A DNA stretch of 64,000 bases from Sulfurimonas sp. SAG-AH-194-I05 (GTDB taxonomy: Bacteria > Campylobacterota > Campylobacteria > Campylobacterales > Sulfurimonadaceae). The stretch spans positions 1-64,000 of the forward strand of contig NZ_JAEMVA010000004.1 of NCBI RefSeq assembly GCF_029215955.1. Reading direction: 5' to 3'. A program made the position numbers and the translations under genes. Shown here piece after piece: positions 1 to 64,000 of the stretch. Positions within the stretch are counted from its first letter, which is position 1, and each line of letters begins with the position of its first letter. Below the pieces are notes generated by a model. The model was not told where the DNA came from, searched no databases, and saw only the letters and a program-made list of their open reading frames with translations.

Positions 1-536
1 ATAATAACGATGTATTATTAAATAATATAGAAGAAGTTGCTAAGAAATGTGTGACTTTATACAGAGGTGATAAAAAAACAATTTTAGCTGGAAATGGTGG
101 TAGTGCAGCAGATGCACAGCATATAGCAGCGGAAATGGTAGGTCGCTATGGTTTTGATAGACCCTCTTTGCCTTCTTTAGCTTTAACTACGGATACTTCA
201 GCTTTAACTGCTATTGGTAATGACTATGGATACGATCAAGTTTTTTCTCGTCAGCTTGAAGGTATGGGTCAATCAGGTGACATTTTTATTGGAATTTCTA
301 CATCTGGAAATTCTCTTAATATTGTTAAAGCATTTGAGTCAGCTAAGAAAAAAAATATTTTTACTGTTGCTTTAGTTGGACGCGATGGTGGTCGAATGGC
401 TGCGTTAGCTGATATCTCTTTGATAGTACCTTCTGAATCTACTCCAAGAATTCAAGAATCTCATATTTTAATTGGTCATATTCTTTGTGACATAATAGAA
501 AAAGAGATATTTGCTGATGGTGTGAGTCGTTTATAA
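1..536 (+). CDS. gmhA: Phosphoheptose isomerase GmhA (5'-truncated by window edge)
   Basis: Converts sedoheptulose 7-phosphate to D-glycero-D-manno-heptose 7-phosphate, the first step of ADP-heptose synthesis for LPS inner core; cytosolic. The reading frame is open to the left edge (first full codon at position 3), so the GTG at 51 is an internal valine and the start lies outside the window. About 178 of the usual 190 or so residues are visible. The SIS-domain features are present: LAGNGGSAADAQH, the NDYGYDQVF segment, the ISTSGNS phosphosugar loop and a C-terminal ESTPRIQESH segment. It abuts gmhB with no gap (stop at 534-536, ATG at 537), so the two are co-transcribed and probably translationally coupled. 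Confidence 0.95.
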   Translation, partial: NNDVLLNNIEEVAKKCVTLYRGDKKTILAGNGGSAADAQHIAAEMVGRYGFDRPSLPSLALTTDTSALTAIGNDYGYDQVFSRQLEGMGQSGDIFIGISTSGNSLNIVKAFESAKKKNIFTVALVGRDGGRMAALADISLIVPSESTPRIQESHILIGHILCDIIEKEIFADGVSRL

Positions 537-1055
537 ATGCAAAAAGCTCTTTTCTTAGATAGAGATGGTGTTATAAATGTTGAAAAAGACTATTTATATA
601 AAATTGAAGATTTTGAGTTTATTGACGGTATCTTTGATCTTTGTAGGTTTTATGAAAATTTAAATTATAGAATATTTGTTGTAACAAATCAGTCTGGTAT
701 TGCTAGAGGATACTATAATGAAGATGATTTTTCTATTCTATCATCTTGGATGGTAAATGAGTTTTCAAAACATTCGATTTGTATATCATACGTATACCAT
801 TGTCCTCACCATCCAAATATTTCTGGAATATGTTCTTGTAGAAAGCCACATGCTGGTATGTTAATTAATGCTAAGAATTCATTTCATTTAGATTTAGCTA
901 CTTCAATTATAATTGGAGATAAGGAAAGAGATATTGAAGCTGGTCTTAATGCTGGTTTATCTGAAACATACTTATTTGATGAGAGCAAATTAATTAAAAC
1001 TTCCAAAGCTACAAAAATAGTTTCTAAATTAGAGGATATATATGTTAATACTTAA
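537..1055 (+). CDS. gmhB: D-glycero-beta-D-manno-heptose 1,7-bisphosphate 7-phosphatase GmhB
   Basis: HAD-superfamily phosphatase that removes the 7-phosphate of heptose 1,7-bisphosphate between the two HldE reactions. At 172 aa it has the usual family length. Seen: the N-terminal nucleophile motif FLDRDGVIN (residues 6-14), the VTNQSGIARG loop, a structural zinc site made of CPHHP and CSCRKPHAGM cysteines and histidine near residues 90-110, and the C-terminal IIGDKERDIEAG metal-binding motif. It directly follows gmhA and its last 14 bases overlap the next gene. The partner enzymes HldD and HldE are 3.6 kb downstream, beyond a block of respiratory genes. Confidence 0.93.
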   Translation: MQKALFLDRDGVINVEKDYLYKIEDFEFIDGIFDLCRFYENLNYRIFVVTNQSGIARGYYNEDDFSILSSWMVNEFSKHSICISYVYHCPHHPNISGICSCRKPHAGMLINAKNSFHLDLATSIIIGDKERDIEAGLNAGLSETYLFDESKLIKTSKATKIVSKLEDIYVNT

Positions 1056-1527
1056 TAGTGGTGGTACCTTTAATAAAAGATATAACCCTCTTAATGGAGA
1101 GCTTGAAGTTCCTTTTGACAATAAAGCAGTTGATAAGATACTCACAAGCTTTGAGAGTTCATATAGTTTAGCAGGTGTAGTTTATAAAGATAGTTTAGAT
1201 ATTGATACGAATGATAGAAAGTTGATTGCTAGTATTATCAATGAATCTACTGAAAATATATTTATAATTATTCATGGCACAGATACTATGCATGATACAG
1301 CTGAGTTTTTAGATGCTATATTTGATGATAGAAAAATTATTTTAGTTGGTGCTATGCAACCTTTTGAAATAGATAGTATTGAGTCAAGTTTAAACATTGG
1401 CATGGCGATAGGATTTGCTAAGGCAATTAATGATGATGGAGTTTATATTTGTATGAGTGGGCATGTGGAAATTTGGAGTAATCTAGTGAAAAATAGAAAA
1501 AAAGGAAAGTTTGAAATTGTCGAATAA
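1042..1527 (+). CDS. Asparaginase-like protein, N-terminal domain only
   Basis: 161 aa, matching only the N-terminal catalytic domain of type I/II L-asparaginases (normally about 330 aa, two domains). Visible family motifs: NSGGTFNKRYNP near the N terminus with the first catalytic Thr, HGTDTMHDTA (second Thr-Asp pair) near residue 78, and VGAMQPFEIDSIES. Lysines follow in NLVKNRKKGKF, where the catalytic Lys of the family falls. The C-terminal domain that completes the active site between subunits is absent, with no trace downstream because ccoI starts inside the last 17 bases. The start ATG at 1042 lies inside gmhB and is preceded by AGAGGA. Whether it hydrolyses asparagine or another amide is unknown. 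It is clearly a gene, not a fragment, since its ends interlock with both neighbours. Confidence 0.75.
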   Translation: MLILNSGGTFNKRYNPLNGELEVPFDNKAVDKILTSFESSYSLAGVVYKDSLDIDTNDRKLIASIINESTENIFIIIHGTDTMHDTAEFLDAIFDDRKIILVGAMQPFEIDSIESSLNIGMAIGFAKAINDDGVYICMSGHVEIWSNLVKNRKKGKFEIVE

Positions 1528-3916
1528 TATTGCATGTACACATTGTCATTTAGAATTTGATGCATCGGTTATGATAGTAGATGAAGATAAATACTTTTGC
1601 TGCAATGGATGCAAAGGGGTATACCATCTTTTACATGATAATGGTTTACATAGCTTTTATGAAAAAACACGAAGCACAGTATTAACACCTCAAACAAATA
1701 TTTTCGAAGATTCTCATAATTTTGATGCAAGTTCTTTTTATGATAAATTTGTTAAAACAAATAAAGATGGTTTTAATGAGGTGTCTTTAGTCATAGTGGG
1801 TATTCATTGTTCTGCTTGTGTATGGTTAAATGAAAAAGCTTTACAAAAAATGGATGGTATTATAGAAGCAAATATCAATTTTACAAATAACAAAGCTTCG
1901 ATTATATGGGTAGATGAAGTTGTGAAATTATCTGCAATTATTACTATGATACGTGCAGTCGGATACAACGCATTTGCTTATGATGCTACAGTTCAAGAGA
2001 TCCAAGCTAATGCCAAAAGAAAAGAGTATTATTTACGTATGGTCGTAGCTCTATTTGCTTCTATGAATATTATGATGATCGCAGTTGCTCAATATGCTGG
2101 ATACTTTACTGGCATGATTCAAGAAATTAAGACAACTTTAAATGTAGCAGAGTGGGTGCTTTCAACTCCTGTTTTATTTTACAGTGGCTGGATTTTCTTT
2201 CGTGGTGCGTACTATGGAGTAAAAAATAAAATAGTAAATATGGATATTTTAGTTGCTACGGGAGCATCTTTAACATATATTTATTCCATTTATATAACCT
2301 TGCGAGAGCAGGGTGAAGCATATTTTGATTCTGTTACTATGATTATTACTTTTGTATTGATAGGAAAGTTTTTAGAAGTACTGAGTAAGAAACATGCAGC
2401 GGATGCACTAGATGTGATGGGAAAACACATTCCTAGTGAAGTGAATATTTTTAAAGATAATAAAATCACTTTATGTAAACTCAATGATGTGTGTATTAAT
2501 GATATTGTAGTAGTTTCAAGTGGAGAAAAAGTTTTACTTGATGGTGATATTATAAAAGGTAGTGGAAACTTTAATGAGTCGAATTTAACTGGGGAGAGCG
2601 AACCTATATTTAAAACTTTAGGTGACTCTGTTATTAGTGGAACTGTAAGCATTGATGCAGATATTCACTTCAAAGCTACAAAAGATTTTGAGCATTCAAC
2701 ACTTTCTTCTTTAGTTACACTTCTTGAGTCAGCAATTAATAAAAAACCAAAGATTGAGCAGTTAGCAAATAGGTTGTCTGAGTATTTTTCTTCTATAATT
2801 TTAGGGCTTGCATTTATTACCTTTGTAGTTTGGTGGTATTGGCCACATGACTTTGAAACTTCTTTTATTGTGGGTATCTCGGTTATCGTAATCGCTTGTC
2901 CATGTGCCCTAGCTTTGGCTACCCCTGTTGCAACATTGGTTGGACTGAGTTTGGGTGCTAAAAGAGGTATATTGTTTAAAGAAGCTGCACAGTTGGAAAC
3001 AATGGCAAAGGTTGATACTTTAGTCTTAGATAAAACAGGTACATTAACAGTTGGTAAGCCCGAAGTTACTAATGAAACCATTCATAAAGTATTTGATAAA
3101 AATATTTTATATTCCTTAGTGAAAGCATCAAAGCATCCTGTAGCATGTGGAGTACGTAATTATTTACAAGAAAACAACCTTTTAGATGAATATATCCTGG
3201 ATGAATACAGTCAAATTCCTGCATGTGGTATTAAAGCACTCTATAAAGGTACTATACTTTTAGGTGGGAATGCAAAACTTCTGTTTGAAAATGGATTAAA
3301 CATTGATGACGAAAATGCAAGTACAAAGTTTTATTTTGTTATAGATAACGAAATAATAGCTTCGTATGATTTAAGTGATACAATCAAAGAAAATGCACAC
3401 CATATGATTAAAACCATTGGAAATAAAAATATTGATATTATAATGCTTACTGGAGACAATGAGAGAGTAGCATATAAAATTGCTCAAGAGGTTGGGATTA
3501 AAACTATTGTATCGCAGCAAACACCAGAAGGTAAGGCTACCTTTATAAATAAATTACATAAAGAGGGAAAAGTAGTTGTTATGGTTGGTGATGGTGTGAA
3601 TGATATTTTAGCATTAGCACAGGCTGATATAGGAATTGTTATGGGAAGCGGTAGTGATATTGCAGTTGATGTTAGTGATGTAGTTTTACTTGATGATTCT
3701 TTACATTCACTTCTTGATGCCTTTAAAATTTCTCGCACTACGTATTTGCTTATAAAGCAAAATTTAGGAATATCTTTACTTTATAATGCTGTAACAATTC
3801 CCTTAGCAATGGCAGGGTATATAATACCTCTCATAGCTGCTATTTCTATGAGTGTAAGTTCTTTGCTTGTTGTTGGTAACTCTATGCGTATTAGATTGCA
3901 ATGGAATAAAAATTAA
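1511..3916 (+). CDS. ccoI: CcoI/FixI-type copper-translocating P1B ATPase
   Basis: Inner-membrane copper pump required for assembly of cbb3-type cytochrome c oxidase. 801 aa. Order of elements: an N-terminal metal-binding segment with C9-x2-C12 and CCNGC (30-34); an HMA-like domain with CSACVW (C100, C103); transmembrane helices; the CPC ion-path motif near residues 463-465; the phosphorylation site DKTGT near 507; TGDN; and the GDGVND hinge near 693. The CCNGC zone before the HMA is typical of CcoI rather than ordinary CopA. The start is TTG at 1511 with AAAGGAAAG immediately upstream; a second TTG at 1517 has better spacing and may be the real start. ccoS follows after 9 bases, which supports the CcoI assignment. 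Confidence 0.92.
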   Translation: MKLSNNIACTHCHLEFDASVMIVDEDKYFCCNGCKGVYHLLHDNGLHSFYEKTRSTVLTPQTNIFEDSHNFDASSFYDKFVKTNKDGFNEVSLVIVGIHCSACVWLNEKALQKMDGIIEANINFTNNKASIIWVDEVVKLSAIITMIRAVGYNAFAYDATVQEIQANAKRKEYYLRMVVALFASMNIMMIAVAQYAGYFTGMIQEIKTTLNVAEWVLSTPVLFYSGWIFFRGAYYGVKNKIVNMDILVATGASLTYIYSIYITLREQGEAYFDSVTMIITFVLIGKFLEVLSKKHAADALDVMGKHIPSEVNIFKDNKITLCKLNDVCINDIVVVSSGEKVLLDGDIIKGSGNFNESNLTGESEPIFKTLGDSVISGTVSIDADIHFKATKDFEHSTLSSLVTLLESAINKKPKIEQLANRLSEYFSSIILGLAFITFVVWWYWPHDFETSFIVGISVIVIACPCALALATPVATLVGLSLGAKRGILFKEAAQLETMAKVDTLVLDKTGTLTVGKPEVTNETIHKVFDKNILYSLVKASKHPVACGVRNYLQENNLLDEYILDEYSQIPACGIKALYKGTILLGGNAKLLFENGLNIDDENASTKFYFVIDNEIIASYDLSDTIKENAHHMIKTIGNKNIDIIMLTGDNERVAYKIAQEVGIKTIVSQQTPEGKATFINKLHKEGKVVVMVGDGVNDILALAQADIGIVMGSGSDIAVDVSDVVLLDDSLHSLLDAFKISRTTYLLIKQNLGISLLYNAVTIPLAMAGYIIPLIAAISMSVSSLLVVGNSMRIRLQWNKN

Positions 3917-3925
3917 AGGATAACT

Positions 3926-4141
3926 ATGGATGAATGGGTAATTAGGATGATGATGAGTGCTTCTATATTTTTAGGATCACTCGCACTGCTGGCTTTTTTA
4001 TGGGCAATTAAAAATGGACAATTTGATGATGAAGAGAAGTTTTTGAATGCTACTAAGTTTGATAATGAAGATGAACTCAATGATGCTGCTGCATTAGAAA
4101 AGAAAAGAAAAGATTTAGAAAAAAATTATCGACCAGAATAA
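3926..4141 (+). CDS. ccoS: CcoS, cbb3-type cytochrome oxidase assembly protein
   Basis: Small membrane protein (71 aa) needed for cofactor insertion into cbb3 oxidase. One transmembrane helix at residues 8-28 (SASIFLGSLALLAFLWAIKN) is followed by the family's acidic G-Q-F-D-D segment, then a soluble charged tail. Length and layout match CcoS. AAAGGATAAC supplies the ribosome site. It is the last gene of the gmhA-gmhB-asparaginase-ccoI-ccoS run; the oxidase structural genes ccoNOQP are not in the window. Confidence 0.9.
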   Translation: MDEWVIRMMMSASIFLGSLALLAFLWAIKNGQFDDEEKFLNATKFDNEDELNDAAALEKKRKDLEKNYRPE

Positions 4142-4156
4142 AAGTATCTTGGAAAG

Positions 4157-4189
4157 TACCCCACCTACGCTTTAGCGATGGGGGGGGGG
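4157..4189. repeat. Hairpin ending in a G10 homopolymer
   Basis: The 98-bp gap between the convergent ccoS and cytochrome c genes holds an imperfect hairpin: a CCCCACC arm (4159-4165), CGC-TTTA-GCG at the tip (4168-4177) and ten consecutive G (4180-4189) as the other arm. Long G runs are rare in this AT-rich DNA and are classic slippage sites in Campylobacterota. No gene start lies on the run, so any effect would be on 3' ends or termination. Confidence 0.6.
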
Positions 4190-4208
4190 CATAGGCATTG
4201 AGTGCCAC

Positions 4209-4228
4209 AATTGCCTTAAAAGGCAATT
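4209..4228. repeat. Inverted repeat between ccoS and cytochrome c
   Basis: A perfect 9-bp inverted repeat, AATTGCCTT / AAGGCAATT with a 2-base centre, sits 11 bp past the cytochrome c stop. Its position between convergent genes suggests a transcript 3'-end hairpin, but neither strand has a clear T tract after the stem, so calling it a Rho-independent terminator would be speculative. Confidence 0.45.
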
Positions 4229-4239
4229 CTTAACGGAAA

Positions 4240-4527
4240 TTATTTACCGATAGTATGAGAGAATGCTTCTAAATCAGCATCAGAATACTTAGCAACTTGA
4301 CCTTTCATAAGACCTTTCATTGGACCACCGTAAGTACCAGCTTTGTAACCTTTTAAAGAATGAGCAATTTCTGCATGAGTCATTGCCGCAACATTTTTAG
4401 ATTTACCTAAAGCTTTTTTTGACCAGTCAGCACCGTGACAAGAAGTACAAGCTTTTCCATTTACTGCAGCCATTGCAGAAGTTGCTAATGCTAAAGTAGC
4501 GATTGTAGCGATTACGATTTTTTTCAT
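4240..4527 (-). CDS. Periplasmic class I c-type cytochrome (c553-like)
   Basis: Small soluble electron carrier, 95 aa. A Sec signal peptide (KKIVIATIATLALATSAMA, cut after about residue 20) precedes a single haem site C-T-S-C-H (residues 27-31). Candidate distal Met ligands lie in GGPMKGLMKG. The C-terminal helix YSDADLEAFSHTIGK is typical of c553-like cytochromes. It probably feeds electrons from the bc1 complex to terminal reductases such as the cbb3 oxidase whose assembly genes lie next door. AAGGAATAA is a good ribosome site. It is transcribed alone, towards ccoS. Confidence 0.9.
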   Translation of the reverse strand: MKKIVIATIATLALATSAMAAVNGKACTSCHGADWSKKALGKSKNVAAMTHAEIAHSLKGYKAGTYGGPMKGLMKGQVAKYSDADLEAFSHTIGK

Positions 4528-4645
4528 ATTTATTCCTTGTGAGTATTTAAAGTTTCGCTAAAATTATAGTAAGTTGAGTCTTAAATACATGTTAATGAAT
4601 TATAGTGTATGATTTTGTAATAGCAAATTGATTATAGGTGAATAA

Positions 4646-5653
4646 ATGAGATACATTGACGATGATTTAGAAAATAAAACAATTTTAATAACCGGTGGTG
4701 CTGGATTTATTGGCTCTAATTTAGCATTCTATTTTCAAAAAAATCATCCACGTGCGAAGGTTGTTATTTTAGATTGTTTTAGAAGTGGAGCAAAACTTTC
4801 TAATGGAAACCTTAAGAGTTTTGGGCACTTTAAGAACCTTTTAGGTTTTAATGGTGAAGTTATTAGCGGTGATATTAATGATAAAGACTTGCTGTTAAAC
4901 CTTGAAATGAATTATAATTTTGATTATATTTTTCATGAAGCTGCTATTTCTGATACGACAGCACTTGAACAAGATTTGATGATTAAAACAAATGTTAATG
5001 CATATAAAGACCTACTTAATATAGCAGTTTTACATAATGCAAATATGATTTATGCCTCTTCGGCTGCTACTTATGGTAACGCTTCTTCTCCTCAAAGAGT
5101 TGGAAGAGAGGCTCCGCAAAATGTTTATGGCTTTTCAAAACTGAGTATGGACAACGTAAGCCGTACGTATATGGATAAAACAAATATTTCTATCGTTGGT
5201 TTACGATACTTTAATGTATATGGAAAAGGTGAGTACTTTAAAAATACGACTGCTTCTATGGTTCTACAATTTGGACATCAAATTTTATCGGGTAAAAATC
5301 CTAAACTTTTTGAAGATAGTGATAAAATACTTCGTGATTTTATTTATATAGAGGATATAATCCAAGCAAATATAAAAGCAATGCAACCAAAACAAAGTGG
5401 TATATATAATGTAGGAACAGGTAAGGCAAGAAGTTTTCAAGATATAGTAGATATTCTTCAAAAAGAACTTGATACAGAATTAGCATGTGAGTATATACCT
5501 AATCCGTTTATCGGAAGTTATCAGTTTCATACTGAAGCAGATATTCAAACCACTCGCGAAGATTTAGAATATGAGCCAGCATATGAAATGGAAGATGCTA
5601 TTAAAGCATACGTTCCTGAAATTAAAAGAATTTATGAAGAAGAAGTAAAATAA
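4646..5653 (+). CDS. hldD: ADP-L-glycero-D-manno-heptose 6-epimerase HldD
   Basis: Extended SDR that epimerises ADP-D,D-heptose to ADP-L,D-heptose, the heptosyl donor for LPS core. 335 aa, the normal length. The Rossmann motif GGAGFIGSN is at residues 17-25 and the catalytic Y161-x3-K165 lies in VYGFSKLSMD. The HEAAISDTT, YASSAATYG and LRYFNVYG segments are characteristic of HldD. AGGTGA before the ATG is a good ribosome site. The stop overlaps the start of hldE (TAATG), giving tight coupling. It begins a long plus-strand LPS operon reaching 12161. Confidence 0.95.
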   Translation: MRYIDDDLENKTILITGGAGFIGSNLAFYFQKNHPRAKVVILDCFRSGAKLSNGNLKSFGHFKNLLGFNGEVISGDINDKDLLLNLEMNYNFDYIFHEAAISDTTALEQDLMIKTNVNAYKDLLNIAVLHNANMIYASSAATYGNASSPQRVGREAPQNVYGFSKLSMDNVSRTYMDKTNISIVGLRYFNVYGKGEYFKNTTASMVLQFGHQILSGKNPKLFEDSDKILRDFIYIEDIIQANIKAMQPKQSGIYNVGTGKARSFQDIVDILQKELDTELACEYIPNPFIGSYQFHTEADIQTTREDLEYEPAYEMEDAIKAYVPEIKRIYEEEVK

Positions 5654-7080
5654 TGCAAATATACAAAAATGCTAAGGTAAATATCTTAGTTCTTGGTGAC
5701 TTAATGATAGACCATTATTTATGGGGAAGTTGTGAGAGGATTTCTCCGGAGGCTCCAGTTGCTATTGTAGATATTGCTAATGAAACTACAGTTTTAGGTG
5801 GTGCGGGTAATGTTATTAACAATCTTAATGCACTTGGTGCGAAGGTGAGTGTTAGTAGTGTTATCGGTGATGATTCTAATGGTGTCGAACTTCTTAATAT
5901 GCTCAAAAGCATACATATAGATACGTCAAATATTTTTATTCAAAAGAATAGAAAAACATCTAAAAAGAGTAGAATTATTGCGTCATCACAACAGGTTATT
6001 CGTTACGATAGAGAAAGCAAGGATACTATAGAATACGAAAGCGTAGCTAAAATACTTGCATCTCTTATAAAATCTATAACGCAATACGATGTAATTATTC
6101 TTTCTGATTACGGAAAAGGGGTACTCCGAGATACACTTTGTCAGAGTGTAATAACTTTAGCAAATAAAAATAATGTCAAAGTTCTTGTGGATCCAAAGGG
6201 AAGTAATTTCGCTAAGTACAAAGGAGCGTATCTTTTAACACCTAATAAAAAAGAGGCAGTACTTGCAACAGGTATAGATATTTCTAATTCTAAAAGTCTT
6301 AAGCAGGCACTCCAAAAGTTAAAGAAAGAATGTGACCTAGGTATTTCTCTTATTACTTTATCTGAAGATGGAATCGCTATTTACGATAAGGAAGTTGCAA
6401 TATTTCCTACGGTTGCAAAAGAAGTTTTTGATGTAACTGGAGCAGGGGACACTGTAATAGCATCCATCGCATTTTCTCTTGCATGTGGGAAAAGTATAGA
6501 AGATACAGCAAAGTTCTCAAATCTTGCTGCGGGTGTAGTTGTTGGAAAAATTGGTTCAGCAACTGTTACACTTGACGAGATAGAAGAGTATGAAGCGATA
6601 CTTCATAAAAGTACATCAGATGCTCATATAAAAAGTTTTGATGCAATAGAAGCTATCGTAACACGTTGTAGCAGTAATGGAAAAAAAATAGTTTTTACAA
6701 ATGGCTGTTTTGATATTTTACATGTGGGACATGTGAAATACTTACAAATTGCAAAAAGTTTTGGTGATATTTTAATAGTTGGACTAAATTCTGATGCTTC
6801 TGTATCAAGGTTAAAAGGTCCAACAAGACCTGTTAATATTGCTGAGGATAGAGCGTATCTTTTAGCGGCACTTGAAGCAGTTGATTTTGTTGTGCCATTT
6901 GAGGAAGATACGCCTTTAGAATTGATTAAAATGATTCAACCTGATGTCTTGGTAAAAGGTGGAGACTATGAGGGTAAAACAGTAGTTGGTACTGAATACT
7001 CGGGTGCGTTAAAGCTTGTTGATTTTGTTGATGGCAAGAGTACAACAAAGACAATTCAAAAAATTCAGGCTAGTAAATAG
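5653..7080 (+). CDS. hldE: Bifunctional heptose 7-phosphate kinase / heptose 1-phosphate adenylyltransferase HldE
   Basis: 475 aa with two domains. Residues 1 to about 315 form a PfkB-type sugar kinase that makes heptose 1,7-bisphosphate: N-terminal LGDLMIDHYLWG, GGAGNVINN substrate loop and DVTGAGDT with the catalytic Asp near 260-267. Residues about 340-475 form a cytidylyltransferase-fold domain that adds AMP to heptose 1-phosphate: TNGCFDILHVGHVKYL (HxGH motif) near 349-364 and the KGGDYEGKTVVG segment. With GmhA, GmhB (left edge) and HldD this completes the ADP-heptose pathway inside the window. It overlaps hldD by one base and abuts the next gene directly. Confidence 0.96.
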   Translation: MQIYKNAKVNILVLGDLMIDHYLWGSCERISPEAPVAIVDIANETTVLGGAGNVINNLNALGAKVSVSSVIGDDSNGVELLNMLKSIHIDTSNIFIQKNRKTSKKSRIIASSQQVIRYDRESKDTIEYESVAKILASLIKSITQYDVIILSDYGKGVLRDTLCQSVITLANKNNVKVLVDPKGSNFAKYKGAYLLTPNKKEAVLATGIDISNSKSLKQALQKLKKECDLGISLITLSEDGIAIYDKEVAIFPTVAKEVFDVTGAGDTVIASIAFSLACGKSIEDTAKFSNLAAGVVVGKIGSATVTLDEIEEYEAILHKSTSDAHIKSFDAIEAIVTRCSSNGKKIVFTNGCFDILHVGHVKYLQIAKSFGDILIVGLNSDASVSRLKGPTRPVNIAEDRAYLLAALEAVDFVVPFEEDTPLELIKMIQPDVLVKGGDYEGKTVVGTEYSGALKLVDFVDGKSTTKTIQKIQASK

Positions 7081-8169
7081 ATGAATGTTCTAGTCTTAGC
7101 ATCTACAAAAGGCGCATATAACAGTCTTCGACCTGAGACTGAAATATATGTATCATTAGCAAAAATGGGTGTTTGTATTACCATAATGACACAAGAAGAT
7201 GGCGAGTATAGTGCTCGTTTTTTAGAGCATGGCATAAGTATAATCAATGCAGAGTACAAAAAAAAGATAGACTTTAGTGTAATAAAAAAGATAAAACAGG
7301 TTATAGAAGATAAAAAGATTGATATAGTGTATGCAACTGAATCGAAGTCTATCTCCAATGGAGTTATCGCATCTTTTGGAACTGAGGTTAAGCTAGTTAC
7401 ATATAGAGGTACTACAGGTGGTCTTTATAGACGTGATCCAAGTGCTTATTTAAATGCACTTAACCCACGTGTAAATGGTGTAGTTTGCGTTTCTCAAGCA
7501 GTACAAAGGCATGTGGATAAACAGGTTTTTTCTTCAAAAAAAAGAGTTGTTACAATCTATAAAGGGCATAAAAGAGAATGGTACGACCAAGGTAAACTTG
7601 ATTTAAGTGAATTTGGTACGAATGAAAATAATTTTAATATAGCCTTTGTTGCAAATGTACGTCCTCATAAGGGTCTTATTTATTTACTTGAAGCTGCAAA
7701 AGAGATTTCTGAGTTAGAAAACATACATATTTTACTTATGGGTAAAGCCATTGATAAAGAACCATATAACAGCGCTATACAAAATTCAGGTATGCAAGAG
7801 CGTATTCATATGACAGGGTTTAGAAATGATGTACCTGCAATTATCGCTTCGTGCGATGTTTTAGTGCATGCTTCAACACGAAAAGAAGGGCTTCCTCGTG
7901 TGATTTTAGAAGCTCTTTCTTGTGATACCCCTGTTATAGCTTCATCAAATCCTTCAAGTTTAGAAGTTATAGAAGATGGTATAAATGGTTTTATAACACC
8001 TATTAAAAAATATTTGGCTATTGCAGAGAAAATTAAAGAACTCTATGAAAATCCAAAGAAACTTGAAGAATTATCACGCAGAGCACATGAGGTTATTGAC
8101 AATAAAATGTCACATGAGATTACAGCCAAGAAGTATAAAGAGTATTTTGACTCTTTAGTGGATGTGTAA
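7081..8169 (+). CDS. GT4-family glycosyltransferase, probably LPS core
   Basis: 362 aa GT-B fold retaining glycosyltransferase. The C-terminal half has the family signatures: NVRPHKGLIYLLEAAKE near 195-211, the MTGFRNDVP loop, and the E-x7-E nucleotide-sugar motif in KEGLPRVILEALSCDTPVIAS near 265-285. The N-terminal half is the acceptor domain and carries no recognisable specificity signature. It starts on the base after the hldE stop and 2 bases before an LPS-kinase-like gene, so it most likely adds a core sugar on the cytoplasmic face of the inner membrane. Donor and acceptor cannot be told from sequence. Confidence 0.85.
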   Translation: MNVLVLASTKGAYNSLRPETEIYVSLAKMGVCITIMTQEDGEYSARFLEHGISIINAEYKKKIDFSVIKKIKQVIEDKKIDIVYATESKSISNGVIASFGTEVKLVTYRGTTGGLYRRDPSAYLNALNPRVNGVVCVSQAVQRHVDKQVFSSKKRVVTIYKGHKREWYDQGKLDLSEFGTNENNFNIAFVANVRPHKGLIYLLEAAKEISELENIHILLMGKAIDKEPYNSAIQNSGMQERIHMTGFRNDVPAIIASCDVLVHASTRKEGLPRVILEALSCDTPVIASSNPSSLEVIEDGINGFITPIKKYLAIAEKIKELYENPKKLEELSRRAHEVIDNKMSHEITAKKYKEYFDSLVDV

Positions 8170-8171
8170 AG

Positions 8172-8906
8172 ATGAAAAGTAATTTTGTTAATAAAAAATA
8201 TAAAGTTTTTTTAGAAAACATAAAAGAGCACTTTCTAAATACAGAAAAATCTATCCATAAAGCAAGAAATGAAATTAAAATAATTTCTTTTGAAAATCAA
8301 AGCTTTGTTGTAAAATCATTTAAAATTCCAAACTTATTAAATAAAATAGTTTATACATTTTTTAAAGACTCTAAAGCACAAAAATCATATGACAACAGCG
8401 TAAAAATTTCAGAATTTGTTCCAAAACCAATAGGGTTTATAGAGTTTAAAAAGTTTGGATGTATCAATCAAAGCTACTTTATAAGTGAGCATTTTAATTA
8501 TGATTTAACTATTAGAGAACCTCTCCTTGAAAAAGATTTTTTAGATAAAGAAAATATTTTTAAAGCCTTTGCTCTATTTACATATAAATTACATGAAGCT
8601 GGAATATTTCATCTTGATTATTCTCCTGGAAATATACTCATTAAAAAAGAAAATGGCACATACATTTTTAAAATTGTAGATATTAATAGAATGCAGTTTA
8701 CAGATTTAACTTTAGAAAATAGATTGAAAAACTTTTCAAAACTTTGGGCTAAAGATGAAGACTTGAGTTTTATTATTGCTGCATATGCAAAAATTATAGA
8801 AGAAGATACTGGAAAATGTATTAGCACTGCTCTTAACTTTTCTCAAAAACACAAAGATAGAAAAAATAGAAAAAAAAGATTTAAGGGTCAAGAGGTTGTG
8901 GATTAA
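8172..8906 (+). CDS. LPS kinase-like protein (RfaP/KdkA/InaA type)
   Basis: 244 aa protein with the minimal eukaryotic-like kinase fold of lipopolysaccharide kinases. Seen: the catalytic loop HLDYSPGNILI (H-x-D-x4-N, near residues 146-153) and the metal-binding Asp in VDINRMQF near residue 170. The N-terminal lobe has FVVKSFKIPN with a candidate ATP-contacting Lys. Set between glycosyltransferases of an LPS core operon, it probably phosphorylates a core Kdo or heptose. The exact substrate is not determinable. The C terminus is strongly basic (KHKDRKNRKKRFK), plausible for binding acidic LPS at the membrane. Confidence 0.8.
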   Translation: MKSNFVNKKYKVFLENIKEHFLNTEKSIHKARNEIKIISFENQSFVVKSFKIPNLLNKIVYTFFKDSKAQKSYDNSVKISEFVPKPIGFIEFKKFGCINQSYFISEHFNYDLTIREPLLEKDFLDKENIFKAFALFTYKLHEAGIFHLDYSPGNILIKKENGTYIFKIVDINRMQFTDLTLENRLKNFSKLWAKDEDLSFIIAAYAKIIEEDTGKCISTALNFSQKHKDRKNRKKRFKGQEVVD

Positions 8907-8908
8907 AG

Positions 8909-10330
8909 ATGTTATTTAACTCGTATGAATTTATACTTTTATTTTTACCAATAACCTTCTTTGTTTATTTTTTTCTTCTTTCACAAAGATTATTTATCGC
9001 AAGTAAGGGCTTTTTAGTTTTTAGTTCTCTTTTCTTTTATTCTTGGTTTAATATTGCATATTTACCGCTTATTCTTTTGTCGATGTTATTTAATTATATT
9101 GTAGGAAACTCTCTTTATAGGGTAAATAATAAGTTTCAAGAAAATAAAAAATTACTATTGATTTTTGGAATTTCAACTAATATTGTATTACTTGGTTACT
9201 TTAAATATTATGATTTTTTTATTGAGAATGTGAATTTTCTTTTTCATTCCAATTTCGAACTTTTACATGTATTACTCCCTTTAGCCATTAGCTTCTTCAC
9301 TTTTCAGCAAATATCTTACCTAGTAGATAGCTACAAAGGTGAAACAAAAGAGTATGATTTTTTAAGTTATGCTTTGTTTGTTACTTTTTTCCCTCAGCTT
9401 ATAGCGGGACCTATTGTCCATCATAAAGAGATGATGCCACAGTTTTCATCTCCCTTTAATTTAGTGAAGAGACATAAAAATATAGCATTGGGCTTATTTA
9501 TTTTTTTTATAGGCTTATTTAAAAAAGTATATATAGCTGATAAGCTTTCTATAATGGCTTCAAATGGTTTTCTCCAAGCAGAGTATTTAAATATATATGA
9601 AGCATGGGTTACATCACTCTCTTATACTTTACAACTTTACTATGACTTTAGTGCCTATACGGATATGGCTATTGGTATAGCTTTATTGTTTAATATTAAG
9701 TTGCCGATTAACTTTAATTCACCCTACAAAGCATTAAGTATACAAGAATTTTGGAGACGTTGGCATATCACATTGTCTCGTTTTTTAAGAGATTATGTAT
9801 ATATTCCTTTGGGTGGAAATCGGGTCTCTCACTTTAGAATATATACAAACTTAATGATAACATTTGTTTTAGGAGGTATCTGGCATGGTGCTGGTTTTAC
9901 CTTTATAATTTGGGGATTCTTACATGGTTTTGCTCTCGTTATACATAAAATATGGCAAAATGCAGGGCTAAAACTCAATAAATATTTTGCTTGGTTTGTA
10001 ACCTTTAACTTTATTAACATTACATGGGTATTTTTTAAAGCTGAAAATATTGAGCAAGCACTTACTTTACTGCATTCCATGTTTATATATAAAGATTTTG
10101 ATATACATATATATCAAGTGAAATACATCTTAGCAAATACGCTTGCAAATGATAAACTCATAGTAGTTTTTGTGGTCTCTTTCTTTTTGTCTTTTTTGTT
10201 TAAAAACAGTATAGAGTTAATGAATAACTTTCAGGCAACAAAAAAAAGTGCAGGTATTATAATAGTTATGGGTGTAATTGCCTTACTGGAGATGCACCAA
10301 GTCTCAGAGTTTTTATATTTTAACTTTTAA
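8909..10330 (+). CDS. MBOAT-family O-acyltransferase (AlgI-like)
   Basis: 473 aa polytopic membrane protein of the AlgI/DltB/PatA type, which passes acyl groups from the cytoplasm to extracytoplasmic glycans. Family landmarks: LPLAISFFTFQQISYLVDSY near 128-147, FFPQLIAGPIV, the arginine-rich WRRWHITLSRFLRDYVYIPLGGNR region near 282-305, and GGIWHGAGFTF near 320 with the catalytic His. The next gene encodes an SGNH-like protein with an N-terminal membrane anchor, the usual partner arrangement. The pair implies O-acetylation of LPS core or another periplasmic glycan. Spacing to its neighbours is 2-9 bases, so it is part of the LPS operon. Confidence 0.9.
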   Translation: MLFNSYEFILLFLPITFFVYFFLLSQRLFIASKGFLVFSSLFFYSWFNIAYLPLILLSMLFNYIVGNSLYRVNNKFQENKKLLLIFGISTNIVLLGYFKYYDFFIENVNFLFHSNFELLHVLLPLAISFFTFQQISYLVDSYKGETKEYDFLSYALFVTFFPQLIAGPIVHHKEMMPQFSSPFNLVKRHKNIALGLFIFFIGLFKKVYIADKLSIMASNGFLQAEYLNIYEAWVTSLSYTLQLYYDFSAYTDMAIGIALLFNIKLPINFNSPYKALSIQEFWRRWHITLSRFLRDYVYIPLGGNRVSHFRIYTNLMITFVLGGIWHGAGFTFIIWGFLHGFALVIHKIWQNAGLKLNKYFAWFVTFNFINITWVFFKAENIEQALTLLHSMFIYKDFDIHIYQVKYILANTLANDKLIVVFVVSFFLSFLFKNSIELMNNFQATKKSAGIIIVMGVIALLEMHQVSEFLYFNF

Positions 10331-10339
10331 GGAATGTTC

Positions 10340-11416
10340 ATGACGTATAAAATATGGAATAGATTGGTTGTTTTCTTAATAGCTTTTCTTATGCTTGGTA
10401 TTATGTTATTTAATTATATTATTGATCCTTATTTTGTTTTCAACTCTCCTCGTTACGAGGGTATCAATAAGATAAAAGTTACTTCTATTGATTCGCATAT
10501 GACAAAATTTTATACAGCTAAACGAGCAAATCCTAATGTATTATTAATTGGTACTTCTCGCATTGAACATATAAACCCAATACATGTAGAAAAGTATCTC
10601 TCTGGTAAGGTTTATAACTTAGGTTTATTGGGCTCAGGTATTGATGTGCAAAAAAGAAATATTGAATATTTTATAAAAAATAAAAATATTAATACAATAA
10701 TTTTAAGCTTAGATTTTTTTTCATTTAATCCATCGAATGTGAGTAGTAATAAGTTACGATTTTCTAATGATTTTAGTGATGATTATCTTGATTCTTTACT
10801 AAGTGTAAGTACGCTGAAAAGAAGTATTAAAACATTTAAATTTAATTTTAAAGGTGTTACACAAAGTGTAGATTATGACTCGGGTTGGAGAAGTTATCGT
10901 TCTAATTATAAACAGATTCAAAAATTAGGTACGCAGTATACAAAAAATTTATTAGAGAAAAATATTAAGAAATTCTCTTCCCAAGAGGTACATTTTAACA
11001 ATCCTAAATTTTTAAAACCACACGCAATTGATGCCAATTTAAAAGTGCTAGCTGACATCATAAGTATATGTAAAAGTAATAACGTTGCACTGCACATGTT
11101 TATATCTCCCATTTATTCAGAGATTACTGATTTAATCTATAAAAGAGGGTATGGAGAAACATACGATTATTGGAAAGAATCTTTAGCCTCGTATGAAAAT
11201 ATTTATGACTTTAGTGGGTACAATAGTATTACTAAAGATATTTCAAACTATATTGATGGAAGTCATTATAAAGATATATTATCTCCTCTTATTTTAGCAA
11301 AAGTATTTAAAGACAAAAGTGTGAAAATACCTCATGATTTTGGTGTGCTATTAAATAAAAAAACTTTAAAATGTGTAGTAGATAACCAAAATAAGAGAGA
11401 ATCTATAAATGAATAA
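10340..11416 (+). CDS. Membrane-anchored SGNH-like protein, probable acyltransfer partner of the MBOAT
   Basis: About 358 aa. An N-terminal transmembrane anchor (VVFLIAFLMLGIMLFNYIID, residues 10-29) precedes a periplasmic domain with SGNH-type blocks: IGTSRIEH near residue 69 (the Ser of block I) and DGSHYKD near 307, giving an Asp-x2-His pair like that of AlgJ/AlgX and PatB-type enzymes. I chose ATG 10340 because the AAGGA at 10329-10333 is 6 bases before it but directly touches the other in-frame ATG at 10334. Role by analogy: takes an acyl group from the upstream MBOAT protein and attaches it to a glycan. Overall similarity to named families is weak. Confidence 0.7.
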   Translation: MTYKIWNRLVVFLIAFLMLGIMLFNYIIDPYFVFNSPRYEGINKIKVTSIDSHMTKFYTAKRANPNVLLIGTSRIEHINPIHVEKYLSGKVYNLGLLGSGIDVQKRNIEYFIKNKNINTIILSLDFFSFNPSNVSSNKLRFSNDFSDDYLDSLLSVSTLKRSIKTFKFNFKGVTQSVDYDSGWRSYRSNYKQIQKLGTQYTKNLLEKNIKKFSSQEVHFNNPKFLKPHAIDANLKVLADIISICKSNNVALHMFISPIYSEITDLIYKRGYGETYDYWKESLASYENIYDFSGYNSITKDISNYIDGSHYKDILSPLILAKVFKDKSVKIPHDFGVLLNKKTLKCVVDNQNKRESINE

Positions 11417-12161
11417 AATGATACATAATATTTCTTGTGTGATTATCGTTAAAAATGGACAAAATACAATAAAAAATACCTTAGATTCTTTAACTGATTT
11501 TACTGAAGTAGTTGTGTATGATAATGGTTCGACAGATAAAACAATAGAAATAGTAAAAGACTATTCGAATGTAACAATTATTCAAGGTGTTTTTTTAGGT
11601 TTTGGTCCTACAAAAAACAAGGCTATAAGTTTTACTAAAAATGCTTGGGTTTTATCTTTGGATGCAGATGAGGTACTCTCTGTAGAATTTCTTTCAAATT
11701 TAAAAAATTTAGTTTTAAATGAAGCGTGTATATATACAATTCTTCGTACAAATTATTATAAAGAAAGTGAAATAAAATATTGTTGGGGAAATGATATTAT
11801 TGTACGATTATTTAATAAAAATTCGACCTCTTTTACAAATGAAAAAGTTCATGAAAAAGTTATTGAAAAAGACTATAAAGTGGACTTACTTGAAGGTGCA
11901 GTGCGACATTATCCTTATAGTACAGTATCAGATTTTATTGTAAAGTTAGATAGCTATTCAACTATCTTTGCCCTAGATAATGTCGGTAAGAAGAAATCTT
12001 CACCACTCAAAGCAATTTTAAATGCTCTTTTTTCTTTTATAAAAACATATTTTTTCAAACGTGGATTTTTAGATGGATACGCAGGACTTATCATTGCTTT
12101 TTCTCACATGGCTACAAATTTTTATAAGTATATGAAGTTGTATGAGTTAAATAAAAAATGA
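11409..12161 (+). CDS. GT2-family glycosyltransferase (WaaE/KdtX-like)
   Basis: 250 aa GT-A fold enzyme. Seen: IIVKNGQNTI start of the fold, YDNGSTDKT, and the metal-binding SLDADEVLS near residue 87. KVHEKVI lies near 155. The C-terminal part has a hydrophobic or amphipathic section (FIKTYFFKRGFLDGYAGL) typical of the WaaE/KdtX group that adds glucose to heptose in LPS core. The start ATG overlaps the SGNH-like gene by 8 bases; another in-frame ATG at 11418 is possible. It is the last gene of the plus-strand operon and converges with a minus-strand operon 21 bases further on. Confidence 0.85.
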   Translation: MNKMIHNISCVIIVKNGQNTIKNTLDSLTDFTEVVVYDNGSTDKTIEIVKDYSNVTIIQGVFLGFGPTKNKAISFTKNAWVLSLDADEVLSVEFLSNLKNLVLNEACIYTILRTNYYKESEIKYCWGNDIIVRLFNKNSTSFTNEKVHEKVIEKDYKVDLLEGAVRHYPYSTVSDFIVKLDSYSTIFALDNVGKKKSSPLKAILNALFSFIKTYFFKRGFLDGYAGLIIAFSHMATNFYKYMKLYELNKK

Positions 12162-12182
12162 AGCTGTTTTAGGGTCCCTTAC

Positions 12183-12731
12183 TTAATATTCCCAGCGAAT
12201 ATTTTCTTTAATAACCGTACATGGATTCCCAACAGCAACACTGCCTGACGTAATGTTTTTTACTACAGTTGAGTTTATTCCGATTACTGAATTACTTCCT
12301 ATTTCTACACCTTTTAGTATAGTAACATTATCTGCTATCCAGATATTATTATTAATAGTGATATCTTTTGCATAATTAATTCTTTTATTATTTTGATAAA
12401 TAGGGTGTCCATCAGAAGTCATCACTTTTATATTGCGAGATAAGGCGGTATTATTACCTATTGTTAATGTGATATTTTCCTCTTTAGCACTTAAGTAGCA
12501 GAAGTTTCCTATTAAGCTATTTTCCCCAATTTTAATTGTATTATTATTACCAATAATTTCAATATTAGTATTTCTTAATTTTGTATTATTACCTATTTTT
12601 AAGGTGTTGTTTTTTCCTTTAATAGTAATTGTGCAATGAACAATATTTATTTTATTACCTAATATAAGCGTAGTCCCATTTGTTATTCTTAGTTTATTTC
12701 GAAGTTTTTGTATAAAACTAAAAGCATTCAT
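12183..12731 (-). CDS. Left-handed beta-helix (hexapeptide) acyltransferase
   Basis: 182 aa. Many isoleucine-rich hexapeptide repeats from about residue 25 (GNKINIVHCTITIKG, GNNTKLRNTNIEIIGNNN and so on) lead to the catalytic-type segment IKVMTSDGHPIYQ and the closing IWIADNVTILKGVEIGSNS coil. Such proteins are usually CoA-dependent O- or N-acetyltransferases, here probably of an LPS sugar. I placed the start at ATG 12731, one base after the methyltransferase stop. An upstream in-frame start would extend 44 bases into that gene and adds no family sequence. Third gene of a GT9-methyltransferase-acyltransferase operon. Confidence 0.8.
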   Translation of the reverse strand: MNAFSFIQKLRNKLRITNGTTLILGNKINIVHCTITIKGKNNTLKIGNNTKLRNTNIEIIGNNNTIKIGENSLIGNFCYLSAKEENITLTIGNNTALSRNIKVMTSDGHPIYQNNKRINYAKDITINNNIWIADNVTILKGVEIGSNSVIGINSTVVKNITSGSVAVGNPCTVIKENIRWEY

Positions 12732-12732
12732 T

Positions 12733-13569
12733 TTAATTTCTATACATTTTTCGTAGTTTAGAAACTGTATCAACAATATTATCTTCTTTCTTCATTTCCC
12801 AAAATATATGTTTATTGAACATTGTGCTAGGTAAAAGATTTAATAGTACTCTTTCGTATAAAATTCTTTTTCGAGATTTTTCATCAACATGTTGGTTTTT
12901 ATTTCTATAAAGAAAATATCCAAAAAATGTCATCAATGTAATAAAGGGATAAAAAAGAACACCTAAGATTAAAGAAGATGTACTAGAATCTGTTTTTATT
13001 CTTTTTGTTGTTTTGAAGCCTGAAAATGATAATAAACTTTGAAAACGTTGCACTCCAAGTAAAAAGATATGACCATAGTAAAGTTTGCTTGAATCATCTT
13101 CTGCAAACCAAATACTATCTACTTCAGTAGGCGGCATTCTTTTCCATAAGTCGCTTTCCATGATAAAGTTTGAAAGTCTTACTTTTGCTTGAGAGTCATT
13201 TGGCGTTGTAATGAGTAACGTACCACCTTTTTTTAAAACTCTATTAAATTCTTGTAAAACTTTTAATTGATTAGGAATATGTTCAATACCTTCTTGAGAA
13301 ATAATGTAATCGACAGAATCATTTTCTAAGGGTAATGTTTGGGAAAGGTCAGCATATTTAGATTGAATGTCTTTTACAAGCATAAAGTCAGGAAAGAGGT
13401 CGTATGCTATAACTTGAGCCCCTTTCTTTTTAAATTCATAACTTGCTCGTCCGTCTCCACATGGTACATCGAGAACAACTTTTCCAGTTAAATCTTGTAA
13501 GTTACGTATATATTCTGTTGTATATTTGTTGATACCTTTTGTTGGAAAATCATATGTCTCATTATTCAT
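12733..13569 (-). CDS. Class I SAM-dependent methyltransferase
   Basis: 278 aa. The SAM-binding motif I VLDVPCGDGRAS is at residues 33-44, an acidic residue follows in IAYDLFPDF, and the motif-IV region reads VDYIISQEGIEHIPNQ; then LKKGGTLLITTPN. This is the Methyltransf_11-type fold. The C-terminal third has a hydrophobic stretch (LILGVLFYPFITLMTFFGYFLY, near 205-226) that may dock it to the membrane, in keeping with a lipid-linked or LPS substrate. AAGGTAC precedes the ATG. Between a GT9 and an acyltransferase gene, it probably O-methylates a surface sugar; the substrate is unknown. Confidence 0.8.
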   Translation of the reverse strand: MNNETYDFPTKGINKYTTEYIRNLQDLTGKVVLDVPCGDGRASYEFKKKGAQVIAYDLFPDFMLVKDIQSKYADLSQTLPLENDSVDYIISQEGIEHIPNQLKVLQEFNRVLKKGGTLLITTPNDSQAKVRLSNFIMESDLWKRMPPTEVDSIWFAEDDSSKLYYGHIFLLGVQRFQSLLSFSGFKTTKRIKTDSSTSSLILGVLFYPFITLMTFFGYFLYRNKNQHVDEKSRKRILYERVLLNLLPSTMFNKHIFWEMKKEDNIVDTVSKLRKMYRN

Positions 13570-13618
13570 TTATTTGTACCTTAAATCTTTAAGTTTAGAC
13601 GTTATTATACTATTTAAA

Positions 13619-14581
13619 TCAGTAAAGAAGTAGTTTTTCTTTTACTTTGTTTAACAAGATTTCTTTTTCTACTTTATTTATTGGAATCATAAAATGTTCT
13701 TGATTTTCTATGGATCCAACCCCTTTCCATCTTTTAGCACTAGAAAATAAAGAATCTGCAAAGAATGTCATAGTAGGAGTATTAACTAGTGATGCTACAT
13801 GATAAGTTCCTGTTGAGGTACTTACAAAAAGTTTGAAATGACTTACAAGTTTTGCAAAGTATACAAGACCTTCGAGTGAAAGGTAGAAGATTATATTAGT
13901 ATCTCTCAATCTCATTTGCATTCTTTCATATAGTTCTACTTCATCAGGACCGAAGGTCATAACGACTTGGTATTTATTTTCTTTAACCACTGCACGTAGT
14001 AAAATTTCGTATTCATCGAGTGTCCAGTTTGCATCGCTTGAACCACCAAAACCTACATGAAAGGCTATGATATCTTTTTTTATATCATTATTTATACGAA
14101 ATATGTCGTATACTTTCTTTGAATTATGAAAACTAAGAAGAGGTTTTTCATACTCTATATTAATGTCTGAAAAAAGTTCACGTGTTAGTTCTAAGTTATA
14201 CTCAAATTCAGCCATTTTAACCTGACTTCTTCTTTGTTTCACTCTGTTCGTATAAAATATTTGTGCTATTTTTGTAGCTGGTGCTATACGTTTTGGTATT
14301 CTTGCTAAAAACTGTGCAAGTGCTACTTTTGTGTTTGAAAAAAGTGTAATGGAAGCGTCAATTTTATACGTACGTATTTCTAACGCAAGTTTCCACATGC
14401 TAAGGTTACTATCAACAATGACATCATCTATAAAGTCACATGAAAGTGCTAATGATTTGTTTAATGGTGCAACAAGAGCAATAATTTTATTTTTAGGATT
14501 ATGTTTTTTAAGAACATAGAGTGTTGGTAAGGCAGTTATAAAATCACCAAGCTTATCATTTCTAACAACTAAAATATTCAT
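13619..14581 (-). CDS. GT9-family (heptosyltransferase-like) glycosyltransferase
   Basis: 320 aa GT-B enzyme of the ADP-heptose:LPS heptosyltransferase family. N-terminal VVRNDKLGDFITALPTLYVL matches the family start (R-x2-x-G-D-x2-x-x-P). The C-terminal donor domain has HVGFGGSSDANW and the STSTGTYHVASLVNTP segment, where classical WaaC/WaaF have NDSGPxH. It is therefore a divergent member, possibly adding an outer heptose or another sugar. It heads the minus-strand operon and is divergent from the glycosidase-like gene; AAGGGTG lies upstream of its ATG. Confidence 0.85.
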   Translation of the reverse strand: MNILVVRNDKLGDFITALPTLYVLKKHNPKNKIIALVAPLNKSLALSCDFIDDVIVDSNLSMWKLALEIRTYKIDASITLFSNTKVALAQFLARIPKRIAPATKIAQIFYTNRVKQRRSQVKMAEFEYNLELTRELFSDINIEYEKPLLSFHNSKKVYDIFRINNDIKKDIIAFHVGFGGSSDANWTLDEYEILLRAVVKENKYQVVMTFGPDEVELYERMQMRLRDTNIIFYLSLEGLVYFAKLVSHFKLFVSTSTGTYHVASLVNTPTMTFFADSLFSSAKRWKGVGSIENQEHFMIPINKVEKEILLNKVKEKLLLY

Positions 14582-14618
14582 GGGGCACCCTTATAATGTC
14601 ATTTTACACAAAATAGGA

Positions 14619-14624
14619 TATAAT
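14619..14624 (+). promoter_or_regulatory. Candidate -10 element very close to a start codon
   Basis: A consensus TATAAT ends only 7 bases before the ATG at 14632, and the bases between (CTACCTT) contain no Shine-Dalgarno sequence. If this is the -10 box, the mRNA would start at or next to the ATG and be leaderless. Confidence 0.4.
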
Positions 14625-14631
14625 CTACCTT

Positions 14632-15912
14632 ATGAAAGAACCATTTAAATGGGATTATTATTCCGACCAACCAGCCTTACTTACAGATAAAATTTATAAA
14701 AAAGTTATGCGAAAGAAAGAGTTTTTTTCTTTAGTGAGAACATTTTTAACTGCACTTATTGTACTTCCAATTTCTCTTGTCTTGATGCCCTTTATTAAAA
14801 GAAAAAAAATTCTTTCAAATACATTTTTTTGTATGGGTATTGATTACCAAAGGGAAAGTGAACTTACATTAAAGATTATGAATGAACTTGAAGTTAAAAG
14901 AGTTCTTCTTCGCATAAAACTTTGGGACATGGATTCTTTGGATGATTTAAAAGCGTTTATTGAAAAACTTGAAGACAAAAAAGTGACGCTTAAAATTATG
15001 CAAGATAGAGAAAATATAGAAGACTTAAAATTATTTGAAAAGAATTTAAAAAATATATTTACTACTCTTGATGGCTTGATTGACATATACGAGATAGGTT
15101 CTACTATTAACCGAACAAAATGGGGTTTTTTTAGTGTAAATGAATACAATGCATTTTATCAGATTGCGTATAATTTACAACAGAATACATTTCCACATGT
15201 AAAGCTCATTGGGAGTGGGGTGATTGATTTTGAATACCACTTTACAGCACATACACTTTTTAACTTTTTTAAGTATAAGTATGATGGAATCGCAGCACTT
15301 CTTTATGTTGACAGAAGAGGTGCACCTGAACATATGCAAATGGGTTTTGCACTCTCGGATAAAATAGCACTTTTAAGCACGATGGTTTGGTTAAGTAAAA
15401 AATCTGCACATGAATTGCATATAACGGAAACAAATTACCCTCTCTCAAATACAGCCCCTTATGCTCCGACAAGTGAACATGAATGTATAGATGAAGAATC
15501 GTATGCAAACTTTATGGTACGTTACCATTTCTTAGCATTTGCTTCGCAGCAGGTTGACTCACTATCATGGCATCAACTCATTGCTCGTGGATATGGATTG
15601 ATTGATACTATTGGCACTATTACATACAGACCAGCATTTCAAACGTATAAATACATGGTGCAAAGTTTGAATAATGCACAATTTTTACGTTTAGATATTA
15701 AAAGAGATTACTATATATTACAGTGTTTAGTAGAAGAACAACTTTTACAAATTCATTGGTCGCTAAAAGATACTACTTTAAAAAATGAAGTGTTTTTTGA
15801 TGTGTATTCTCGTGATGGTAAACCTCTCTGCGATGCAATTTTAAAAATTGGAGATTCTCCTATTTATATATATATAACAGAAGCTGTACCTCAAAAAATA
15901 AACTGTTTATAA
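14632..15912 (+). CDS. Membrane-anchored glycoside-hydrolase-like (clan A barrel) protein, acid/base residue missing
   Basis: 426 aa; I do not recognise a named family. One membrane segment (about residues 31-55) precedes a region that reads like a TIM-barrel glycosidase: CMGIDYQRES near 68, VKRVLLRIKLWDMDSLDDL, then YEIGSTINRTKWGF near 153-166. There clan A enzymes usually have E-I-G-N-E-P with the acid/base Glu; here it is S-T-I. A possible nucleophile sits at E266 in LHITETNYPLS. A beta-rich C-terminal part follows. The gene sits between two GT9 genes, 10 bases before waaF. It may be a catalytically reduced glycan-binding protein or an unusual glycosidase acting on LPS sugars. Confidence 0.5.
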   Translation: MKEPFKWDYYSDQPALLTDKIYKKVMRKKEFFSLVRTFLTALIVLPISLVLMPFIKRKKILSNTFFCMGIDYQRESELTLKIMNELEVKRVLLRIKLWDMDSLDDLKAFIEKLEDKKVTLKIMQDRENIEDLKLFEKNLKNIFTTLDGLIDIYEIGSTINRTKWGFFSVNEYNAFYQIAYNLQQNTFPHVKLIGSGVIDFEYHFTAHTLFNFFKYKYDGIAALLYVDRRGAPEHMQMGFALSDKIALLSTMVWLSKKSAHELHITETNYPLSNTAPYAPTSEHECIDEESYANFMVRYHFLAFASQQVDSLSWHQLIARGYGLIDTIGTITYRPAFQTYKYMVQSLNNAQFLRLDIKRDYYILQCLVEEQLLQIHWSLKDTTLKNEVFFDVYSRDGKPLCDAILKIGDSPIYIYITEAVPQKINCL

Positions 15913-15922
15913 AGGCAAATAC

Positions 15923-16903
15923 ATGAAAATATTAATTGTACTTCCAAATTGGCTTGGTGACGCGGTTATGGCTACTCCTGCTATTGAACTTTTAGCGAAG
16001 TATCATCCACATGCTAGGTTTACATTTCTTGGTAGTTATGTAAGTATAGAAGCTTTAAAGTACCATCCATTATGTGAAAGAGCGATTATAGATGAAACAA
16101 AAAAAGCTTCAAATAGACTTTTAGCTACCTATCAGTTAGCAAAAGAGTTAGGGGATTTTCATCTTGCGATTACTTTTAGAAATCAAATGTATTCTTCTTT
16201 ATTGCTTCGATTGACAAAAACAGTTGTATGTTTGTCTAAGCGCTCTTGGCATTCACTTTTTTTACTTTCACATACTCCAACAGTAAAAAGTGATAAGCAT
16301 TTAGCACTTCAGTATGCCCAGCTTGCTATGACCAATGTAGATGCTTATAATGTAAATGATATGGGTGCTTTAAAGATTTATATAAAGCCAAAAGAATTTG
16401 AAAAACCAACCTTAGGAATTAATGCTGGTGCAACCTATGGAAGTGCAAAACGTTGGTACCCTGAAAAGTTTGCTGAGGTGGCTTCTGCTTTTTCAGATAG
16501 GTTTAATATTATAATTTTTGGTGGACCAAATGAAGTTGCAATGGCGAAGGATATTGAAGATAACTTAAAACTTCAACATGTGGAAAACTATACAAATGTA
16601 GCAGGAAAAACAAATATACAAGAGTTATGTGCACATATTGGTGGATGTTCGTTATTTATAACAAATGACAGTGGACCTATGCATGTGGCAGCAGCATACC
16701 AAGTTCCAACCGTTTCAATCTTTGGACCAACAAAGCATAAAGAAACATCACAATGGATGAATGAAAAGATGAGTATAGTACGTCACGATATGGAATGCTC
16801 TCCGTGTATGAAAAGAGAATGTCCACTAAAACATCATGAGTGTATGACAAGTATTACAGCACAAGAAGTTATAGATGAGGTGAAAGTTTTACTCAAGCGT
16901 TAA
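15923..16903 (+). CDS. waaF: ADP-heptose:LPS heptosyltransferase II WaaF
   Basis: Adds the second inner-core heptose. 326 aa GT9. N-terminal VLPNWLGDAVMATPAIELL is diagnostic of WaaF. The donor domain has NAGATYGSAKRWYPEKFAEV near 163-182 and ITNDSGPMHVAAAYQVPTVS near 242, followed by FGPTKHKETSQW and a cysteine-rich CSPCMKRECPLKHHECM stretch seen in many WaaF proteins. AAAGGCAAAT precedes the ATG. Its 3' end overlaps that of waaC on the other strand by 15 bases. Confidence 0.93.
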   Translation: MKILIVLPNWLGDAVMATPAIELLAKYHPHARFTFLGSYVSIEALKYHPLCERAIIDETKKASNRLLATYQLAKELGDFHLAITFRNQMYSSLLLRLTKTVVCLSKRSWHSLFLLSHTPTVKSDKHLALQYAQLAMTNVDAYNVNDMGALKIYIKPKEFEKPTLGINAGATYGSAKRWYPEKFAEVASAFSDRFNIIIFGGPNEVAMAKDIEDNLKLQHVENYTNVAGKTNIQELCAHIGGCSLFITNDSGPMHVAAAYQVPTVSIFGPTKHKETSQWMNEKMSIVRHDMECSPCMKRECPLKHHECMTSITAQEVIDEVKVLLKR

Positions 16904-17872
16904 TTCTTTAGCAATGTTAATGATATCTTCACTTGGAATATCTCTTATAGAAAAGTCGTTTTTGTTGAGTTTGTAATGATTGACTTCACTTTTTGATTTT
17001 ATCACTTTGTTGATATCTGTTATATAGACACGGTTTATAGGTGTGGGTCCAAAAATGGTAATGGACGGAATATTTAAACCCCATGCCATATGAGTAGGTC
17101 CTGTGTCATTCCCTATAAGCAGACTACATCTGGAGATAACATTTTTTAAAGAGTCTAAAGAACCTTTTTTAAGCATGTGAAGGTAGGGTGATTTTTCTTG
17201 CATCCAAAGAGCTTTTTGTTTCTCTTCCTTACTTCCCCATACTATATATGTAGTAGTTTGAAGTGCTTCTGCTATTTCTATAAATTTTTCTTTTGGGTAA
17301 TTACGACTCTCCCATGTGGAACCAATGACAAAAAGGTTAAAAGTATCACAAAGTCCTTTGACATATGAAGTTGCATAGAGAAATTTTTCCTTTTTTGCAA
17401 TCATGTTTGAATTTATACTGATACCTAATGACTTACAAAGAACGATTGCATTTCTATCGATTGTATTTGCATCGTAAGCAATATGTGTTGTTTTAGTATA
17501 AAACAAAGAAGCGATACCTTCTCTAATAGAGTCCTTGTCAAATCCAGCTATTACTTTGGCACCTATAATTTTAGAGACTAAGGCTGATTTTAAAAGCCCC
17601 TGTGCATCGATTACAATATCATAGTTATTTTTAGAATACTTTTTTAAAAGTTTGTATTGTGTGAAAATTTCACTTTTATTTTTTTTTATTTTTTTTAAAT
17701 TTACAAGAAGGATATTATTTATATGGGGGTTGTCTCCTAAAACACCTTTAAAAGATTCTTCTACAATCCAGTCTATTGTTACATGTGGCATTTCTTTTTT
17801 TATAAATTGGAGAGCAACCATCGCGTGAATAATGTCGCCCATAGCTGATAATTTTACTATACATATTTTCAT
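16889..17872 (-). CDS. waaC: LPS heptosyltransferase I WaaC
   Basis: Adds the first heptose to Kdo. 327 aa from the ATG at 17872 (KICIVKLSAMGDIIHAMVAL, the family N terminus). An upstream in-frame extension to 17983 has no family sequence and would collide with msbA. Donor-domain motifs: VIGSTWESRNYPKEKF and LLIGNDTGPTHMAWGLNIP, then IFGPTPINRVY. Two A-rich slippery tracts (A8 and A9 on the coding strand, at 17679-17696) encode the Lys-rich KKIKKNK segment. It converges with waaF and is divergent from msbA, a different layout from the usual waaC-waaF tandem. Confidence 0.92.
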   Translation of the reverse strand: MKICIVKLSAMGDIIHAMVALQFIKKEMPHVTIDWIVEESFKGVLGDNPHINNILLVNLKKIKKNKSEIFTQYKLLKKYSKNNYDIVIDAQGLLKSALVSKIIGAKVIAGFDKDSIREGIASLFYTKTTHIAYDANTIDRNAIVLCKSLGISINSNMIAKKEKFLYATSYVKGLCDTFNLFVIGSTWESRNYPKEKFIEIAEALQTTTYIVWGSKEEKQKALWMQEKSPYLHMLKKGSLDSLKNVISRCSLLIGNDTGPTHMAWGLNIPSITIFGPTPINRVYITDINKVIKSKSEVNHYKLNKNDFSIRDIPSEDIINIAKELTLE

Positions 17873-17973
17873 AAAGATTATTCTACATAAAAATGGATAA
17901 AAAGTAGCCACTTTACATTTATTGTATTGTATTTTAGGTAAAATACATTTATATGAAAGAAGTGAGATAAGTA

Positions 17974-19683
17974 TTGAAAGCAATTTTAAAACGTTATTGG
18001 CCTTATTTAAAAGACTATAAATTTGAATATTTTTTAGTACTGATAGGTATTGTATTTACAGTGACTGCCACAGCAGCAACAGCACATATTATGAAACCCC
18101 TGATGGATGATTTATTTATTGCTAAAAAAGAAGAAATGTTATATCTTATTCCTCTTGGTCTCATAGGCATTTATATTTTCAAGTCTATTGGTCGGTATAT
18201 TCAAATGGTATATACTAATTATATAGGTCAGCATATTATTTCACGTTTTCGTGAAATTCTTTTAGAAAAAATGATTAATCTTGACATGGGGTTTTTATAC
18301 CTCAACCGAAGTGGTGAATTAATATCGCGTATTACAAATGACATTGAACGTATTCGTTATTTCGTTTCAAAAATGTTACCAGATTTAATTCGAGAGAGTC
18401 TCACCGTAATCGTTTTAATAGGCTATATTATATACCTTAATCCGCTTCTCGCTTTTTACTCTTTAGTTGTAATGCCTCTCATTATTTATCCGATTATAGT
18501 CATAGCTAAAAAGTTAAAAAAATATTCTATTCGTTCTCAAGAAAAAAATGCTGATGTAGTTTCTCGCCTTACCGAAGTTTTTAATAATAGTGAAATAATT
18601 AAGGCAAATGCAACAGAAAAGTTTGAACTTGAACGTTTCTCTATTGAGAATTGGAAGTTTTTTAAAATTAATATGAAATCTGTTTATGTTGGAAGCATTG
18701 TATCACCAATGATGGAAATAGTAGGGGCTATAGGTCTTGCAGCTGTTATATTTGTAGGTGGTAGAGAAGTTTATAATAACAACATGAGTGTAGGAGAGTT
18801 TACTGCTTTTTTAACAGCCGTAGGACTTGTTTTTCAACCTATTCGAAGGATTGGGAGTATTTATTCTAGTATACAAGATGCCTATGCAGCAAGTATTCGT
18901 GTGTTTGAAGTGCTAGATATAAAAAGTGAAATCATTGATGGAAAAGAGTTACTTGAAAAGGATATTTTACATATAGAATACAAAAATGTTTCTTTAAAAT
19001 ATGAAGCAAGTTATGCTCTTGAAAATATTACTGTAGAGATTCAAAAAGGTGAAAACCTTGCAATTGTTGGAGATAGTGGAGGTGGTAAAAGTACATTTAT
19101 AAATATGCTTTTACGTTTTTATGATCCAAGTGAGGGTGTTATTTTAATAAATGGTGAAGATATTAAAAAATTTACGCAACATTCACTCAAACATCATATT
19201 TCACTTGTTTCGCAAAGAATTTATATATTTCAAGATAGCTTAGCTTTAAATGTAGCATATGGACAAGACGTAGATGAAAAGAGAGTAAAAGAAGCTTTAG
19301 CTTTAGCAGATGCCAGTAGTTTTGTAGAGTCACTTGAAGATGGTATTCATACAAAAATGGAAGAGTTTGGAGCGAATTTATCGGGTGGTCAGCGTCAGCG
19401 TGTGGCCATTGCTCGTGCTATTTACAAACATTCATCGCTTTTACTTTTTGATGAGGCGACATCAGCTCTCGATAATGAAAGCGAAAAACGAATCCAAAAA
19501 GCACTTGACTCTTATACAAAAGATAAAATCACTATAACAATAGCGCACCGTTTAAGTACGATTGAGCATGCAGATAAAATCATAGTTATGCAAAAAGGTG
19601 CAATTGTAGCATGTGGTACACATGCTGACTTGCTCAAAAATTCAAGTTTGTATCAAAAACTAGCAGGTAAGTTTGAAAGTTAA
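17974..19683 (+). CDS. msbA: MsbA-type lipid A/LPS exporter ABC transporter
   Basis: 569 aa half-transporter: six-helix type IV exporter domain (residues 1 to about 310) and a nucleotide-binding domain. Walker A GDSGGGKST near 367, Q-loop VSQRIY, signature LSGGQRQR near 469, Walker B LLLFDEATSALD near 489 and H-loop TIAHRLST. It flips core-lipid A across the inner membrane, fitting its place after the core glycosyltransferases; export of another lipid-linked glycan (for instance one carrying the downstream nonulosonate) cannot be excluded. The start is TTG at 17974, since the nearby ATG runs into a stop after five codons. Confidence 0.88.
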   Translation: MKAILKRYWPYLKDYKFEYFLVLIGIVFTVTATAATAHIMKPLMDDLFIAKKEEMLYLIPLGLIGIYIFKSIGRYIQMVYTNYIGQHIISRFREILLEKMINLDMGFLYLNRSGELISRITNDIERIRYFVSKMLPDLIRESLTVIVLIGYIIYLNPLLAFYSLVVMPLIIYPIIVIAKKLKKYSIRSQEKNADVVSRLTEVFNNSEIIKANATEKFELERFSIENWKFFKINMKSVYVGSIVSPMMEIVGAIGLAAVIFVGGREVYNNNMSVGEFTAFLTAVGLVFQPIRRIGSIYSSIQDAYAASIRVFEVLDIKSEIIDGKELLEKDILHIEYKNVSLKYEASYALENITVEIQKGENLAIVGDSGGGKSTFINMLLRFYDPSEGVILINGEDIKKFTQHSLKHHISLVSQRIYIFQDSLALNVAYGQDVDEKRVKEALALADASSFVESLEDGIHTKMEEFGANLSGGQRQRVAIARAIYKHSSLLLFDEATSALDNESEKRIQKALDSYTKDKITITIAHRLSTIEHADKIIVMQKGAIVACGTHADLLKNSSLYQKLAGKFES

Positions 19684-19713
19684 AATACAAGAGATAAAAG
19701 AGGAAAATAAAAG

Positions 19714-20904
19714 ATGAATCATGTATTAAAACTCATTGGAAGAGGTAAAGAACTCTTTGAATCAGATGTAAAAGAACACGAATATGAGTTAAGACACATG
19801 ATAAAAGAATCTTCTTTTTTAGTGATTGGTGGGGCTGGTTCTATCGGTCAAGCTGTTGTAAAAGAGATATTTAAAAGAAATCCTCGAAAACTACATGTTG
19901 TAGATATTAGTGAAAATAATATGGTTGAACTTGTACGTGACATTCGTAGTTCTTTTGGTTATATAGATGGTGACTTTCAAACCTTTGCCTTGGATATAGG
20001 TTCTATAGAATATGATGCTTTTATCAAAAATGATGGTCAATATGATTATGTTTTAAACCTTTCAGCACTCAAGCATGTGCGAAGTGAAAAAGATCCATTT
20101 ACTCTTATGCGTATGATAGATGTAAATATTTTTAATACCGATAAAACTTTACAACAGTCTATTGATAATGGAGTAAAAAAATACTTTTGTGTTTCAACTG
20201 ATAAGGCAGCGAACCCTGTAAATATGATGGGTGCAAGTAAAAGAATTATGGAAATGTTTTTAATGCGTAAATCTCTTGCTATTAAAATATCAACTGCAAG
20301 GTTTGCTAATGTTGCTTTTTCTGATGGTTCTTTACTTCATGGGTTTAACCAAAGAATTCAAAAAAGTCAGCCTATTGTTGCTCCTAATGATATCAAACGT
20401 TATTTTGTTACGCCACAAGAATCAGGTGAATTATGTTTAATGTCTTGTATCTTTGGTGAAAATAGAGATATATTTTTTCCAAAACTTAGTGAAGATTTAG
20501 ACCTTATCTCTTTTGCAGACATAGCAGTAAAATATTTACAAAATCTTGGATATGAGCCTTACTTATGTAAGGATGAAGATGAAGCTCGAGAACTCGTTAA
20601 AAGCTTACCACAAGAGGGACGATGGCCTTGTCTTTTTACCACAAGTGATACTACTGGCGAAAAAGATTTTGAAGAGTTCTTTACAGAAAATGAAACATTA
20701 GATATGAAAAAGTTTGAGAACCTAGGTGTTATTAAAAATGAAGCAAACTTCGATGAAAATCTACTAAATAACTTTGAAAATACTATGAAGACTTTTAAAA
20801 AAAATCTATCATGGAACAAAGAAGACATTGTAAAAGAATTTTTTACAATGATTCCTGATTTTGGACATAAAGAAACAGGTAAATATCTTGATGGGAAAAT
20901 GTAA
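19714..20904 (+). CDS. legB: LegB-like nucleotide-HexNAc 4,6-dehydratase
   Basis: 396 aa soluble member of the CapD/FlaA1 dehydratase family, predicted to convert nucleotide-linked GlcNAc to the 4-keto-6-deoxy sugar, the first committed step to legionaminic acid. Rossmann motif VIGGAGSIGQA at 37-47; STDKAANPVNMMGASKR near 161-177. The SDR catalytic Tyr position is Met (M-G-A-S-K), as in PglF/WbpM-type retaining dehydratases. TARFANVAFSDGSLL follows. It heads the eleven-gene nonulosonate operon, 30 bases after msbA with AGAGGAAAATAAAAG as ribosome site. Whether the substrate is UDP- or GDP-linked is open; the PtmE homologue downstream favours GDP. Confidence 0.82.
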   Translation: MNHVLKLIGRGKELFESDVKEHEYELRHMIKESSFLVIGGAGSIGQAVVKEIFKRNPRKLHVVDISENNMVELVRDIRSSFGYIDGDFQTFALDIGSIEYDAFIKNDGQYDYVLNLSALKHVRSEKDPFTLMRMIDVNIFNTDKTLQQSIDNGVKKYFCVSTDKAANPVNMMGASKRIMEMFLMRKSLAIKISTARFANVAFSDGSLLHGFNQRIQKSQPIVAPNDIKRYFVTPQESGELCLMSCIFGENRDIFFPKLSEDLDLISFADIAVKYLQNLGYEPYLCKDEDEARELVKSLPQEGRWPCLFTTSDTTGEKDFEEFFTENETLDMKKFENLGVIKNEANFDENLLNNFENTMKTFKKNLSWNKEDIVKEFFTMIPDFGHKETGKYLDGKM

Positions 20905-22046
20905 TGTATAAAAATATAGTTGCTTTTATTCAAGAAGTATATAAGACAAAAGACTTTCTTCCTTTACATGAACCTCTCTTTATTGGAAATGAAAAAAAGT
21001 ATTTAAATGATTGTATTGATTCTACTTTTGTTTCGAGTGTTGGAAAATATGTAGATAGATTTGAAGAAGAGTTTGCTAAAAAAGTTGGAAGTAAATATGC
21101 AATAGCAACAGTTAATGGAACTGCGGCTTTGCATGTGTCTTTAATACTAGCTGGAGTTACAAAAGACGATGAGGTTATTACGCAACCTTTGACTTTTATA
21201 GCCACATGTAACGCTATTGAGTATATTGGTGCAAAAAGTGTATTTGTTGATGTTGACGTAGATACTATGGGTTTAAGTCCTGATGCTTTAGAGATTTTTT
21301 TAGAAGAAAATTGTGAAATTAGAAACGGTGCATGTGTAAATAAAACTACAAACAAAACAATTAAAGCATGTGTTCCTATGCATACATTTGGACATGCCTG
21401 TCGTATAGATGAAATTTTAGAAGTATGTACTAAGTGGCATATAACTTTAGTAGAAGATGCTGCTGAGAGTTTAGGTTCTTTTTATAAAGAAAAACATACT
21501 GGAACATTTGGTAAGGTAAGTGCTTTTTCTTTTAATGGAAACAAAATTATTACGAGTGGCGGTGGAGGTGTTATAGTAACGGATGATGAAGTTTTAGCAA
21601 AAAGAGCGAAGCATCTCACAACTACTGCAAAAATACCCCATAAATGGGAATATGTTCATGATTGTGTAGGTTTTAATTACCGAATGCCAAATCTTAATGC
21701 AGCCCTTTTAGTTGCCCAACTTGAACAGCTAGAAGTTTTTTTAGTGTCTAAACGCGAGTTAGCTTTAAAATATGAGATCTTTTTTGAAGAAAATAAAGAG
21801 ATCGAGTTTATAAAACAACCTGAAAATTCTTCATCAAACTACTGGTTACAAGCGATAATAGTGAAAGATGTGAAAAAACGTGATGCTTTTTTAGACTATA
21901 CAAATACAAACGGTGTGATGACACGCCCAATATGGAAGCTTATGAATGAACTTGAAATGTTTAAAGAGTGCCAATGCGGAGACTTGAAAAATGCAAAGTA
22001 CTTAGAAGAGAGAGTTGTCAATATTACTAGTAGTGTGAGGGTGTAA
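20904..22046 (+). CDS. legC: LegC-like PLP aminotransferase (DegT/DnrJ/EryC1 family)
   Basis: Predicted to aminate C4 of the 4-keto sugar from LegB. 380 aa, type I fold. N-terminal LHEPLFIGNEKKYLNDCIDS is typical of the LegC subgroup. VEDAAESLGS precedes the PLP-Lys motif SFNGNKIITSGGGG (Lys near residue 213). HKWEYVHDCVGFNYRMPNLN and ARP-like TRPIWKLMNELEMF are family landmarks. Its ATG overlaps the legB stop (TAATG), so the two are translationally coupled. Confidence 0.9.
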   Translation: MYKNIVAFIQEVYKTKDFLPLHEPLFIGNEKKYLNDCIDSTFVSSVGKYVDRFEEEFAKKVGSKYAIATVNGTAALHVSLILAGVTKDDEVITQPLTFIATCNAIEYIGAKSVFVDVDVDTMGLSPDALEIFLEENCEIRNGACVNKTTNKTIKACVPMHTFGHACRIDEILEVCTKWHITLVEDAAESLGSFYKEKHTGTFGKVSAFSFNGNKIITSGGGGVIVTDDEVLAKRAKHLTTTAKIPHKWEYVHDCVGFNYRMPNLNAALLVAQLEQLEVFLVSKRELALKYEIFFEENKEIEFIKQPENSSSNYWLQAIIVKDVKKRDAFLDYTNTNGVMTRPIWKLMNELEMFKECQCGDLKNAKYLEERVVNITSSVRV

Positions 22047-22048
22047 AT

Positions 22049-22753
22049 ATGAAGCCAATAGATTTTTTTCCAAGATTTAATACACTTACAAAAAATGATT
22101 TAAAAGTTGATTTTCATTTACATTCCACATGGACAGATGGGAAGAATACAGTAGAAGAAATTATACAAACTGCTAAAGAATATGGACTTCATTCTATTGC
22201 GATAACGGATCATATTCGTGAAGAATCTACTTATTTTGAAGCATATAAAAAAGAGATTGATAGGTTAAACAGTGAATCGGATATGAATATATATGTAGGT
22301 TTTGAGGCAAAAATTTCGGATTTTGTTGGAAATATTGATGTAAAAAAAGAAGAAGCTGAGGCTGCTGATATCGCAGTTGTAAGTGTTCATCGTTATCCAC
22401 TTGGAAATCGTTTATATACAGCTTCTGAGTTTACTAAAAACATAGCACAAGAGATAGAATTTGAACTTAGTATAGCTGCTCTAAAAGGTGGCGGGTTTAA
22501 TGTTTTAGGTCATCCCGGTGGTATGTCCTTAACGCATTTTAAAGAGTTTCCTTTAGATTTTTATGAAGAAATAATTACTGAGTGTATTAAAAATGAAATT
22601 GCATTTGATTTAAATGGACGTTACCATCAGCATCAGATTGATATTTTATACCCACTACTACAAAAGCATAATCCCTTTGTAGCGATAGGAACAGATTCTC
22701 ATAACATTAATAGAATGGGAAGATGGAATAAAGATTTACAGGAGTATATTTAA
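22049..22753 (+). CDS. PHP-domain metal-dependent phosphoesterase
   Basis: 234 aa stand-alone PHP domain. Metal-ligand motifs: DFHLHSTWTDG at residues 21-31 (H23, H25), AITDHIRE near 52-59, VVSVHRYPL near 113, GHPGG near 157, and IGTDSHNINRMG near 214. It resembles histidinol-phosphatase and polymerase-type PHP proteins and probably hydrolyses a phosphate ester. Not part of the characterised legionaminic acid pathway. It lies 2 bases after legC and overlaps the next ATP-grasp gene by one base, so it must be made with them. Substrate unknown. Confidence 0.8.
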   Translation: MKPIDFFPRFNTLTKNDLKVDFHLHSTWTDGKNTVEEIIQTAKEYGLHSIAITDHIREESTYFEAYKKEIDRLNSESDMNIYVGFEAKISDFVGNIDVKKEEAEAADIAVVSVHRYPLGNRLYTASEFTKNIAQEIEFELSIAALKGGGFNVLGHPGGMSLTHFKEFPLDFYEEIITECIKNEIAFDLNGRYHQHQIDILYPLLQKHNPFVAIGTDSHNINRMGRWNKDLQEYI

Positions 22754-23739
22754 TGGCAATTATAGGTATAACAGGAACCGGTTCCCTTGTTGGTCAGGCT
22801 ATCATAAAGTCAATTAAAGAATCGTCTTTTAAAGAGGAAAAATTTATTGGTATGGAATATTTTGAAAATACTATTGGTTCGTATTGGACAGATGAGAATT
22901 ATATACTCCCTGATATTTTAGATGATAAAGTAAGTGATATCATGTGGCTTAATGCTGTTCTTAGCATTATTAACGATAAACAAATTGAAATTCTTTTTAT
23001 CGGAGTAGATTTTGAGTTACCTTTGTTCGCTACGTATAAAGAACGGATTGAGAATGAAACACAATGCTTGGTTGTTGTTAGTAGTGAAGAAACAATACGT
23101 ATAGCAGATGACAAGTACTTAACTTACGAATTTTTAAAAAAGAATAATCTTTATTTTCCTTTGAGTTTTTTAGAATCAAATATCAAAGAAGCTATAAGGA
23201 ATAAAGAGATTACTTTTCCTATGATTGTAAAACCTAGAAATGGTTATAGAAGTGTAGATGTTTTTTTAGTTAAAGATGAAAATGAATTATTTGAGAAAAT
23301 AGAAAAAGTTTCAGATCCTGTTATTCAAGAGTATGTAGGTGATAGTAGTACAGAATATACATGTGGAGTTATTGCTTTTGATTCTAAAGTCAAAGAAAGC
23401 ATAGTATTAAGGCGAGATTTGAAAGATGGAAATACAAGTACAACATATTTAAAACATGATTATCCTGTATCTATTAAAAAGTATATAGAAGAAGTTTCTT
23501 CTCATTTAGGTCAATTCGGAGTTTGTAATTTTCAGCTGAGACTCGATGCCCAAGGTATACCAAAAATATTTGAAATAAATGCAAGACACTCTGGAACTAC
23601 ATATATTCGGTCTCTTTATGGGTTTAATGAAATAGAATATATTTTAGAATATTTATTGAATAAAAAAGAGATTTCTTTTACGATTAAAGAGGGAATTGTT
23701 AAACGATATTTTGATGCTTTTTTAGTAGAAGAGAGCTGA
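22753..23739 (+). CDS. ATP-grasp ligase (carbamoyl-phosphate-synthase-like)
   Basis: 328 aa. N-terminal Rossmann-like pre-ATP-grasp domain (IGITGTGSLVGQAIIKSI) and a typical ATP-grasp fold: FPMIVKPRNGYRSVDVF near 155-171, VIQEYVGD hinge, and FEINARHSGTTYIRS near 277-291 holding the Mg ligands. Such enzymes join a carboxylate, through an acyl phosphate, to an amine or thiol. In this operon it is a candidate for placing an unusual N-acyl group on the amino sugar or nonulosonate. Overlaps both neighbours by one base. The acceptor and donor cannot be inferred. Confidence 0.8.
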   Translation: MAIIGITGTGSLVGQAIIKSIKESSFKEEKFIGMEYFENTIGSYWTDENYILPDILDDKVSDIMWLNAVLSIINDKQIEILFIGVDFELPLFATYKERIENETQCLVVVSSEETIRIADDKYLTYEFLKKNNLYFPLSFLESNIKEAIRNKEITFPMIVKPRNGYRSVDVFLVKDENELFEKIEKVSDPVIQEYVGDSSTEYTCGVIAFDSKVKESIVLRRDLKDGNTSTTYLKHDYPVSIKKYIEEVSSHLGQFGVCNFQLRLDAQGIPKIFEINARHSGTTYIRSLYGFNEIEYILEYLLNKKEISFTIKEGIVKRYFDAFLVEES

Positions 23740-24578
23740 TGAATATTTTAGTAACAGGGGCAAACGGATACATCGGTCATTCGATTGTTGATACTTTATC
23801 AGTTTCACATGTTGTGCTACAAATGCAGAATTGTACTGAATATAATGTTTCAGAAGATATCTTTTCTCTCAATTTATTAGATAAAAAACATATAAATTCA
23901 TTTTTAAAAGAAGATATTATTATAGATAGTATTATTCATGTGGCGTCTAAGATGGCTTCATCAAAAAATGTAAATGACATGAACATATTGTATGATAATC
24001 TAAAGATGTATGAGCATATTGTACTGATTGCCAAACATTTTAAAATTAAAAAAATTATTAATTTTTCTTCAATTGCGGTCTATCCTAACATAGATGCTTC
24101 TTTTAATGAGACTTCTCTTGTGCAACCTTCGGTAAATGGAGATGCATTGTATGGTCTTTCAAAATTCTGTGGTGAGAATATTTTAGATTATATGTTGCAA
24201 AAAGAGGATGTAAAAATAATAAATATGAGAGTAGGACAGGTTTTTTCAGATGATTTGAGAGATGATAGACTCTATATTATTATGAAAAAAGAGTTACAAG
24301 AATTTAATACTATTACTGTATATGGTAATGGAAAAAGGGTAAGTAATTTTATGCATAAAAAAGTTCTTATGCAAAAGATTTTATTTTTTGTAAACAATAA
24401 TGTTTTTGGTATTTTTAATGTTGGCGATGAAAATTTAACTTATAAAGAATTTGCTCAAAAGATTATTAAGGAATTTGGTGATTCCAAATCTAAGATACTT
24501 TTTAATGTAAATGGATTAAAATCTAAATGTTATATAGATACAGAAAAGTTGAATCAACTAGAAGCCGACTATGTTTAG
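23739..24578 (+). CDS. NAD(P)-dependent extended SDR (sugar epimerase/dehydratase/reductase)
   Basis: 279 aa. Rossmann motif VTGANGYIGHS at residues 5-15, IIHVASKMA near 70, the INFSSIAVYP strand with the catalytic Ser, and Y-x3-K in LYGLSKFCGEN near 138. NMRVGQVF follows. The protein is shorter than typical UDP-sugar epimerases, in the range of reductases such as RmlD. In this operon it may alter a side-chain precursor or the sugar itself. Its 3' end overlaps the acyltransferase gene by 8 bases. Confidence 0.78.
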   Translation: MNILVTGANGYIGHSIVDTLSVSHVVLQMQNCTEYNVSEDIFSLNLLDKKHINSFLKEDIIIDSIIHVASKMASSKNVNDMNILYDNLKMYEHIVLIAKHFKIKKIINFSSIAVYPNIDASFNETSLVQPSVNGDALYGLSKFCGENILDYMLQKEDVKIINMRVGQVFSDDLRDDRLYIIMKKELQEFNTITVYGNGKRVSNFMHKKVLMQKILFFVNNNVFGIFNVGDENLTYKEFAQKIIKEFGDSKSKILFNVNGLKSKCYIDTEKLNQLEADYV

Positions 24579-25125
24579 TACCTTACGATTTTTTTTATTT
24601 TATCCTAAAATTGCTCCAGATATGTATTTAACACACTGGTTATTATATTTTAAAACATCGAGAGTATGGTTTCAAAAAAAGAAACTTTATTCTATCGGTA
24701 ATAACTCTGAAATACGACCGTTTGTAAGTTTAAATGGTACAAATAGTATTTCTATTGGTGATAATGTCATTGTTCCTCCTGGAACAATTCTTAGTGCAAT
24801 GCCTAATGATATAAAAAATGGAATTTTTATAGAAAATGATGTTTTACTGGGACCAAATGTAAGTATATATAGTGCTACACATAAATATAAAGATATAACT
24901 ATACCTATTAAGAAACAAGGGTACACGGCTAAGAAAGTTCTCATAAAAGAAGGCTCTTGGTTGGGAGTAAATAGTGTCATTATGCCGGGGGTAACCATAG
25001 GTAAAAATGCTGTTGTAGCTGCAGGTTCTATTGTAACAAAGGATGTACCAGACAACTGTATTGTGGCTGGTGTACCAGCAAAAATAATCAAAAAGTTAGG
25101 AGAAAATGATGATAAAGAAAAATAA
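24571..25125 (+). CDS. Left-handed beta-helix acetyltransferase (WbbJ/maltose O-acetyltransferase-like)
   Basis: 184 aa. Hexapeptide repeats begin near residue 48 (SEIRPFVSLNGTNSISIGDN), with the catalytic His region SATHKYKDITIPI near 107-119 and the closing IIKKL helix after VPDNCIVAGVPAK. By position it could supply the LegH step (N-acetylation of the 4-amino group). Its WbbJ-like class is more often an O-acetyltransferase, so an O-acetyl decoration of the product is equally possible. The start overlaps the SDR gene by 8 bases and the end overlaps legI by 20 bases. Confidence 0.78.
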   Translation: MFSTLRFFLFYPKIAPDMYLTHWLLYFKTSRVWFQKKKLYSIGNNSEIRPFVSLNGTNSISIGDNVIVPPGTILSAMPNDIKNGIFIENDVLLGPNVSIYSATHKYKDITIPIKKQGYTAKKVLIKEGSWLGVNSVIMPGVTIGKNAVVAAGSIVTKDVPDNCIVAGVPAKIIKKLGENDDKEK

Positions 25126-26116
25126 AGTTTTTATAATTGCAGAAGCTGGTGTCAATCATAATGGCTCATTAGAAATAGCAAAGAAATTAATAGATGCTGC
25201 AGTAGAAGCAAATGTAGATGCTGTAAAATTTCAAACTTTTAAAACTGAAAATGTTCTCTCCAAACATGCACAAAAAGCAGAATATCAAAAACAAACAACA
25301 GATTCAAGTGAATCACAATTCGATATGATAAAAAAATTAGAATTGGATGTAGATACACATAATGAACTGATTAGTTATTGTAATCTTAAAAATATCATGT
25401 TTCTCTCTACTCCTTTTGATTTGGATAGTATAGATCTTTTACATAACTTAAAGTTGAAAATTTTTAAAATTCCAAGTGGAGAAATTACAAATTTACCCTA
25501 TTTAAGAAAGATTGGATCCTTAAACAAAGAGATAATTCTCTCCACTGGTATGGCAGATATTGGTGAGATTGAGGATGCTTTAGATGTTTTAATAAAGTCA
25601 GGAACATTAAAAGAAAATATTACAGTATTACATGCAAATACAATGTATCCAACACCGATGGAAGATGTAAACTTAAATGCTATGGTAACAATTGGAAATA
25701 CTTTTGATATAGCCTATGGATATAGTGACCATACCTTAGGTATAGAAGTTGATGTAGCGGCAGTGGCTATGGGAGCAAGTGTTATAGAAAAACATTTTAC
25801 CTTAGATAAAACGATGGAAGGTCCCGACCATACTGCGAGTCTTGAACCATACGAGTTAATTAATATGGTTCATTCAATTAGAAATATTGAGCTTGCATTA
25901 GGATCAAAAGTAAAAAAACCTAGTAAAAGTGAAACTCCTAATATTGAGATTGCAAGAAAATCGATAGTTGCTAAAACTAGTATTTTAAAAGGGAGTACTT
26001 TAACCGAAGCAAATATTACAATTAAACGCCCAGGAAGCGGAATAAATCCAATGCGTTGGGATTCTATTCTAGGATCTGTAGCAACAAGAGACTATAAAGA
26101 AGATGAGTTACTATAA
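25106..26116 (+). CDS. legI: LegI/NeuB-family nonulosonic acid synthase
   Basis: Condenses a 2,4-diamino-2,4,6-trideoxymannose-type sugar with phosphoenolpyruvate to give the nine-carbon acid. 336 aa. N-terminal TIM barrel with IIAEAGVNHNG, AVKFQTFK, IPSGEITNLPYL, LSTGMADIGEI and GYSDHTLG. A C-terminal SAF (antifreeze-like) domain covers about residues 280-336, with ARKSIVAKTSILKGSTL. Two ATGs (25106 and 25109) are possible; AGGAG at 25098-25102 suits 25109 better. Assigned to the Leg rather than Neu branch from the neighbouring LegB and LegC homologues. Confidence 0.92.
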   Translation: MMIKKNKVFIIAEAGVNHNGSLEIAKKLIDAAVEANVDAVKFQTFKTENVLSKHAQKAEYQKQTTDSSESQFDMIKKLELDVDTHNELISYCNLKNIMFLSTPFDLDSIDLLHNLKLKIFKIPSGEITNLPYLRKIGSLNKEIILSTGMADIGEIEDALDVLIKSGTLKENITVLHANTMYPTPMEDVNLNAMVTIGNTFDIAYGYSDHTLGIEVDVAAVAMGASVIEKHFTLDKTMEGPDHTASLEPYELINMVHSIRNIELALGSKVKKPSKSETPNIEIARKSIVAKTSILKGSTLTEANITIKRPGSGINPMRWDSILGSVATRDYKEDELL

Positions 26117-27285
26117 TGCCAAGAAAAATATGTGTAGTGACTGGTACACGAGCTGAATATGGTCTTTTGTATTGGCTTATGAAAGAGATTCAAGAAGATA
26201 GTGACTTAGAATTACAGTTAATTGTAACGGGTATGCACTTAAGCCCTGAATTTGGATTAACATATAAAACAATTGAAAAAGAATTTAAAATTCATAAAAA
26301 AATCGAGATGCTTCTTTCTTCAGATAGTGCCATAGGAATTACAAAATCTATGGGCTTAGCGCAAATATCTTTTGGCGAAGCATATGCAGAATTACAACCC
26401 GATATGTTAGTGGTTCTCGGTGATAGATATGAAATATTTTCTGCTGTAAGTGCTGCTATGATTGCAAATATTCCAATTTCTCACTTAAGTGGAGGCGAAA
26501 CAACGGAGGGTGCATTTGATGAATCTATACGTCACAGTATAACTAAAATGAGCCATCTTCATTTTACGGCAAATGAAGTATATGAAAAAAGAGTTATTCA
26601 ACTAGGAGAAGAGCCACAAAGAGTTTTTAATGTTGGTGGTATGGGGATAGATAATATTAAAAAATTAGAACTCCTTACAAAAGAAGCATTTGAGAAGTCG
26701 ATTGATTTTTCCTTAGCATCTAAAAATATTGTAGTGACTTTTCATCCTGTAACTCTTGAAAACACTACAGCAAAAGAACAATTTCAGGAACTTCTTAGCG
26801 CTATAAATACACTCAAAGATACACATGTTATTTTTACCAAAGCAAATAGTGATACGGATGGGCGTATTATTAACAGTATGATAGATTCCTATGTTAAAGA
26901 AAATACGAGCACTTCAATAGCTTTTACATCACTTGGTCAATTACGTTATTTGAGTTCTTTGCAGTATGTAGATGCAATGGTGGGTAACAGTTCAAGTGGA
27001 TTAGCAGAGGCACCAAGTTTTAAAGTTGGAACAATAAATATAGGTGACAGACAAAAGGGTCGCATGATGGCTCCCAGTATCATTAACTGTGATGCAACCA
27101 AAGAATCTATTCTAACAGCATTTGAAAAACTTTATACAAAAGAATTTGCTCAAATAATACAAAATACACAAAATCCTTATGGCAATGGTGGTGCGAGCAA
27201 GAAAGTTAAGGATATAATTAAAAATATATCTTTAGAAAATATCTTAAAAAAAACTTTTTACGATATAAAGGCATGGAATGATTGA
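26116..27285 (+). CDS. legG: LegG/NeuC-family hydrolysing nucleotide-sugar 2-epimerase
   Basis: 389 aa GT-B fold enzyme that removes the nucleotide and inverts C2 to give the free manno-configured sugar used by LegI. Seen: VVTGTRAEYGLLYWL at the N terminus, VLGDRYEIFSAVSAA, the ISHLSGGETTEGAFDESIRH catalytic region near 124-143, VTFHPVTLE, and VGNSSSGLAEAPSF near 291. TAATG overlap with legI. Together with LegB, LegC and LegI it completes the core of the legionaminic-type route. Confidence 0.92.
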   Translation: MPRKICVVTGTRAEYGLLYWLMKEIQEDSDLELQLIVTGMHLSPEFGLTYKTIEKEFKIHKKIEMLLSSDSAIGITKSMGLAQISFGEAYAELQPDMLVVLGDRYEIFSAVSAAMIANIPISHLSGGETTEGAFDESIRHSITKMSHLHFTANEVYEKRVIQLGEEPQRVFNVGGMGIDNIKKLELLTKEAFEKSIDFSLASKNIVVTFHPVTLENTTAKEQFQELLSAINTLKDTHVIFTKANSDTDGRIINSMIDSYVKENTSTSIAFTSLGQLRYLSSLQYVDAMVGNSSSGLAEAPSFKVGTINIGDRQKGRMMAPSIINCDATKESILTAFEKLYTKEFAQIIQNTQNPYGNGGASKKVKDIIKNISLENILKKTFYDIKAWND

Positions 27286-28324
27286 TTATAAGAAAGTACT
27301 ATTAAAACATACATCAACGGTGAAAGAAGCTTTAGAAATTCTCGATAGTTCTGGTATTCAAATCGCTTTAGTTATAGATGATGAAGACAATTTTTTAGGA
27401 ACTATCACTGATGGTGATATTAGAAGAGGTTTTTTGAAAAATATTTCTTTATCAGATAGTATTGAGACAATTATTTTTACTACACCAACTGTCTGCCAAT
27501 TAGGTGATACGAAAGATGAAATACTTGCTATTGCATTAGAAAAAAAAATCTATCAGATTCCAGTTGTGGATAGTAATGGAAAACTTGTTGGTATTGAAAA
27601 AGTAGACGAACTTTTACAAAGTAATAGCAAAAAAAATAAGGTTGTTTTAATGGTTGGTGGACTAGGTACTCGTTTACGTCCATTAACAAACAACATTCCT
27701 AAACCAATGTTAAAGGTTGGGAATAAACCAATTTTAGAAACAATTATTTTAAACTTTAAAAAATATGGTTTTACAAATATAATTTTAAGTGTTAGCTATA
27801 AAGCAGAGATTATAGAAGAGTATTTTGGCAATGGAAAAGCGTTTGGTGTTGATATCCAATACATACATGAAAATAAACGAATGGGTACGGCTGGTGCATT
27901 AAGCCTTATTCGAGAAAAACTCACCGAATCTTTTTTTGTTATGAATGGTGATTTATTGACAAATATTAACTTTGAATCCATGATGGACTATCATATATCT
28001 ATCAAGTCCCATGCAACGATGGGTGTACGAGAGTATGATTTTCAAGTTCCTTACGGTGTTGTGAATGTAGAAAATGAAAATATTATGAGTATAGAAGAAA
28101 AGCCGGTACATAAGTTCTTTGTTAATGGAGGTATTTATATCTTAAATCCATGTGCGTTAGACCTAATCCCAGACGATACATTTTACGATATGCCTACATT
28201 ATTTGAATCAATAATTAAAAATAAGGGAAAAAGTATCTCTTTTCCTATCAAAGAATACTGGTTAGATATTGGTAGGATTGAAGAGTTTGAAAAAGCGAAT
28301 AACGAATATAATGATGTGTTTTAA
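27278..28324 (+). CDS. ptmE: PtmE-like CBS-domain nucleotidyltransferase (sugar 1-phosphate guanylyltransferase type)
   Basis: 348 aa: two CBS motifs at residues 1-115 (LGTITDGDIRRGFLKN; IYQIPVVDSNGKLVGIEKVD) followed by a GT-A-type nucleotidyltransferase (MVGGLGTRLRPLT near 124, IPKPMLKVGNKP, FFVMNGDLL with the metal Asp, and EYWLDIGRIEEF near the end). This layout is that of Campylobacter PtmE, which makes GDP-glucosamine for legionaminic acid, so the pathway here may use GDP-sugars. PtmF, PtmA and PgmL partners are not in the window. An A9 run (27540-27548) lies in the second CBS motif. Overlaps both neighbours (8 bases and TAATG). Confidence 0.85.
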   Translation: MIDYKKVLLKHTSTVKEALEILDSSGIQIALVIDDEDNFLGTITDGDIRRGFLKNISLSDSIETIIFTTPTVCQLGDTKDEILAIALEKKIYQIPVVDSNGKLVGIEKVDELLQSNSKKNKVVLMVGGLGTRLRPLTNNIPKPMLKVGNKPILETIILNFKKYGFTNIILSVSYKAEIIEEYFGNGKAFGVDIQYIHENKRMGTAGALSLIREKLTESFFVMNGDLLTNINFESMMDYHISIKSHATMGVREYDFQVPYGVVNVENENIMSIEEKPVHKFFVNGGIYILNPCALDLIPDDTFYDMPTLFESIIKNKGKSISFPIKEYWLDIGRIEEFEKANNEYNDVF

Positions 28325-29031
28325 TGCGTATGAAAACAGTAAAAACTTTTTTAGTAGCTATTCCAGCGAGAGGTGGAAGTAAACGTTTAGAACGTAAAAA
28401 TGTCTTACTCTTAAACAATAAGCCTTTGATTAATTATTCTATTGAAGCGGCCTTAGATAGTACGTATATTACTAAAGTAATAGTGAGTAGTGATGATGAT
28501 GAAATTTTAGATGTTTCTCTTAAATGCGGTGCAACTATTTTAAAAAGACCAAGAAGTTTAGCGACAGATACCTCTACAACATTTGATGCAGTAAAACATC
28601 TGATTGAAAATGCTCCCTCATGTGATTATATTGTTTTATTGCAAGCGACAAGTCCACTACGAACTACACAAGATATAAATGCCGCGATAGAATTACTTTT
28701 AGAAAAAAAAGCAGATGCAGTTGTAAGTGTTTGCGAAATGGATCATTCACCTTTATGGGCAAATACCTTATCTGAAAATGCTTCTATGGAAGGTTTTCTT
28801 TCACAGGATGTATTAAACAAACGAAGTCAAGATTTAGATACTTTTTATCGTATTAATGGGGCTATTTATATTTGTGATACGCAAAAGTTTCTCAAAGAGA
28901 AAACTTTCTTTTTACGTGAAAATACATTTGCATATAAAATGAATCGTGAAAGTTCTATAGATATTGATGAAAAAATCGACTTCAAAATTGCAGAATTTAT
29001 TTTAAAAGAAAATGAAAATGAAAAAGGATAA
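28324..29031 (+). CDS. legF: CMP-nonulosonate (CMP-legionaminate) synthetase LegF
   Basis: Activates the nonulosonic acid with CTP. 235 aa, GT-A-like cytidylyltransferase. Motifs: AIPARGGSKRLERKNV near residues 12-27 (mononucleotide loop), ATDTSTTFDAV, LLQATSPLRTTQDINAAI near 104-121, and a C-terminal SIDIDEKIDFKIAEFIL with the metal-binding Asp pair. The start overlaps the ptmE stop; a second ATG six bases later is possible. Its last 20 bases overlap the transferase gene that should use its product. Confidence 0.92.
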   Translation: MRMKTVKTFLVAIPARGGSKRLERKNVLLLNNKPLINYSIEAALDSTYITKVIVSSDDDEILDVSLKCGATILKRPRSLATDTSTTFDAVKHLIENAPSCDYIVLLQATSPLRTTQDINAAIELLLEKKADAVVSVCEMDHSPLWANTLSENASMEGFLSQDVLNKRSQDLDTFYRINGAIYICDTQKFLKEKTFFLRENTFAYKMNRESSIDIDEKIDFKIAEFILKENENEKG

Positions 29032-30004
29032 TTTATTTGTTATAGGTACACCCTTACAGCTTATTAATGCTATCGAAGCAATAGAGCATTTTCATTTAAA
29101 AAATAATATTTTAGTTTTAATTAACATGTCGAAAATGCTCAATAAAGAGCAGGTTGATGAAATACGTACTCTCCATGAATGGAAAGAAGTAATAGAAATT
29201 CAAAATGGTAAAGGACTCAATTTTTTCAAATACTTTAGTATTCTTCGAAAATTAAGAAAAAATTCATATCAGAAGTTATTTGTTGCTAAATTAGAATCTA
29301 TTTCCATGGCCATTGTGGCAAATATGGAAAAAGAACAAGTCTTTTTACTTGACGATGGTGGCATGACGGTTGGCATATATGAGAATTACTGCAAAAATAA
29401 TTACAGAGTAGGCTATAAACGTAAAGATTACAGATTTTATATGCTAGGACTTAAGTTTAAAATTGAAGATACGATTCATTTATTTACCTACTATGATTTA
29501 GAAGAGCATAACAATCAAGTTGTGAAGAATACAATGAAGTACTTCAAAACAAAGTATTACACATCACAGTTTATAGAAGATGAATGTATATATTTTGTAG
29601 GTCAACCTGTAAATAATTTACTTAGCGAAGAAGTACATGTTGCAATTATAAAAAAGTTAATAGAAAAAAAAGAAAAAAAGATGGTTTATATTCCTCATAG
29701 AGGTGAAAGCGAAAATCATTTAAAACATTTACGATCTTTACCTAAAGATATCTTTGAAATTAAGAGTGTTGGAATGCCAATAGAATTGTACTTTTTAAAA
29801 AATGCTATACAACCAAAATATATATTTTCATTTTTTTCAACAGCCCTTGTAACATTAAAGTTGATTTATAATACATGTGAAGTTAAATATATTAAAATTC
29901 CTGAAACATTAGAAAATAAAGATAATTTCACACTTGCATTAAAAAATTATTACGAACATTTAGATGCTAAAGATATACTTAGTTTAAAAAATCTTGGTCT
30001 TTAA
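29012..30004 (+). CDS. Sialyltransferase-like (GT-B) protein, candidate nonulosonate transferase
   Basis: 330 aa. I read three features of bacterial sialyltransferases in the right order: LLDDGG near residue 112 (the D/E-D/E-G catalytic motif), YIPHRGE near 229 where the families have H-P, and FFSTALVTLK near 273 (the S-S/T motif). Overall similarity to GT52, GT38 or GT80 is weak, so this is a structural-class guess. It is the last gene of the operon and overlaps legF by 20 bases, which fits a transferase using the CMP-nonulosonate made upstream. The acceptor may be LPS or another surface glycan. Confidence 0.6.
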   Translation: MKMKKDNLFVIGTPLQLINAIEAIEHFHLKNNILVLINMSKMLNKEQVDEIRTLHEWKEVIEIQNGKGLNFFKYFSILRKLRKNSYQKLFVAKLESISMAIVANMEKEQVFLLDDGGMTVGIYENYCKNNYRVGYKRKDYRFYMLGLKFKIEDTIHLFTYYDLEEHNNQVVKNTMKYFKTKYYTSQFIEDECIYFVGQPVNNLLSEEVHVAIIKKLIEKKEKKMVYIPHRGESENHLKHLRSLPKDIFEIKSVGMPIELYFLKNAIQPKYIFSFFSTALVTLKLIYNTCEVKYIKIPETLENKDNFTLALKNYYEHLDAKDILSLKNLGL

Positions 30005-30019
30005 CCACATTTTAACCAC
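30001..30019. repeat. Two TTAACCAC direct repeats, 11 bp apart, upstream of hemN
   Basis: TTAACCAC occurs at 30001-30008 and 30012-30019, a centre distance of one helical turn. A TAAAAT -10-like hexamer follows at 30042-30047 and hemN starts at 30063. The spacing suggests a dimeric regulator site at about -50 to -35 of a hemN promoter. The first copy overlaps the stop codon of the preceding gene. Confidence 0.4.
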
Positions 30020-30062
30020 TTTTTAGAGATAATTCCTTAACTAAAATAGAGGGATTTTCCAC

Positions 30063-31430
30063 ATGCTAGACTTTGCAAAATTCACAAAATACTCAAAACC
30101 TGGTCCTCGTTATACGAGTTATCCTACTGCATTAGAGTTTTCTGATGCTTATGGTTATGATGAATATATACAAAAAATGAAAGAACAAGATTCTTCTCGT
30201 CCTATAAGTCTCTACTTTCACCTTCCATTTTGTCGTAATGCGTGTTACTTTTGTGGATGTAGTGTTGTATTTACATCTAAAGAAGACAAAATGCTCCGTT
30301 ATATGGAGTACTTAAAAAAAGAGCTTGAAATTCTTTCTTCGGTACTTGATTGTAAGCGCGAAGTGATTCAAATGCATTTTGGTGGGGGAACTCCTACTTT
30401 CTTTAGTGCAGAGCAATTAAAAAAAATTATTGAAAATATAAAATCTTATTTTCCAAATTTTGTAGCAGATGCTGAAATATCTTGTGAGATTGATCCTCGT
30501 CATATTGATGAAGCGCAAATGAAAGTGATGCATGAAGCTGGCTTTAATCGTGTAAGTTTTGGTATTCAAGACTTTAATGAAAAGGTACAAGTAGCAGTAC
30601 ATCGTGTACAACCGTATGAGATTACAAAAGAAGCGATGGATTTAGCAAGAAAATACAATATGGTTTCGGTTAATGTAGATTTAATTTATGGACTACCGTT
30701 TCAGACTCTTGAAACATTTAAAGAAACGCTCACCTTAGCGTTAACCTTAAACCCTGATAGATTTGCTGTGTTTAATTATGCACATGTTCCTTGGCTGAAA
30801 AAAACTATGCGTAAAATCGATGAAACAACGCTTCCTAAAGCTGATGAAAAAATGCAAATCATGCAATACACTATCGACTTTTTAACTGAAAATGGTTATA
30901 AAATGGTTGGTATGGATCACTTTGCAAAACCTGAAGATGAACTTTTTAAAGCAATAGAAAAAGGTGAACTTCATAGAAACTTTCAAGGTTATACTACAAA
31001 AGGTGGAGCAGACTTAATTGGAGTAGGGCTTACTTCTATCGGTGAAGGAGTTGATAGTTATAATCAAAACTTTAAAGATATGACTTCTTACGAAGAAGCT
31101 ATTGATGAAGGAAAGTTACCTTTTGAGCGAGGTGTAGTTTTAACGCAAGATGATTTAATCCGTCAGTACGTGATTATGGAACTTATGAGTAACTTTAAAC
31201 TTGATATACAAAGATTTAATAAGTTGTTTAACATAGATTTTAAGACATACTTCGCAGACGCTATAAGAGCCTTAAAACCTTTTGCAGATGAGAATCTTTT
31301 AGTACTAAGTGAAGATTCTATCGAGTGTAGCGAAACAGGAACGCTTCTTATTAGAAATATCGCAATGCCTTTTGACGCATATATGACAAAGCATGCAGCA
31401 AGTAAAAAAACTTTTTCAAAAACGGTGTAA
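30063..31430 (+). CDS. hemN: Oxygen-independent coproporphyrinogen III oxidase HemN
   Basis: Radical SAM enzyme that decarboxylates coproporphyrinogen III in anaerobic haem synthesis. 455 aa, standard length. N-terminal KYSKPGPRYTSYPTALEF; the Fe-S motif C57-x3-C61-x2-C64 (CRNACYFCGC, with the extra Cys typical of HemN); MHFGGGTPTFFS; VSFGIQDF; YGLPFQT; and the C-terminal HemN domain. It is preceded by GAGGGATTTTCC and likely has its own promoter. Haem supply fits the many cytochromes used by this organism. Confidence 0.95.
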   Translation: MLDFAKFTKYSKPGPRYTSYPTALEFSDAYGYDEYIQKMKEQDSSRPISLYFHLPFCRNACYFCGCSVVFTSKEDKMLRYMEYLKKELEILSSVLDCKREVIQMHFGGGTPTFFSAEQLKKIIENIKSYFPNFVADAEISCEIDPRHIDEAQMKVMHEAGFNRVSFGIQDFNEKVQVAVHRVQPYEITKEAMDLARKYNMVSVNVDLIYGLPFQTLETFKETLTLALTLNPDRFAVFNYAHVPWLKKTMRKIDETTLPKADEKMQIMQYTIDFLTENGYKMVGMDHFAKPEDELFKAIEKGELHRNFQGYTTKGGADLIGVGLTSIGEGVDSYNQNFKDMTSYEEAIDEGKLPFERGVVLTQDDLIRQYVIMELMSNFKLDIQRFNKLFNIDFKTYFADAIRALKPFADENLLVLSEDSIECSETGTLLIRNIAMPFDAYMTKHAASKKTFSKTV

Positions 31431-31431
31431 T

Positions 31432-32715
31432 ATGAGTAAAATGATTAATGAAATTTTTAATTTTGATAGCACAGCAGATGACTGTGTAAAATGTGGAAAA
31501 TGTATTCCCGTATGTACCATTCATCAGGTGAATCCTGATGAGGTAACTTCTCCACGTGGTTTTTTAGACCTTTTAGGTGCATATAAAAGAGGCAATTTAG
31601 AGCTCGATAAAAATGCGAAAGATATTTTTGAATCATGCTTTTTATGTACGAACTGCGTAGATGTTTGTCCAAAATCAATACCTACAGATATGGTAATTGA
31701 GCAAGTACGCTCTGATATAGCAGATAAATTTGGAATCGCTTGGTATAAAAGAGCATTTTTCTTACTTCTTCGTCATCGTTGGTTAAATGATATTGCTTTT
31801 AAACTTGGTTGGTCATTCCAAACATGTGGTTTTAAAATAAAAGCTGATATAAACTCCATGACTTCACGTTTTAACTTACCAATGCTAAAGACAAATAGAC
31901 TTTTACCAAGTTTAGCAAAAACCTCTTTTTTAAATGCACATAAAGAAAATATTGACAATGGTGGTACACGTCGTGTAGCTATATTTATAGGATGTTTAGC
32001 AAACTATAATTTTAAAGAAATCGGTGACTCTCTTTTAGAAATTCTTGAAGTTTTAGAAATAGATGCTTTTTTAGCAAAAAGCCAAAAATGCTGTTCCGCA
32101 CCTGCGTATTTTACAGGTGATTTTGATACTGTAGACTCCAATGCAAAGTTTAATATTGCGTATTTCGAGAGTTTTTCTCGTGATGTTGAGGCTATTTTAG
32201 TCCCTGAAGCCACATGCTCGGCGATGCTAAAGATGGATTATGAGCATTATTTTCATGACCAGCCAGACTGGAGAGCGAGAGCTAAGGTTATTATGGACAA
32301 GGTTCACATGGCAACGGAATGGTTACATAACCATACAGAATTAGAATCTATTTTACGTACGAAAGAGCAAGATACTAAAGTCGTTACATACCATGACCCT
32401 TGTCATGCACGTAAGGTTCAAGGTGTTCATACTGAACCTCGAAATTTAGTGCGACAAAATTATAAAATAGTCGAAATGAGTGATCCTAATGTATGTTGCG
32501 GTTTTGGTGGTGTAACTATGCAGAGTGAAAAATACCATTTTGCAGAGGCAGCAGGAATTCCAAAGGCTGCAATGATTAAAAAAACAGGGGCAGATATTGT
32601 AAGTGCAGAGTGTAGTGCTTGTCGTATGCAAATTAATAACTCGATGCATGGTGCTGGAGTTCGAACAGTATTTAAAAATCCGATAGAGCTTATTGCCGAG
32701 GCATTGAAAAAATAA
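31432..32715 (+). CDS. Fe-S oxidoreductase with two 4Fe-4S and two CCG domains (GlcF/LutA/HdrD-like)
   Basis: 427 aa from ATG 31432, which lies one base after the hemN stop; an upstream in-frame start inside hemN adds no family sequence. Two 4Fe-4S motifs: CVKCGKCIPVC (C18-C28) and CFLCTNCVDVCP. Two CCG (heterodisulfide reductase-type) cysteine domains: the first with GCLANYN and KCCSAPAYFTGD, the second with YHDPCHARK and VCCGFGG, ending in CSACRMQI. Family members pass electrons between organic acids or thiols and quinone or flavoprotein partners, such as glycolate oxidase subunit GlcF. No flavoprotein partner is adjacent, so the substrate is unknown. Confidence 0.82.
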   Translation: MSKMINEIFNFDSTADDCVKCGKCIPVCTIHQVNPDEVTSPRGFLDLLGAYKRGNLELDKNAKDIFESCFLCTNCVDVCPKSIPTDMVIEQVRSDIADKFGIAWYKRAFFLLLRHRWLNDIAFKLGWSFQTCGFKIKADINSMTSRFNLPMLKTNRLLPSLAKTSFLNAHKENIDNGGTRRVAIFIGCLANYNFKEIGDSLLEILEVLEIDAFLAKSQKCCSAPAYFTGDFDTVDSNAKFNIAYFESFSRDVEAILVPEATCSAMLKMDYEHYFHDQPDWRARAKVIMDKVHMATEWLHNHTELESILRTKEQDTKVVTYHDPCHARKVQGVHTEPRNLVRQNYKIVEMSDPNVCCGFGGVTMQSEKYHFAEAAGIPKAAMIKKTGADIVSAECSACRMQINNSMHGAGVRTVFKNPIELIAEALKK

Positions 32716-33506
32716 TGGAGTATTTTATTTGGGATGCTAATCCTGTCTTTATAAGTTTTGCTGGGTTTAGTATTTACTGGTACGGTATTCTTTTTGCAAC
32801 TGCTATGATAAGTGGTTTTAGCGTTATGAATAAGATTTATTCTTATGAAAATAAGTCGATTGAGCAGCTTGAATCTCTCCAAATTTATATCGTGATAGGC
32901 ATAGTTGTTGGAGCACGTTTAGGGCACTGTCTTTTTTATAATCCTGAGTATTATTTAGCAAATCCATTGAAAATATTAGCAATTAATGAGGGGGGACTAG
33001 CAAGTCATGGTGGTGGTATTGGTATGGCTTTAGCTACGCTTTACTATGCACATAAAAATAAAATAAATTATTTGTATCTTCTTGATAGACTTGCAATTCC
33101 AACTGCGTTATTTGCATTTTTTGTGCGTATGGGTAACTTTATGAATTCAGAAATTATTGGAGTTCAAACAGAAGTTCCATGGGCGATTGTATTTTCAAAG
33201 ATAGACTCTCTTCCAAGGCATCCAGCACAACTGTACGAGGCGTTATCTTATATAAGTATATTTATTATCCTTGGTCTTATTTATGTGTACAAGAAAGCAA
33301 AGGTAGCACAAGGACTTCTTCTTGGCTTATTTTTTACACTCATTTTTAGTGTAAGAATTGTAGTAGAATTTGTAAAAGTAAGACAAGCTTCGTATTCTGA
33401 AGAAATGCTTTTTAGTACAGGTCAACTTTTGAGTGTACCTTTTTTGCTTGTTGGTTTAGGGCTTATAATTATCGCATTATATAAAAAAGAGAAGAAAGTA
33501 GTTTAG
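32715..33506 (+). CDS. lgt: Prolipoprotein diacylglyceryl transferase Lgt
   Basis: Inner-membrane enzyme that adds diacylglycerol to the lipobox Cys of prolipoproteins. 263 aa, about seven transmembrane segments. FSIYWYGILFATAMISGF near 18-35; GARLGHCLFYNPEYY; GGLASHGGGIGMALA near 94-108, the conserved H-G-G region; FVRMGNFMNSEIIG near 136-149; RHPAQLYEAL. The start overlaps the Fe-S gene stop (TAATG). A 12-bp inverted repeat spans its end. Confidence 0.95.
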   Translation: MEYFIWDANPVFISFAGFSIYWYGILFATAMISGFSVMNKIYSYENKSIEQLESLQIYIVIGIVVGARLGHCLFYNPEYYLANPLKILAINEGGLASHGGGIGMALATLYYAHKNKINYLYLLDRLAIPTALFAFFVRMGNFMNSEIIGVQTEVPWAIVFSKIDSLPRHPAQLYEALSYISIFIILGLIYVYKKAKVAQGLLLGLFFTLIFSVRIVVEFVKVRQASYSEEMLFSTGQLLSVPFLLVGLGLIIIALYKKEKKVV

Positions 33507-33528
33507 CTATTTTTAGTCTCTTTTTTAT
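33481..33528. terminator. Candidate bidirectional terminator between lgt and DUF2062
   Basis: ATAAAAAAGAGA (33481-33492) and TCTCTTTTTTAT (33517-33528) form a perfect 12-bp inverted repeat around a 24-base spacer that contains the lgt stop. It lies exactly where two genes converge and gives a T-rich 3' arm on both strands. The stem is weak in G+C, so confidence is moderate. Confidence 0.45.
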
Positions 33529-34016
33529 CATCTTTCGTCTCTATGAAGTTTTTTATCTCTATCAACAGAACTTTTCCAAAAATAATTTACCAACAAATAC
33601 CCACTTACTGAACCAATGACAGAATAAAGAAATGTTCCAAAGTAAAGTGGGATAAAAATAGCATCTATATTTTCACTAAACCACTCAAGTGTCATCTCAA
33701 CAGGAGCTATCTCAGTTCCTAATACAAAAGCACCAGTCATATATTCCATATAATACATGGGAGGCATTGTAAAAGGGTTGCTCAGCCAACACATTGCTAA
33801 GGCTATAGGAACATTAAACTTAAAAAATGGCATAAAGGCAAGTACTGCTAGCATTTGCATCGGCATAGGAATAAAGGCTATAAAAAGACCAAGAAATACG
33901 GCCTTGGAAACCATCTTTCTATTTGAAGAAAGATACTCTTTTGGAATTTTATACTTTTTTATAAAAGCGTCGAGTTTTGGATGTTTACTTGTTTTTTTTA
34001 GTGTTTTCCTAATCAT
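33528..34016 (-). CDS. DUF2062 membrane protein
   Basis: 162 aa. KAVFLGLFIAFIPMPMQMLAVLAFMPFF (near residues 39-66) followed by N-V-P-I-A-L-A-M-C-W-L-S-N-P-F-T is the hallmark of DUF2062: two or three helices with the W-x-S-N-P motif. Function of the family is unknown, though it is common in Gram-negative inner membranes. Transcribed alone, converging on lgt. Confidence 0.85.
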   Translation of the reverse strand: MIRKTLKKTSKHPKLDAFIKKYKIPKEYLSSNRKMVSKAVFLGLFIAFIPMPMQMLAVLAFMPFFKFNVPIALAMCWLSNPFTMPPMYYMEYMTGAFVLGTEIAPVEMTLEWFSENIDAIFIPLYFGTFLYSVIGSVSGYLLVNYFWKSSVDRDKKLHRDER

Positions 34017-34123
34017 AGTTTAATTATAACCCTAGATAGCTTAAGGTATTTATACTCTATGACTTAGATATTGTATTTATATGTTAAAATTCCATAATTT
34101 AAGTTTGAATTGTAGGAGATTGT

Positions 34124-35413
34124 ATGTCATTTGAAAAATTAGGGCTGATTAAGCCATTACTTAGTGCTATTAAAGAGTTGGGGTATGAGCACCCAACAAC
34201 AATTCAACAACGTGCAATTCCTTTGGTTATGGCAAAGAGTGATATTTTTGCAACCGCACAAACAGGAACAGGAAAAACAGCTGCCTTTGGACTACCGATT
34301 TTACAAAGATTACGTAAAGTAAACGTAGATGAAAATAGAGCAGTAAAAGCTGTTATATTATCTCCAACAAGAGAACTTTCCATTCAAATTTTTGAAGACA
34401 TTTCAAACTATGCGAAACATATGAAAGTAGAATGTGCAGTTTTAGTCGGTGGTAAAGATATTGAAACACAACAAAGAATTTTAAAAAAAGGTATAGATAT
34501 TGTCATCGCAACACCTGGACGTTTTTTAGAGCATGTGGAAAATGGGCTTGAAGTGAATAGTGTCGAAGTATTTGTAATTGATGAGGCTGACAGAATGTTA
34601 GATATGGGTTTTACAAAAGAAATCCGTAAAGTACACCCACTTTTACCAAAGAGACATCAGACATTACTTTTCTCAGCTACTTATAGTGAAAAGGTACGAA
34701 AACTTTCTCGTTTAGTTTTGACAAAACCAGCTTTTATTGAAACATCAAAAAAGAATTCTACTGTCGATACTATTAATCAAACAGCATATCTTGTAGATAC
34801 ACATAGAAAAGCAGAGCTTTTAGCCTACCTTATTGGGTCTCGAAATTATCCACAGGTTTTAGTATTTACTCGTACAAAAGTGAGTGCAGATACATTGTTT
34901 GTAGAGCTTCAAAAAGATGGTTTAAAATGTGGACTTATTCATGGCGATATTGCACAAGGAAAACGTTTAAAAACCTTAGCACAATTTAAAGAGGGAAAGA
35001 TAAAAGTTTTAGTAGCAACGGACATTGCCTCTCGTGGCTTAGATATCGAACATTTACCTTATGTTATTAACTATGAACTTCCCTCAGTTGCTGAGGACTA
35101 TGTACATCGTGTAGGACGCACAGGAAGAGCAGGGCGAAATGGAGAAGCAATTTCACTAATAGATATTTATGAAAAGTTCGATATTCGAGAAATTGAAATA
35201 GTCATTGGTCAGAAAATTCCTCAAGAAACTGTTGAAGGTTTTGAGCCAGATCCTAGCATACGAAGAAAAGATATACAAGAGACAAGTTTGAAAAGTGAAC
35301 ATAAAAAACCAAATAAGAAAAAAGAGCGTCAGTATAATAAAAATACGAGTGGTTTAGCTAAGGCAAAAAAAACTACGAAGAAAAGAAAAACTACAAAAAG
35401 AGATGCAAAGTAA
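34124..35413 (+). CDS. DEAD-box ATP-dependent RNA helicase (RhlE-like)
   Basis: 429 aa. All core motifs are present: Q motif PTTIQQRAIP, motif I AQTGTGKT near 46-53, PTRELS, DEAD box VIDEADRMLDMGF near 150, SAT motif III, and HRVGRTGRAG motif VI near 330. A basic C-terminal tail rich in Lys (about residues 385-429) likely adds RNA affinity. RhlE-class helicases help ribosome assembly and RNA decay, often in the cold. TAGGAGATTGT precedes the ATG. Confidence 0.93.
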   Translation: MSFEKLGLIKPLLSAIKELGYEHPTTIQQRAIPLVMAKSDIFATAQTGTGKTAAFGLPILQRLRKVNVDENRAVKAVILSPTRELSIQIFEDISNYAKHMKVECAVLVGGKDIETQQRILKKGIDIVIATPGRFLEHVENGLEVNSVEVFVIDEADRMLDMGFTKEIRKVHPLLPKRHQTLLFSATYSEKVRKLSRLVLTKPAFIETSKKNSTVDTINQTAYLVDTHRKAELLAYLIGSRNYPQVLVFTRTKVSADTLFVELQKDGLKCGLIHGDIAQGKRLKTLAQFKEGKIKVLVATDIASRGLDIEHLPYVINYELPSVAEDYVHRVGRTGRAGRNGEAISLIDIYEKFDIREIEIVIGQKIPQETVEGFEPDPSIRRKDIQETSLKSEHKKPNKKKERQYNKNTSGLAKAKKTTKKRKTTKRDAK

Positions 35414-35417
35414 AAGC

Positions 35418-36353
35418 TTAAGAAAGAGAGATTCTATTTCTTCCATTTGCCTTTGCGTTATAAAGAGCCTCATCGGCTCTATAAAAAATAGAAGTTTCAT
35501 CATCTCCAATTTTAAATTCTGTAATGCCAAAACTACATGTAATTGCTTCTCTATTTTTAAAGCGATGGTTTTGAATGAGTTTTCTTATCTTTTCAGCTTT
35601 AATAGCAGAATTTTCTTTTCCTGACTTTGGAAGAAGCATAACAAATTCTTCTCCTCCCCAACGAGCTAAAATATCTGTTCCTCTCATTTGCTCTTGAATT
35701 AATTGTGAGAGTTCTATAAGAATGGAATCTCCAGCATCATGCCCATATGTGTCATTTACATTTTTAAAATGGTCAATATCTAGTAAAACAATAGCGAGTT
35801 GTGTTTTATTACGCTTTGCATTTTTTAATTCTAAATCAAGAATTTCATCGAACATTTTCCGGTTAAAAAGACCTGTTAAATGATCTCTTATAGATATTTC
35901 ATACAGTCGTTTAGACTCTTCCCTTGCTGCGAGAACAGTGTCATTAAAAGCTTCCAAAACACCTTTAAAGTTAGCATCAAATACATAACTTATACTTTCA
36001 TAGAGTTCTTCTGACATAAGCTCTTTTTTAAACATATTTTTAATAATAGCTTTTCTGAAATTAATACAGATTATAAAAAGTTCCGAGGCTGAAATGTGCT
36101 TTTCTTGTAAGTATTCTAAAAGTTTAGAAATTACAGGACAATTTCCAATGGCTTGCTGTCCTTGAACAACCCCTATAAAGTAATTTAAAACAGGGTGTGC
36201 ATAGGTACTTCTAAACAAAGATATATCAATCTCATGCCTCGTAAGAATTTCTACAACCTCATCCACTGAGGTCCAAGTATTTACGATATAGTCTCTTGAA
36301 TCATCTAGGTGCGTAATGTTATCTTGTAATGAAAGTATACGAGTGATATCCAT
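35418..36353 (-). CDS. Diguanylate cyclase (GGDEF) with unknown N-terminal sensor
   Basis: 311 aa. The C-terminal GGDEF domain (about 140-311) has DHLTGLFNRKMFDE, LLDIDHFKNVNDTYGHDAGD, the active-site WGGEEF and an intact allosteric I-site R-G-T-D five residues before it, so it should make c-di-GMP and be feedback-inhibited. The N-terminal 130 residues are mostly helical and have no membrane segment; I do not recognise them. AGAGGAGAC gives a strong ribosome site. It converges with the helicase gene, 4 bases away. Confidence 0.9.
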   Translation of the reverse strand: MDITRILSLQDNITHLDDSRDYIVNTWTSVDEVVEILTRHEIDISLFRSTYAHPVLNYFIGVVQGQQAIGNCPVISKLLEYLQEKHISASELFIICINFRKAIIKNMFKKELMSEELYESISYVFDANFKGVLEAFNDTVLAAREESKRLYEISIRDHLTGLFNRKMFDEILDLELKNAKRNKTQLAIVLLDIDHFKNVNDTYGHDAGDSILIELSQLIQEQMRGTDILARWGGEEFVMLLPKSGKENSAIKAEKIRKLIQNHRFKNREAITCSFGITEFKIGDDETSIFYRADEALYNAKANGRNRISLS

Positions 36354-36429
36354 CTAATGTCTCCTCTTTCTTAGATTGAGTATAGTCTTATTCTTCTTTA
36401 TAAATAATTAAGTGTTGCTATCTTTGATG

Positions 36430-36435
36430 TATAAT
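36430..36435 (+). promoter_or_regulatory. Candidate -10 element close to the pseudouridine synthase start
   Basis: TATAAT ends 6 bases before the ATG at 36442, with no Shine-Dalgarno sequence in ATACCC. If used, transcription would begin at about the start codon (leaderless mRNA). Initiation at the in-frame ATG 36427 would instead make this coding sequence. Confidence 0.35.
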
Positions 36436-36441
36436 ATACCC

Positions 36442-37179
36442 ATGTTCGAAAATTATGAATTAGAAATACTCTATAAAGACGATACTTTAGTGGTAATAAA
36501 TAAACCAAGTGGATTACTTGTACATAAGTCTATGATAGATAAACATGAAATATATTTTGCTATGAAAATTTTACGTGATCAACTTGGCATGTGGGTTTAT
36601 CCTGTACATAGGTTAGATAAGCCAACATCTGGAGTATTATTGTTCGCATTAAATAGCCAAACAGCGAAACTCCTGAGTAAACAATTTCAAGAGCATACAA
36701 TTGTAAAAAAATATATTGCAATTGTTCGTGGGTATACAGAAGAAAAAGGTTGTATCGATTATGCTCTAAGTGTTAAGCTTGATAAAATCACGGATACAAA
36801 GGTTTCCCTTACAAAAGAGGCGCAAGAAGCACAAACTGAATATAAAAGGTTAAATACAGTAGAACTTCCACATGCTGTTGGTCGTTATAGTACTACACGT
36901 TACTCTTTAGTTGAACTTATTCCTAAAACTGGTCGAAAGCATCAACTGCGTCGGCATATGAAACATTTATCGCATCACATGTTAGGCGATACAAAATATG
37001 GAAGAGGAGAACACAATACAATGATTCGTGAGCATTATAATTGCCATAGACTTATGCTTCATGCATATTCTTTAGAGTTTATCCATCCTTACTCTGGCAA
37101 TACAATGGTTTTAAAAGCAGGATTTGATACTACTTTTAAAGAATTATTGCGACATTTTGGTTGGAAATTTAGCGGATAA
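36442..37179 (+). CDS. RluA-family RNA pseudouridine synthase (TruC-like)
   Basis: Isomerises uridine to pseudouridine in tRNA or rRNA. From ATG 36442 the protein is 245 aa (ENYELEILYKDDTLVVINKP, the family start); ATGs at 36412 and 36427 would add short non-family residues. The catalytic motif VHRLDKPTSG near 54-63 carries the essential Asp; later GRKHQLRRHMKHLSHHMLGD near 166. The size and the H-M-L-G-D-T-K-Y-G signature fit TruC (tRNA U65) best; other RluA members cannot be ruled out. Its 3' end overlaps the convergent AsmA-like gene by 11 bases. Confidence 0.85.
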   Translation: MFENYELEILYKDDTLVVINKPSGLLVHKSMIDKHEIYFAMKILRDQLGMWVYPVHRLDKPTSGVLLFALNSQTAKLLSKQFQEHTIVKKYIAIVRGYTEEKGCIDYALSVKLDKITDTKVSLTKEAQEAQTEYKRLNTVELPHAVGRYSTTRYSLVELIPKTGRKHQLRRHMKHLSHHMLGDTKYGRGEHNTMIREHYNCHRLMLHAYSLEFIHPYSGNTMVLKAGFDTTFKELLRHFGWKFSG

Positions 37180-38128
37180 GTGGATTTTTTGTTACGGTTA
37201 CAGGGTGGGGTACTACACCAGTATAAACGACTTCGCAGTCATTTGGTAAAATCATTTTAGAAGTATGACGAAACATATAGTCACTTTCTTCTAGCATATA
37301 AGAAGACATATAAAAATCTTTTTGTTTAAAATTTGTTTGTTGCATAGTGTATTCTTGCCCATAGCTCATCATTTGCATACCCATTCCAAAAAATGAATTT
37401 GGTATTGTTTTAACAACACGTTCTATTTTTGTTGTTGTATCGTATTTTTTTGGTTTTTTAATGCTTCCTTTAAACTTTTGCATGATAATAGAACAACCAT
37501 TTTTATCAAGTAAATGTAAGTGAAAGTAATTAATTGCACCTTTTTTATGTACGACTGATTTGAGTGCAATTCTAAAGTTATCCGTCTTTAAGGCTACATC
37601 TTTAACTGTGACATAGTTGTTTTTGAGTTCTATATTAAATTGAAGGTGATCTACATCGGTAGTATCTGTGCTATTTGATTCTCCTATTAATTCACGTGAC
37701 ATTAAGCTAATCATGTTTAAATTTAGGGCATCGTTCACTGTGGAAACTTGTTTATTTATATTCATCCCATTTAAAACAACCTCGGTCATTTTTAAATCAG
37801 TAGTTCCCTTTTTTTTCTTTTTATAATAAATTGCAGTTCCGTTAGCTCTACCACTTTTAATAAACTTTTTATCTCCTAAAAACTGTGCAACTTTTTTGAA
37901 GTCTAAGTTGTCAACTGTAATATTGTAAATTTTATGTTCAAAATCTACTGTTAGTAAACCACCAAGGGAAGTACTTGTAATGAGAATACGCCCAATAGAT
38001 TTTGGCTCGAGAGAGATATTTCCCATATGCTCAGCATGTGCTTGAATAAGAGTATATTTTGTATAAATATTTGCATCAAGCGTGAGTGGATATAAGTCTA
38101 AAGAAGTGAGTTCTACCTTGTATTTCAA
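37169..38128 (-). CDS. AsmA/DUF748-like envelope protein; true start uncertain
   Basis: 319 aa from TTG 38128, but the frame is open upstream to a stop at 38261-38263. That extension encodes a hydrophobic helix (IPIWIYFILFIAALLFFLKP) and then H-Y-I-E-K-A-L, just what AsmA-like proteins carry as an N-terminal inner-membrane anchor. No ATG, GTG or TTG exists in the extension, so the real start may be a rare codon (ATA at 38246-38248, 8 bases after AGG) or the gene may be shifted in the run at 38230-38236. The body is beta-rich (SLDLYPLTLDANIYTKYTLIQ, then repeated strands), consistent with the lipid-transport AsmA/TamB-like group. Weak family match. Confidence 0.5.
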   Translation of the reverse strand: MKYKVELTSLDLYPLTLDANIYTKYTLIQAHAEHMGNISLEPKSIGRILITSTSLGGLLTVDFEHKIYNITVDNLDFKKVAQFLGDKKFIKSGRANGTAIYYKKKKKGTTDLKMTEVVLNGMNINKQVSTVNDALNLNMISLMSRELIGESNSTDTTDVDHLQFNIELKNNYVTVKDVALKTDNFRIALKSVVHKKGAINYFHLHLLDKNGCSIIMQKFKGSIKKPKKYDTTTKIERVVKTIPNSFFGMGMQMMSYGQEYTMQQTNFKQKDFYMSSYMLEESDYMFRHTSKMILPNDCEVVYTGVVPHPVTVTKNPLIR

Positions 38129-38277
38129 ACTTTTAGTTAATGCTTTTTCTATGTAGTGCCAAGCAACTGGTTTTAAGAAAAAGAATAAAAGAGCAGCAAT
38201 GAAAAGTATAAAGTATATCCAGATGGGAATTTTTTTAAGTATATATATGTGTGCAACCTGTTAGTTTATTAAAATTT

Positions 38278-38283
38278 ATTATA
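38278..38283 (-). promoter_or_regulatory. Candidate -10 of the AsmA-like gene
   Basis: Read on the minus strand, GCTATAATAAA holds a consensus TATAAT. A transcript would start near 38271, just upstream of the open extension of the AsmA-like frame, supporting the idea that the hydrophobic extension is translated. The rest of 38284-38362, between this and the nap operon end, shows only a weak A-A-G-C-T hairpin with a short T run. Confidence 0.4.
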
Positions 38284-38362
38284 GCATTTAAAAAGCTTTG
38301 TCGCTCATTAGAGCTTGAAAAATGAAGAGTATGAGTCTTTTTTGTGTAGTTTTAGATAGCAG

Positions 38363-38641
38363 TTAGGAAGTTTCCTTGTGTGTTTCTTTGTTACTATCTT
38401 CTTTCTGATGCGACATCTCTAGCCTAATTTCATCCATGGTCTGTGGCGGAACATTAGCATCTTTAGACCATTTGACTGCATCAATATTACCACCATAGTC
38501 CGCACCAAAATCTTCAATTTTTTGAGAATATTCGTCTAAGTTAAGGCATACTGCGGTACGGTTGTCTACAGTATCTGTTAAGACAATATACCAAGAACCA
38601 TCAGGGTTAATCTTAATGTTAGACGTAAATACTACAGCCAT
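38363..38641 (-). CDS. Small unknown protein encoded at the end of the nap operon
   Basis: 92 aa, not recognised. Soluble, with a compact N-terminal part (FTSNIKINPDGSWYIVLTDT) that reads like a small beta domain, a single Cys in AVCLNLDEYSQ, and a charged C-terminal tail rich in Glu and Lys. No signal peptide or haem motif, so probably cytoplasmic. Its ATG overlaps the napD stop (TAATG), so it is co-translated with the Nap maturation chaperone. A role in Nap maturation or electron supply is inference from position only. Confidence 0.6.
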   Translation of the reverse strand: MAVVFTSNIKINPDGSWYIVLTDTVDNRTAVCLNLDEYSQKIEDFGADYGGNIDAVKWSKDANVPPQTMDEIRLEMSHQKEDSNKETHKETS

Positions 38642-39033
38642 TAGTTACGCTCTTTTGTAGCATCAAAAGTTTTAGCAAAACCTGCAAGATTTTTTTTCTT
38701 TAAGTCACCATTATAAATGATATTTTCTGCTGCAATACTGTCATCGTTGAGCATTTTAGGTACAACATCGGCATCATTTATAACTTCCATATGCTCGTTT
38801 AATTCATCTTCGCTATACGCCATTTGCATATCTGCAGCTATTACATGTGGAATCGCTTCAATGACTGTCATTTTTTTAAGTTCTTCAGATACTCCAGCAC
38901 CTTCTATTGTAATAATAATACGACCTTTTTCATCGTGCATGTGGTAATCGCATGCGTCACATTCTTTTAAGCTTTGCACAACTTCACCTAAGTACTTAGG
39001 GAGTGTTTGGACGACAACACTTGATATATTCAT
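38641..39033 (-). CDS. napD: NapD, chaperone for NapA Tat signal peptide
   Basis: Cytoplasmic ferredoxin-fold chaperone that binds the twin-arginine leader of NapA. 130 aa, longer than many NapD proteins (about 80-110). N-terminal NISSVVVQTLPKYLGEVVQSL, GRIIITIEGAG and IEAIPHVIAADMQMAYSED match the NapD fold. The C-terminal 45 residues (after about 85) are an acidic then basic extension common in Campylobacterota forms. AAAAGGAATTT lies upstream of the ATG. Confidence 0.82.
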   Translation of the reverse strand: MNISSVVVQTLPKYLGEVVQSLKECDACDYHMHDEKGRIIITIEGAGVSEELKKMTVIEAIPHVIAADMQMAYSEDELNEHMEVINDADVVPKMLNDDSIAAENIIYNGDLKKKNLAGFAKTFDATKERN

Positions 39034-39051
39034 TTTAAATTCCTTTTCATT

Positions 39052-39537
39052 TTATTTTATAAGGATGGCATAACTTGGACAACGACTTATACAAAATCCA
39101 CAGCTCGTACATTTATTGTGATTAATTGTTGGCATAAACATCGCTTTAAAGTCTATTGCATCCTCTAAACAAGGGTCTTTGCAAGAAAAACACATTACGC
39201 CACTCCAACTCATACATGTAGATTCGTTGATTGTAACACCAACATCTATTTTTGTTTTATAGTCTACTTGAAGTATACTAGGCACACACGCCTCTGCACA
39301 ATCATCGCAGTAGGTACAACCACTTTTTGAAAAATCTAAATGAGGTGTTTTATCTTTTTGTATGATTATAATTTGCTCTTGGCATGCCTTGGCACAAAGA
39401 GCATCACAGTTTTTACAATGTATGTCAAAGGAAAGTATATCATTAAAGTAGGGTGGACGAATTATAAGCTCTTTCTTCGTAAATGCTTCACCTTTAAGGG
39501 ACGAAGAAAGAAAGCCAAAAAGCTCTCTTTTATTCAT
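39052..39537 (-). CDS. napF: NapF, cytoplasmic ferredoxin of the nap operon
   Basis: 161 aa from the ATG at 39537, 4 bases after the napB stop; an upstream in-frame start inside napB lacks family sequence. Four Cys clusters are visible: CKNCDALCAKAC, CTYCDDCAEAC, CMSWSGVMCFSCKDPC and CTSCGFCISRC. NapF proteins act in the cytoplasm in Fe-S or molybdenum cofactor loading of NapA, or in electron delivery during assembly. Short N-terminal region NKRELFGFLSSSLKG is typical. Confidence 0.88.
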   Translation of the reverse strand: MNKRELFGFLSSSLKGEAFTKKELIIRPPYFNDILSFDIHCKNCDALCAKACQEQIIIIQKDKTPHLDFSKSGCTYCDDCAEACVPSILQVDYKTKIDVGVTINESTCMSWSGVMCFSCKDPCLEDAIDFKAMFMPTINHNKCTSCGFCISRCPSYAILIK

Positions 39538-39541
39538 TATA

Positions 39542-40201
39542 TTAATAACCTGAGGTAGTTGTGTCAATACCTTCCATAAGTTTTGTACCAATCCAACTCG
39601 AACGTGATGCTCCATCTTTAGATGTATAGTCTGCTTCAAAATTGTTTTCTACTGCTAAGTTTCCTTGTGATTGTGGTGCATGGCATTGTGTACAGTTAAA
39701 TCTTGCCCCAACAAGTTTTCCCTGTTTAACAATAGAAACATGACTCAGTGACTCACTTGAAGTATTTCTTATAACAACACCAGACTTTATAACTTTCCCA
39801 TCCATAATATATGTTGATGGTCTAAAATTTGTAAAATGTGACTTAGGAATAGGTGTTGATTTTACGAGTTTTGCCATCGCAGGCATGTGACAACTGAGAC
39901 ATTGGTTACTATCTGCCTTGATTGGAATCAATCCTTTAAGTGAATGTGGAATCATTGGTGGAGCATCCTGAAATGCTCGTTTAAACTTATGCGATGTCCC
40001 GGGAACTGCTGATGTATACTCGGTTTTTGAAGCAGTTGTTGTGTCTTCTGTATAAATTTCTGTTGTACGTAAGCCCATAGACTCTTCAGTTATCGTGGGT
40101 TTAGGTACATTTTCTTGTTTTGACTCTGGAGTAGTGAAACACCCTGTAAAAAGTAGTGTAGAAGCAACGAAACCAAATAGTAATGTATGTATTATTTTCA
40201 T
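39542..40201 (-). CDS. napB: NapB, dihaem cytochrome subunit of periplasmic nitrate reductase (probable lipoprotein)
   Basis: 219 aa from ATG 40201, with AAGGGGAAAAGA just upstream; a longer in-frame start would lie inside napA. Two haem sites C-L-S-C-H and C-T-Q-C-H, with candidate axial histidines in PPMIPHSLKGL and PKSHFTNFRPS. It passes electrons to NapA. Unusually the leader ends in a lipobox-like L-L-F-T-G-C followed by a Thr/Pro/Glu-rich linker of about 60 residues, so the protein may be lipid-anchored to a periplasmic membrane face instead of free. Start codon and leader were read directly. Confidence 0.88.
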   Translation of the reverse strand: MKIIHTLLFGFVASTLLFTGCFTTPESKQENVPKPTITEESMGLRTTEIYTEDTTTASKTEYTSAVPGTSHKFKRAFQDAPPMIPHSLKGLIPIKADSNQCLSCHMPAMAKLVKSTPIPKSHFTNFRPSTYIMDGKVIKSGVVIRNTSSESLSHVSIVKQGKLVGARFNCTQCHAPQSQGNLAVENNFEADYTSKDGASRSSWIGTKLMEGIDTTTSGY

Positions 40202-40211
40202 TCTTTTCCCC

Positions 40212-43019
40212 TTATGCCAAATAAATTTTAACTGCACATTTTTTAAAGTCAGTCTGTTTTGATTGTGGACATGTGGCATCAAGACACACTTTATTAATAA
40301 ATACATTCTCATCGAACCAAGGTACAAAAACAAGCCCTTTAGGCATTCTGTTTCTCCCACGTGTTTCAACTCTTGCTTTTACTTTTCCTCGACGTGACTC
40401 TATCCAGCATAAAGCACCTTGTTTGACACCCTTATCTTTAGCATCTTGAGGGTGCATATAGCAAAGTGCTTCGGGAACAGCACGGTAAAGCTCTGGTACA
40501 CGCATGGTCATAGTTCCTGAGTGCCAGTGTTCAAGAACGCGTCCTGTGCATAACCAAGTGTCATAGTCTGCATCTGGCATTTCCGGTGGATCCATATATG
40601 GACGAGCAAATATTTTTGCTTTATTGTAGAGTGATTTTTTTTCTTTACTTTGAATTCCTTGGAGGTCACCAAAGGAGAGTGATTTTGCTAAGGTTCCATA
40701 AAAGGCATGTGAATTACCACTTTCTTTTACTTCTTTAGCTGCGTAAGAATCGTATGTAGCATTAAACCTCCACTGTGTTTCTTTTCCATCTACAACTGGC
40801 CACTTAAGTCCACGAACTTTATGGTAGGTAGTGAAGTCAGCTAAATCATGTTTATGTCCACGACCAAAGGAGGCGTATTCTTCAAATAAGTATTCATGAA
40901 TCATAAAGTTATACCCTTTAAAGACAGTGCCATCAGAACCAATTACATTCCTACTGTCACCATTACATTCAGAATTATCATACCCTTTTTGAGGGAATGT
41001 ACCCTTATCGATTTTATAAGACTTTGCTTCTTCATTTGCAAAAAGTATTTCATACATTGTGGTGTCATCGTCATAACCCATGGCATAGGCTTTTTTACGT
41101 ACATCTGGCAGAGATTTATCTCCACGCAAAGGCTGTGCACCCCATACGTCTCCAACTGTAAAGCGTTTAGAGAGTTCTACCCACTGCCATGTATCACTCA
41201 TGGCATCCCCCACTGGAAGAACCTGTTGTCTCCAGTGTTGTGTGCGTCTCTCTGCATTACCATATGCTCCCCATTTTTCATAAATCATAGCCGATGGTAA
41301 AATAAGGTCAGATACTTTTGCACTAATACCTGGGTATCCATCAGATGTTACGATAAAGTTGTCCATCTCTCGTGCTGCTTTTATCCAGTGGGTTGCAGAT
41401 GCTGTGTTTTGGTAAGGATTACAAACATTTACCCAAGCAAATTTTATGACACCATCTTCTATATCGCGGTGAATTTTCATAACATGCTGGTTCCCAACAG
41501 GGTTGAGTGTTCCCTCTGGAATTTTCCATCTGTTTTCAACAATTTTTCTGTGTTTTGGATTTTTAACCATCATATCCGCTGGTAGACGGTGACAGAATGT
41601 TCCAACTTCACGGGCTGTTCCACATGCTGAGGGTTGTCCCGTTAATGAAAATGCTCCAGAACCAGGTTTTGCTTGTTTGTTAAGTAAAAAGTGAACATTA
41701 TATGCAAGTGTATTTACCCAAGTACCACGAGTATGTTGGTTCATCCCCATTGTCCAAAAAGAAACAACTTTTCTATCTTTTTCTATATAAAGGTTTGCTA
41801 GTTCTTGTAGTTTTGCTTTGAATGCAGTAGTATCTTCATCAGGATCGCCTTTAGAAATAGTTGCAACATAATCAAGTGTATAGGGAGCTAAGAATTTTTT
41901 GTATTCTTCAAAGTCAATTTCCCAGTGTTTAAGGCCAGCTGGTTTGTTTTCCATAATATCACCTTCCTTATAACCATAAGGTTTTAAGGCAGGAGCTTCT
42001 GTAGCTGAGACAACTTTTCTTTGTTCTTTGTCCATTATTTCCATCTCTAAGGCAGTGTACTTCCCATCAATAACAGACTTTTCTTTATCGCTTCGCATAC
42101 CGTACCCGATATTAACAGGTGATGCTGCAAATACAATGTGCTTTTTGACAAAATCCCAATCAATTGAATCAGGATTATTATAAACAATTTCTCTTGCAAT
42201 ATAGTTCCACAAGGCAAGGTCAGTATTTGGAGTAAATATAATCTCAATATCAGCTAAATCTGAAGTTCTGTGTGTATACGTAGACATATTAATGACTTTA
42301 ACATGCTTAGGGTCTGATAATTTTCTATCTGTAACACGGGACCAAAGAATAGGATGCATCTCTGCCATATTTGATCCCCAAGAAACGATGGTATCGGTTA
42401 GTTCAATATCATCATAGCATCCTGATGGCTCATCTATTCCAAATGTTTGGTAAAAACCAACAACTGCAGAAGCCATACAATGACGAGCATTAGGGTCAAT
42501 AGCATTTGAACGAAACCCTCCTTTCATCATTTTTTGTGCTGCATAGCCTTCCATAACGGTGTATTGTCCAGATGCAAAAACACCAATACCCTCTGGTCCA
42601 TTCGCTTTGAGAGCTTTTTTAATATGTACTTCCATCTCGTCAAAGGCTCTTTTCCATGAAATAGGGGCAAATTTACCTTTCTTATCAAAGGCACCGTTGG
42701 AATCTACTCGGAGTAAAGGTTGGGTTAATCTGTCTGCACCATACATAATTTTTGCATTAAAATAACCCTTAATGCAGTTTAAACCACGATTTACAGGTGC
42801 AGCTGGGTCTCCTTTAACAGCAACAATTTTTCCATTTTTCGTTGCCATCATAATGCCACAACCAGTACCGCAAAAGCGACAGACTGCCTTGTCCCATCTC
42901 CAGTGAGATTCCGCTTTAGTAGCAGCGGCTTGTAGATCTGAGGGAATCGTCATACCCATTGCTGTTGCTGCAGATGCAGCCGCAGAACTTTTTAAAAATT
43001 CTCTTCTTGAAAGTGACAT
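40212..43019 (-). CDS. napA: NapA, catalytic subunit of periplasmic nitrate reductase
   Basis: Molybdenum bis-MGD enzyme reducing nitrate to nitrite in the periplasm. 935 aa, the length typical of Campylobacterota. Twin-arginine leader [15 protein letters not shown] at residues 4-18; 4Fe-4S motif C47-x2-C50-x3-C54-x27-C82; [13 protein letters not shown] carries the Mo-coordinating Cys. Molydopterin-binding segments continue through to the C terminus. AAGGAGTAGGT is a strong ribosome site. It is the first gene of napA-napB-napF-napD-unknown. The napG, napH, napC and napL genes that usually accompany it are absent here. Confidence 0.97.
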
Positions 43020-43032
43020 ACCTACTCCTTAA

Positions 43033-43077
43033 TTTAGATGATATTCTTTATCTTTATGATAGAGTAAATCATCTAAA
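43033..43077. promoter_or_regulatory. Inverted repeat in the napA leader
   Basis: TTTAGATGAT (43033-43042) and ATCATCTAAA (43068-43077) form a perfect 10-bp inverted repeat with a 25-bp spacer, 3 bp upstream of the napA ribosome site. It could be a spaced operator or an mRNA hairpin controlling nap expression. Confidence 0.45.
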
Positions 43078-43153
43078 ACTAATCTTATATTTGTTTTAAG
43101 TATAAAAGTAATAATAAATATTAACATTATATTATGTTTATGTAGCAATTCGT

Positions 43154-43184
43154 AGCATTTATATATACTGGCATGATAAATGCT
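43154..43184. repeat. Inverted repeat overlapping the sigma-54 promoter
   Basis: AGCATTTAT (43154-43162) and ATAAATGCT (43176-43184) are a perfect 9-bp inverted repeat. Its right arm covers the -12 half of the sigma-54 match, so a protein bound there could block the promoter. Confidence 0.4.
43169..43184 (+). promoter_or_regulatory. Sigma-54 (RpoN) promoter match
   Basis: TGGCATGATAAATGCT has the invariant GG and GC ten bases apart (GG at 43170-43171, GC at 43182-43183) and differs from TGGCACG-N4-TTGCT at two positions. Transcription would start near 43195, 25 bases before the diguanylate cyclase ATG. Sigma-54 drives flagellar middle genes in this phylum. Confidence 0.6.
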
Positions 43185-43219
43185 TTATTTATTAAAATTA
43201 TTCTAAGAGGGAACATTGT

Positions 43220-44479
43220 ATGCAGTTTATAGAAGCTTTAAAGCTCAAAAGTAAATTATTTTTTCTATTCATACTTATTACTTTAGGGCTTGTTAGTGTA
43301 GGCATAATGGGAACTATGAATGTGGAATCAATGAAAAAAAATCTTGATTCAGTTTATTTTGGTTCTTTAGTCCCTGTAACAGAGTTGAACGAAATGCTAC
43401 AAGTGTACCATGGCGGTTTAGCATCTATACTCTATAAAGCAAAAAGTTCGGAAGTAAATAGAGATAAAACTTCAGCAAAAATTGAACTGTCACTGAATAA
43501 AATTAACAAAATATGGAATTCATATAAAAGCCATTTTAAACGTGATAATGAACTTGACTATATAGAATATGTAAATATAGAAATAAAAAATGTTAATTAT
43601 TACTTTGTAACTATGCTTCGTTACGTACGGAAAAATAATAATTTAGAAGAACTTTCTATTGTTTCTTTAGAAAAGAATGTTTCACATATTCATACAGTAT
43701 TACAAAAACTTATTACGTACGAAGTAGATATGGCAAAGTATGAAAGAAAAGTATTTTTAAGCAAGTATGAAAAGGCTATGTTTCGTTTAACTGTTGTTTT
43801 AGGGCTTATTATACTTGCGGTACTTATCATTTCTTATTCTGTATTTAGAAGTATTCAGAGTGACCACACAAAACTTGAAGAGGCTTCAAAAAAGCTCAAA
43901 AAACTTAATAAAAAGCTTGAAAATGTTTCGTATACTGATTCTTTAACATCTATGCATAATAGAAGATATTTTAATCTTGTATATGAGAGAGAATTAAAAA
44001 GAGCAAAACGTACGCATAGTTATATTACGTTTATGATGTTAGATATTGATTTCTTTAAACAATATAATGACACGTATGGTCATTTAGAAGGTGATAACAC
44101 TTTAAAATCTGTTGCAAAAGTATTAAAAGAGGTCTTACAAAGACCAAGTGACTTTGTATTTAGACTAGGTGGAGAAGAATTTGGTGTTCTTCTTACGCAA
44201 ACTGACGAATCAAGTAGTGCAAAAATGGCAAGAGATATTTGTGATGCCGTACGGGATATTAAGATTGCACATAGTGCATCAAAAGCCAATGAGTTTGTTA
44301 CTATTTCAATAGGCGTAGTATGTTGTATAGCCGATGATGCGCTTAATGAAGACCTCCTTCTTTCTCGCGCAGATGAAATGCTTTATGAAGCCAAAGACAC
44401 AGGAAGAGATAGATATATAATAACGTCTAATGTAAATGAAAATACGGTTGGAAGTATTGATGAATTAACAGCCTCTTGA
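43220..44479 (+). CDS. Membrane diguanylate cyclase with four-helix-bundle (4HB_MCP-like) sensor
   Basis: 419 aa. Transmembrane helices near 13-33 and 190-210 flank a helical periplasmic domain that looks like the ligand-binding bundle of chemoreceptors (MNVESMKKNLDSVYFGSLVP start). A short coiled coil (KLEEASKKLKKLNKKLENVS) leads to a GGDEF domain: DSLTSMHNRRYF, LDIDFFKQYNDTYGH, active-site LGGEEF and an I-site R-P-S-D five residues before it. It should make c-di-GMP in response to a periplasmic cue. Expressed divergently from napA, with AAGAGGGA as ribosome site and a sigma-54 promoter match upstream. Confidence 0.9.
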   Translation: MQFIEALKLKSKLFFLFILITLGLVSVGIMGTMNVESMKKNLDSVYFGSLVPVTELNEMLQVYHGGLASILYKAKSSEVNRDKTSAKIELSLNKINKIWNSYKSHFKRDNELDYIEYVNIEIKNVNYYFVTMLRYVRKNNNLEELSIVSLEKNVSHIHTVLQKLITYEVDMAKYERKVFLSKYEKAMFRLTVVLGLIILAVLIISYSVFRSIQSDHTKLEEASKKLKKLNKKLENVSYTDSLTSMHNRRYFNLVYERELKRAKRTHSYITFMMLDIDFFKQYNDTYGHLEGDNTLKSVAKVLKEVLQRPSDFVFRLGGEEFGVLLTQTDESSSAKMARDICDAVRDIKIAHSASKANEFVTISIGVVCCIADDALNEDLLLSRADEMLYEAKDTGRDRYIITSNVNENTVGSIDELTAS

Positions 44480-44588
44480 TATTTTTATAGAATGCTTTGT
44501 ATGTAGAAATGTAGCACAGACGGTAAGAATTTTAGGAAAATCATACAAAGTATAGGAATTAAAATACATTTTATGTAATAATGATTTT

Positions 44589-47093
44589 ATGAGAACATTT
44601 TCTGGAACTATTATAAATATTAATGATATTGAAGTGCTCGTGAGTAGTAATGGTATTATAGACAATGATAAGCTATTAATTCAGTTATTTTGTGGAAGTG
44701 CAAATATTGATTTAATTAAAAAGATTCAAACATATTTTAAGTCTTCATTTCCAAAAGCAGTATTAATCGCAACAACGAGTGATGGTGTAATCGATGGAAA
44801 AAATGTTTATGAAAAAGATGTTAGCAGTATCGTCTTTTCATGTTTTGAAAAAACTACCTTGCACGCTTCTTGTGTTGCACATGATGATTACCAGCAAAAT
44901 TATTTTAAATCGGGTTATGCATTAGCCTCCCATATTGTTACAGACACTACAAAACTACTTATTAGCTTTTCAGACGGTATTAATACTAATGGAGAAGAGT
45001 ATGTTAACGGTATAAGCGAATTTGACAGTAAAGTAATGCTAGCAGGTGGTATGGCTGGTGACAATGGTGCCCTAGCTATGACATATGTTTTTGATAAAGA
45101 AAATATTATGAGTAATGGTGCTGTTGGGGTTACTTTAAATAGTGATTTTTTAGAAGTGCATTCAAATTATAACTTTGACTGGACACCAATAGGAAAAAAA
45201 CTTAGTGTTACGAAGTCCGAAGGAAATCGTGTATATAAGATTGATGGGGTGCCTGTTGTAGACTTGTATGCAAGATATTTAGGCGAAGAACTCGCCAATC
45301 AACTTCCTCAAATAGGGATAGAATACCCCCTTATTGTTGATAGAGATGGAATAGATACAGCAAGAGCTGTGCTTTCACGAAATGAAGACGGATCTCTTAA
45401 CTTTGCAGGAAATATCATAGAGGGTGAATATATCCGTTTTGGTATTGGAAATATTGAGTCGATTCTTTCAAGTGCAGAGGGAAATTTACGAAATGTTTTA
45501 ACTAAAAGTAGTAAAAAAGTAGAAGCTTTTTATATTTACTCTTGTATGGCTAGACGACGTTTTATGGGGAATCATATAGAAAAAGAATTAAAACCTTTTG
45601 CGGATATAGCAACAACTTCTGGTTTTTTTACATATGGTGAGTTTTTTCATAAAAAGGGAACAAACCAACTTTTAAATGAAACAATGACTGTGTTATCACT
45701 TTCTGAATCCACTGCAACTAATGATGTGATGCCTAAAGGTAGGTTAGTCCTTGATAGACATTTTACTACAAACCCTGTTCATACTGTTTCACATTTAACA
45801 AATGTAATATCAAAAGAACTCGAAGAGCTAAACAGTACACTTGAATCTCGTATAGATATGAGTACAAAGATGCTTTTTAAACAGGCTTATTACAATAAAT
45901 TAACAGACTTACCAAACAGACTCAAGCTATTACAAGATCTTCCTTCAAATAGAGGAAATACTTTAATTTTAGTGAATATAGATAAATTTACTATTATTAA
46001 TGATTTTTATGGACATGAATTTGGAGATTTAGTTTTAAAAAAAATAGCTAGAATTTTAAAAGATTTTAGTTTTGAATTAGAAGCAATTATATTTAAATTA
46101 CCATCGGATGAATTTGCTATTCTTATACAAGAAACATTTGAAAAAGAGTACATTATTAGGATTGTGAAAAGACTTTTATTAATGGTTCAAAATTATGAAA
46201 TTACACATGCTACTAGTACTATTAAAATTGATGTTACTTTGTCTGCTGCGGAAATAGGTGAGGGTGAATTAGGGCTTATTAATGCAAATATGGCGATTAA
46301 GTTAGCTAAAAAGAAAGGCTTAGATTATTTACTTTTTGATGAATCTTTACTCATCCATAAAGACTATGAAAGAAATATTGTAATAGCACAAGAGATACGT
46401 CAGGCTATAGAAACTAACAATATTATTGCATATTATCAACCAATATATATTACGGGCACATCAACAATAGAAAAATATGAATGTTTAGTCCGTTTAAGAA
46501 AAGCTAATGGTGTCATATTAAGTCCCTTTAGTTTTTTATCCATTGCACAAAAAATTAAGTTATACCCTAAAATAACAGAAATAATGATAGAAAATACATT
46601 TAAATATTTTAAAGATACTTCTTATAATTTTTCCATTAACCTTGCCTTTGAAGATATATTAAAAAAAGAAACCTATGCTTTTCTTTTTGAAAAAATTGAA
46701 GAATATGGAATTGGAAAACAGCTTACAATAGAGATTTTAGAAACACAAGAAATAGATGACCAAGTACTTATGCATAAATTTATAGAAAAAATTTATGGAA
46801 CTGGTGCAAAGGTTGCTCTTGATGATTTTGGAAGTGGATTTGCTAACTTTCATCATATTACAAGTATCAGAGCTGATTATTTAAAGATTGATGGTTCTCT
46901 TATTAAAAATATAGACAAAGATGATAATGCAAAACTTGTTGTTGAGACAATTATTATTTTTGCTAAGAAGTTAGGTATGAAAACAGTAGCAGAATTTGTG
47001 CACTCAAAAGAGGTTTACGATATTGTTTGTGAATTAGGCATTGATTTATCGCAAGGGTACTATCTTGATGAACCACTGGCTACAATAAAGTAG
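44589..47093 (+). CDS. FIST - degenerate GGDEF - EAL protein (probable c-di-GMP phosphodiesterase)
   Basis: 834 aa, no membrane segment. Residues 1 to about 375: FIST N and C sensor domains (GCLFCGS-like start, ATTSDGVIDG, LAGGMAGDNG, YIYSCMARRRFMG), which bind small molecules. About 420-570: GGDEF domain with a degenerate site (P-S-D-E-F) and no I-site, so not a cyclase. About 595-834: EAL domain with the metal and catalytic residues kept: E-C-L for E-A-L, N in SINLAFEDI, IEILETQE, ALDDFGSGFANF, DYLKIDGSLIK, VAEFVHSKE and GYYLDEP. Predicted to hydrolyse c-di-GMP under FIST control. No Shine-Dalgarno is visible before the ATG; TAATAAT lies 6-12 bases upstream. Confidence 0.88.
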   Translation: MRTFSGTIININDIEVLVSSNGIIDNDKLLIQLFCGSANIDLIKKIQTYFKSSFPKAVLIATTSDGVIDGKNVYEKDVSSIVFSCFEKTTLHASCVAHDDYQQNYFKSGYALASHIVTDTTKLLISFSDGINTNGEEYVNGISEFDSKVMLAGGMAGDNGALAMTYVFDKENIMSNGAVGVTLNSDFLEVHSNYNFDWTPIGKKLSVTKSEGNRVYKIDGVPVVDLYARYLGEELANQLPQIGIEYPLIVDRDGIDTARAVLSRNEDGSLNFAGNIIEGEYIRFGIGNIESILSSAEGNLRNVLTKSSKKVEAFYIYSCMARRRFMGNHIEKELKPFADIATTSGFFTYGEFFHKKGTNQLLNETMTVLSLSESTATNDVMPKGRLVLDRHFTTNPVHTVSHLTNVISKELEELNSTLESRIDMSTKMLFKQAYYNKLTDLPNRLKLLQDLPSNRGNTLILVNIDKFTIINDFYGHEFGDLVLKKIARILKDFSFELEAIIFKLPSDEFAILIQETFEKEYIIRIVKRLLLMVQNYEITHATSTIKIDVTLSAAEIGEGELGLINANMAIKLAKKKGLDYLLFDESLLIHKDYERNIVIAQEIRQAIETNNIIAYYQPIYITGTSTIEKYECLVRLRKANGVILSPFSFLSIAQKIKLYPKITEIMIENTFKYFKDTSYNFSINLAFEDILKKETYAFLFEKIEEYGIGKQLTIEILETQEIDDQVLMHKFIEKIYGTGAKVALDDFGSGFANFHHITSIRADYLKIDGSLIKNIDKDDNAKLVVETIIIFAKKLGMKTVAEFVHSKEVYDIVCELGIDLSQGYYLDEPLATIK

Positions 47094-47438
47094 CTAGTGC
47101 CCTTGGCAGAACTTAAAGCCCTCTACTAAAAGAAGTTCACGAAGTTTATCTTTGAGTTCTCCCTGAAACTCCATCCAACCATCTTTTAAAATACCACCAC
47201 ATCCAAGTTTCTTTTTTAACTTTTTTAAAAGTGCAGTAGCATCACTTTTGGGAACTTGAAAAGCTCCAACAATTGTAACAGTTTTACCTCTACGTTTTTC
47301 TTTTTTAAAAAGTAAAAAGTGTTTATTTGGTTCAATAATTTCATTTGAGATAACTGTTTTTCTGACACTTTGAACTTCAGCCCAAGAGTCATCTATTTCG
47401 GCACCTATAAAAAGGTCAAGTTTTTTACCTCTACTCAT
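47094..47438 (-). CDS. SUI1/eIF1-like translation factor (YciH family)
   Basis: 114 aa. The C-terminal SUI1 domain is clear: EKRRGKTVTIVGAFQ, then LLKKLKKKLGCGGILKDGWMEFQGE near 70-94, where YciH/eIF1 proteins have K-x-x-C-G-x-G-G-x-V. In bacteria YciH proteins bind the 30S subunit near the P site and affect start selection under stress. The N-terminal 45 residues are specific to this group. The start overlaps the DUF1653 gene by 8 bases, and the stop abuts the end of the FIST gene. Confidence 0.85.
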   Translation of the reverse strand: MSRGKKLDLFIGAEIDDSWAEVQSVRKTVISNEIIEPNKHFLLFKKEKRRGKTVTIVGAFQVPKSDATALLKKLKKKLGCGGILKDGWMEFQGELKDKLRELLLVEGFKFCQGH

Positions 47439-47649
47439 CTATTTCTTCCCCTATGTATTTAAATCGAGGAACTTCTTTTTCATCTATAATTACATTTTCA
47501 AAAAACATTGAAAGGGGACGTACCCAAAGGTCATACTTGCCATAAAGCGTACGGTAGAGGACAAGAGTTTCTTCTGTCTCGCTATGCGTAACGGTATCGA
47601 TTACTTGGTATTTATTACCCTTATAATGCTCATAAATACCTTTTTGCAT
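47431..47649 (-). CDS. DUF1653 protein
   Basis: 72 aa. GIYEHYKGNKYQVIDTVTHS, TLVLYRTLYGKYDLWVRPLSMFFE and PRFKYIGE are the complete DUF1653 signature: a small beta-rich domain of unknown function. Two bases separate it from the upstream FAH-like gene and it overlaps the SUI1 gene by 8 bases, so all belong to one minus-strand operon starting with the ABC-F gene. Confidence 0.88.
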   Translation of the reverse strand: MQKGIYEHYKGNKYQVIDTVTHSETEETLVLYRTLYGKYDLWVRPLSMFFENVIIDEKEVPRFKYIGEEIDE

Positions 47650-47651
47650 GT

Positions 47652-48494
47652 TTAAATAATCTTTTGTGCTAGGACACTTATATTTTTGCCAGTGTACTCG
47701 TTTTTTTCAACTGATGTGCGTAGCATATCATGTGAGATTTCATCATGATTATATACAATAATGATTATTTCATCATCTGTTTGTAAAAAAGTTTTTTCTC
47801 CATACTCTGTATAACGTGTAGCACCAATACTAATGATAGCCTGTGTCGGATTCCCACATGCTGCTATATATTCGTTAATTGGTTCCAGTGGACCAAAGTC
47901 TTTTTGCGTGTTAAGCTGGTTTAGCATCCATTGCGTAAGCGTATCATAGAAGTAGCTGTATCCACGTAATGCTACATTTTCACCATAGGCATATACTTTA
48001 TTATCTCTGCGTAAATACGAAGCGATAGAATAGGTGTCCATTAGACTACCATCTGTAAAAGTATCAAGAGAAATGAGTTCTTGAGCAAAGCCTTTTGAGC
48101 TGCAGCCCCAGTTTTTTTTATCGCTAATTTTATTTGCTCCAGCTACACGAATAGAGCAGTCGTTATATGCTCCAAAATGTGTTGGTTTTATAGCGCATAA
48201 AATATTATTATCGTAGGTAAGTTCACAAACAAGAGCAACTTCAGGTTCTGCTTGAACATTGACTTTTTCTTTTGGCAGTTTTATAGTATGTGAAGAAAGA
48301 GGATAGGTACTTAAAATTTCTTTTGCTTGAATATTTGCATGTGGAAAGGGAAGATAAAAAGGAAACATTCCCTTTGGAGCTGCTTCTTCAGCTGTTATAA
48401 TGTCTTTAAACTCTTCAAGTTCACCTGCTTGTGCAAGGTGAAGTGCAAAATTTCCGGCTATTCCTAGACCAAGATATTTTGCATATTTTGACAT
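47652..48494 (-). CDS. Conserved protein, possibly fumarylacetoacetate-hydrolase-fold (DUF5718-like)
   Basis: 280 aa soluble protein. YLGLGIAGNFALHLAQAGE begins the sequence. The middle, VNVQAEPEVALVCELTYDN, with the E-P-E-V-A-L pattern and IKPTHFGAYNDCSIR, resembles the E-x-E metal site and following strand of FAH-fold hydrolases. LISLDTFTDGSLMDTYSIAS and the later Y-G-E-K-T-F-L-Q-T-D-D-E-I segment also fit an FAH-type core. I am not certain of the family name. It overlaps the ABC-F gene stop by one base. Confidence 0.55.
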   Translation of the reverse strand: MSKYAKYLGLGIAGNFALHLAQAGELEEFKDIITAEEAAPKGMFPFYLPFPHANIQAKEILSTYPLSSHTIKLPKEKVNVQAEPEVALVCELTYDNNILCAIKPTHFGAYNDCSIRVAGANKISDKKNWGCSSKGFAQELISLDTFTDGSLMDTYSIASYLRRDNKVYAYGENVALRGYSYFYDTLTQWMLNQLNTQKDFGPLEPINEYIAACGNPTQAIISIGATRYTEYGEKTFLQTDDEIIIIVYNHDEISHDMLRTSVEKNEYTGKNISVLAQKII

Positions 48495-50098
48495 TAGATT
48501 TCGCCTTTAGCTTTTCTCTCTGCATATTCCTCATACGAACCTTTAAAGTCTGTAATACTTCCATCTGCATGAATCTCGATTATACGTGAAGCAAATGCGT
48601 CAAGTAACTCTCTATCATGTGAAACACAAATTACATTTCCTTTAAATTCAAGAAGACCTTCACCTAGGGCAACAATAGCTTCAAGGTCAAGGTGATTTGA
48701 TGGCTCATCAAGAACTAAAAAGTTTCCACCCTCGAGCATCATTTTAGAAAGCATCATTCTATGTTTTTCACCACCAGAGATACTGACAACACTTTTTTCT
48801 TGTTGCTCTCCGTTAAAGAGCATACGCCCAAGACAGTTACGAATTTCTGCAATATCACGCTTAGGATCATGTGCACGTAACCAATCATAAAGTGTACCAT
48901 CTCCACTAATAGTATCTGCTGTATCTTGAGGGAAGTAAGAGTTTTCTATTGTCGCACCCCAGTTTATTTCTCCAGCATTTGGTTTCATCTCTTCCATCAT
49001 TATTTTAACTAAAGTAGATTTTCCAACACCATTTCCACCGATAAGTGCAACTTTTTCACCTGGTTCAAATTTTAAAGACACATCTTTAAGAACTGCATTA
49101 TCACCATAAGAGTGGCTTACATTTACTAAGTGTAATGCTTCATCACCCATCTGACGTTTCGCTTTAAAGACAATACTCGGGTCACGTCTTGAAGATGGTT
49201 TAATATCTTCTATCTCTAATTTATCAAGTTTTCTTTGTCTTGAAGTTGCTTGTTTTGCTTTTGAAGCATTTGCAGAGAAACGACGAACAAAAGCTTCGAG
49301 TTCATCTTTTTCTTTTTGTTTCTTTGCATTGTCAAGTTCCATTTGTTTGGCGAGAACATTTGCTGCGATATACCAGTCATCATACGTACCAGTAAATTCA
49401 CGAATTTTTTGGTAGTCAACATCGAGTATATTTGTAACAACAGCATTTAAAAAGTGTCTATCATGTGAAATGACTACAAGTGTACCCTCGTGACGTTGCA
49501 GCTCATTTTCTAGCCAAGAAATAGTTTCTATATCTTGATTATTTGTAGGCTCATCGAGAAATAAAACATCTGGTTTTGGATAAAGAACTTGTGCAAGTAA
49601 AACTTTGAACTTATCAGCTGAATCAAGTGTAGACATAAGGTTGTTATGATTCTCTACAGGAATACCAACATTTGCAAGAATTTTACCGATATTTACGTCG
49701 TATTCGTATGTAGGGTCTTCTTCAACACAAATAACTTCTAAGTCAGCAAGACGGTTGTTCACAGCATCATCTTCAAAGTCACCCGTTGCATAAAGGTCTT
49801 CTTTTTCTTTAATAGCATCAAAGAGACGCTTATTTCCATAAAGAACAGCATCTATAAGTGTGTACTCTTCAAAGGCAAATTGATTTTGACCTAAAACACC
49901 AACTTTGTTAGCTTTAGGGATAACAACATCACCTTCGTATTCATTAATTTGACCACTTAAAATATTAAGGAAAGTTGTTTTACCAGCACCATTAGCACCG
50001 ATTAAACCGTATCTTTTATGACGGTCAAGTTTGAGGTTTATATCTTGAAATAGAACTCTATTTCCGTATCGCATTATGAGGTTTTGTACTCTTACCAT
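48494..50098 (-). CDS. ABC-F ATPase (YbiT/EttA-like translational factor)
   Basis: 534 aa soluble protein with two ABC domains and no membrane part. First domain: Walker A GANGAGKTTFLN near 34 and Walker B VLFLDEPTNNQD near 184, but its signature is degenerate (TLDSADKFKVLLAQ). A P-site-tRNA-interaction-like helical linker (AKKQKEKDELEAFVRRFSANASKAKQ) follows. Second domain: GGNGVGKSTLVK near 353, ISGGEKHR signature near 437 and LVLDEPSNHLD. This matches the YbiT subgroup. ABC-F proteins act on stalled or initiating ribosomes. A 10-bp hairpin just upstream overlaps its ribosome-binding region. Confidence 0.9.
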   Translation of the reverse strand: MVRVQNLIMRYGNRVLFQDINLKLDRHKRYGLIGANGAGKTTFLNILSGQINEYEGDVVIPKANKVGVLGQNQFAFEEYTLIDAVLYGNKRLFDAIKEKEDLYATGDFEDDAVNNRLADLEVICVEEDPTYEYDVNIGKILANVGIPVENHNNLMSTLDSADKFKVLLAQVLYPKPDVLFLDEPTNNQDIETISWLENELQRHEGTLVVISHDRHFLNAVVTNILDVDYQKIREFTGTYDDWYIAANVLAKQMELDNAKKQKEKDELEAFVRRFSANASKAKQATSRQRKLDKLEIEDIKPSSRRDPSIVFKAKRQMGDEALHLVNVSHSYGDNAVLKDVSLKFEPGEKVALIGGNGVGKSTLVKIMMEEMKPNAGEINWGATIENSYFPQDTADTISGDGTLYDWLRAHDPKRDIAEIRNCLGRMLFNGEQQEKSVVSISGGEKHRMMLSKMMLEGGNFLVLDEPSNHLDLEAIVALGEGLLEFKGNVICVSHDRELLDAFASRIIEIHADGSITDFKGSYEEYAERKAKGEI

Positions 50099-50106
50099 GA
50101 ATTATT

Positions 50107-50140
50107 CTCTTAGATAAATTTTCGCGATTATATCTAAGAG
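50107..50140 (-). promoter_or_regulatory. Hairpin covering the ABC-F ribosome-binding region
   Basis: CTCTTAGATA (50107-50116) pairs perfectly with TATCTAAGAG (50131-50140) around 14 bases. On the minus-strand mRNA the 3' arm ends in A-A-G-A-G, the only purine-rich stretch before the ABC-F ATG (8 bases on). Forming the stem would hide the ribosome site. It could instead act at the 3' end of the upstream chemoreceptor transcript, though no T run follows. Confidence 0.45.
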
Positions 50141-50168
50141 TTGTTTAAAAGTTCATAATTTATAAAAA

Positions 50169-52454
50169 TTAGTCTCGAGAGTGCTCTCTTTTTTCTGTTT
50201 TATAGCCTTGTAAAAGTTTGTTAAGTGTATCTGACATTTCTATCATTTCAGCTGATGTATTTGAGACTTCATCAACTGTGATTTTATTTTCTGTTGATAA
50301 ATGTTCTATAGAATTCACCTGTGTAATCATGCACTCTATTGTTTTAGAGTTCTCTATGTAGCCAGTAACTGTTTGATCTACTTGAATTATTGATTTATCA
50401 ATGGAGGTGACGCTATTGCTAATATCTGTCTCAGCCTGTCCTGCATCATGGGAAAGTGTCTCAATTGCTTTGGCATTACGTGACATATTATCACTCGCAT
50501 CATTTATAGACTGAACAATAACACTAATGGTACTGTTTATTTCTGCTAATGATTTTTGTGTTCTCTCCGCAAGTTTACGTACTTCATCGGCAACAACAGC
50601 AAACCCACGTCCATGCTCACCTGCACGAGCAGCTTCAATAGCAGCATTAAGTGCAAGTAAGTTCGTTTGGTCTGCTATGTCTGATATGACAGTAAGTACT
50701 TCTTTTACTTGCGAAGCATCATGGCTTAATTGCTCTAGTTTTTGTGATAATTCCAGTTCATCTTGTGAGCGTTCTTCTATCTCTTGTGCAAGACTAGCTA
50801 TTTGTGTATTTACTGATTTTAAAATATTTCCAGCAGTGTTAATATCTTCTTTTGTTTCTTTTGCTTGTTCAATTGAGTCTTGAAGAACACCTTGTAATGT
50901 AACTCCCTCTTTAGCAACTTTTTCTACAATCAAGCATTCTTTATCTGCTTTAACGCGCATAGTTATAGACGCTTTTTCTAATGAAAGAGCAATAGTTGCA
51001 TTCTTTTGTGAAGTGCTTGATGCCTGCGAAACAGTTAAACGTACTTTTTCAATAAACTCGTTTATATTATCTGCCACTTCTGCTACTTCATCACCTTTTG
51101 GAACAATTATTTGGCTAGTTAAGTCTCCATCTCCAACAGCTAAATCATGCGTAGTACTTTGGAGTATCTCCAGTTTGGAAATAATAATTTTTTGTATAAT
51201 AAAAAGTGAAAATAAAATAGTGAAGCCTATAAAGAGTGCAGTTGCAGTAATCGTAAGTATAAATTTATCATAAGCATTTGAGAGCGCTTCATCTTTGTTG
51301 ATTTTAACAACGATCGCCCACTGTGTACCATAGACATCTAATGGTGCATAAGAGGTGATTACTTCATTGTCAAAACAATCAATAGACGTAGTCGTTTCAT
51401 TTTTTCCCTGAAGTGCATTTTTTGTAGCTTGTGTGTTTATATGAAAAAATCCAGTGGTTGTTTTATGGTTGTGAACAAGCGGTTCGTCTATTTTTTGAAT
51501 GAAACGGCTGTTTGTTCTCATAACAGAGTCGGCTCCAACAAGAAAAGCTTCTCCTGATGCACCGAGTCCTACCTTGTCGTATTCATTGTTAAAATTCATG
51601 ATTTCAGTGATTTTTTTCATTGGAAGTTGAAAAACTAAAGTACCTTCATTGTCTTTTTTGAAAAACATAGGCATAGCGATAAAAGCCATTTTTTTATTAA
51701 AGTTAGGCTCATAAGGTTGTATGTCTTCAAATGCCACTTCTCCAGGCTGCAGATCTTTGCTTTTTGCAAAAGCTCTTCCTAGCCCTGTATTGGCATAAGG
51801 TCCCGTAAGTACATTTGTTCCAAAGTCAGCATTTTTATATACACTGTATATGATGGTACCATCAGGATTTATAAAAAAGACATCTTCTGCTCCAAAGTCT
51901 TCTAAAATACTTTTATATGCTGAGTGTTCTTGGATATGTGTGTCAGAATAAGAGTCTTTATATTTTGGATTCATAAAAAAGTTTTCTTTATTATCAGGGT
52001 ATGGATTTTGAATGATGTAAAGATATTGTGCTCTAATTCCTGCATCTGTTTTAGGAAGGTACTCTTTTGCGTCTTTTTTGGCTGGAACATTTGGAAGATC
52101 AAAGTTTATATTTGGTAAATATTTTGTTTCATAGTAGTCAATTAAAGCTTTTTTTGCAAGATCTATATCTATGTCAAGGTCTTCAAACTCTTCAAAACCT
52201 TCATCATATTCCCAAAGAAGGCGTATTGTTTTGTTTGTTGATGTTTTTGAGTTTAAAATATATTTTATCTCTTGAAAATAATCTTGCACATGTTGTATCT
52301 TACTCATTTTTATAGAACTCATTTGGTCCATTCGTGTTTGAACAATCTCTTCTTTGGCATTTATCGCGGCACTAAAGGAAGTCCCAATTCCTAAAATAAA
52401 CATAATGGTGATAAAAAATATAGTGAGCCTAAATTTAATGCTTTTTGTATTCAT
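50169..52454 (-). CDS. Methyl-accepting chemotaxis protein with large periplasmic (dCache-like) sensor
   Basis: 761 aa. Transmembrane segments near 10-32 and 398-420 enclose a periplasmic domain of about 360 residues with cache features ([59 protein letters not shown]). A HAMP domain (about 420-475) and a signalling domain follow, with the conserved tip [39 protein letters not shown]. The ligand is not predictable. No C-terminal CheR-tether pentapeptide. AGAAGG precedes the ATG, and it lies downstream of a two-component system on the same strand. Confidence 0.93.
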
Positions 52455-52472
52455 GAAAATTACCTTCTATTA

Positions 52473-52499
52473 CTAAACTTTTATAATAATATAGTTTAG
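52473..52499. repeat. Inverted repeat in the chemoreceptor promoter region
   Basis: CTAAACT (52473-52479) and AGTTTAG (52493-52499) are a 7-bp inverted repeat with a 13-bp AT-only centre, 20-45 bp upstream of the chemoreceptor ATG. It may be an operator or simply AT-rich symmetry. Confidence 0.3.
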
Positions 52500-52555
52500 C
52501 ATAAAATAACTTTTATTAATGCTTAAAGGAGGTGGTTTTTCAATGTTTTAGTATT

Positions 52556-53611
52556 TTATTTGAATAGTAATTCGAATATACTTCCCTTACTTGAAGAACT
52601 GACATTGATTTTTATATGCATAGCTTTTGCAAGACGTTTGACAATGTCTAGCCCGATTCCACTACTGTTTTTATCACTAAATGAACGTTCAAAAATTTTA
52701 TGAGGGTTTTGTATGCCAGCTCCTTCATCTTGAATATATAATGATTTTTCTTTTGTATATATATGAATAGAACCATTTTTTATATTGTATTTGCAGGCAT
52801 TAGAAATAATATTTTGAAGTATTTGTTTTGTTGCGTTTTGATTGAGTTTTACTTTTAAGTGTTGGCATGTGACATGAAACAGTATGTCTGGGTGTATTTG
52901 CTTTTGAATTTGTATGACATCATGGATAATTGTGCATATATCTAAACTTTGCATTTGAAAGGTTTCTTCTTCTAAAAGAATTGTAAGATTCTCATGAAGT
53001 TCTGAAATTGTATGTACGCTTTTGTTGAGTCGTATAATTGCTTTGTTGTCTTCTAGTAATGAAACTTTTTCTAAAAGTTTCATATTTAATTTTATAGAAG
53101 TGACGGGAGTATTTAAGTCATGAATGAGGTCTTTTGCAAATTTATCGAGTTTTATAATACTTTCTTTGAGTGGCTTTAATGCGTTTATTGCAAGTTTATA
53201 ACTGATAAAAGCAAAGAAAAGAAGTAATACAATATTGCCAATAATAAGTTGTTTCTTTAACTGGGAAACCCTTGAATCAAAAAGTTTTTTTGACTTAGAT
53301 ACTTTTATATATTTACGTGGATTAATTGTAGGAATGAGTTTGTTAAACTCTTGATGATTGCGTATAAAGTTATCCATGTCAATATGTGTACTTGAATAAA
53401 CAAATATGTGGTGGTACTCTTTTGGAAATACTTTCGTGCCATCACCCATTTTTAAGTGCCGTGCATATTCTATAAGAGAAAACTCTTCTTCTTTCAAATA
53501 ATGTTCTTGTGTTTGAGAAAAATAAAAAAAACTACTAATGAGTATAAGCAAGGCGACACTCAAAAAATAAATAAGAAAAAATTTTAGAAAAGCTATTCTT
53601 TCATGTTGCAA
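52556..53611 (-). CDS. Sensor histidine kinase
   Basis: 351 aa. Transmembrane helices at about 8-31 and 118-138 flank a small periplasmic domain of about 85 residues. The dimerisation helix has the phospho-acceptor H164 in DLIHDLNTPVTS. The ATPase domain has the N box QNIISNACKYNIKNG, the G1 box IQDEGAGIQNP and G2 SSGIGLDIVKRLA. Its start overlaps the response regulator stop by 11 bases. The small sensor domain gives no clue to the signal. Confidence 0.92.
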   Translation of the reverse strand: MQHERIAFLKFFLIYFLSVALLILISSFFYFSQTQEHYLKEEEFSLIEYARHLKMGDGTKVFPKEYHHIFVYSSTHIDMDNFIRNHQEFNKLIPTINPRKYIKVSKSKKLFDSRVSQLKKQLIIGNIVLLLFFAFISYKLAINALKPLKESIIKLDKFAKDLIHDLNTPVTSIKLNMKLLEKVSLLEDNKAIIRLNKSVHTISELHENLTILLEEETFQMQSLDICTIIHDVIQIQKQIHPDILFHVTCQHLKVKLNQNATKQILQNIISNACKYNIKNGSIHIYTKEKSLYIQDEGAGIQNPHKIFERSFSDKNSSGIGLDIVKRLAKAMHIKINVSSSSKGSIFELLFK

Positions 53612-54251
53612 GACGGTATCCTATACCTTTGAGTGTAGTGATTGATAAACCAATTTTACGTAGTTTATTTATATGAACTCGTAGAGAACCTTCACTCATC
53701 TCTCCACCGTTAGCTAGATACTCAAATATTACTTCTTTTCGAAGCGTAGTATTTATATTTTGAAAAAGAAGTTTTGTTATTTCTAACTCGTATGGAGAAA
53801 GAGGTACAAAAGTCTTTGCCTTATAAAGTTCGTTTGTATCTATGAGAAAACGGAAATCAACACTTGTGATTTCATTTTTATAGGTGTTATACGATTTTCG
53901 TAGAAGTGCTTTAATTCGGATTAAAAGTTCATCAAAGTCAAAAGGTTTTTTGATGTAATCATCTGCACCAACATCAAAGCCTTTTGAAAGTGAAGCTACA
54001 TCTGTAAGGGCTGTGATGAAAATTGCTGGAGTTGTATTACCACTTTCTCGTAAGCCTTGAAGGAATTCAAAACCATTTAAAAAGGGAACATTTACATCAA
54101 GGAGTAAGAGATTGAAGTCTTTGTTAAAAGTAATATCAAGAGCTGATTCTCCATTTGAGACATGTTCTATTTCAAAGCCTTCATTCTCAAGTAGTTCTGT
54201 TAATGTCTCAGATAATATTGCATCATCTTCTAAGAGTAATATTCTTTGCAT
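53601..54251 (-). CDS. OmpR/PhoB-family response regulator
   Basis: 216 aa from ATG 54251 (a TTG six bases upstream is also in frame). Receiver domain with acidic pocket E8-D9-D10, phospho-acceptor D52 in LLLLDVNVPF, the conserved T in FITALTD, and K in YIKKPFDFDE near 103. A winged-helix DNA-binding domain (about 130-216) ends in GSLRVHINKLRKIG and TLKGIGYRLA. Encoded just upstream of its kinase. A palindrome and direct repeats overlap its own start and may be its binding site, suggesting autoregulation. Confidence 0.93.
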   Translation of the reverse strand: MQRILLLEDDAILSETLTELLENEGFEIEHVSNGESALDITFNKDFNLLLLDVNVPFLNGFEFLQGLRESGNTTPAIFITALTDVASLSKGFDVGADDYIKKPFDFDELLIRIKALLRKSYNTYKNEITSVDFRFLIDTNELYKAKTFVPLSPYELEITKLLFQNINTTLRKEVIFEYLANGGEMSEGSLRVHINKLRKIGLSITTLKGIGYRLAT

Positions 54252-54277
54252 ATGCAAAGTATATGCAAATATGCGTT
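54245..54277. promoter_or_regulatory. Palindrome and tandem TATGCAAA repeats, candidate response-regulator boxes
   Basis: TTTGCATATGCAAA (54245-54258) is a perfect 14-bp palindrome spanning the response regulator ATG. TATGCAAA occurs at 54251-54258 and again at 54262-54269, 11 bp apart, with a partial third copy TATGCGTT at 54270. One-turn spacing of direct repeats is the usual layout for OmpR-family sites. The array lies 35-65 bp upstream of a TATAAT at 54311 that would serve the divergent mqo-like gene. Confidence 0.5.
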
Positions 54278-54310
54278 AGGGTAATGTTAAGGATTTTACC
54301 AAAAAAGATG

Positions 54311-54316
54311 TATAAT
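54311..54316 (+). promoter_or_regulatory. Candidate -10 of the mqo-like operon
   Basis: An extended -10 (G-A-TG-TATAAT) ends 29 bases before the ATG at 54346, which has AGAGAGG as ribosome site. No good -35 is visible, as expected of an activator-dependent or Campylobacterota-type promoter. Confidence 0.45.
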
Positions 54317-54345
54317 GATTTATACGTAATTAAAGAGAGGTAGAT

Positions 54346-55710
54346 ATGACACAAAATCATTATGATGTAATCGTTATAGGGGGTGGAGTGTCAGGCTCTG
54401 CTCTTTTTTATGAACTTGGAAGATATACAAATGTAAAAAAAATATGTCTTTTGGAAAAATACGGTTCACTCGCTTCTCTTAACTCTAATGGTTCAGCAAA
54501 TTCTCAAACAATTCATTGTGGAGATATTGAGACGAACTATACATTAGAAAAGGCTGCAAAGGTAAAAAGAACTGCAAAAATGGTTGAGAAGTATTGTTTA
54601 CAACATGGCTATGAAAATAAAGTTATTTTCTCACATCAAAAAATGGCTTTGGGTGTTGGTAGTGAAGAAGTGAACTATATGAAAAATCGTTATAAAGAGT
54701 TTAAATCACTTTACCCGTACCTTGAACTTTATGACAAAGAAAAATTAGCAGAAATAGAACCTGCCGTAGTCTACGATAAAAATGGAAATCTTAGAGAAGA
54801 AGAGATAGTTGGGGTAGGCGCACAAAACCAATATACAACAGTTGACTTTAAAGCACTCAGTGATACATTTATAGATAATACTTTAAAAATAGAAGACAAA
54901 GTTACAGATATATTTTTTAATAATGAAGTGAAAAATATTCAAAAAATTGGAAGTACATATCATGTGCAAACCTCTATGACACAGTTTACTGCTGATTTTA
55001 TTGTAGTAGATGCTGGAGCACATTCCCTTTTTATAGCACATAAAATGGGGCATGGACTTGATTATGGTTGTTTACCAATGGCAGGTAGCTTTTATATGGG
55101 AAATAGAAAAATACTAAACGGAAAGGTTTATATGGTTCAAAACCCTAAACTTCCCTTTGCTGCACTTCATGGGGATCCTGATATTTTAGTAAATGGGTTT
55201 ACTCGTTTTGGACCAACTGCTTTAATGCTTCCAAAATTAGAGCGATTTAAGCCAGGTACGTACCTCGATTTTTTTAAGACTTTAAGGCTTGATTTGAATG
55301 TTGTTAAAATATTTTATGACTTACTTAAAGATTCAGATATTCGTAATTATGTACTTAAAAACTTCATGTTTGAAGTACCCTTTATAAATAAAAAATTATT
55401 TCTTCAAGATGCAAGAAAAATTGTACCCTCTCTTGGTGCTGATGATATTACATACGCAAAAGGATTTGGTGGTGTTCGTCCTCAAATTTTAGATAAAAAA
55501 AATCAAAAACTTATGTTAGGTGAGGCTTCAATAGATACAGGTGAGGGGATTATATTTAACATGACACCATCACCAGGAGCTACTTCATGTCTTGGAAATG
55601 CCTTACGTGATGTGCATATTATTTGTACGTATTTAAACCTAGAATTTGACGAAGAAGCATTTAATAACGAACTAACGGAAGATACAATAAGAGGGGATTC
55701 AAATGCGTAA
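54346..55710 (+). CDS. mqo: Malate:quinone oxidoreductase-like FAD-dependent dehydrogenase
   Basis: 454 aa. FAD-binding VIVIGGGVSGSALFYELG at residues 9-26, LLEKYGSLASLNSNGSANSQTIH (the Mqo-type S-x-x-N-S-x-T segment), YTTVDFKALS, VVDAGAHSL, PFAALHGDPDI, TRFGPTALMLP near 285, and a C-terminal GEGIIFNMTPSPGATSCLGNA. This pattern fits the membrane-associated Mqo that oxidises malate with quinone as acceptor, bypassing NAD-dependent malate dehydrogenase. A related 2-hydroxy-acid dehydrogenase cannot be excluded. Its end overlaps the next gene by 8 bases. Confidence 0.82.
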   Translation: MTQNHYDVIVIGGGVSGSALFYELGRYTNVKKICLLEKYGSLASLNSNGSANSQTIHCGDIETNYTLEKAAKVKRTAKMVEKYCLQHGYENKVIFSHQKMALGVGSEEVNYMKNRYKEFKSLYPYLELYDKEKLAEIEPAVVYDKNGNLREEEIVGVGAQNQYTTVDFKALSDTFIDNTLKIEDKVTDIFFNNEVKNIQKIGSTYHVQTSMTQFTADFIVVDAGAHSLFIAHKMGHGLDYGCLPMAGSFYMGNRKILNGKVYMVQNPKLPFAALHGDPDILVNGFTRFGPTALMLPKLERFKPGTYLDFFKTLRLDLNVVKIFYDLLKDSDIRNYVLKNFMFEVPFINKKLFLQDARKIVPSLGADDITYAKGFGGVRPQILDKKNQKLMLGEASIDTGEGIIFNMTPSPGATSCLGNALRDVHIICTYLNLEFDEEAFNNELTEDTIRGDSNA

Positions 55711-56821
55711 CTTAAAAAAACTTCTTTATATAACAGACCAAGAAGAGTATTCAGAACATGGAACGATAGGACCTTTGTTTCATGGGTATTTACATGAATA
55801 CTTAAATGTGGAAATCGTATACTTTACGAAGTATAAAAATAGTTTTCAAAAAAAGAATACAAATTATATTGTTCCTATACAATATAGAAAACATGTTTGC
55901 TCCTACTTATCTTTGAAAGATGTTGACTTAACTTCATATGACTTTGTATTTGTTCGTAATAAACTCGATGCCTTAGCTGATGTACTTAAACTTAGAACGA
56001 TGTATGGTTATAAGGTAGGGTACAGAGTTTCTTTCCCAAAAACGCAAGAAGCTTACGAAGCTGTAAAAGCGAACAAGAGTAATAACCTTTTTAAGATGCT
56101 AGGTTCTTTGTACAATGGGTATAAAATAAAAAAATTACTTAAGCAATGCGATTTATTTATGCCAACATCAAAAGACATGCAAGATACTTTTTATGGGGGA
56201 AGTGATGTAAAAAGTTTTCCTCTTCCAGCAGGACTTGACCCGCAAAGAATTACTCCTCATAGAGAATCAGATGGGGATTTATGTAATTTTATTTATGTAG
56301 GAACTCTGGACACTTTGCATGATTTTCAAAAAATACTAGTATCTTTTTCAATGTTGAAGTCTCAAAAATGGCACTTGCATATTGCCACAAAAGACTTAGA
56401 GTATGCTCGAAGTATTGTTGGTGGATATAGTAGTATTTCAAATCAGATTACTCCTTTTATGGCAGATAATCTTGATGTTTTAATGCAAAAAGTGGATGAT
56501 TCAGATGTTGGCATAGCCTTACTTCCGGATATACCAGTGTATAACACGACAATACCTGCAAAAATAATGGACTATTATACATGTGCATTACCCACACTTT
56601 TAACCGATAACCGTAAAAATCGTACATTATTTGATGATACCGATGCTTTATTTTGCCGTTTTGATACAAAAGAAATAGCAGAAAAACTAGAATATATACT
56701 TGGTATGAGTCAAGAAGAAATAGCAAATATGGGTCACGCAGGACAAGATAAATTACTCCACCATAAGCGAAATTATAAGTTAATGGCACAAAAATTATTT
56801 GCACAATTAGAGAGTCTTTAG
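55703..56821 (+). CDS. GT4-like glycosyltransferase
   Basis: 372 aa GT-B protein. N-terminal acceptor domain with LLYITDQEEYSEHGTIGPLFHG; DLFMPTSKDMQDTFYGG and PLPAGLDPQRI near 160-190 mark the interdomain region. The C-terminal half has FIYVGTLDTLHDFQKILVSF near 206 and IALLPDIPVYNTTIPAKIMDYY near 281, with E/D-rich contacts in place of a classical E-x7-E. Predicted to extend a glycan; its pairing with an Mqo-like gene and a GNAT is unusual and gives no target. Overlaps the mqo-like gene by 8 bases. Confidence 0.72.
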   Translation: MRNLKKLLYITDQEEYSEHGTIGPLFHGYLHEYLNVEIVYFTKYKNSFQKKNTNYIVPIQYRKHVCSYLSLKDVDLTSYDFVFVRNKLDALADVLKLRTMYGYKVGYRVSFPKTQEAYEAVKANKSNNLFKMLGSLYNGYKIKKLLKQCDLFMPTSKDMQDTFYGGSDVKSFPLPAGLDPQRITPHRESDGDLCNFIYVGTLDTLHDFQKILVSFSMLKSQKWHLHIATKDLEYARSIVGGYSSISNQITPFMADNLDVLMQKVDDSDVGIALLPDIPVYNTTIPAKIMDYYTCALPTLLTDNRKNRTLFDDTDALFCRFDTKEIAEKLEYILGMSQEEIANMGHAGQDKLLHHKRNYKLMAQKLFAQLESL

Positions 56822-56823
56822 GC

Positions 56824-57240
56824 GTGCAAATAAGGGAACTTAATTTAAAAGAGTTATATACAGTCTATGATGTCCTTAAACAGTTACGTACAGAGATTAC
56901 ATATAAGGAATTTGAAGATTTAATTTACGACATGCGCCATATGGAATATAAAATGATAGGGATTATGAATGGTGAAAAATTAATAAGCTATGCAGGTGTT
57001 GCAATCCAAACGAACCTTTACCATAAACGTCATTTATATGTTTTTGACCTTGTGACAGATGAAGAATATAGAGGTGAAAAATATGGGGATATGATGCTTT
57101 CGTATTTAGTTGATTATGCAAAAGTTGGGATGTGTGAAAATATAGTTCTCTCGAGTGGTTTTGACAAAGAGGATGCGCATCGATTTTATGAAGCACATTC
57201 TTTTGTTAAAAAAAGTTTTGTATTTTTGAAGTCACTTTAG
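56824..57240 (+). CDS. GNAT-family N-acetyltransferase
   Basis: 138 aa. The acetyl-CoA-binding motif A is visible as LVTDEEYRGEKYGDMMLSYLV near residues 79-99 (x-x-R-G-x-x-x-G), preceded by strand YVFDLV and followed by NIVLSSGFDKEDAHRFYEAH. The start is GTG two bases after the glycosyltransferase stop, relying on coupling. The acceptor (small amine, peptide or antibiotic-type molecule) is unknown. Confidence 0.82.
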   Translation: MQIRELNLKELYTVYDVLKQLRTEITYKEFEDLIYDMRHMEYKMIGIMNGEKLISYAGVAIQTNLYHKRHLYVFDLVTDEEYRGEKYGDMMLSYLVDYAKVGMCENIVLSSGFDKEDAHRFYEAHSFVKKSFVFLKSL

Positions 57241-57263
57241 TTAATAGCTAGTGCTACTATTAA
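57241..57263. repeat. Inverted repeat at a convergent gene junction
   Basis: TTAATAG (57241-57247) and CTATTAA (57257-57263) flank nine bases between the GNAT and YchJ-like stops. It could form a shared 3'-end hairpin, but it is AT-only and lacks a T run. Confidence 0.3.
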
Positions 57264-57619
57264 GAACAGCATTTCTTAAACTTTTTTCCACTTCCACATG
57301 GACAGACTTCATTTCTTTGTATTTTTGAAGGAAAAAGCTCTCCCTTATGGTATTTCCACATGTTGTCTTCTTTAATAAATGTACTCTTCTCATGAAGAAC
57401 CTCTGTTATGCTATTTAAAACATAGTACGCTTTAAACTCTACAATATTATCATAGGCATTAAGAACATCTAATTTTAGCCATCGAAGAGGCACTGCGTCT
57501 TTGAGTTCTTTGAGATTTTGACTTGTTGAGGTGTTTGCTATGTATTCCCAGTCTTCTTTAACAAAGGCATCGTATCTACTTCTCATAAGTTCTTCTGGTG
57601 TTTTGTTATGTGTTTTCAT
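57260..57619 (-). CDS. YchJ-like protein with SEC-C zinc motif
   Basis: 119 aa. An NTF2-like body (TPEELMRSRYDAFVKEDWEYI; NAYDNIVEFKAYYVLN; STFIKEDNMWKYHKGEL) ends in the SEC-C metal-binding motif CPCGSGKKFKKCC at the extreme C terminus. YchJ family (UPF0225) proteins usually have SEC-C motifs at both ends; this one keeps only the C-terminal copy. Function unknown. Single gene between the GNAT and the cold shock gene. Confidence 0.85.
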   Translation of the reverse strand: MKTHNKTPEELMRSRYDAFVKEDWEYIANTSTSQNLKELKDAVPLRWLKLDVLNAYDNIVEFKAYYVLNSITEVLHEKSTFIKEDNMWKYHKGELFPSKIQRNEVCPCGSGKKFKKCCS

Positions 57620-57650
57620 TTTGGGGTAGGTTTATTAAAAAAGAGTGCGG

Positions 57651-57678
57651 TATAAAAATTACAGGCTAAAAGCCCGTA
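57651..57678 (-). terminator. Rho-independent terminator of the cold shock gene
   Basis: On the minus strand the stem TACGGGCT / AGCCTGTA (one mismatch) with a 3-base loop is followed by A-T-T-T-T-T-A-T. It begins 17 bases after the csp stop. Confidence 0.7.
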
Positions 57679-57694
57679 ATAAAGTGCGTAAGTC

Positions 57695-57913
57695 CTAAAG
57701 AGGAGTTACATTCTCAGCTTGAGGGCCTTTTTGACCTTCACCAATTTCGAAAGTAACTTTTTGACCTTCAGCTAAAGAAACACGACCATGACCTGTATTA
57801 TTTACTTGACGGAAATGTACAAATACATCTTTTCCACCATTATCTTGTTGAATAAAACCATAACCTTTTTCTTCGTTAAACCATTTAACTGAACCGTCTA
57901 CTAATTCTGCCAT
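57695..57913 (-). CDS. CspA-family cold shock protein
   Basis: 72 aa single cold-shock domain. RNA-binding motifs RNP1 KGYGFIQQ near 16-23 and RNP2 VFVHFRQV near 30-37 are intact, and the protein begins [15 protein letters not shown]. It acts as an RNA chaperone that melts secondary structure. AAAAGG precedes the ATG at the right distance. A leader of up to about 200 bases with hairpins lies upstream, as for many csp genes, and a terminator follows the stop. Confidence 0.95.
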
Positions 57914-57937
57914 TGTAATACCTTTTTGTATAAAAAT

Positions 57938-58037
57938 TCACTTTATAAAAGTGGAGTCGAAATTTGGAGAGTCTTTAGGTAACAATTGAGCAAAAAACAA
58001 AATTACACACTAAAGATGAACTTTGGTCCTCATCTTT
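57938..58037 (-). promoter_or_regulatory. Structured leader region of the cold shock gene
   Basis: The 233-bp gap upstream of csp holds two perfect hairpins: CACTTT-ATA-AAAGTG (57939-57953) and AAAGATGA-N10-TCATCTTT (58012-58019 / 58030-58037). Both would lie in the csp 5' leader if the promoter is in the AT-rich tract near 58050-58080. Cold-shock mRNAs are often controlled by leader folding. The promoter itself was not identified. Confidence 0.4.
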
Positions 58038-58110
58038 CATCGGAAATATTATATCGCAATTTCTTTGGAATTTGCAAGTAAAATGTAAAATTTAATTAAT
58101 AAGTTGAGAT

Positions 58111-58118
58111 GCCGATAC
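58111..58118 (+). promoter_or_regulatory. Sigma-28 (FliA)-like -10 element
   Basis: GCCGATAC matches seven of eight bases of the FliA -10 consensus GCCGATAA, 28 bases before the ATG at 58147. The AT-rich stretch 14-19 bases upstream has only approximate -35 matches (TAAT or TTAA for TAAA). Confidence 0.45.
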
Positions 58119-58146
58119 TATAATTAAGAATTATAAAGGATATATT

Positions 58147-58689
58147 ATGACTATTACATCTACGATGCCAAATATAAAGGCTGAATATACACAAAAAGAG
58201 GTTAAAACAAATTTTACACAAAAAATATCAAAGGAAGAAGTCTCAGAAATCAAAGAACAAATAGCTGAAAATTCTAAGCTTATGATGTTTAATGAAACAT
58301 CTGTACAAGTTGGATTAACATCATCTCAAGATGCTTTTCAAAAAAACTATGATGGTTTCCAAAGTTTTCTCTCTGAAGTTGGTTACTCTGGAAAACCTAT
58401 AGCTGAGCTTTCTCAAAGTGAAGCTACCGCACTTGTAAGTGATGATGGTATTTTTGGAATAACGCAAACATCAGAGCGAATTGCAAACTTTGTTATTAAT
58501 GGTTCGGGTGGTGATGAAGAAAAAATGCGTGCAGGAAGAGCAGGGATGATACAAGGTTTTAAAGATGCTGAAAAAATGTGGGGTGGAGAACTTCCTGAAA
58601 TTTCACAAAAATCCATGCAAGCTGCCGTAGAAATGGTAGACAAAGCAATGAATTCTTTAGGCTACTCTATAATAAATGAAGAGGCATAA
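58147..58689 (+). CDS. Unknown protein, candidate late flagellar or secreted factor
   Basis: 180 aa, family not recognised. The first 60 residues are rich in Ser, Thr, Lys and Glu and look disordered, like leaders of proteins sent through the flagellar export apparatus. The rest is compact: LTSSQDAFQKNYDGFQSFLS, DDGIFGITQTSERIANFVIN near 99-118 and EKMRAGRAGMIQGFKDAEKM near 124-143, then helical. No signal peptide, membrane segment or cysteine. AAAGGATATATT precedes the ATG and a FliA-like -10 box precedes that. Flagellar linkage is inference from the promoter and composition. Confidence 0.6.
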   Translation: MTITSTMPNIKAEYTQKEVKTNFTQKISKEEVSEIKEQIAENSKLMMFNETSVQVGLTSSQDAFQKNYDGFQSFLSEVGYSGKPIAELSQSEATALVSDDGIFGITQTSERIANFVINGSGGDEEKMRAGRAGMIQGFKDAEKMWGGELPEISQKSMQAAVEMVDKAMNSLGYSIINEEA

Positions 58690-58705
58690 AAGCCTCTTTG
58701 AATTT

Positions 58706-59770
58706 TTAGTGCTGTGATTCTTTAACTGCGCTAAAGAGGCTATCAAATGCTTTTTTGCTAGAGTCTTCAACATCTTTTATTCTTGCGAGTGCTTCTTCAT
58801 ATTTTGCAGATTGGTTTAAGTGAATTGTTTCTTGTAAACCTTTATGAACATTTGAATGATGCGAGCTAATAGCACTTAAGGTAGAGTTTCCTTTTAAGAA
58901 AGTATTTGTTGCTGTTGTATACCATTTACCAAATCGACAGCTATTTTCATCTTGAATATCTATGCTTGTAGATGTTAAAAGAGCTTTATAAGCCTGTACT
59001 TTGAGTGCTATGTGGTCTATTTTTCCAACATTTACTTGAAGTTCATTTGTAACGTACTGTGTTTTAGATTTTATGTTACTTGAGTTTGCAACAACACTTT
59101 GCACACTTTCGTTAAATACATTTAAAATATCGATTACTTTTGCTGTTTCACTGTTGAATGTATCGCTTATTTCTATCATTGAACTCGAGTTTTGTTTGAG
59201 TGAGTTAATGTTAATTTCAACCTCGCTTGTTGCTTTTTGTGTTCTCTCTGCAAGTTTTCTTACTTCATCCGCAACAACAGCAAATCCACGTCCATGTTCA
59301 CCTGCACGCGCAGCTTCAATAGCCGCATTTAATGCAAGAAGATTTGTTTGATCTGAAATATCTTTAATTAAGTTAATAATTTCTGCAATAGATATTACGC
59401 TGTTATTTAATGATGTCGAATCATCACTCAGGGTATTTGTATATTCTTGAATTTTATCAATACTTGTTACAATTTGGGATGTTTCTTTTTCAACATCTAT
59501 CATTTTCTCAGTTGTAGTGGTATTTAAGATATTAATTTCTTTAAGCATTTCTAAGGGGCTATCTACTGTTTGTTGTAAAAATGTATTTCCATTTTTATAA
59601 CTATTTAGTAATACTTCTACAAATGCATCTTTTTTTGTGTCTTCTATATGAACAGGAGTTTCTAGTTCTATAATTCTTTCTTTTAATAATGAAATTTCAT
59701 TTTTGTATTCATTAAGTTCATTTTCGTGTTGCACAGTCAATGCATTGAGTTTTTTTGTATTTCCAAACAT
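58706..59770 (-). CDS. Cytoplasmic chemoreceptor with C-terminal CZB zinc-binding domain
   Basis: 354 aa from ATG 59770 (AAAGGGA upstream; a TTG at 59812 lacks a site). No membrane segment. An N-terminal coiled coil (about 10-45) leads to the MCP signalling domain with [37 protein letters not shown]. The C-terminal CZB domain has [20 protein letters not shown] and [13 protein letters not shown], supplying the His3-Cys zinc set. CZB receptors sense zinc state, hypochlorous acid or pH. It probably acts in a cytoplasmic receptor array. Confidence 0.9.
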
Positions 59771-59902
59771 ATGTAGAAGTCCCTTTATTCTATTGTGAAT
59801 ACAGACTAACAAAAGATATATAAATATTTAATTTTTTTATTTATAAATATTAGATTTTTTAATATATGAGTATAAATGAAACGTTTTCTAATAAAAAGAG
59901 TT

Positions 59903-60532
59903 TTAGGCTGAAATATCAAAAGGTTCTTTTGTTTTTGAAGTGTCTTGTTTTATAGTATTTGAATTTTGTGCATTTTGGTATGCCTCTTTTCCTAAAGCTT
60001 CATTCTGTCGTTCTTTGGTAAGTTGTTGCTGCGCTTTCATTTCTATGACTCTAGCACTTGAAGCTACTGCAAAGTCTTGTGAACTTGGATCACCTGCAGC
60101 CATGGCGGCAGCTGCAACCTGTCTTGCATTTGCTATACTTTCTTGAGGAGTAGAACCACCACTTGTCGAAATAGAAACTTCGCCACCTATAGCGTACATT
60201 TTCCCATCAGGACCTTGTTGGTAGGTGAATGTAGCAGCTCCCGTCATTCCCCCACCAACAGACTGGTGTGCTGACTCATGTGCACGCACTTCAGCGTCAC
60301 GTGCCTCTAGGTCTACAAGAAGTTTTTCTTCTCCTTGGCTTAGTTCTTTTGAGGCGGAACTTTTTATAGCATTCTTTGAGTCACGTTTTGTTTCTTCTTC
60401 AATCCGTTGGGCATCTGGACTTTGTTCTTTTTTCTCTTTTCTAAATACGAGAGATTCTTCTTCATTGAGTTTAATTGTATAGCTGGTGCTGATATTTCCA
60501 AATGAACTTGTACCTGTAATCATACTATCCAT
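59903..60532 (-). CDS. Putative metalloprotease, CJM1_0395 / SprA-related family
   Basis: 209 aa. The core VRAHESAHQSVGGGMTGAAT near residues 86-105 contains H-E-x2-H, a zincin-like motif. It is followed by FTYQQGPDGKMYAIGGEVSI, then an Ala-rich helix (ARQVAAAAMAAGDPSSQDFA) and a Gln-rich C-terminal tail. The N-terminal 80 residues are charged and disordered-looking. No signal peptide. Family function is unknown. The location between chemoreceptor and S4 genes carries no clear meaning. Confidence 0.8.
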   Translation of the reverse strand: MDSMITGTSSFGNISTSYTIKLNEEESLVFRKEKKEQSPDAQRIEEETKRDSKNAIKSSASKELSQGEEKLLVDLEARDAEVRAHESAHQSVGGGMTGAATFTYQQGPDGKMYAIGGEVSISTSGGSTPQESIANARQVAAAAMAAGDPSSQDFAVASSARVIEMKAQQQLTKERQNEALGKEAYQNAQNSNTIKQDTSKTKEPFDISA

Positions 60533-60592
60533 TATAACATTGGTATTTTTAAAAGTTTCTTTGTTATTATTCCACTACAATAAAGGCTGATA

Positions 60593-60805
60593 ATGAAATA
60601 TGAATTAAAAGATGAATATATAGAACTGTTTAAATTATTAAAAGTTCTTGATTTAGTTGAGAGTGGAGCACAAGGGAAGTATTTAGTTGCTGAGGGATAT
60701 GTCAATAGAAATGGCGAACAAGAGTTTCGTAAACGTGCAAAAATTAGAGCAGGTGATGTTATAGAAATAGCAGAGGTAACGATTGAGGTGGTGGCTGCTC
60801 TATAA
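60593..60805 (+). CDS. Small S4-domain RNA-binding protein (YbcJ-like)
   Basis: 70 aa, consisting of one S4 domain: YIELFKLLKVLDLVESGAQG, YLVAEGYVNRNGEQEFRKRAKIRAGD. The G-A-Q-G-K ... V-N-R-N-G-E pattern matches the YbcJ/RlbA group of stand-alone RNA-binding proteins. AAAGG lies 6 bases before the ATG. Target RNA unknown, probably ribosomal. Confidence 0.85.
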   Translation: MKYELKDEYIELFKLLKVLDLVESGAQGKYLVAEGYVNRNGEQEFRKRAKIRAGDVIEIAEVTIEVVAAL

Positions 60806-60885
60806 ATTACTTAGTATATGTCAGTAAATGTAAATTATATTCAAGTTATAATATACATATAAACCTTAAATATTATGGAGATTAA

Positions 60886-61281
60886 ATGCTAATTTTAGAA
60901 ACAGATGTACGAAAAGTTACCGATGACGTAATGAATATGTTGCATGAAGATGAAAGAGAACTTATTAACGCATTTTACGATGCTGTTGTTGCTAAAGATA
61001 TAGACAAAATTGATACACTTTTCAAAGTTGTTTTAGTGGAAGTTGAAGCACATTTCAAAAGTGAAGAAGATATGATGGAGCAGGGTGGCTATGCTGGACT
61101 TGCGGTTCATAAAAGTGACCATGATGCAATGCGTGCAAAGTTAGAAAAGTTTCATAAAAGATGGGAAGTACTTAAAGGTCCAAAAGAAGTACGAAGTTTT
61201 TTAGAAAAAGACTTTAAAAAATGGATGATTTCACATGTTGCGACACGTGATAAAGATGCTTCGCAACATTTAGGAAGTTAA
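60886..61281 (+). CDS. Single-domain bacteriohemerythrin
   Basis: 131 aa four-helix protein that binds O2 at a di-iron site. Iron ligands by position: H20 (N-terminal helix, HEDERE), H56 and E60 (EAHFKSEEDM), H75 and H79 (HKSDH), H117 and an Asp at 122 or 124 (SHVATRDKD). It probably stores, buffers or senses oxygen, fitting a microaerophilic respiratory lifestyle. ATGGAGATTAA is the ribosome site and TATAATATA at about 60846 a likely -10. It converges with the receiver gene. Confidence 0.88.
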   Translation: MLILETDVRKVTDDVMNMLHEDERELINAFYDAVVAKDIDKIDTLFKVVLVEVEAHFKSEEDMMEQGGYAGLAVHKSDHDAMRAKLEKFHKRWEVLKGPKEVRSFLEKDFKKWMISHVATRDKDASQHLGS

Positions 61282-61282
61282 T

Positions 61283-61660
61283 TTATTTTTGTAACACTAA
61301 CTCCATTTGAGCAATAGCCTCTAAGGCATGATTAAACTCTTTTGGAGTGATTAAAAATGCATGAATACCTTCATCAACCATCTCGGCTAGTTTCCCCTCA
61401 TCATTTAAAGAAGCTAAGGCAACTATTTCTTGCTTTTTTTGTATCTCTTTGATTTTTTTCATGAAGCTAGTACCATTTGAAATGTCTACACTAACATCAT
61501 TTATAACAATATCGTATGTGTTTTCATCAATAAGGGCTAAAGCCTCATCTTCATTAGAAGCTTTATCAGTTGTAATAAAAACTTCATTAAATACTTTAGA
61601 ATTTGAATCGAGCATTGACTTTTCTTCTGTAATGAAAAGTACTTTGTATTTTTTAGTCAT
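61283..61660 (-). CDS. Degenerate stand-alone receiver domain protein
   Basis: 125 aa CheY-like fold. The acidic pair E12-E13 and a phospho-acceptor-position D55 (YDIVINDVSVD) are present, as is S84 in VALASLND for the conserved Ser/Thr. The invariant Lys before Pro in helix 5 is missing: LITPKEF has T105-P106 where K-P is expected. It may therefore not switch by phosphorylation in the usual way. Its ATG overlaps the AAA+ gene stop (TAATG), so the two are co-translated and probably partners. Confidence 0.72.
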   Translation of the reverse strand: MTKKYKVLFITEEKSMLDSNSKVFNEVFITTDKASNEDEALALIDENTYDIVINDVSVDISNGTSFMKKIKEIQKKQEIVALASLNDEGKLAEMVDEGIHAFLITPKEFNHALEAIAQMELVLQK

Positions 61661-64000
61661 TACTTTCCTAGTATCTCATTAAGTTCATCTTCATAAATAA
61701 TTTCTTTTTCAAGGAGTATTTTAGATAAATTTTCAATAGTAGACCAATGTTCATCTACTAAACCTATAATATTCTTTTTACCCTCATCCATCCAAGATTC
61801 AAGTGCTGTATCTATTTTTTGGTGGTAATGTTTTGTGTCATTTGCTTTAATTGAAATACCTTTTGCATCGAGTACCCCATTAATATTTATATAACCAACA
61901 TTTTCATCCATTCCATAAAGGGCAATGGCTGCATAGGCGTCGCGAGTAGCTTGTTGTAAGTCATTTGATGCACCAGTATCAAGACCATCTACTTTACCAA
62001 AACGCTTGATCTGTGCTGTACGTCCTGCTAAAGAAACACAAATTCTGTCTTTGAAGTCTTTTATTGTCATGTTGTCTTGAACATCATTGTAGTCATGTGA
62101 AATAAAGTGATGCTTATTGTCTTTAGGTGTTAAACTCACATGCTCAATATGAATGTGAGGTACAAGAACCTTGGAAATAACTGCACGTCCAGCTTCATAA
62201 ATAGCTATTTCATTAAACATTTGTTCAGGAGATAAATACGACTGTTTTTCACCGTATTTAATAAGGTTAATTTGTTCTATTAAAATGTCTTGCGTGATAG
62301 TGGGTAAACTATGACGAAGACAGTAATACGAGGCTTCTTTACCTACGAGTTCAAGCTCTGCACCGGTGAGTCCTGCTGTATACATAAGGAGTTTAGGGAT
62401 ATCAAAATCACCACTTGTAGGTTTTTTCTCAATAACTTGATTTAAAAAATATTTTCTAGCGTCTTTATCGAGGTTATTAATTTCGATATGAATTTCTACT
62501 CGTCCAGCTCGAATGATTGCACTGTCAATATTTTCTTTATAGTTTGTTGCAGCTATTACAAAAATATTTTCATCACTGTTGTCTGAAAAACCATCCATTT
62601 CAGAGAGGAGCTTATTAATAGGGACTTCTCTATTGCTATCTCCTCCACGTTTTCCAATAGTGTCGATTTCGTCGATAAAAATAATGGCAGGTGCATATTC
62701 TTTTGCTTTAGAAAAAATTTGTCTTGTCATTTCAGGTTGAAGAAGTTCTAAACCTGTTACAGAAATAAATGGAAGCTCAGCTTCTCTTGCAAATGCTTTT
62801 GCAAGCATAGTCTTACCAGTTCCTGGAGGTCCATATAAAAGCATACCTTTTGGTGGCTCAATGTTGAAACTTCTAAGAAGCTTGGGCTCTTTAAAGAACG
62901 TAATAACTTCATGAAGTCTTTGTTTCGCTTTATGATGACCGGCGATGTTTTCAAAAGATACTTTTGGTATATCAAAAACAAGACCATCTTCACTAAAGTC
63001 TTTAATTCTGATAACTTGTTTAAATTTACAGTCGATAATTTTGTATGTTATAACACCATTTTTACTTGTAATACTGTCTTGAACTTCGAGGGTAATATTT
63101 TTCCTAAAGAGTTCACGCACAAGTCTGTCGTCTTCTATTAAGGGGTTTACAGTTTCTTTTAGAAATGCGACACAAGATTTTGAAACAGATATTTTTATAC
63201 TAGTAAAACTCTCCATTACTTTTTGGGAATCTAAAATATACTCAGTAATACGGTTAAAGAAAAGTGTACTTACCTTGTCCTTGAGACGCCTTGCATCAAG
63301 TTCTGGAGCAAAGTTGAGTATTTGAATTTTTAAAAAGTTTATAAAATTATTTGAAGTTTGAAGTTCAATTTTATAACGTTTATGAAAGTCTTCTCTGTAT
63401 GTTTGAAAAACGCCATCAACTATTTTTTCATGTGCTTCGTACCCTAGCTTGTTAAATAAAACAATGTGTGCTTTAGAAAACCTAGAAATTAACTCAGGTA
63501 CAATAGCTTCTTGGTATCCACCACTTCTACTATCTCTTTTTGTTTCTCTTCTAATGGCTTCAAGAATCATCGATTCAGCTTGAATGTAATCTTTTTTGAC
63601 AAGGTCTTTAAATCTATAGTCAAGGTAAAGCTCTTTACCTAAACTTGAAGTAATAATAAATATAGTTTCTGTAAAGTCAACGAGATAGTTTGCATTTTCA
63701 TCATTATAAATAATATCTTGGTCTTCATTACATGGTTCATCTGTAATTTTATCCCAACCACAACCATCACGCATTTTTCCACCCTCAAAAATAGAAAGAA
63801 GATTACTTTGAATAGTATTATCGCATTTTTCAAAAGCATCAAGGACAATTACAGCCTTGGGGTTTCTATGAACAAAACCAGTTAATTGACCAACGCCATA
63901 CCCTTTCCAACCAGCAGGGTAACCATAAAGTTCACCACCATTTTGTTGATGGTATTGTGTCATGTCAAATTTCATGATTTTATATTTAGGTAAATGTTTG
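61660..64000 (-). CDS. Tandem AAA+ protein: Clp-like AAA (dead Walker B) + FtsH-like AAA + M41 pseudoprotease (truncated by window edge)
   Basis: At least 779 aa are visible; the frame is open past the ATG at 63975 to the right edge, so the start lies outside. First domain (to about residue 240 from that ATG): Clp D2-like, with pore-loop-type AGWKGYG, Walker B VIVLDAFEK (catalytic Glu replaced by Ala), sensor-1-like ITSSLG, R-finger-like S-R-F-S and ELDARRLKDKV. Second: FtsH-like AAA with Walker A GPPGTGKT near 381-388, IIFIDEID near 431-438 and RAGR fingers, but L-L-Q-P-E in place of the F-x-G pore loop. Third: M41-like region with TGASNDLQQATRDA intact, yet HEXXH reads Y-E-A-G-R (593-597). 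Predicted to remodel, not cleave, proteins. Confidence 0.8.
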   Translation of the reverse strand, partial: KHLPKYKIMKFDMTQYHQQNGGELYGYPAGWKGYGVGQLTGFVHRNPKAVIVLDAFEKCDNTIQSNLLSIFEGGKMRDGCGWDKITDEPCNEDQDIIYNDENANYLVDFTETIFIITSSLGKELYLDYRFKDLVKKDYIQAESMILEAIRRETKRDSRSGGYQEAIVPELISRFSKAHIVLFNKLGYEAHEKIVDGVFQTYREDFHKRYKIELQTSNNFINFLKIQILNFAPELDARRLKDKVSTLFFNRITEYILDSQKVMESFTSIKISVSKSCVAFLKETVNPLIEDDRLVRELFRKNITLEVQDSITSKNGVITYKIIDCKFKQVIRIKDFSEDGLVFDIPKVSFENIAGHHKAKQRLHEVITFFKEPKLLRSFNIEPPKGMLLYGPPGTGKTMLAKAFAREAELPFISVTGLELLQPEMTRQIFSKAKEYAPAIIFIDEIDTIGKRGGDSNREVPINKLLSEMDGFSDNSDENIFVIAATNYKENIDSAIIRAGRVEIHIEINNLDKDARKYFLNQVIEKKPTSGDFDIPKLLMYTAGLTGAELELVGKEASYYCLRHSLPTITQDILIEQINLIKYGEKQSYLSPEQMFNEIAIYEAGRAVISKVLVPHIHIEHVSLTPKDNKHHFISHDYNDVQDNMTIKDFKDRICVSLAGRTAQIKRFGKVDGLDTGASNDLQQATRDAYAAIALYGMDENVGYININGVLDAKGISIKANDTKHYHQKIDTALESWMDEGKKNIIGLVDEHWSTIENLSKILLEKEIIYEDELNEILGK

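Follow-up and report, generated by a model that had tools for sequence, protein, structure and literature searches.

We have analysed the right-hand end of a 64,000-nucleotide stretch of DNA from Sulfurimonas sp. SAG-AH-194-I05 (the window; positions 1 to 64,000 of contig NZ_JAEMVA010000004.1), together with the sequence beyond its edge. The ORF list of the window contains a minus-strand ORF, 61660-63999, that is open up to the right edge. The contig (C45, 89,692 bases) runs past this point, and the complete gene, which occupies 61660..64000 of the window on the minus strand and has its start codon at contig position 64302 (302 bases beyond the edge), encodes 880 amino acids in one open frame with zero stops and its end at 61660. 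A frame error joining two separate genes is thus ruled out. An earlier note, made from the letters of the window, had described a Clp D2-like AAA segment continuing in one frame into an FtsH-like AAA and an M41-like domain; this architecture was confirmed by the full ORF, by Pfam and by sequence matches to PDB entries.

In the windowed part of the protein the Pfam matches fall in the order AAA_2 (residues 7-175, E-value 2.7e-18), AAA (386-508, 4e-37) and Peptidase_M41 (596-776, 2e-23). In the full-length protein these correspond to a Clp D2-like AAA+ domain (residues about 51-330; 63313..64000, continuing to contig 64152), which is related to ClpB D2 structures and has its Walker A motif, GSPATGKT, just beyond the window edge; an FtsH-like AAA+ domain (residues about 441-680; 62263..62982); and an M41-type domain (residues about 690-880; 61663..62235), recognised by both its Pfam and its fold match. 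The two AAA+ domains are joined by a linker or intermediate domain (residues about 331-440; 62983..63312), which is less conserved (69.5% mean identity) and is modelled as helices and a beta hairpin. All of these features lie on the minus strand. In sequence comparisons with the PDB, the N-terminal part of the orthologue L041 matched ClpB D2 (6.5e-20) and the C-terminal part of the Clp-FtsH protein matched FtsH. A full-length AlphaFold model of L041 is of moderate confidence (mean pLDDT 70.9, pTM 0.44), and its residues 435-873 adopt the FtsH cytosolic fold (Z 28-33, with Z 33 to 7zbh); Foldseek matches of this C-terminal half also include the Ycf2-FtsHi motor chains. No N-terminal transmembrane helices were found by a 19-residue hydropathy scan, in which the maximum was 1.08 for the Clp-FtsH protein against 2.63 for the genome's own FtsH. 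We take the gene product to be a soluble AAA+ protein with two rings, from a family of Clp-FtsH fusions. We call this the soluble Clp-FtsH family, defined by a Clp D2-type AAA, an FtsH-type AAA and an M41 domain in one chain and by a position outside the FtsH clade, all of which were found for the window protein.

The gene is flanked on both sides. Its stop is overlapped by the start of a minus-strand gene (61283..61660) for a response-regulator receiver-like protein of 125 aa (PF00072). Some of the usual conserved receiver residues seem, by eye, to be missing from this protein, so it may be a pseudo-receiver. On the plus strand beyond it, at 60886..61281, lies a gene for a hemerythrin-family protein of 131 aa (PF01814). 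The other flank is occupied by a gene for a 126-aa protein (contig 64316-64696) with a NikA-like Pfam match, apparently made up, as judged by eye, of two ribbon-helix-helix (RHH) units. The Clp-FtsH gene probably forms an operon with the genes for the RHH protein and the receiver-like protein.

To describe the catalytic sites, 24 orthologues of the window protein (clade A) were aligned alongside 12 grade-B, 8 C, 5 D and 14 E proteins and the genome's own FtsH, and all catalytic positions were read. The former HEXXH site reads Y-E-A-G-R (62185..62199, minus strand) and aligns to H-E-A-G-H of A. aeolicus FtsH; as the earlier note had it, both zinc-binding His are gone. The first of them is lost in 24/24 clade A orthologues (Tyr in 23, Lys in 1), the motif Glu is Glu in 22 and Gln in 2, and the position of the second His holds Arg in 22 and His in 2. 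The TGASND segment, also remarked on earlier, is indeed kept: D781 in TGASNDL (61960..61962, minus strand), the equivalent of the third zinc ligand, is an Asp in every orthologue. The M41 site of clade A is predicted to be non-proteolytic. Because the second His survives in two orthologues, the HEXXH Glu in most and the third-ligand Asp in all, some other metal or a small ligand may be held there.

Two further changes, absent from the earlier note, affect the ATPase rings. In the Clp ring the catalytic Walker-B Glu has been lost at A156 (63835..63837, minus strand), which is Ala in 18 and Ser in 6 of the orthologues and Glu in 12/12 grade-B proteins. The Walker A Lys, the Walker B Asp, the Arg finger and the pore-loop aromatic, W132 (63907..63909, minus strand), are present in 24/24. 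In the PDB sequence comparison this ring aligns to crystallised ClpB D2 chains that also have Ala at this Walker-B position. The Ala change has also been made deliberately in ClpB constructs, biochemists using it to trap substrates. In the FtsH ring the Walker A Lys, the Walker B Asp and Glu (E545 in the window protein), the sensor-1 Asn and both SRH Arg are intact in all 24 orthologues, and the FtsH-type FVG pore-loop segment is absent from the clade A alignment. The FVG loop is missing across nearly the whole Clp-FtsH family, although one deep B protein (L159) retains a YVG segment. Since the FtsH ring has no pore aromatic of its own, threading through it may be weak or absent.

The loss of the protease site is old and the rest of the protein is well preserved. 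Clp-FtsH proteins of full or nearly full length, bearing the same residues, occur in 24 records, and all domains are under strong purifying selection: among clade A pairs with dS below 1.2, dN/dS is 0.04-0.09 for the M41 domain against 0.01-0.05 for the two AAA domains, and mean identity within the clade is 72% for M41 and 80-84% for the AAA domains. One clade A orthologue (L051:5001-7626) is broken into two frames of 571 and 337 aa, either by an assembly error or as a broken copy. Exactly two M41 genes were found in the Sulfurimonas genome, the Clp-FtsH pseudoprotease and one separate, intact ftsH (HESGH, TGAGND), so that the two results that the earlier note had looked for in support of its claim, a conserved loss and a second ftsH, were both obtained.

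A maximum-likelihood tree of the FtsH-like part (71 proteins, 429 columns, the few trait columns among them) places all Clp-FtsH proteins and the E proteins apart from FtsH (100/100), in keeping with the earlier view that the window gene is not an FtsH orthologue. All clade A proteins fall together (100/100), and this clade lies inside the B grade; C, D and E group together (100/100), and within B there are some long branches of uncertain order. Grade B has the same architecture and order as clade A, with about 37-46% identity, and in 12/12 of its proteins both Walker-B Glu, all other sites read and HEAGH are intact. Since A is one clade nested within a grade with intact sites, the loss of the protease is best interpreted as having happened once, long ago. 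Homologues with an intact HEXXH do exist but belong to other clades, so they give no sign of a recent mutation in the window gene. In the remaining lines HEXXH and the Asp are intact in 27/27 proteins and the ATPase sites are degenerate in most. Thus C (L205-L211) and D (L197-L199, L212, L216) keep the protease site, and in most of them the ATP sites of both rings are degenerate, the inverse of the window protein. The E proteins (L185-L196, L214, L215) are soluble FtsH-like proteins that stand alone and measure about 450 aa; most have no Clp domain, and they combine an altered Walker B and Arg finger with an intact HEXXH.

Clade A was found in 26 of the 228 genomes of the family, fragments counted, and a GTDB-wide scan, which was pattern-based and reached close relatives only, also found it in records named Sulfuricurvum, Sulfurimonas, Sulfurovum and Arcobacter; the deeper genome searches covered Campylobacterota. 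The bacteria that carry the machine are mostly sulfur oxidisers. Searches of plasmids, phages and viral contigs gave no full-length match, and an origin from a mobile element or phage was therefore rejected. Three genomes (G118, G215 and G048) carry both A and B. An active Clp-FtsH relative is missing from most A carriers, among them the single-contig genomes G123, G125 and G127, and an obligate partnership with such a relative was rejected for this reason. A link to nif, suggested by the hemerythrins and LRV proteins nearby, was likewise rejected: nifH was not found in the Sulfurimonas genome (85% complete) or in G077 (99%), and A carriers occur both with and without it.

The neighbourhood of the gene recurs among the 26 A loci. 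Hemerythrins are near the gene in 21 of them, relatives of the receiver-like protein in 14, globin-like proteins in 13 (the one run against Pfam matched PF01152), the RHH protein in 12 and SelO in 10; rarer neighbours are ClpS-like (9), LRV (9) and trigger-factor-like (5) proteins. Across the 228 genomes, the RHH protein occurs in 20, of which 18 have A (Fisher p=1e-18, kinship of genomes ignored), and the hemerythrin Hr1 in 28, of which 24 have A (p=4e-26, again with kinship ignored). In several genomes the RHH or hemerythrin genes lie far from A, unlinked, so the association is not a matter of mere proximity. The gene neighbours and the co-occurrence suggest an oxygen- or stress-linked role of clade A (oxygen, NO or iron stress). 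The genome's own Hr1 (L245:11136-11534; G000:C18) lies just after a gene for a 259-aa protein that resembles thiazole synthase by eye, and this neighbour recurs in L246 and L250. In Sulfuricurvum records a ClpS-like protein lies directly upstream of clade A (L040:4697-4999 and similar), at the position held by the RHH protein in other carriers; the NDD motif of the L040 protein looks altered, by eye. An N-degron role for this neighbour was rejected, as it occurs at 9/26 loci only and not at the window locus, and the genome's own ClpS is on another contig near a Clp-like match.

The surroundings of grade B are different: clade A lies near hemerythrins, whereas grade B, with Walker-B Glu and HEAGH intact, lies near DUF4062, TIR and RyR-like genes. 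A conserved protein of about 180 aa is found just upstream in 7/12 grade-B loci and large DUF4062-type proteins are nearby in 7/12; the one such neighbour that was run against Pfam had DUF4062, NACHT-like and TPR matches. Loci at which these genes accompany an intact HEAGH (L155:7649-14545, L160, L201, L203, L204, L158, L159) are candidate defence loci. DUF4062 has been described as a TIR-like NADase with antiphage activity in a preprint (PMC13174449), the text of which makes no mention of AAA, FtsH, M41 or Clp. On these gene contents, grade B may belong to an immune locus. Membership of a known defence family was rejected, because PADLOC matches were limited to AAA domains and covered single domains only (IetA, PDC-M37B, DolB).

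Since the cutting site is lost and the rest is kept intact, the clade A protein probably reshapes or holds proteins rather than destroying them. We give an even chance to the reading that it is a non-proteolytic, ATP-driven remodelling or holding machine in which the protease was inactivated once and was kept as a structural base. The Clp ring, having no Glu for ATP hydrolysis, would stay ATP-bound and use the Trp of its pore loop to grip the client, the FtsH ring would provide ATP-driven movement, and the dead M41 ring would keep the hexamer together. We infer from the residues that clients would be held, unfolded or released in an ATP-dependent manner, and not cut; the hemerythrin and RHH partners might tie expression or client choice to oxygen, NO or iron stress. 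Of the two roles offered in the earlier note, a dedicated protein-remodelling machine or a scaffold for a real protease, the first is the best explanation, while the second is unlikely in view of G123, G125 and G127 and of the missing membrane anchor with which FtsH could be met.

Among the alternatives, the one that survives best, although we think it clearly less probable, is an ATP-dependent signalling switch or holdase, in which a locked Clp ring and a cycling FtsH ring would gate a partner (the RHH protein, the receiver or the hemerythrin) with no threading. The missing FVG loop, the predicted hydrolysis-dead Clp ring and the probable operon all agree with it, but the Clp pore aromatic and Arg finger, kept throughout, point to client contact in the channel. 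A regulatory pseudo-subunit that enters hexamers of an active protease (grade-B Clp-FtsH or membrane FtsH) and adjusts its activity, a role put forward for pseudoprotease subunits of mixed FtsH complexes, is unlikely: despite the FtsHi precedent (PMC8197885), the fold match to Ycf2-FtsHi motor chains and the three genomes with both A and B, most carriers have no active relative to join, and the protein lacks a membrane anchor and is only about 34% identical to FtsH. It is quite improbable that the M41 site has remained enzymatic, whether through a different arrangement of metal or through a different chemistry based on Tyr, Arg and the conserved Asp. These replacement residues are themselves conserved, but the substitutions of Gln for the motif Glu, of Lys at the first position and of His at the fifth count against it, and we know of no M41 protease that functions without the first His. 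Decay, assembly error or joined frames can be virtually dismissed, the one two-frame locus standing against 24 records that share these residues and against purifying selection on every domain.

Clade A differs from the systems that it resembles. With FtsH, m-AAA and i-AAA (M41) it shares an FtsH-type AAA+ followed by an M41 fold (NCBIfam FtsH 2.7e-88; Z up to 33), but it scores 297.3 bits, under the FtsH equivalog cut-off of 600, lacks the membrane anchor, the FVG pore loop and the zinc site, and carries an extra Clp ring. Of the features of FtsH zinc metalloproteases, Walker A, Walker B and the SRH arginines are present in 24/24, whereas the HEXXH zinc site with its Asp is not, although the Asp itself is kept. 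The likeness to ClpB, ClpC and ClpA lies in an AAA_2 domain of the Clp D2 type with Walker A, Arg finger and aromatic pore loop; clade A differs in having no Clp D1 or M domain and in the replaced Walker-B Glu. The double-ring unfoldases Cdc48/p97 and ClpB resemble it in having two AAA+ domains per chain and no proteolysis of their own, but in clade A one ring is Clp-type and one FtsH-type, with a dead M41 domain appended. The best-known pseudoproteases of the FtsH type are those of plastids. Plant FtsHi proteins have lost HEXXH and are nevertheless retained (PMC8197885), and like the Ycf2-FtsHi motor they have an FtsH-like AAA+ with an M41 domain; however, they are plastid membrane proteins with no Clp domain, whereas the loss in clade A lies in Campylobacterota, in a separate soluble family.

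No published Clp-FtsH fusion was found in a literature search, most subscription papers being outside its reach. What the earlier note had called an unfamiliar architecture, a Clp-FtsH fusion with the protease off, holds for this branch; it does not hold in general, the wider family including grade B with its active sites whole. Clade A is a combination of known domains, one for which no publication was found, that carries an old, fixed loss of proteolysis. More tentatively, at somewhat less than even likelihood, the soluble Clp-FtsH family may exist in three states reached by complementary loss: B with both activities intact, C, D and E with a degenerate motor, and A with a dead protease and one motor ring alive. 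In this scheme A would be a remodeller linked to oxygen or stress that acts together with hemerythrin and the RHH protein, B, near DUF4062, would perhaps be immune, and the family would offer a natural series in which single activities are missing from the machine. A single old loss in bacteria, with fully active relatives and motor-loss sister lines, would allow direct tests of an AAA+ protease from which evolution has removed one activity. The natural Walker-B Ala makes the clade A protein a ready substrate-trap candidate, and the DUF4062-type NADase proteins near its active relatives raise the possibility of a protease-NADase immune system.
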